DNA of 20,278 nt from positions 1-20,278 of IMG/VR virus record IMGVR_UViG_3300028025_000122; one strand, written 5' to 3'. The notes under the pieces were generated by a model, which was not told the origin of the DNA, searched no databases, and was given only the letters and a program-made list of their open reading frames with translations. Both the position numbers and the translations under genes were made by a program. Of this stretch, positions 1-20,278 are shown one piece after another; position 1 is the first letter of the stretch; each line of letters starts with the position of its first letter. Origin of the DNA: a virus.

Positions 1-1337
1 GTCTTAAAGTTCATACAACCGATTCTTTTAACTTTTCTATCCGTTACGACACCTAATTGGGTTTTACCCCCTCCAAAGCCACCCGATACTGTTTGACCTT
101 GGGAATTTCTATTCACGAATAAAATATTCTCATATTCTAAATCTTGATGTAGGATTGAAGCAACCTGCTCACTTATATTTATCTCAATCAAAATGTAGGC
201 TTGGTTGTAATCCTTAGCTACTTTATATAGAATATTCGGATATAGCAGAGGAGAGATATCGTTTTTCCTATATTTCGCCACTTGTCTATATGGAGCTTCT
301 GTGATATCTATAACTGAAAACGCAGAGTAGTCCCCACCAACACCAGCAGCCACATCGGCAATAATTACATAAGAGTGAGGTGGTTTAAAGATTGGGTTAC
401 CCTTGTCATCAAACTTCCCTGTTTCCATCTCATAAACTGGCTCTTCGTAAACATCTAATCCATCTTTCTTATAGACTGGATAGGATGGAGATAACATTGC
501 AATGGTATCTGAATTAACCAAAGTAAGAGCGGATCCAAGAAACTTACAAAGAACCTCTTGATTGTATTTGAGATCGCCAAGAACTGCTCTTTGTTCTGCA
601 GCCCATTTCTCATCACGACCTGGAATTTCCCAGTATGGAATGAAACAGTTTACAAAACCATTCTTGCCGTTTTCGGCATCGTTCCAGAATTTCCAGAAGT
701 GGTTATAACCGAGTGGTGTTGAACTTAGCAGAATCTTTGTTGTTTCACCAGCAGAAATAGTAGGGTAAACGGATGTAAAGAATTGTTCGGCAACAGTGTT
801 TGGAATGATCGCAGTTTCGTCTACATAAAGTAAGTTAACAGATTTACCACGAATACCAGAAGTTGAAGTTGCAGCTGTGAAAACTTTAGATCCATTTTCT
901 AGTTCCACATCACCTTTGTTCCAAGACTTAACACCTTGCTGGATCCAAATTGGTAGCCCCTCATACATTACCTGATAACGAGCAAGAACCTCTCGTGCAG
1001 CAGTTGCTTTGTTCGCCAAAATAGCGACATTCTTTGCGTCATTAAAAATAGTGTACCAAAGAATATAGGCAGCGGATGTTGTAGTCTTACCCTGCTGACG
1101 ACCTTCCATAAGAATCACACGACGATTGTCATGAATGATTTTTAGTTTCTTTTTCTGACATTCATAAAGTTTAAAAGGAATTAAACCTTTGTCCAGAGAA
1201 ACGATCTGACAGTAAGTTTCGATAAAATAAATGTAATCGTTTTTACACTTAATATATTCTTGCACCTGTTCAGGTGTGAACTGAACAGATACACCGATTG
1301 CTTTTAAATTGGGGTTTGCATTATATATTTCAGCCAT
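1..1337 (-). CDS. 17: Terminase large subunit gp17 (C-terminus cut by window edge)
   Basis: DNA-packaging motor: an ATPase that pumps DNA into the prohead plus a nuclease that cuts the concatemer. I translated the minus strand from the ATG at 1337; it stays open for 445 codons to the window edge, and about 100-150 residues are probably missing (T4 gp17 has 610). Walker A is GRQQGKTT at residues 79-86 and Walker B is LLYVDE at 169-174. The coupling motif SSTP is at 205-208. The nuclease starts with IADVAAGVGGDYSAF near 326-340 (acid D328, also D336), with a second acid E385 in LIEINISEQ. Walker A sits about 80 residues nearer the N-terminus than in T4 gp17, so the N-terminal region is short. 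The start lies 2 bases after the gp15 stop, so it is probably translationally coupled. Family assignment is firm. Confidence 0.95.
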   Translation of the reverse strand, partial: MAEIYNANPNLKAIGVSVQFTPEQVQEYIKCKNDYIYFIETYCQIVSLDKGLIPFKLYECQKKKLKIIHDNRRVILMEGRQQGKTTTSAAYILWYTIFNDAKNVAILANKATAAREVLARYQVMYEGLPIWIQQGVKSWNKGDVELENGSKVFTAATSTSGIRGKSVNLLYVDETAIIPNTVAEQFFTSVYPTISAGETTKILLSSTPLGYNHFWKFWNDAENGKNGFVNCFIPYWEIPGRDEKWAAEQRAVLGDLKYNQEVLCKFLGSALTLVNSDTIAMLSPSYPVYKKDGLDVYEEPVYEMETGKFDDKGNPIFKPPHSYVIIADVAAGVGGDYSAFSVIDITEAPYRQVAKYRKNDISPLLYPNILYKVAKDYNQAYILIEINISEQVASILHQDLEYENILFVNRNSQGQTVSGGFGGGKTQLGVVTDRKVKRIGCMNFK

Positions 1338-1339
1338 AG

Positions 1340-2071
1340 TTAAAACGCATCATTCCAATGTTCTGATATAGTTCCAGTTTCAAAATCTCCAGTGGCAGTA
1401 TATTTTTTATTCGGAGTAGTAAGTTTATCGATGTAAACTGTTTTAATTGGTCCATTAGTCCCAACTGGTCCAAAGAAGTTAGCCTTCAGAGTAAAGTTTA
1501 AAGTGTATGTTACAAATCTACGAGTTTGAAAATCTCCATCGTAGTCATCTTGAACATTCACACTTTGTAAAATAATAGGAACATCTAACACAACATTCAT
1601 ATCTGGAATAGCATTTAAACTTAATGTAAATTCTGGAGTGAAAAATGGTAGAATTTGTTCAACAATTTGTAATCCATCTTCTTGAGTTTTGGTTAAAACA
1701 TAAAGAGAGATATCAATGTTATATGGAACTGGAGCATACTGCTGACTCAGAGTAGCAGGGCTAGTTCCATTAGTCTTATAGCAAGTAATTTTATTCATAC
1801 GACCAACTTTTCGTTGGGCGTCATAAGACATACCAGTTATTTCAAAAGACATTCTTGGTAGAGTTGTATAAACATTTCTTTCCAAGGTAGGATCTTGTTC
1901 AATACGAACTAACCACTTTTCTTTCGGTGCGTATGCTAGTGGAACTACAACAGTTTGTTGTACTGTTCCATCGTTATCTGCTCGCTCGATCTTAATATTA
2001 CTAAAAAGAGATCCAAAGGCAACAATAACCTTTCTTGTTAATCCGTGATAAAATGGAGGTATGTTAAGCAT
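1340..2071 (-). CDS. 15: Tail sheath stabilizer and completion protein gp15
   Basis: In T4, gp15 forms the hexameric ring that caps the finished tail and connects it to the neck proteins gp13 and gp14. The 243-residue product matches T4 gp15 (272 residues) in its opening, FYHGLTRKVIVAFGSLFSNI, followed by charged IKIERADN. It also matches in the block GLQIVEQILPFFTPEFTLSL (residues about 133-152) and in the later DGDFQTRR...TYTLNF stretch. The C-terminus is shorter than in T4. The ATG shares its A with the gp14 stop codon (TAATG), so translation is almost certainly coupled to gp14. The stop is followed after 2 bases by the gp17 start. Position after gp13 and gp14 is canonical. I based this on recalled motifs, not on an alignment. 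Confidence 0.88.
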   Translation of the reverse strand: MLNIPPFYHGLTRKVIVAFGSLFSNIKIERADNDGTVQQTVVVPLAYAPKEKWLVRIEQDPTLERNVYTTLPRMSFEITGMSYDAQRKVGRMNKITCYKTNGTSPATLSQQYAPVPYNIDISLYVLTKTQEDGLQIVEQILPFFTPEFTLSLNAIPDMNVVLDVPIILQSVNVQDDYDGDFQTRRFVTYTLNFTLKANFFGPVGTNGPIKTVYIDKLTTPNKKYTATGDFETGTISEHWNDAF

Positions 2072-3129
2072 TATTGTACATCTCCGAACGGATTATTTGT
2101 ATCAAATAAAAGATCAGTAGCTTCTGATTTAAATTTAGTGTTATCGCCATATGATTGTGGCAAGTCTGCGTTTGGTTCGATGGAAGCAGTAGCCTTTGCT
2201 GCTAAACCAACATATGTTAATGTAGCAGTTCCATTTGCGACAGCACCAGTAGAATGAGTTGGAGCGGTAGAACCAGTTGTTCCACCAACAGTAACTGTAT
2301 ACAATTTAGTTAGATGGAACACTTGAGAATTTGTTAGCAATGCAGTTGATGCTGCCCATTGATTACCTATTACGATAGTTGGAGCAGAATCGTATCCAGT
2401 TCCAACATCTAAAATATTCATAGCAGAAACTGAACCATTGGTTAGAGTAGTAGATAGTCTTGCTGTCTGATTAGCTTCTAAACCACTACCACCAGTAACT
2501 GTAACCGAAGGTACTGCGTTATATCCAGAACCAGCTTGAGTGATAGTCACTTTAGTTAATGAACCTGTAGCATTTCTTGTATATTCAGTATCGTAAGATT
2601 TTAGAGTTTCAAATACATCTATTTCTTTAACACCAGTATCAATATGTTCAGAAGCATACTGGAACAATTCAACTTGTAACTGATAAACATAAAGTTTACC
2701 CAACTGATAAAATGGATCTTGATGTTTTACAAATTTGATTTCAAACAAACCTTTTGTTAGTGGGAAGTAAAGTAAATCTCCCTCACATGGTCTGATTGGT
2801 AATTGAGTCTGACCGAATCTACCAACTAGTTGATCCCATCTACGACGAGCAACTGTTAATGTGGCAGACTGCTCCATCATTAAACCAAATTTCTGTACGA
2901 ACGCACCCTGTCCCTCGAAACCATCAACATTTTCTAAATACATTTCTATTGGATATGCTGTCTTGAATTCGCTGAGGCGATCTTCACCAAGGATATCATC
3001 CTTAGCTACTAACTTTCTTGGAATATAATAAAAATCCTGCCCATATATTTGCAGGGATTCTACGATCAAATCTTCAATGAGATATTGTTCGTCTTTAGTA
3101 CCATGAGAAAAGTATACATTTCGTGCCAC
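2071..3129 (-). CDS. 14: Neck protein gp14 carrying an inserted repeat domain
   Basis: Head-completion (neck) protein that seals the filled head and receives the tail. Residues 1-185 match T4-like gp14: LIVESLQIYGQDFYYIPRKL at 21-40, then ILGEDRL, FEGQGAFVQKFGLMM, EGDLLYFPLTKGLFEIKFV and DPFYQLGKLYVYQLQVE. The C-terminal tail DLLFDTNNPFGDVQ is also typical. Between them, about residues 188-318, lies extra sequence: two related units (GSGYNAVPSVTVTGGSG near 200-216 and GTGYDSAPTIVIG near 243-255), then a glycine/threonine-rich segment LYTVTVGGTTGSTAPTHSTG. That explains 352 residues against 256 in T4. The start codon is GTG at 3129, lying 3 bases after the gp13 stop; the motif match begins soon after, which supports this start. 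The protein is fused in frame without a break. Confidence 0.88.
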   Translation of the reverse strand: MARNVYFSHGTKDEQYLIEDLIVESLQIYGQDFYYIPRKLVAKDDILGEDRLSEFKTAYPIEMYLENVDGFEGQGAFVQKFGLMMEQSATLTVARRRWDQLVGRFGQTQLPIRPCEGDLLYFPLTKGLFEIKFVKHQDPFYQLGKLYVYQLQVELFQYASEHIDTGVKEIDVFETLKSYDTEYTRNATGSLTKVTITQAGSGYNAVPSVTVTGGSGLEANQTARLSTTLTNGSVSAMNILDVGTGYDSAPTIVIGNQWAASTALLTNSQVFHLTKLYTVTVGGTTGSTAPTHSTGAVANGTATLTYVGLAAKATASIEPNADLPQSYGDNTKFKSEATDLLFDTNNPFGDVQ

Positions 3130-3132
3130 AAT

Positions 3133-4098
3133 TTATCCCATGAAAAAATCTAGTGGAGCAGATTTGTTTTGTAATTCATTTTCCAAATCTTCTATTTCGC
3201 TTTTTGCTTCATCATATAATTTATCTCCGTCTAAAGTAACTCCTCCAGGAAGTTGAATACCACTAAACTTTTTAATGTTGGTAGCCCATTGTCTTTTGAA
3301 CTGAGCAGTTACATATTTCTTCAACCATGGTTCGTTCCAAACTCTAGTGAATTCAGTTGGATCAAGAGCACGATACGCTTCAATGATTAAAAATTGACCA
3401 ATGTCAACTTTGTTAGCGTCTTTCCAATCAATGTCTAGAAATAATCTGTTCTGTAATCTATTAAAACGATAGATTGGACGACCATTTAGAACTAAGTCTA
3501 ATGTCGCCAAGTGTTGCATAACAGTTGTATAGTAAATGATTGAAGTGCTAGCCAAGTCGTATAAATCGTTTAATCTTAATTGATACTGTAAGTCAAAAAT
3601 GTTTCTTGAACTTGATTGGCTAGAGAACAAAGGAAGAACACGAATGATACCATATACAGAATCTGCTATTGGAACATATCCGTTTTCAATATCACTAGGT
3701 GTGTAAAAATTAGTTGCAGCTAAAGTTGCAGTATTGCCGTGTTCATCTGAAACAGTTTCACCAGCAACAAATACCCCAGTTACACGAGCAATTTTTAAAG
3801 TATTAGTATCTGCTCCAGAATATAGTTTTGCTTTTGCTCCACTGGTAGCACCAGTAACAGTATCACCAACTGTAAAAGAAGCTGCGTTCACTCCAGTAAT
3901 TTCTAAAGAGCCAGCAGCAATTTGATGTTTGAGATAAACTTTTTCAATACCATCGTAGTGGTATAGTCTCCAAAAGTCTAATGACTGATCAATACGATCT
4001 TCAAGTTGATCATCGTCCACATTTATCTCGAGAACAGGTGCGCCCAATTCTCGTAGACAATAATCTTTTAATGTTTCTCTACTTGTTGGGATTGCCAT
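3133..4098 (-). CDS. 13: Neck protein gp13 carrying an inserted beta-rich domain
   Basis: Head-completion (neck) protein that works with gp14 after DNA packaging. The N-terminus fits T4-like phage gp13: LKDYCLRELGAPVLEINVDD (residues 10-29), DQLEDRIDQSLDFWRLYHYD, then a YLKHQI segment. Residues about 138-321 (IENGYVPI..., YGIIRVLPLF, FDLQYQLRLNDLYDL, WNEPWLKKYVTAQFKRQW) continue the family, with an acidic helical C-terminus. Residues about 62-132 look like an inserted beta-rich module, FTVGDTVTGATSGAKAKLYS followed by a second GVFVAGETVSDEHGN half. Total length is 321, against about 309 in T4. The ATG follows the stop of the upstream fibre gene by 1 base, and AGGA lies upstream. Placement before gp14 and gp15 is canonical. 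Confidence 0.87.
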   Translation of the reverse strand: MAIPTSRETLKDYCLRELGAPVLEINVDDDQLEDRIDQSLDFWRLYHYDGIEKVYLKHQIAAGSLEITGVNAASFTVGDTVTGATSGAKAKLYSGADTNTLKIARVTGVFVAGETVSDEHGNTATLAATNFYTPSDIENGYVPIADSVYGIIRVLPLFSSQSSSRNIFDLQYQLRLNDLYDLASTSIIYYTTVMQHLATLDLVLNGRPIYRFNRLQNRLFLDIDWKDANKVDIGQFLIIEAYRALDPTEFTRVWNEPWLKKYVTAQFKRQWATNIKKFSGIQLPGGVTLDGDKLYDEAKSEIEDLENELQNKSAPLDFFMG

Positions 4099-4099
4099 A

Positions 4100-6901
4100 T
4101 TAGTTTCCTAACTTTGCTTTTAATTCGTTGATTTGTTGCTGTTGTTCTTTGATTGCTTCGATTAACAAACCAACCATGTTTCCGTATGAAACAGAAAGCA
4201 TACCATCTTCGTTCTCGTGAACAACTTCTGGATGAACTGCCAACACATCTTGAGCAATAACACCAGCTGTTCTTTTTTCCACACCAGTCTTAATGAAAGT
4301 AACACCAGTGATAGCTTGTACTTTTTCCAACGCACTTGTGATTGGTTGGATATCAGATTTCATTCTTCTATCTGAGTTAGAAATAATATCTGCAGCAGAA
4401 GTGATGTTTCCAGTAGTAAACAGAGCACCACCGATACCAACACCACCAGTTACAACCAATGCACCAGTAGACGCAGTAGTGGACGCTGTAGTATTCGAAA
4501 CTAGCAAACGAGTCGCATTCCAACCACCTCGTTTAGCAGTGGTGGAAGCATCAGTTGCAGTATAGAACTCCAACTCATCGTTAGACGCACCAGCAGAAGA
4601 TTCTGCAAGGATATAAGTTAAACCATCTACAGATTTAACACCACCAAGTGAAGCCCAACTACCAGAAGCATATCCTTCAAAAGAAGAAATATCGCTGTTG
4701 TAACGAATCTGACCAACAGCAGGAGTACCTGGACGCTGAGCAGAAGTACCTGCAGCAATTTTAGTAGCACCAGTTGAGTTGTGAACTAAAGAAGCATTAT
4801 TGATAGTTAAAGTGCCAGTCGCAGCACCGAGATCTAGTGTAGTTGCAGCACCACCGATACTCAATGTAGTAGCAGTAGTATTGAACAGAGTCGCAGTAGT
4901 TTGATTAGTTAATAAATCACCACCATTAACAGACAAGTCACCAGCAGTAACTGTGCTTGCGTTGTTTAAAGTTAGAGTGCCAGTCGCAGCACCGATGTTT
5001 ACCGTAGTCGCTGCAGCACCCATGTTTAGGGTTGTAGCGTTAGAATTAAATACTGTTGCAGTTCCAGTTGAAGAAGTAGTTATGTCACCACCATTCACTG
5101 CTAAATCGCCAACCAATTCCAAGCCACCAAACTTGGCGTCACCAACAGTTCCACTAACTACTTCAGCAGTGACCGAAGCATCAGAGTAGTATGTTAGTAC
5201 GGAATTGCTGTTCTTCCAAACCAAGAATCCTTTCTTAGCTGAAGTTTTATAGTAGTCGAATTCAATACCAATGTCTTTACCATTATCAGTCAACAATCCA
5301 GTTTCATTATAGTTCAACTGAATCAAAGCAGCACCATAACCGCTATTAGCAGTAGATGTTGTAGTTGTAGTACCATTAACAGTCAAGTTACCAGTAATGG
5401 CAATGTTACCAGCGATAACACCATCGCCACCAGCATAGATTGTTCCATGAACACGAAGATCTTTAGCGATACCAGCACCACCATCTACAACCAACGCACC
5501 ATTAGTATATACAGTAGATTGAGTTGTATCGTTGATATTAACAATACCAGAAGTATCTAAAGTTGCTACATTTGTATTACCAAAACGAGCAGCACCAGCA
5601 GTGCCACTGAACACTTCAGAAGTGTTTGTTGCGTCTGGAATGAAAGTAAACTCACCAGTTGAATCATCGAAACCGAAGAAACCAACTTTAGGCAAAGTGC
5701 CGTTATGGTAGTTGAATTCAACACCACGATCTTTGTTATCATCTGAAGCTGGAGCAGCATCACCACCAAGAGTAATGACTGGGTCATCAACAGTAACTGT
5801 TGTTGAATTTGTAGTAGTTGTAGTGCCGTTGACTGTTACATTACCAGTAACGATCAAGTTGTTGGCAACAGTAAGAGCATCTTTAGTCCAGCCACCAGCT
5901 TTAGTGCTTGATGTGCCATTTGCTGCTTCAACATAGAATTCTAATTCGCCATTAGAAGCACCAGCAGAAGTTTCTGCACGAATGAATGTGTAGCCGTCAA
6001 CAGACTTAACACCACCTAGTGATGCCCAAGCAGAAGCTGCATAACCTTCGAATGAAGCGAGGTCAGTATTGTAACGGATAATACCAGTCGCACCAGTAGG
6101 ACGCTGAGCAGTAGTACCTACCGCAACCTTAGTTCCTGCAGTAGAGTTGTGAACTAAAGAAGCATTATTTACAGTAAGAGTGCCAGTAGCTGCACCAATC
6201 GTTACTGCAGTACCAGCTGCAAATAAAGCTGGACTAGTTGGTGTAGCAAAGAAACTTGTAGCACCAGAAGTGGCATCAATCGCAGTAAGACCAGCAACTG
6301 AAGTTGAAGAACCACCGATAGAAATTGTAGTTGTACCAACAGTAATATCAGGTGACGCCCAAGATGGAGCAGTAGAAGCACCAGTAGACTTAAGAACATA
6401 TCCATTGGCACCTGGAGAAATAAATCCAGTTTGGTTTGTATCAATCTGATACATCAAGTAACCAGCAGAACCACCCAAGATGTTAGAAGCAGTGGTTGCT
6501 GAAGTTGCTGTACCAACAGTAAGAGCAGAAGAATTGACCCAAACAGGAGCAGAAGTACCACCAGAAGTTAATACTTGTCCAGAAGTTCCCGCAGCACCCA
6601 TCGCCATTCCAGAAGAACCAGAATAAACAACAGCACCTTGAACGGCAGTTAATGAAGATCCAGTACCACCATAACCTAGTGCTACAGCATTACCTTGCCA
6701 AGCAGAGCCAGTAGATAGTGTTTTATTAACAAAAGTTTGAGTTGCACCCAAAGTTGCAACAACAGCACCACCACCTGCAGTTGTGCCATCATGGAGTCTA
6801 AGCGTCTTTACTTCTGTGTCGTATGTAATTTCCGCTACTGCTCCAGTGAAAGCATTATTCTGGGTTGTCGTACCTCTTCTAAATTGTACTTGGGTTGCCA
6901 T
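4100..6901 (-). CDS. Tail fibre protein with C-terminal peptidase-S74 intramolecular chaperone
   Basis: A 933-residue fibre-like virion protein. Residues 1-45 (FRRGTTTQNNAFTGAVAEIT, then DTEVKTLRLHDGTTAGG) resemble N-terminal modules seen in phage fibre and tropism-determinant proteins. The centre is Thr/Ser/Gly/Ala-rich beta repeat with two internal duplications (residues 231-345 against 691-803, and 353-441 against 504-592). Residues about 843-933 form a peptidase S74 domain: SDRRMKSDI with candidate catalytic Ser843 and Lys848, then AGVIAQDVL, and a terminal coiled coil (EAIKEQQQQINELKAKL). In that family the domain guides trimer folding and cuts itself off, which would leave about 842 residues. 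It occupies the place of fibritin (wac) in T4, directly ahead of gp13. SD-like AGAGGAAT precedes the ATG. The receptor is unknown. Confidence 0.85.
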   Translation of the reverse strand: MATQVQFRRGTTTQNNAFTGAVAEITYDTEVKTLRLHDGTTAGGGAVVATLGATQTFVNKTLSTGSAWQGNAVALGYGGTGSSLTAVQGAVVYSGSSGMAMGAAGTSGQVLTSGGTSAPVWVNSSALTVGTATSATTASNILGGSAGYLMYQIDTNQTGFISPGANGYVLKSTGASTAPSWASPDITVGTTTISIGGSSTSVAGLTAIDATSGATSFFATPTSPALFAAGTAVTIGAATGTLTVNNASLVHNSTAGTKVAVGTTAQRPTGATGIIRYNTDLASFEGYAASAWASLGGVKSVDGYTFIRAETSAGASNGELEFYVEAANGTSSTKAGGWTKDALTVANNLIVTGNVTVNGTTTTTNSTTVTVDDPVITLGGDAAPASDDNKDRGVEFNYHNGTLPKVGFFGFDDSTGEFTFIPDATNTSEVFSGTAGAARFGNTNVATLDTSGIVNINDTTQSTVYTNGALVVDGGAGIAKDLRVHGTIYAGGDGVIAGNIAITGNLTVNGTTTTTSTANSGYGAALIQLNYNETGLLTDNGKDIGIEFDYYKTSAKKGFLVWKNSNSVLTYYSDASVTAEVVSGTVGDAKFGGLELVGDLAVNGGDITTSSTGTATVFNSNATTLNMGAAATTVNIGAATGTLTLNNASTVTAGDLSVNGGDLLTNQTTATLFNTTATTLSIGGAATTLDLGAATGTLTINNASLVHNSTGATKIAAGTSAQRPGTPAVGQIRYNSDISSFEGYASGSWASLGGVKSVDGLTYILAESSAGASNDELEFYTATDASTTAKRGGWNATRLLVSNTTASTTASTGALVVTGGVGIGGALFTTGNITSAADIISNSDRRMKSDIQPITSALEKVQAITGVTFIKTGVEKRTAGVIAQDVLAVHPEVVHENEDGMLSVSYGNMVGLLIEAIKEQQQQINELKAKLGN
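4493..6211 (-). repeat. Duplicated segments inside the 933-residue fibre gene
   Basis: Two protein-level duplications lie in this span. One pairs 5867-6211 with 4493-4831: both copies read ...NNASLVHNST..., then AQRP, RYN, SFEGYA, SWASLGGVKSVDG or near variants. The other pairs 5579-5845 with 5126-5392: both start GN(V/L)TVNGTTTTT and share a D-(R/I)-G-(V/I)-EF-(N/D)-Y core and an EV(F/V)SGT ending. At the DNA level a 26-base identity is visible at 4776-4801 and 6144-6169, and a 20-base identity at 4811-4830 and 4976-4995. They look like expansion of a fibre shaft by duplication. Confidence 0.75.
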
Positions 6902-6921
6902 TTAAAATTCCTCTTTTTGTA

Positions 6922-6929
6922 TATTTATG
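6922..6929 (-). promoter_or_regulatory. Probable late promoter CATAAATA ahead of the 933-residue fibre gene
   Basis: The minus strand reads CATAAATA, one base off the T4 late promoter TATAAATA. It is followed by an A-rich spacer, AGAGGAAT and the ATG at 6901. The TAA stop codon of the preceding 1057-residue gene is inside the motif. The ahead-of-start position and the similar module before the 258-residue gene support it. A one-base mismatch in AT-rich DNA keeps confidence moderate. Confidence 0.5.
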
Positions 6930-9900
6930 CTTGAGCTTCTGACCAGAATAAGTTCAAGTTGACATTGGCTGTTGGTGCATCTAGAACAGTAATAGTTCCT
7001 GCCATCGCTGAGTGATATTGACAGACATAGTACAGAGTATCTGGGGCACTTAATGGAACTGTAAAGGTTATTGTTCCGTTTTCCTGTCCAGGATTTGTAA
7101 CACCAGTTGTATATAATGCAGCTTGACTATATGCACCACTTTGCGTCTGAATATGGAATGGATGTCCACTAGCATTAACTTCAAAAGTATATGTTTGTCC
7201 ACGATACAATGTTAGTGGTCTATCTAACGCTTCATTGATAGTATATGAAGAACTACCAGAAGCTGTAATCTTGAATGTAGTAACTCCTGTAGGAATATTT
7301 CTAACAACAATAGCTAGTACATCGGGACCATCTGGGAAGTTTGAATATCCACCAATCGCAGAGTTAGATAATTCTTTCAAGTCTGATAAGTCAATCTCAG
7401 AGAATCCATCTGGCTGACCTAGTGTAGAGAAAATCTGTTCACCTGGATTTGCTGCTACCGTAGTAGTTGTTGAAATCTGAGCGAATGAAGGTTGAGAACC
7501 TAATGCCTGAGTATTGACTGATGTCCAATCTAATGCAGCTGCATCAATATTACTTGGATTTAAAATTCCATAAACTTGAACAGATTTGTTAGATTGAACT
7601 TGTAATTTTTGTAGTAACAGCTGCGATCTATTAACCAAATCTCTATCACCAAGATTACCAGAAATAGAATTAGATACAGAAGGTGCTAATCTCAATAAGA
7701 ATGCTGTTTGTGCTTTACCAGTTGAGATCGCTTCACTCAAAGCAGCATAGTTGAAGTAGTATCCACGATCAATGTCAAAACCACCATCCATGATGTAAGA
7801 AGAACCCCAGTGATTTAGAGCTGGAGTTGCAGTACAACCAATAAAAGTTACAGACTGGAAGAAGTTACCTACAGCGTGTGAGGCAGCAGCACCGCCAGTG
7901 AATGAACGATTTACACCACCAGCAAATAATTGGAACGATGCACCACGAGTACATCCTGTTAAAGTGTTTCCAGTTTTACCTGTATAAGTGATAACTTCAT
8001 TTTCTATTAAAACAACACCACTAGAGGGAAAACGACTAGCATCTACTAATGAAATACTGGTAACTGAACTATTTACAGAAGAAGCAAGACGACCAATAAT
8101 AGATTCATTAATCGCTTGGTAACGAACAGTGGTGTTACCAGTACGCATGTATGCTTCATCATTTAAGTTATTCTGTTTCATACGATGTGCAACAATCATA
8201 TTGCCATCTGGTCCACGACACATAAAGTCTACGAAACCAGCACCATACCAAGAGAAAGAAATTGCCATCATCTGCATCTTGTTCAAATTAATTTTATAAC
8301 CTGATACTCCAGTGCCATCTAATTTGTCAATGTTAAATTCAGATTGAGGAACACGAGTGTCAATAATCGCAGATATTTTAATGTTGGTAGAAGTATTAAC
8401 TCCACGATATTCTGGGTTAACTGTCATAGTATTATCGTCAGTAATAGAACCAACTTTATATGTCATCCCACGAATAACGACATTAGAACCCACTTGCAAC
8501 TGTTGGGTGAATCTACATGAATTGCCAGTAACTGATTGAGATCCAGGAGTTACTGTAACAAATCCAGATAACTGAAATGTAGACGATCTTTTAACAACAG
8601 CTAATTCTTGACCATCATATTCCCAGAACAATCCGTTTTGATCATCAAATGCTCCAACACGAACTGAAGCACCAGCCCAATTCTTTAAAGTAACACGAGG
8701 AATATTTGTAATAACTGCTGATGTTGTTCCCAAAACATTACCAGCAATGACAGTGAAAGTATTTTCATTTACGATGGTGTTGACACCATATGTGCCATTA
8801 TATCCAGAGGTAACTACTCCACTAATTAAAACCTGAGCACCAACTTGTAGTCCATGATCAACTTCTGTTGTAACAGTAATAGTAGATCCAATTGAGGTAG
8901 CATTCGCAGAAATTTGGTCTAGGTTGATAACTGGATTCAACGCAACACCTGAACTCCAAAGAACACCCTTACCTGATTGGTAACGCATGTATTTTTTAGT
9001 TTGACGAGCAATAGAAGCTCCATGAGATGGCAAGAAGTTACTCAAAGTAACACCACCATCAAATGGTCTATGAATAACGGATGCGTCAGAACGAGTATAC
9101 ATCGAACTGCTAATTAAATTACTCTCAAGAACTGCACCACCAACACGAGCAGTAAAAGTAAAAGTAGTAGAAGTTGGAACTGTTTCTGCAAAGAAATTTC
9201 CAGACAACAGTGCGTGGTTTACTCCACCAGATGTACAAATACCAACTAATGGGGATCCTGGAACTAGTCCGTGGTTAGCAGAACAAGTTACTGTGATAAC
9301 GGATGGGTTGGCTTCATCGGAAACCATAGAAGTAATTGGTAATGAACTGCCTGTGTAAAAGCCACCACGACGAGCATATGTAGCACCAGTCTTTAGTGAA
9401 TTTGGATAAACACCAACAACACCCTTTGCGAAATATGTAAATGTCTGAGAATTCGGTACAGAAGCTACAATAAACGATCCTTCAGCACGAGCATATGCTG
9501 GAGTATTACCTAAACCATGTAAGATAACAGCATCATTTACTGCAAGACCATGAGGAACAGTTGTAGTTACTGTAATGACTGAAGGAGATTGTCCACCAGT
9601 AATAACATCAGCCAAGAAAATATCTAGTCCAGGCTTTTCATAAATTCCAGGAACATTTCGAATGTCAGCATAGTTCTGCCACTTAGTAGGCTGAAGACCA
9701 TATTCAAAGTCAGCATCAATTAATGACTGAGGGTTTGATACACGCATTCTTTCAATGGCATCAACACCCATCGCATAAGGTCTAATGATGTTACCCACAT
9801 TCGCTGGGGCATCTACATAGATTGAAATTTTATCTGTAGACAACATCAACGATGTGTCTTTATTAAATGTTACTGTAGTAACACCAGCTTGTTCTGTAAA

Positions 9901-10098
9901 GAATGTAGTATTATCATCTGGGTTATAAGAAACTGAACCAGATCTAGTTGAATCGCCAAGAGCATAAATGTTATCTTGTTTTGTTTTATTAGCAATAATC
10001 AATAGACGAGTTTCGTCACATTTTCCAGGAAACTTTAATGTACCATTGTTGGCAGTTCCTGGAGTAAAAACATATTTTTCAATCAGTTGGCGAGCCAT
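6925..10098 (-). CDS. Large virion structural protein with C-terminal cupredoxin-like domain
   Basis: A 1057-residue protein of the kind found among baseplate/tail structural proteins of marine T4-like phages; the block AIERMRVSNPQSLIDADFEY (residues 114-133) followed by GLQPTKW is highly typical of that group. At least three related beta modules follow: SPSVITVTTTVPHGL (171-185), NPSVITVTCSANHGL (264-278) and STITVTTEVDHGL (405-417), each ending in a T-F-T strand. Residues 672-720 form another module (SRFPSSGVVLIENEVITYTG). Residues about 958-1040 are cupredoxin-like: TLYRGQTYTFEV, GHPFHIQ (His979, His982), then YYVCQYHSAMAGTITV with Cys1026, His1029 and Met1032, the C-x2-H-x2-M spacing of amicyanin. 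Copper binding is inferred. SD AAGGA precedes the ATG; the stop lies inside a probable late promoter. The exact place in the virion cannot be told. Confidence 0.8.
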   Translation of the reverse strand: MARQLIEKYVFTPGTANNGTLKFPGKCDETRLLIIANKTKQDNIYALGDSTRSGSVSYNPDDNTTFFTEQAGVTTVTFNKDTSLMLSTDKISIYVDAPANVGNIIRPYAMGVDAIERMRVSNPQSLIDADFEYGLQPTKWQNYADIRNVPGIYEKPGLDIFLADVITGGQSPSVITVTTTVPHGLAVNDAVILHGLGNTPAYARAEGSFIVASVPNSQTFTYFAKGVVGVYPNSLKTGATYARRGGFYTGSSLPITSMVSDEANPSVITVTCSANHGLVPGSPLVGICTSGGVNHALLSGNFFAETVPTSTTFTFTARVGGAVLESNLISSSMYTRSDASVIHRPFDGGVTLSNFLPSHGASIARQTKKYMRYQSGKGVLWSSGVALNPVINLDQISANATSIGSTITVTTEVDHGLQVGAQVLISGVVTSGYNGTYGVNTIVNENTFTVIAGNVLGTTSAVITNIPRVTLKNWAGASVRVGAFDDQNGLFWEYDGQELAVVKRSSTFQLSGFVTVTPGSQSVTGNSCRFTQQLQVGSNVVIRGMTYKVGSITDDNTMTVNPEYRGVNTSTNIKISAIIDTRVPQSEFNIDKLDGTGVSGYKINLNKMQMMAISFSWYGAGFVDFMCRGPDGNMIVAHRMKQNNLNDEAYMRTGNTTVRYQAINESIIGRLASSVNSSVTSISLVDASRFPSSGVVLIENEVITYTGKTGNTLTGCTRGASFQLFAGGVNRSFTGGAAASHAVGNFFQSVTFIGCTATPALNHWGSSYIMDGGFDIDRGYYFNYAALSEAISTGKAQTAFLLRLAPSVSNSISGNLGDRDLVNRSQLLLQKLQVQSNKSVQVYGILNPSNIDAAALDWTSVNTQALGSQPSFAQISTTTTVAANPGEQIFSTLGQPDGFSEIDLSDLKELSNSAIGGYSNFPDGPDVLAIVVRNIPTGVTTFKITASGSSSYTINEALDRPLTLYRGQTYTFEVNASGHPFHIQTQSGAYSQAALYTTGVTNPGQENGTITFTVPLSAPDTLYYVCQYHSAMAGTITVLDAPTANVNLNLFWSEAQA

Positions 10099-10109
10099 TT
10101 ATATTCCTT

Positions 10110-10730
10110 TTAGAATCCGAAAATAATAGAGTAAGCGATATAATCCGCTTTCACAGATTGGTCTAGGTTTTCAAGTGAAACAATACCATCTAGTCTTAGT
10201 TGACCCAAGTCATATAAGAATGTGGCAGTGTTGTATACATATTCAAGATCTTCTGAGAACACAACGCTCTCATATGTATAACCTAAGTCTGTTTGTGCTT
10301 GTGCAGCAAATACAGCAGAAGCAACAGCTACATCATTGTCTGAGTTGACCCACTGAGAGCCGTTATATTTTAAAACCTGTTGAGCTTGAGGGCTATTTAT
10401 TGTTACATCAGTCAGACTATCTAAAGTACTAACACTAAATGTAGTCCAACTAAGACCAGATCCTGTGGAAGTTAAAACCTGTCCATTAGTGCCCACTCCA
10501 TTAGCAACAGTTAATGTTCCTGTAATGGTAGGTGAAGATAGGGTTTTATTTGTTAGGGTTTGTGAGCCAGTAAGAGTGGCTACAGATACAACAGATGCAG
10601 TTCCGTTGTCTTTTTTGAAGAATAGATTACCATCATATGTGTTGATTGCAATTTCGCCTAATGCGAGATCGCCTGTAGATGGAACCCTGCCAGATACAGC
10701 AGAGCGTTTAAGAACGACTGTGTTAGCCAT
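10110..10730 (-). CDS. Short tail-fibre-like virion protein
   Basis: A 206-residue protein made of fibre-type modules. Residues 1-45 (VVLKRSAVSGRVPSTGDLAL, then GEIAINTYDGNLFFKKDNG) share their plan with the N-termini of the 914- and 933-residue proteins and probably form the attachment domain. Residues 52-75 contain LTGSQTLTNKTLSSPTITGT, a repeat also present three or more times in the 914-residue protein. Residues 103-130 have the pattern L-T-D-V...L-K-Y-N-G-S-Q-W. The C-terminus (about 144-190) has a degenerate repeat around DLGYTYESVV, DLEYVYNTAT and DLGQLRLDGI. It may be a short fibre or a cut-down relative of its upstream neighbour. It is preceded by a late promoter and a palindrome-rich leader. 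The Shine-Dalgarno sequence is weak (AGG, 5 bases from the ATG). The next gene starts 11 bases after the stop. Confidence 0.72.
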   Translation of the reverse strand: MANTVVLKRSAVSGRVPSTGDLALGEIAINTYDGNLFFKKDNGTASVVSVATLTGSQTLTNKTLSSPTITGTLTVANGVGTNGQVLTSTGSGLSWTTFSVSTLDSLTDVTINSPQAQQVLKYNGSQWVNSDNDVAVASAVFAAQAQTDLGYTYESVVFSEDLEYVYNTATFLYDLGQLRLDGIVSLENLDQSVKADYIAYSIIFGF

Positions 10731-10738
10731 AATAACCT

Positions 10739-10794
10739 ATTCTATGTAGAATTAAAAACAACCAGTATATACTGGGGTGGGAATTTCACCCACC
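10739..10794 (-). promoter_or_regulatory. Leader with three consecutive palindromes, part of which could be a terminator
   Basis: Read on the minus strand, this leader of the 206-residue gene holds three structures. First, GGTGGG/CCCACC with a 7-base loop (10776-10794). Second, the perfect palindrome CCAGTATATACTGG (10762-10775), directly followed by TTGTTTTT. Third, ATTCTACATAGAAT (10739-10752). The second plus its T-run has the shape of a rho-independent terminator for the upstream 914-residue unit. Because a late promoter lies upstream of all three, they would equally be the first bases of the downstream mRNA and might protect its 5' end. Which role applies cannot be read from sequence. 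Confidence 0.6.
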
Positions 10795-10797
10795 AAG

Positions 10798-10805
10798 TAT
10801 TTATA
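10798..10805 (-). promoter_or_regulatory. T4-type late promoter TATAAATA ahead of the 206-residue gene
   Basis: The minus strand carries an exact TATAAATA, the -10 element of T4 late promoters that is read by host RNA polymerase with gp55 and gp33. It lies just after the stop of the 914-residue gene, in the only non-coding gap nearby (80 bases). Initiation would begin within or next to the GGTGGG hairpin, giving a structured leader of roughly 60 bases. Confidence 0.72.
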
Positions 10806-10810
10806 ACACT

Positions 10811-13555
10811 TTAGTAAGTGCCACCATCGATGTTGAAACCATCGAGAGTAGAAGTTGCTGCACCTGCACCAGTAATGTTAATACCAACATACATTGATTT
10901 TGCAAGAGCAAGACCACCAGACATAATCACACCAGCAGCAGTAGTGCTAGTTGCATCAGTCGTATTGGAGAATGTAGGAACACCAGAAGCAGTGAAACTA
11001 CCAGTAAATGTACCAGACAATGTACCAGCATTAATAGTTGGTGAAGTTAAAGTCTTGTTGGTAAAGGTTTCAGTACCAGCTAAAGTAGCAAGAGTGCCAC
11101 CTGTTGGTAGAGTAACAGAAGTATTGGCAGTAGTTGTTAAGCCAAGGGTATGAGCACCAGTATGGGTGAAACTACCACCAAGAGTGATTGTTTTACCAGT
11201 ATTTGCAACACCAGTACCACCGTATTGACCAGCAACCACATCACCCTGCCAAGTACCAGTAGCGATAGTACCAAGAGTAGTAATTGATGATTGACCAACA
11301 TAAGATGCAGAAATATCAACTGCATCTGCACTGATACTAATTCTATTTGAAGTTCCTACTACATTTAGTGTATTACCAGTTTTAGTTAAACCATCACCAG
11401 CGATAACAGAACCAGCACCAGAGAACTGAACGAACGAAATACCAGTAGTACCAATAGTGATTGTACCAGTATTAGTACATACATAACCATTGTTACCACC
11501 ATTAGTACCTTCTTCAACGAAAGTAAACGCACCTGGAGTTACTTCTGAATCTTCATCGGCATCAGTAGAACGAGTCAATACCCAGTTTGTAGAAACTGTA
11601 CCAGCAGTGGTAACCTTATAGAAACCATTCTGTAGAGCAGTTGATTGGTCTTTAACAAGAACACGATCACCAACAGAAAGAACAATACTATCAATAGTTA
11701 GCGCAGCTTGTGTTCCAGAGTTGGTAAGAGTTGCACCAACACCAGAAGAACCATTTGCGTATGTAGCAGATAAAGAAGCAGTAGTTGCAACACGAACTGA
11801 ATCTTTAACATCAAGACCAGTCTTAACAGCATCAACATAGTTCTTAGTTGCAGCATCAGTTGCTTGAGTAGGTTCAGCAACAGAAGTAATACGCTTGTTA
11901 GCAACATCAACAGTACCAGTTCCAGTTGGAACCAAATTAACACCATTGTTACCAGAAGCAGCAGTGAAAGTTAGCGCACCAGTACCAGTAATAGAACCAT
12001 CAGAAGTACCAGTACCACCGTATGCAACACCAACATCAGTACCTTGCCACACACCAGTTGCGATAGTACCAACGCTAGTAAGTGATGACGATACAACAGA
12101 ACTACCTAAGCCAGTCGCAGATAAAATATTAGTGCCAGCAATTTGAAATACTTTACCAGTGGCTATATTTAAATCATTATTGACTGTAGTAGTGCCAGAA
12201 GAAGCACCGATACTTACTGTAGTAGCTGCACCGAATGCATTAATAGTGGTAGCATTTGTATTGAATACACCAAAGGTTGCAGAACCAGTTGTTACGCTAG
12301 TAGTAAACTCTGGACTAGTAGCGAATACTAAAACACCAGTACCAGTCTCATCTGTTACTGCAGTTCTAAGTTGAGCAGAAGTAGCAGTAAGAGTATTATT
12401 GGTAAGGTCAATGCTCTTATTTGTAAGAGTATCTGTAGTGGCACGACCAACCAATGTATCAGTAGAAGTTGGTAAAGTTAGTGTACCAGTATTACTAATA
12501 GTGCTAATGATTGGAGAAGTCAGAGTCTTATTAGTAAGAGTCTGAGTTCCAGTTAGAGTAGCAACAGTTGAATCAATATCAAAAGTTACTGTATTTGTTC
12601 CAGAATTTACGCTAGATGTAATACCAGTGCCACCAGTAAATGTTAGCGTATCAGTTAATAGAGCAATAGTATCTGTGCCAGAATCACCAGCAATACTTAA
12701 AGAAGTTGCAAGAGAAACTGTGCTTGCTGCAGTTAGTTGACCTTGGGCATTAACAGTGAATGTTGGGATTGCGCTAGAAGAACCATAACTACCTGCAGTA
12801 ACAGTAGTATTAGTAATAGAAACAGTAGAACTATTGCCAACATCAGAATTGGTAATAGTAATACCAGTACCAGCAGTTACCGCACCACCAACTGTGTCAA
12901 AGATGAATTCTTCAAGAGATACAGAAGTTCCACCAATGTATGGATTGTTAAGAACTAACTTACCAGTACCATTTGGAGCAAGAGTTAAATCACCATTACT
13001 TAAAGTGTTAATAGTTCCAGGAACTGTTAAATTGCCATTATTGTTTAGAGTTACAGTGCTAGTTGCTGTTCCGCTTGCACCTACTACTAGATTTACACTA
13101 CCACCTCTTAACTGTTTTAAGTCTGCGGTTGTGTCGGCGAGTATAACACTACTGCCATCAAAACTACCACCAGCAATATAGTTGCCTGAAGCCAGTTGAA
13201 TCATATTGCTGGCAGCAGATAATATAAGATTACCTGAGGCACTACTTACTGTGTTACCATTTAGCGATAAGTTATCAACTAGTAATTCGTCTAACTTTTT
13301 ATTAGAGTCAACTACTAAAGCAGACGATGCAGTAAGAACACCTGGAGTATGATCCAGCATGTCGGTAAAATACTTACCACCAATCACAAAGTGGTTCGCT
13401 GCATTACCTGCAGTTTCTGAACCTATACCAATGTAAAGTCTGTCACCACCATTTGATCCGTTGTCGGTTAGTGCTGAGTAAGCTAATTCACCAGCACCAA
13501 GCGTACTAGGATTTCCGCTAACTGATGAACGCTTAATGCGAATAATAGATGCCAT
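10811..13555 (-). CDS. Long tail fibre protein of modular beta repeats
   Basis: A 914-residue, Thr/Ser/Gly-rich fibre protein. Residues 1-45 (IIRIKRSSVSGNPSTLGAGE, then LAYSALTDNG and GDRLYIGIG) are the shared N-terminal module. The shaft contains repeated LTGTQTLTNKTLTSPII (334-350), LTNKSIDLTNN (377-387) and LAGTETFTNKTLTSPTI (825-841). It also has two copies of the GTIATG(V/T)WQG...YGGTG unit (496-515 and 762-781). Residues 564-715 form a conserved phage fibre domain: TDAATKNYVDAVKTGLDVKD, SVRVATTAS, VGDRVLVKDQ, NGFYKV, RSTDAD, GAFTFVEEGT. The C-terminus ends LDGFNIDGGTY. There is no S74 domain or recognisable lectin head, so the receptor-binding part is not evident. A good SD (GGAG) lies 8 bases before the ATG. 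It ends 6 bases before a late promoter, so it may close a transcription unit. Confidence 0.8.
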   Translation of the reverse strand: MASIIRIKRSSVSGNPSTLGAGELAYSALTDNGSNGGDRLYIGIGSETAGNAANHFVIGGKYFTDMLDHTPGVLTASSALVVDSNKKLDELLVDNLSLNGNTVSSASGNLILSAASNMIQLASGNYIAGGSFDGSSVILADTTADLKQLRGGSVNLVVGASGTATSTVTLNNNGNLTVPGTINTLSNGDLTLAPNGTGKLVLNNPYIGGTSVSLEEFIFDTVGGAVTAGTGITITNSDVGNSSTVSITNTTVTAGSYGSSSAIPTFTVNAQGQLTAASTVSLATSLSIAGDSGTDTIALLTDTLTFTGGTGITSSVNSGTNTVTFDIDSTVATLTGTQTLTNKTLTSPIISTISNTGTLTLPTSTDTLVGRATTDTLTNKSIDLTNNTLTATSAQLRTAVTDETGTGVLVFATSPEFTTSVTTGSATFGVFNTNATTINAFGAATTVSIGASSGTTTVNNDLNIATGKVFQIAGTNILSATGLGSSVVSSSLTSVGTIATGVWQGTDVGVAYGGTGTSDGSITGTGALTFTAASGNNGVNLVPTGTGTVDVANKRITSVAEPTQATDAATKNYVDAVKTGLDVKDSVRVATTASLSATYANGSSGVGATLTNSGTQAALTIDSIVLSVGDRVLVKDQSTALQNGFYKVTTAGTVSTNWVLTRSTDADEDSEVTPGAFTFVEEGTNGGNNGYVCTNTGTITIGTTGISFVQFSGAGSVIAGDGLTKTGNTLNVVGTSNRISISADAVDISASYVGQSSITTLGTIATGTWQGDVVAGQYGGTGVANTGKTITLGGSFTHTGAHTLGLTTTANTSVTLPTGGTLATLAGTETFTNKTLTSPTINAGTLSGTFTGSFTASGVPTFSNTTDATSTTAAGVIMSGGLALAKSMYVGINITGAGAATSTLDGFNIDGGTY

Positions 13556-13569
13556 CTTTTATTTCTCCG

Positions 13570-13821
13570 TTAAAATTCTCCACCTTCCATATTCTGCGCA
13601 TCTAGTGTAGTTGTGGCAGTCCATTTAGAGGTGATTGTTTTGTATACTAATACAGAACCATTACTAGGTAACAATGCGTCTACATCTCCCAATCCAGAGA
13701 TTGAAGAACTAGAGGCTGACGCACCCTGTATACCTACAGCATAAACAATAGGATTGCCTATTGTGTCTACTTGTGTAGTAATTAGTTCGTTAGTTAGAAC
13801 TGTTGCTGTTATGTCACTCAT
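13570..13821 (-). CDS. Small virion-associated protein, function unknown
   Basis: An 83-residue protein without a catalytic motif. The C-terminal half (ISGLGDVDALLPSNGSVLVY, then W and TTTLDAQNMEGGEF) shares the pattern L-x-D-V...L-x-Y...W with residues 105-127 of the 206-residue fibre protein. This suggests a fibre or baseplate joining element of the kind common in T4-like marine phages. The ATG follows the stop of the 111-residue gene by 2 bases and the 914-residue gene follows after 14, so the three are probably one late operon. SD is weak (AAGAAG). Small size and tight coupling fit an adaptor or a short structural subunit. Function is inference only. Confidence 0.6.
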   Translation of the reverse strand: MSDITATVLTNELITTQVDTIGNPIVYAVGIQGASASSSSISGLGDVDALLPSNGSVLVYKTITSKWTATTTLDAQNMEGGEF

Positions 13822-13823
13822 GT

Positions 13824-14159
13824 TTAACTTCTTGTAATTTCAGGTGTGAGTATAACAAGACCTTCTAAGGCACGAGATTTCTCGTTTGTTGGAGAGGTCA
13901 ATTCGATATCGTACAGGTATCTACCTGCTTTAATACCAGTTGAAGCAGCAGGACTAAGTTGTAATCTAACTTTTCCTGCGAGGGCATCGTATATAGATGC
14001 AGTAAAATTCGTAAATGTTGAAGATTGATATGACTTGCGGAATTGCGCTGCGACTGTGTAACCAGTCAGATTCATAGCTGTTCCGTCTTGATTAGTGAGT
14101 GTTATGATACTACTGAAGGTAGTACCCTGATCGATCACTAAATTTGATATGGTTGCCAT
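13824..14159 (-). CDS. Small beta-sandwich virion protein, function unknown
   Basis: A 111-residue protein predicted to be all beta. The pattern IDQGTTFSSIITLTNQDGTA (residues 8-27), MNLTGYTVAAQFRKSYQS, GKVRLQLSP, KAGRYLYDIEL and LEGLVILTPEITRS matches a family of small proteins in marine T4-like phages that sit among fibre and baseplate genes. It looks like an Ig-like fold that could cap or join fibres. It is the first gene after a late promoter and has a clear SD (GGAG, 7 bases before the ATG). That SD lies in an arm of a perfect inverted repeat, so translation is probably conditional on which promoter made the RNA. The next gene starts 2 bases after its stop. No enzymatic residues are visible. 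Confidence 0.65.
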   Translation of the reverse strand: MATISNLVIDQGTTFSSIITLTNQDGTAMNLTGYTVAAQFRKSYQSSTFTNFTASIYDALAGKVRLQLSPAASTGIKAGRYLYDIELTSPTNEKSRALEGLVILTPEITRS

Positions 14160-14163
14160 TAGA

Positions 14164-14202
14164 AGTCTCCAGCTTTATATGTTATTTATAATTCTGGAGA
14201 CT
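14164..14202 (-). promoter_or_regulatory. Inverted repeat that can hide the ribosome binding site of the 111-residue gene
   Basis: AGTCTCCAG (14164-14172) and CTGGAGACT (14194-14202) are perfect 9-base complements separated by 21 bases. In minus-strand RNA the downstream arm contains the GGAG ribosome binding site, 7 bases before the ATG at 14159. A late promoter lies in the loop. Read-through RNA from the upstream gene would contain both arms and hide the GGAG, whereas RNA started at the late promoter would lack the upstream arm. The same logic is known for T4 lysozyme gene e and the I-TevI gene. Confidence 0.75.
14183..14190 (-). promoter_or_regulatory. T4-type late promoter TATAAATA ahead of the 111-residue gene
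   Basis: An exact TATAAATA on the minus strand, 23 bases before the ATG at 14159 and inside the loop of the 9-bp inverted repeat. It lies in the 110-base gap after the 561-residue gene, the largest non-coding gap in the window. The expected start of transcription, about 6-7 bases downstream, falls between the promoter and the SD-bearing arm. Confidence 0.75.
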
Positions 14203-14210
14203 GCAAGTAT

Positions 14211-14226
14211 TTTAGAGTTGTCTAAA
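14211..14226 (-). other. Weak AT-rich hairpin after the 561-residue gene
   Basis: TTTAGA and TCTAAA pair around a GTTG loop. The hairpin lies downstream of the 561-residue gene and upstream of the late promoter. It lacks GC pairs, and only AATA follows rather than a U-tract, so I do not call it a terminator. It is the only other structure seen in the 14160-14269 gap. Confidence 0.3.
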
Positions 14227-14269
14227 CCTCAGAAATGATGGATAATAACCATGTTGGGTTTCTTATGAG

Positions 14270-15955
14270 TTACTTCTTAACTACTACTAAGAAGAATCCA
14301 TTCCACCATTCGTCTTTAGACTCGACTGAATTAATCCAGATCTTCTCGAATAATACATTCAGCTTGGCTTTGGCTAAACCAGCTTTTGCCCCAGAAACTA
14401 CACCTTCCCAGTTTGCATCATCAAATACGATTACAGCCTCTTCTGCTAGAGTTTCTGCAAAGTATTCTACAGCCTTTCTGGTGTTTATTTCATCATGTGG
14501 ACCATCATAGAAAAAGAAATCAATATCCTTTATGTTGGTTAGGTCGGTCGCATACATATCCGTATCATATACCTTACAGGCAGTAGAACCTTTATATTTG
14601 CGGACATTTTCTATAAATGTTTCTTTATTTGTCTTAGGAAGTTCATCACCAACTTGAGGTTGTATATCCTCTTTCCAATGATCAACAAAGTGAGCTTCTT
14701 TCAGAGTATTACAAGAAAGTGCTGCAACCCCAGTCGATCCCAAGAAACTTCCCACTTCAAGATATTTATTTGAATTAGAGGCAATCGATTTAATCAGCTT
14801 CTGCATTCTCGAAGAAGTTAGTCCAGGAATTCCAAAGTCTTCAATCGTAGGATTATCGTGATATGCTAAAACTTCTACCATTTTAGTTACTTTGGCAGAT
14901 AACTTTTGTCCACCTTTGGACTCGTAAACCTTATCGCAGAAGTTACAATCCCAGCAGTCGAACTTACAGTTCTTGATAATCTTGCGCCATGCATTGATTG
15001 GTTTTTCTACTAGATTATTATCCTCTAGATACTCTTCAAATCCAGCAAATAGAATCTCTTCATTATTTGCATACTTAGAAATGATGTCCATAGATTCGTA
15101 CAATCTAGCTGCAGATTCTCTGCCATGCATTTTGATTGTATCGATACCTAGATCTAGTAGTTCATCCCAGTCTTCTTTCCATGGAGTGAAGTTGGCAGTC
15201 TTCAACATGATCGCTGAATCTTCATAGTCCCATTTCTGGCAAGAAACTCTAGCAATCGGAGAATTAAAATACTGTGGATCTTCTTTAGTTCGATTACAGT
15301 TATACTCGTAGTGCTCAGTCATAACAGGACATCCACCAGCACAACCTTCGTTAGCTAAAAGAGAAATCTTAACTGGAAGACCAATATCTTCGCAATGCTT
15401 TTTAGCCTTTATAATCTTCAAAAGACTATCTCTGTCTCTCATCAAATCACGATCTAAATTGATGTAGTGAAACCCAGCTTTAGCTAATCCTACAACTTCG
15501 TTAGCCTGTGTGACTTCTCGAAGAATTGTATTCTTGATAAAGAGTTCTGGGAATTCAGCTTGAATCTTTCCTGTCGCCACCCAATGAGTGTGAGGAATCG
15601 TAGCTGAACGAACACCTGCCTCGTAAAGAGGTCGAAAGTTCTTAATGAACTTGTCTAGGTTTCGTTGAGTTGGGGGAACTGTGACATTGTTAAATGTCGC
15701 TGATACTGGTATCTTAGTTAATCGCTGAATGTGTAATGCAGCATCAATTGAATACTTAGCATCAGCGTCATGTATAACAAACACATCACCCATAGCATCC
15801 TGATCAAAGGGAGCTATGCGTGAAGTGAAGTAAATGTCGGAGATGTAGTCTTTGTAGCGAACAACAAACGAAATAAATTCGTTAAATTGTTTCTCCGTCA
15901 ACTTTGGGTTTAGCGGTAAGCTGAAGACTTTCGAGGGATTTCGCATTGTATACAT
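14270..15955 (-). CDS. Fusion of a cysteine-rich U32-like domain and a class I SAM methyltransferase
   Basis: A 561-residue cytosolic enzyme candidate. Residues about 8-345 look like a TIM-barrel of the peptidase-U32 type. LLANEGCAGGCPVMTEHYEY (199-218) fits the N-x-G-C...C block of that family, and WDELLDLGIDTIKMHGRES (263-281) fits its lGID-x-FKI-x-GR block. Cysteines 205, 209, 220, 239, 330, 334, 337 and 340 suggest an iron-sulfur site. Residues about 395-561 are a methyltransferase: KYLEVGSFLGSTG (397-409, SAM loop), HFVDHW (422-427), DFFFYDGPHD (479-488) and VIVFDDANW (508-516). U32 proteins include RNA hydroxylases (TrhP, RlhA) and ubiquinone hydroxylases; the substrate here is unknown. 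The start overlaps the upstream gene by 74 bases without a good SD; Met4 (15946) is an alternative. It sits oddly among virion genes. Confidence 0.68.
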   Translation of the reverse strand: MYTMRNPSKVFSLPLNPKLTEKQFNEFISFVVRYKDYISDIYFTSRIAPFDQDAMGDVFVIHDADAKYSIDAALHIQRLTKIPVSATFNNVTVPPTQRNLDKFIKNFRPLYEAGVRSATIPHTHWVATGKIQAEFPELFIKNTILREVTQANEVVGLAKAGFHYINLDRDLMRDRDSLLKIIKAKKHCEDIGLPVKISLLANEGCAGGCPVMTEHYEYNCNRTKEDPQYFNSPIARVSCQKWDYEDSAIMLKTANFTPWKEDWDELLDLGIDTIKMHGRESAARLYESMDIISKYANNEEILFAGFEEYLEDNNLVEKPINAWRKIIKNCKFDCWDCNFCDKVYESKGGQKLSAKVTKMVEVLAYHDNPTIEDFGIPGLTSSRMQKLIKSIASNSNKYLEVGSFLGSTGVAALSCNTLKEAHFVDHWKEDIQPQVGDELPKTNKETFIENVRKYKGSTACKVYDTDMYATDLTNIKDIDFFFYDGPHDEINTRKAVEYFAETLAEEAVIVFDDANWEGVVSGAKAGLAKAKLNVLFEKIWINSVESKDEWWNGFFLVVVKK

Positions 15956-16718
15956 TATCTAATAGTTGAGGAATTGTAGTATTATTTGCTTCCAAATATT
16001 GATCCACTTGCTCTTGCACACCTAAAGAAACTTTATGCAAACCAGCATTAATCAAACCAGAATATTGAACAGCTAACTGTAAAGTATTTAGTTGATCTTC
16101 GGAAGGCATCATAGCGATGGAGTCCATATTACCAGAACCAATTCGACCAAAAGCAAGAATATCAAGAGCAGCTTGTTTACCCATACGAGCAACCCAGTAC
16201 TTCTTCTCTTCTTCTTCGTTTAGTTCAAGATATGGTGCTAACTCTTCTTCAGTTTTAGCATATTTCTTTACAACATCAATAAATGCTTTCATCTCGCTTT
16301 CAGACTGAGCAAACTTTCTTTGATAGATTGTAATATCATAATCTAATTTTTCCAAGTCGATCTGCAGCAACTCTTTCTCTAACTCATCTGGAGTATTTTC
16401 GATCGTTCTTGCCATCATTTTGCGATGAATTTGGCATTTACGAAGACTATTACGAATCTCAGTATAAGCATGGTAGCGAGTTTCAATTTCTAGCAATGCT
16501 TGACGAACCATTTTATATGGAGTCAACTGCGAGTTTGTAACAAATTGCTGACATTGGTATTCAGTCATACCCATGTTAGCGTGAATCGATGATTTGATAA
16601 TATCTAAATCATAATCTTTAAAAGAATATCTGTCTTTAAAATCTTGAGCGACATTAATCTGTAGCACATCACTTGACACAATGTTATTTGTATCAATCAA
16701 ATCAGAAGTTGTATTCAT
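15882..16718 (-). CDS. Helical protein of unknown function in the fibre gene cluster
   Basis: A 278-residue, mostly alpha-helical protein that I do not assign to a family. Residues about 70-165 are charged and probably coiled coil (IETRYHAYTEIRNSLRK, then ELEKELLQIDLEKLDYD). Residues 173-210 hold a more conserved-looking segment, YWVARMGKQAALDILAFGRI followed by GSGNMDSIAMMP. There is no signal peptide, membrane segment or catalytic motif. It starts 17 bases inside the end of the 258-residue gene behind a strong SD (GAGGTGAAG), so these two are translationally coupled. Its last 74 bases overlap the 561-residue gene. Place and coupling suggest a tail-assembly or scaffold-like role, but this is inference from context only. 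Confidence 0.6.
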   Translation of the reverse strand: MNTTSDLIDTNNIVSSDVLQINVAQDFKDRYSFKDYDLDIIKSSIHANMGMTEYQCQQFVTNSQLTPYKMVRQALLEIETRYHAYTEIRNSLRKCQIHRKMMARTIENTPDELEKELLQIDLEKLDYDITIYQRKFAQSESEMKAFIDVVKKYAKTEEELAPYLELNEEEEKKYWVARMGKQAALDILAFGRIGSGNMDSIAMMPSEDQLNTLQLAVQYSGLINAGLHKVSLGVQEQVDQYLEANNTTIPQLLDNVYNAKSLESLQLTAKPKVDGETI

Positions 16719-17478
16719 GTATCTTCACCTCAGTAGTTCTAGTTGCGTCTGTTTCAGAGACAGTCCAACCAGGAATTTGCACTGCCTGCGTATCAGGCAT
16801 AAAAACACCCAAATATTTTTCATATAAAATATTCAGATCCCATACAGTTGTTGGTGCTTTAAACTCTTTGATAAGTTTTTTATACACCACCAACATATCA
16901 GAAAGACTGTCAGCATATTGTTCTGCTTTAGTTAGGATTTTATTCGCTAACTCAGTCTTATCAATTTCTTGTTCTTGCGCAAGATAATCTAAAAATGGAG
17001 TATGACTGTTCACTTGATCAGCCAACCATTCTCTTGCTTCATGTTTCTGAATTTCCCAAGATTCTTTTTCAACCAAAGAAACACCCATAAACTCTTTAAA
17101 ACGACGATCGAATTCTTGATTAATAATTTCGAGCGCAACAGCTTTCATAAAAGCAACAATGTAACTAATTAGTTCTGGAGTAATATCAACTGGAATTTTA
17201 GCAGGTTGAGTCCAAATACCTTTTGATTTTTCTGTAATCTTACCAACTGTTCTAATTTCCGAGAAGAACAAACTACCCCAATGTGCTTGCTCATATGGCA
17301 ATTCTACAATACGACAATCCCAGCTTGGTCTTAGTGTATTGAATAATGTGTCTGACATTTCAAAACAAGAAACATCATGAATCTGGAATTTTTCCGAAGC
17401 CTCTAGGTTTGGATCACCACCACCCTGTGCTACAATATTTTGTTCCAAATAACCTGTTCTAATTAAAAAGTATTTCAT
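16702..17478 (-). CDS. Possible tail-fibre assembly chaperone
   Basis: A 258-residue soluble protein directly after the propeller-like fibre genes. Residues 139-206 contain SWEIQKHEAREWLADQ, HTPFLDYLAQEQEI and LANKILTKAEQYADSL. This follows the pattern W-x2-Q-x2-EA-x2-WLAD...TPFLD-x-LA...LA-x-KI-x2-KA that I associate with the helical C-terminal region of phage tail assembly proteins. The N-terminal 100 residues are beta-rich (MKYFLIRTG start; PSWDCRIVELPYEQAHWGSL) and not recognised. Assembly chaperones are often encoded just after the fibre they fold, which fits here. A CATAAATA late promoter and AGAGGA SD lie immediately upstream, so it probably starts a transcription unit with the 278-residue gene. 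Alternative: a minor virion component. Confidence 0.5.
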   Translation of the reverse strand: MKYFLIRTGYLEQNIVAQGGGDPNLEASEKFQIHDVSCFEMSDTLFNTLRPSWDCRIVELPYEQAHWGSLFFSEIRTVGKITEKSKGIWTQPAKIPVDITPELISYIVAFMKAVALEIINQEFDRRFKEFMGVSLVEKESWEIQKHEAREWLADQVNSHTPFLDYLAQEQEIDKTELANKILTKAEQYADSLSDMLVVYKKLIKEFKAPTTVWDLNILYEKYLGVFMPDTQAVQIPGWTVSETDATRTTEVKIHEYNF

Positions 17479-17498
17479 TTTTTATCCTCTTGATAATC

Positions 17499-17506
17499 TA
17501 TTTATG
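17499..17506 (-). promoter_or_regulatory. Probable late promoter CATAAATA ahead of the 258-residue gene
   Basis: The minus strand reads CATAAATA, one base from the T4 late consensus, then AGAGGA and the ATG at 17478. As at 6922-6929, the preceding gene's TAA stop lies inside the motif. The two sites share spacing and a similar SD, which argues for a real module, though AT-richness makes chance occurrence possible. Confidence 0.5.
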
Positions 17507-18704
17507 ACTGTCTTTGTGCAGTGACTGATGATGAAGCAGACCAACAAACACCTGAAGATGTTCCAAAGTGACCCTTTGGTCTAGTGGCAGAACCCATTGA
17601 ATACATTGCATCGTTTGAATACAAGATTTTAATTGTATGATTAGTTTGTTGACCATCGTGATGTCCAACCACATAACCCCATTCTTGACCCATTTGATTA
17701 TTTTCTTCTGAGTATGCTCTTACTCGATTGTAAGCTGATCCGATATCTGTTGCAGTTGATTCATTAAATTTAATTTGTTGTGCGCTAGTAGAACTAGTCC
17801 CAGTTCCACCATAGTGGAATCCTTTTTTGGTACACAGAAACTTACCCCATCCATCAGGTGAAGCAGCAGTAGTCCACGCTGTAAAGGTGTCATTAGAGTA
17901 TGTCATATATCTTTTTGTTCCACCAAAAGACCAATATGCTCTAGTTTCGCCACTACAACCAGCAGAAGCTCCATTGGCAGGGGAAGCTGTAGTTGAGTAC
18001 ATAATTTCAGTACCAAAGTGCATTTTATCTGTAGTGTTAGTGGCACCTGCAGCCAAACTACCTCCAGCTACATACCCAACTTGACCCATTTGATTTGTTG
18101 CTGCAGCACAGAAGTTTCTTCTGATTGATCCATCCCAACCACCAATAACTCCAACTGCTGCATCGCCAGCACCCTGAGAAATTGCAGAACCAGATTCGTT
18201 TTCACCTGAACCAAATCCAAATGTAGAGTAAGATTCACGAACATCTCTATCTCGAGATCTTCCCATTCCAGTATGTAAATTTACACTGACTGTTCGCTTT
18301 GATGTTTCACCTGGTGGACTGCTACTGCCATCTTCAGATCCGTCTGAGCCACCTTGTGCTCCAGTAACATATCCGTTATAATCTGAAAAATATCCTTCTT
18401 GATACGCACAAGCATACTGCAGTTGTTCACCACAGTAAACTGTAATGTCTGTTGAGTGCCAAGTTTTGTTGACTGATCTCCAAGGATTACCACCCTTGTA
18501 TCCACCAGCTTGATAACCATGAGTTATGATAGTTCGAGTTTCGAAAGTGTTACCAATATTACCAGCAACTGTTTCTCCAGGATATGACCAGAAACCAAGT
18601 GTTCCATTTGTCATTAACTGTGCGCCACGAGTAGTAGCTGATGGTAACGGAAGAACTGGGTTAGTTCCACCAATCCAATTTGTAGATCCAATTTTAAATG
18701 CCAT
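17502..18704 (-). CDS. Tail or receptor-binding protein with propeller-like repeats, paralogue 1
   Basis: A 400-residue virion-type protein, one of three adjacent relatives. The N-terminal half has RGAQLMTNGTLGFWSYPG, TFETRTIITHGYQAGGYKGG, NPWRSVNKTWHSTDIT and YFSDYNGYVTGAQGG. The C-terminal half has NQMGQVGYVAGG, FGTEIMYSTT, NQMGQEWGYVVGHHDGQQTN and RPKGHFGTSSG. The recurring GY-x2-GG and D-x-T-x-n-Y strands suggest a Kelch-like beta-propeller, but I cannot confirm the fold. Residues about 117-185 differ strongly from the paralogue and carry insertions. No signal peptide. The ATG lies 2 bases after the preceding stop, with no strong SD, so translation is likely coupled. Role as host-recognition tip protein is inferred from architecture and neighbours. 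Confidence 0.62.
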   Translation of the reverse strand: MAFKIGSTNWIGGTNPVLPLPSATTRGAQLMTNGTLGFWSYPGETVAGNIGNTFETRTIITHGYQAGGYKGGNPWRSVNKTWHSTDITVYCGEQLQYACAYQEGYFSDYNGYVTGAQGGSDGSEDGSSSPPGETSKRTVSVNLHTGMGRSRDRDVRESYSTFGFGSGENESGSAISQGAGDAAVGVIGGWDGSIRRNFCAAATNQMGQVGYVAGGSLAAGATNTTDKMHFGTEIMYSTTASPANGASAGCSGETRAYWSFGGTKRYMTYSNDTFTAWTTAASPDGWGKFLCTKKGFHYGGTGTSSTSAQQIKFNESTATDIGSAYNRVRAYSEENNQMGQEWGYVVGHHDGQQTNHTIKILYSNDAMYSMGSATRPKGHFGTSSGVCWSASSSVTAQRQS

Positions 18705-18706
18705 AG

Positions 18707-19957
18707 TTATACCGCTCTCGAAGAAGTTACAGAAGCAGCTGCTGAAACACTACCAGCTGAAGACATACCGTAGTGACCTTTTGGTCTACCTGCAGCACCC
18801 AATAAAGTTACTGTATCAGTAGAATATGTTACATACCAAGATTTGTTATTTTGTTGTCCGTCATACTCACCAAGACAATAACCTTTATCTTGACCCATGT
18901 GATGATTTTCTTCACCAGCATTAAATCCACGACTTAGAGTGGTTGATAAATCTGTTCTTGTTGATTCACTAAATTTAGTAAATGATGAAGATGAAGTGTT
19001 ACTACCTTGTCCAATATAGTGCCAACCTTTTTTAGTTGACAGCCACTTACCATGACCATCAGTGCTGTGAGTTCCAGAGTATGTACTCCATGCTTGGTTC
19101 GAATATGTTAAATATTTTTTAGTGCCAGCGACATTAAAAAATCCATCGACTTGTCCGCAAGCACCAGACGCATAGTTTCCACTCATACCAGAATCAGTAG
19201 TAGTATACATTATTTCAGTACCAAAGTGTAATCTATTAGTTACAGAAGATCCACCGCCAGTTACATATCCTTCTTGTCCAGTTTGATTTGTTGCTGCACC
19301 GCAACCATCTCGTTGCACATTCATAGCCCAACCACCAACACCAGAAGCTATATAAATGTCTGTGCTGGCTGTATTTGCTGCTAAAGTGCCATAAGTGATA
19401 CTTTGTCTTGCTGGATCATCTTGACCAGCAGAGCCAGCACCTGCAGGCGCATTTGCGTCATTGCCACCATATCCGTAAGGCATTGAAGCCGAACCAAACA
19501 AGCCATGAGTTCCACCATCACCATTATTTAAATTTGAAAATCTATTTCTTGCTTGACCAGTGTGTAAGTTAATTGATGCTGTTTGAGCATATGATCCGTA
19601 TCCACCAACACCAAATACATATCCATTGTAATCGCTGAACACAGCATCACAGTATGCCATTGGTGCTGTTAATTGTTCTCCACAACTGAAAGTTATATCA
19701 GTGGCATGCCAACATTTGTGAACAGTTCTCCATGGATTAGAATTTTTATATCCACCACAAACAAATCCATGAGTTAGAATAGTTCTAGTTTCGAAAGTTC
19801 CACCAATGGTTTCGTTGGGATTTCCAGGATAAGCAAAGTATGCATTGGTTCCATTGTTATACATTGAAGTACCTCTGTCATATCCATTCGACAGAGGAAT
19901 TGGAAATATTGAACCAGAAGTGTCTAAGACTTTACTTGAGCCAAGATAAAATGCCAT
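18707..19957 (-). CDS. Tail or receptor-binding protein with propeller-like repeats, paralogue 2
   Basis: A 416-residue paralogue of the next gene downstream. Conserved blocks are TFETRTILTHGFVCGGYKNS, NPWRTVHKCWHATDIT, CGEQL, FSDYNGYVFG, HFGTEIMYTTT, GTKKYLTYSN, KWLSTKKGWHYIGQGS, EENHHMGQDKGYCLGEYDGQ and RPKGHYGMSS. Residues about 118-207 are glycine- and asparagine-rich (GYGGNDANAPAGAGSAG) and not alignable by eye with paralogue 1, which marks a variable surface. More cysteines than paralogue 1 (for example 67, 82, 92, 103). Starts 1 base after the stop of paralogue 3 and ends 2 bases before paralogue 1. Probably a fibre-tip or baseplate-decorating protein. Confidence 0.62.
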   Translation of the reverse strand: MAFYLGSSKVLDTSGSIFPIPLSNGYDRGTSMYNNGTNAYFAYPGNPNETIGGTFETRTILTHGFVCGGYKNSNPWRTVHKCWHATDITFSCGEQLTAPMAYCDAVFSDYNGYVFGVGGYGSYAQTASINLHTGQARNRFSNLNNGDGGTHGLFGSASMPYGYGGNDANAPAGAGSAGQDDPARQSITYGTLAANTASTDIYIASGVGGWAMNVQRDGCGAATNQTGQEGYVTGGGSSVTNRLHFGTEIMYTTTDSGMSGNYASGACGQVDGFFNVAGTKKYLTYSNQAWSTYSGTHSTDGHGKWLSTKKGWHYIGQGSNTSSSSFTKFSESTRTDLSTTLSRGFNAGEENHHMGQDKGYCLGEYDGQQNNKSWYVTYSTDTVTLLGAAGRPKGHYGMSSAGSVSAAASVTSSRAV

Positions 19958-19958
19958 T

Positions 19959-20278
19959 TTACGATCCTGCGTAGTATGTTGCTGTTATTGATGCAGCTGC
20001 TGAAAACGCTGCAGCAGAAGATTGTCCAGTGTGACCCTTTGGTCTTGATGCACTTCCAAGAACAAGCTGAGCATCAGTCGAGTAATCATATTTGATTGTG
20101 TGATTATTTTGTTGGTCATCGTAGTTACCCAAACAATAACCCCAGTTCTGTCCCATCTGGAAATTCTCTTCTCCCATAGCACGAACTTTATTTGTCATTG
20201 ATGCAGATGTTTCAGTAGAGATTGTAAATTTATATTGACCTAATGTTACATTGGCACCAGTTCCACCATATAGATGTC
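19959..20278 (-). CDS. Tail or receptor-binding protein with propeller-like repeats, paralogue 3 (N-terminus outside window)
   Basis: Only the last 105 residues are present; the frame is open to the right edge, so the gene begins outside. The visible part starts HLYGGTGANVTLGQYKFTIS, continues AMGEENFQMGQNWGYCLGNY, DDQQNNHTIKYDYSTDAQLV and RPKGHTGQSSAAAFSAA. This matches the ends of paralogues 1 and 2 (for example FHYGGTGTSSTSAQQIKF and NQMGQEWGYVVGHHDGQQ). An internal ATG at 20198 is not the start, because homology runs upstream of it. It is the first of the tandem set in transcription order, and further copies may lie beyond the window. Confidence 0.7.
   Translation of the reverse strand, partial: HLYGGTGANVTLGQYKFTISTETSASMTNKVRAMGEENFQMGQNWGYCLGNYDDQQNNHTIKYDYSTDAQLVLGSASRPKGHTGQSSAAAFSAAASITATYYAGS

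Follow-up and report, generated by a model that had tools for sequence, protein, structure and literature searches.

The window analysed here, a stretch of 20,278 nucleotides from an IMG/VR virus record, is a fragment of a T4-like myovirus, whose gp15 matches Pelagibacter phage and cyanophage sequences at similar identity. Its minus strand encodes a protein in which an N-terminal barrel is fused to a C-terminal methyltransferase, next to a small set of other phage genes. The features discussed below are as follows, with residue numbers referring to the fusion protein.

14270–15955, minus strand: the fusion gene, 561 amino acids (T4-GC 354 of the cyanomyovirus gene clusters, PHROG 1458), from the open reading frame listing and homologue searches.
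14906–15955, minus strand: divergent U32-superfamily TIM barrel with a cysteine-rich tail, residues 1–350, from the model, the 5d88 match and intermediate sequences.
15230–15349, minus strand: putative Fe-S loop between barrel strands 7 and 8, residues 203–242 (E203, C205, C209, E214, H215, C239, W242), invariant in phage and Chloroflexota proteins.
14936–14968, minus strand: C-x3-C-x2-C-x2-C tail, a putative second metal or Fe-S site, residues 330–340, invariant in 40 phage homologues and present in cellular relatives.
14273–14836, minus strand: class I O-methyltransferase domain (Methyltransf_24), residues 374–561 (PF13578, E 2.8e-8; TomG and TrmR folds).
14732–14764, minus strand: SAM-binding motif I, residues 398–408 (YLEVGSFLGST), with E400, G402 and G406 invariant in 40 homologues.
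14408–14512, minus strand: putative divalent-metal and acceptor site, residues 482–516 (FYDGPHDE...FDDANW), from the TrmR alignment; invariant.
15882–16718, minus strand: GC353 (PHROG 1409), predicted soluble and helix-rich-looking, a strict co-occurring partner (123 records for each of the two genes; 67 of 67 loci).
16702–17478, minus strand: GC352 (PHROG 1604), a less constant neighbour, detected in 21 of 67 loci.
17502–20198, minus strand: three tandem GC351 paralogues ('sericin 1 precursor-like'; the first is PHROG 1417), with GC351-type genes in 67 of 67 loci.

The fusion gene corresponds exactly, in position, strand and length, to the open reading frame that a sequence-only reading of this DNA had picked out, and the motifs quoted there are present: NEGC at residues 202–205 (with AGGCP after it) and GIDTIKMHGR at about 270–279 in the N-terminal half, and EVGSFLGST (400–408), YDGPH (483–487) and FDDANW (511–516) in the methyltransferase. 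The upstream gene overlaps the start by 74 nucleotides and homologues begin at around residues 4–9, so the true start may lie a few codons further in.

It had been suggested to search phage databases for the same fusion, and it is found in abundance. Relatives of the protein are encoded on 269 IMG/VR stretches, and the 80 that were kept, on which the locus-level counts below are based, carry the full-length fusion at 53–99% identity. A further 123 phage records match, all of them cyanophages and 121 across at least 80% of the length; set against some 438 cyanophage-named records with a T4 gp15 homologue, this is about 28% of T4-like cyanophages. Among the matches listed, the annotation is either hypothetical or spilled over from a neighbouring gene, and PHROG 1458 is labelled 'unknown function'. 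A chance reading frame is ruled out by this conservation (269 stretches, and catalytic-type residues invariant across 40 aligned homologues). In a scan of genome collections the only matches were two phage-like contigs that had been binned into MAGs; the phylum of the second MAG yielded no convincing cellular relatives, nor did a plasmid search yield any, and a literature search found no papers linking U32 proteins with cyanophages. The fusion is common among marine cyanophages and overlooked, and its architecture is new for what would be a known chemistry.

AlphaFold2, supplied with the family alignment, yields a TIM barrel for the N-terminal domain (pLDDT 85.5 for the whole protein; 81.7 and pTM 0.82 for the domain alone), with eight countable strands and the cysteine-rich loop between strands 7 and 8. 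When the domain by itself is compared in VIA-align, the U32 protein MK0906 ranks first (5d88; Z 15.9, 223 aligned, rmsd 3.2), 2.4 Z ahead of the runner-up, MTHFR (Z 13.5), while the top Foldseek rows obtained with the whole model mix pyruvate kinases and methyltransferases. Direct Pfam, NCBIfam and PDB sequence searches with the N domain found nothing, and PF01136 (Peptidase_U32) gave no direct match in a Pfam scan of the fusion protein, nor in the record of the window. A profile search recovered Chloroflexota relatives of the barrel (E 1e-28 to 1e-32), the closest of which likewise gave no direct match when scanned with PF01136. More distant relatives were found in the order of one of these Chloroflexota relatives, and are read as Dehalococcoidales from neighbouring reductive dehalogenase genes. 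Five of these intermediates score above the PF01136 cut-off (3e-7 to 1e-15), and the four that were scanned against the PHROGs (L150, L151, L154 and L163) all match phrog_1458 (2e-6 to 2e-12). Since the intermediates match both families, the phage domain belongs to the U32 superfamily. Profile-profile comparison with U32 gives an E-value of 8e-5, where the reversed control gives 0.75 (both single-pair values), and aligns the phage TFNN, KNT and LDRDL with the U32 TVN, HLSVQ/HaStQ and LSREL. Profile A4 gave no match at E 10 in four U32-bearing genomes, and its direct reach to canonical U32s is therefore poor.

Fold, intermediate sequences and profile alignment therefore agree with the proposal that the N-terminal half is U32-like, and the structural check proposed for it places a U32 protein first. 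A generic TIM barrel was considered and ruled out, as U32 leads with the domain alone and the intermediate sequences settle the matter. The suggestion that this half is of the TrhP type, however, does not hold, as there is no NCBIfam TrhP match and no Pfam U32 C-terminal domain, and the cysteine spacing is replaced. The phage N domain is a divergent member of the U32 superfamily, and not TrhP.

A second phage U32-like family, PHROG 5757, is annotated 'peptidase', and is probably not a peptidase. Its proteins are phage-encoded and related to the same intermediates as phrog_1458, but its 387-position profile leaves no space for a fused methyltransferase. A BFVD search returned phage homologues and an Escherichia phage 'peptidase'.

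Seven cysteines (C205, C209, C239, C330, C334, C337 and C340) are invariant in the 40 phage homologues; the three closest Chloroflexota proteins share all of them, and also keep E203, E214, H215, W242, K275, G278 and R279. The cysteines would make up one three-cysteine site and one four-cysteine site that could hold Fe-S clusters; the first lies in the loop that is the lowest-confidence region of the model (pLDDT about 60–76). The phage pattern, C-x3-C-x29-C followed by the C-x3-C-x2-C-x2-C tail, differs from the C-x6-C-x15-C-x3-C of TrhP and RlhA, which is absent here; conversely TrhP, RlhA, UbiU and UbiV lack the phage signature, their cysteines being spaced otherwise. Of the cysteine-rich Fe-S domain originally described, the conserved cysteines suited to Fe-S stand. 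Of the five intermediates that match PF01136, four have NxxC-x3-CP...H with the C-x3-C-x2-C-x2-C tail. The Dehalococcoidales proteins L150, L151, L154 and L156 and the closer Chloroflexota proteins L087, L088 and L089 have the phage-type NEGC/EDC-x3-CP...H...C and the same terminal motif, but are unfused, and some adjoin reductive dehalogenase genes. At L151 966–3141 a U32-like gene with the seven cysteines immediately precedes one for DAHP synthase, a position that fits the dependence of studied U32 enzymes on prephenate or shikimate.

Since the cysteine spacing is unlike that of studied U32 enzymes, hydroxylation may not be conserved. One could go further and regard the barrel as a U32 relative in which hydroxylation has been lost, now an Fe-S, redox, targeting or scaffold domain, with methyl transfer as the only catalysis. 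The absence of canonical U32 cysteine spacing points that way, as does the lack of a direct Pfam U32 match in both the phage protein and its closest Chloroflexota relatives. Such a loss is nevertheless unlikely, because the barrel is better conserved than the methyltransferase (mean column identity 70% against 58%) and its invariant charged and cysteine residues are common to cellular proteins that have no fused methyltransferase.

In the C-terminal half, PF13578 (Methyltransf_24) is the only Pfam methyltransferase match, covering residues 399–513 with 35 bits against a cut-off of 26.3; the TrmR-type O-methyltransferase family is not matched. The fold neighbours are catechol-type, antibiotic and macrolide-sugar O-methyltransferases, TomG reaching Z 18.4. 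The comparison with TrmR proposed earlier gives a clear fold match (Z 16.3–16.8) and a weak one in sequence (E 0.011), which is still the best PDB sequence match of the C-domain profile. In that weak alignment D484, D512 and D513 fall on the D-D-N residues of TrmR, its metal site in the COMT fold. The methyltransferase half seen in the sequence-only reading is therefore a class I O-methyltransferase with a COMT-like fold, of the Methyltransf_24 rather than the TrmR family. A COMT-type metal site suits an acceptor hydroxyl that adjoins another oxygen, and such an acceptor would result from a ring hydroxylase working next to an oxo group or a hydroxyl.

Divergence in one half tracks divergence in the other (Mantel r 0.85, 0 of 2000 permutations), and the fusion, as the sequence-only reading had described it, has been kept as one unit. 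In P-SSM3 (L164 4001–5720) the barrel half is intact and the methyltransferase half is frame-broken and unannotated, through mutation or sequencing error; with the C half interrupted by the change of frame, this copy does not speak for a natural standalone N domain. Similar pairs occur in cells. In B. subtilis, trmR stands in one operon (yrrM/N/O) with trhP1/trhP2, and the Bacillus route had been cited correctly, TrmR turning ho5U into mo5U (PMC6599085). Among the three closest cellular relatives, L088 and L089 have a PF00891 O-methyltransferase gene, of a different family from the phage Methyltransf_24, directly upstream on the same strand. The pairing of a U32 protein with a methyltransferase thus recurs in three settings, as operon, neighbour and fusion, and the co-divergence of the halves together with these two upstream genes makes a hydroxylate-then-methylate chemistry coherent.

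The TrhP (or TrhP1-P2) and TrmR (yrrM) system resembles the phage fusion in combining a U32-type barrel with a COMT-fold SAM O-methyltransferase, and in the alignment of the presumed TrmR metal-site residues with the phage C domain. It differs in that the phage halves form one protein with another cysteine arrangement, no Pfam U32 C-terminal domain and a Methyltransf_24 methyltransferase. UbiU-UbiV, the [4Fe-4S] ring hydroxylases of anaerobic ubiquinone synthesis, share with the proposal for the phage protein a U32 barrel, Fe-S-type cysteines and a hydroxylate/methylate pathway, but consist of two subunits with no fused methyltransferase, the UbiU cysteines being at 169, 176, 193 and 232.

At two Chloroflexota (Dehalogenimonas-like) loci, L091 7380–11178 and L092 9448–13261, a U32-like gene, an O-methyltransferase gene and a reductive dehalogenase gene adjoin, the last checked with TIGR02486 in L091. 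It is possible that the U32-like gene and the O-methyltransferase are tied to the reductive dehalogenase machinery there.

The virion-gene setting pointed out from the sequence is borne out, as homologues of neck/connector and tail-sheath-stabiliser proteins, and long fibre-like proteins, flank the fusion. GC353 and GC354 are each present in 123 phage records with identical organism and host breakdown, a comparison of the two sets that rests on counts, breakdowns and the accessions listed, and not on matching record to record. GC353 and GC351-type genes are also kept nearby in every one of the 67 IMG/VR loci that extend far enough upstream. GC351-352-353-354 are contiguous in P-SSM4, P-HM2 and Syn19; S-ShM2 has both GC354 and GC353, about 6 kb apart. 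The last GC351 paralogue of the window is short, and lies at the contig end. The GC351 paralogues have strongly conserved aromatic and GEEN..MGQ..QNN blocks, and match no Pfam family.

These linkages bear on the substrate. The sequence-only reading had raised hydroxylation and O-methylation of a tRNA pyrimidine, with TrhP and TrmR in one protein retuning decoding during infection; an rRNA pyrimidine would be a variant of this. TrhP and RlhA are indeed U32 proteins, and the TrmR match and the shared B. subtilis operon described above favour such a substrate. Against this, both halves fall outside the TrhP and TrmR families, the fold scores of TomG and other small-molecule methyltransferases equal or exceed that of TrmR, and a Pfam scan of the fusion protein finds no RNA-binding domain. 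The carriers P-SSM4 and P-HM2 have no tRNA genes (PMC3037559, Table 1), which leaves host tRNAs as possible targets. Net charge was considered as a clue to RNA binding and is uninformative, the fusion and TrhP both being negative. As for the wobble route, nothing ties the fusion to tRNA, while co-occurrence ties it to GC353 and GC351 in the virion block, and I consider an RNA substrate quite unlikely.

A small-molecule or glycan substrate would be a quinone-like, aromatic or sugar metabolite, hydroxylated and methylated in the manner of UbiU/V plus UbiG. UbiU and UbiV are U32 ring hydroxylases (PMC10470549), the closest methyltransferase folds act on catechols, macrolide sugars and antibiotics, and genes of a tailoring type occur near the fusion, with a Trp halogenase in 25 of the 80 viral loci and a 2OG-Fe(II) oxygenase in up to 32. 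The constant partners, however, are GC353 and GC351, and no biosynthetic pathway gene is a constant partner, so that metabolite tailoring also seems unlikely. At one locus (L028 9623–12335), just downstream of the fusion, the Trp halogenase (PF04820, E 2.3e-90) has a 2OG-FeII_Oxy_5 gene on either side.

I therefore favour, tentatively, a bifunctional Fe-S hydroxylase/O-methyltransferase that acts on, or with, the virion-linked GC351-GC353 module. This builds on what is directly observed, namely both folds and homologies, the conserved cysteines and active-site acids, the stable fusion and the strict GC353 linkage; Fe-S binding, hydroxylation, the order of the steps and the substrate are what the proposal would add. 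The U32-type barrel would bind one or two Fe-S clusters, through C205/C209/C239 and the C330–C340 tail, and would hydroxylate an aromatic or similarly activated carbon, probably with an oxygen donor other than O2. The Mg-type O-methyltransferase would then cap the new hydroxyl with a methyl group from SAM. The substrate would more likely be part of the GC351-GC353 module, or be handled together with it, than be tRNA. The linkage to GC353 and GC351 could also come from shared inheritance of the late block, and the role of GC353 could be that of a subunit, not of a substrate.

A more specific form of this proposal, in which an O2-independent U32-type hydroxylase fused to an O-methyltransferase modifies a protein of the virion module or a partner, GC353 or GC351, in two steps, is doubtful. 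Studied U32 proteins are needed to hydroxylate rRNA, tRNA or quinone rings (PMC6599085, PMC10470549). The specific form would, if true, add a maturation step of the cyanophage particle, and the first U32 enzyme acting on a protein, as I know of no other. If one substrate is both hydroxylated and methylated, the fusion would unite in a single protein what other pathways divide between a U32 enzyme and a methyltransferase apart from it, and what uncharacterised U32 subfamilies modify would become directly testable in cultured phage. The four 'unknown' cyanophage clusters T4-GC 351–354 acquire a testable shared role.

Elsewhere in the window, a virion-like protein of 1057 residues (6925–10098) ends in HPFH...YYVCQYHSAMAGTI, which on reading the sequence resembles a plastocyanin-type copper site.
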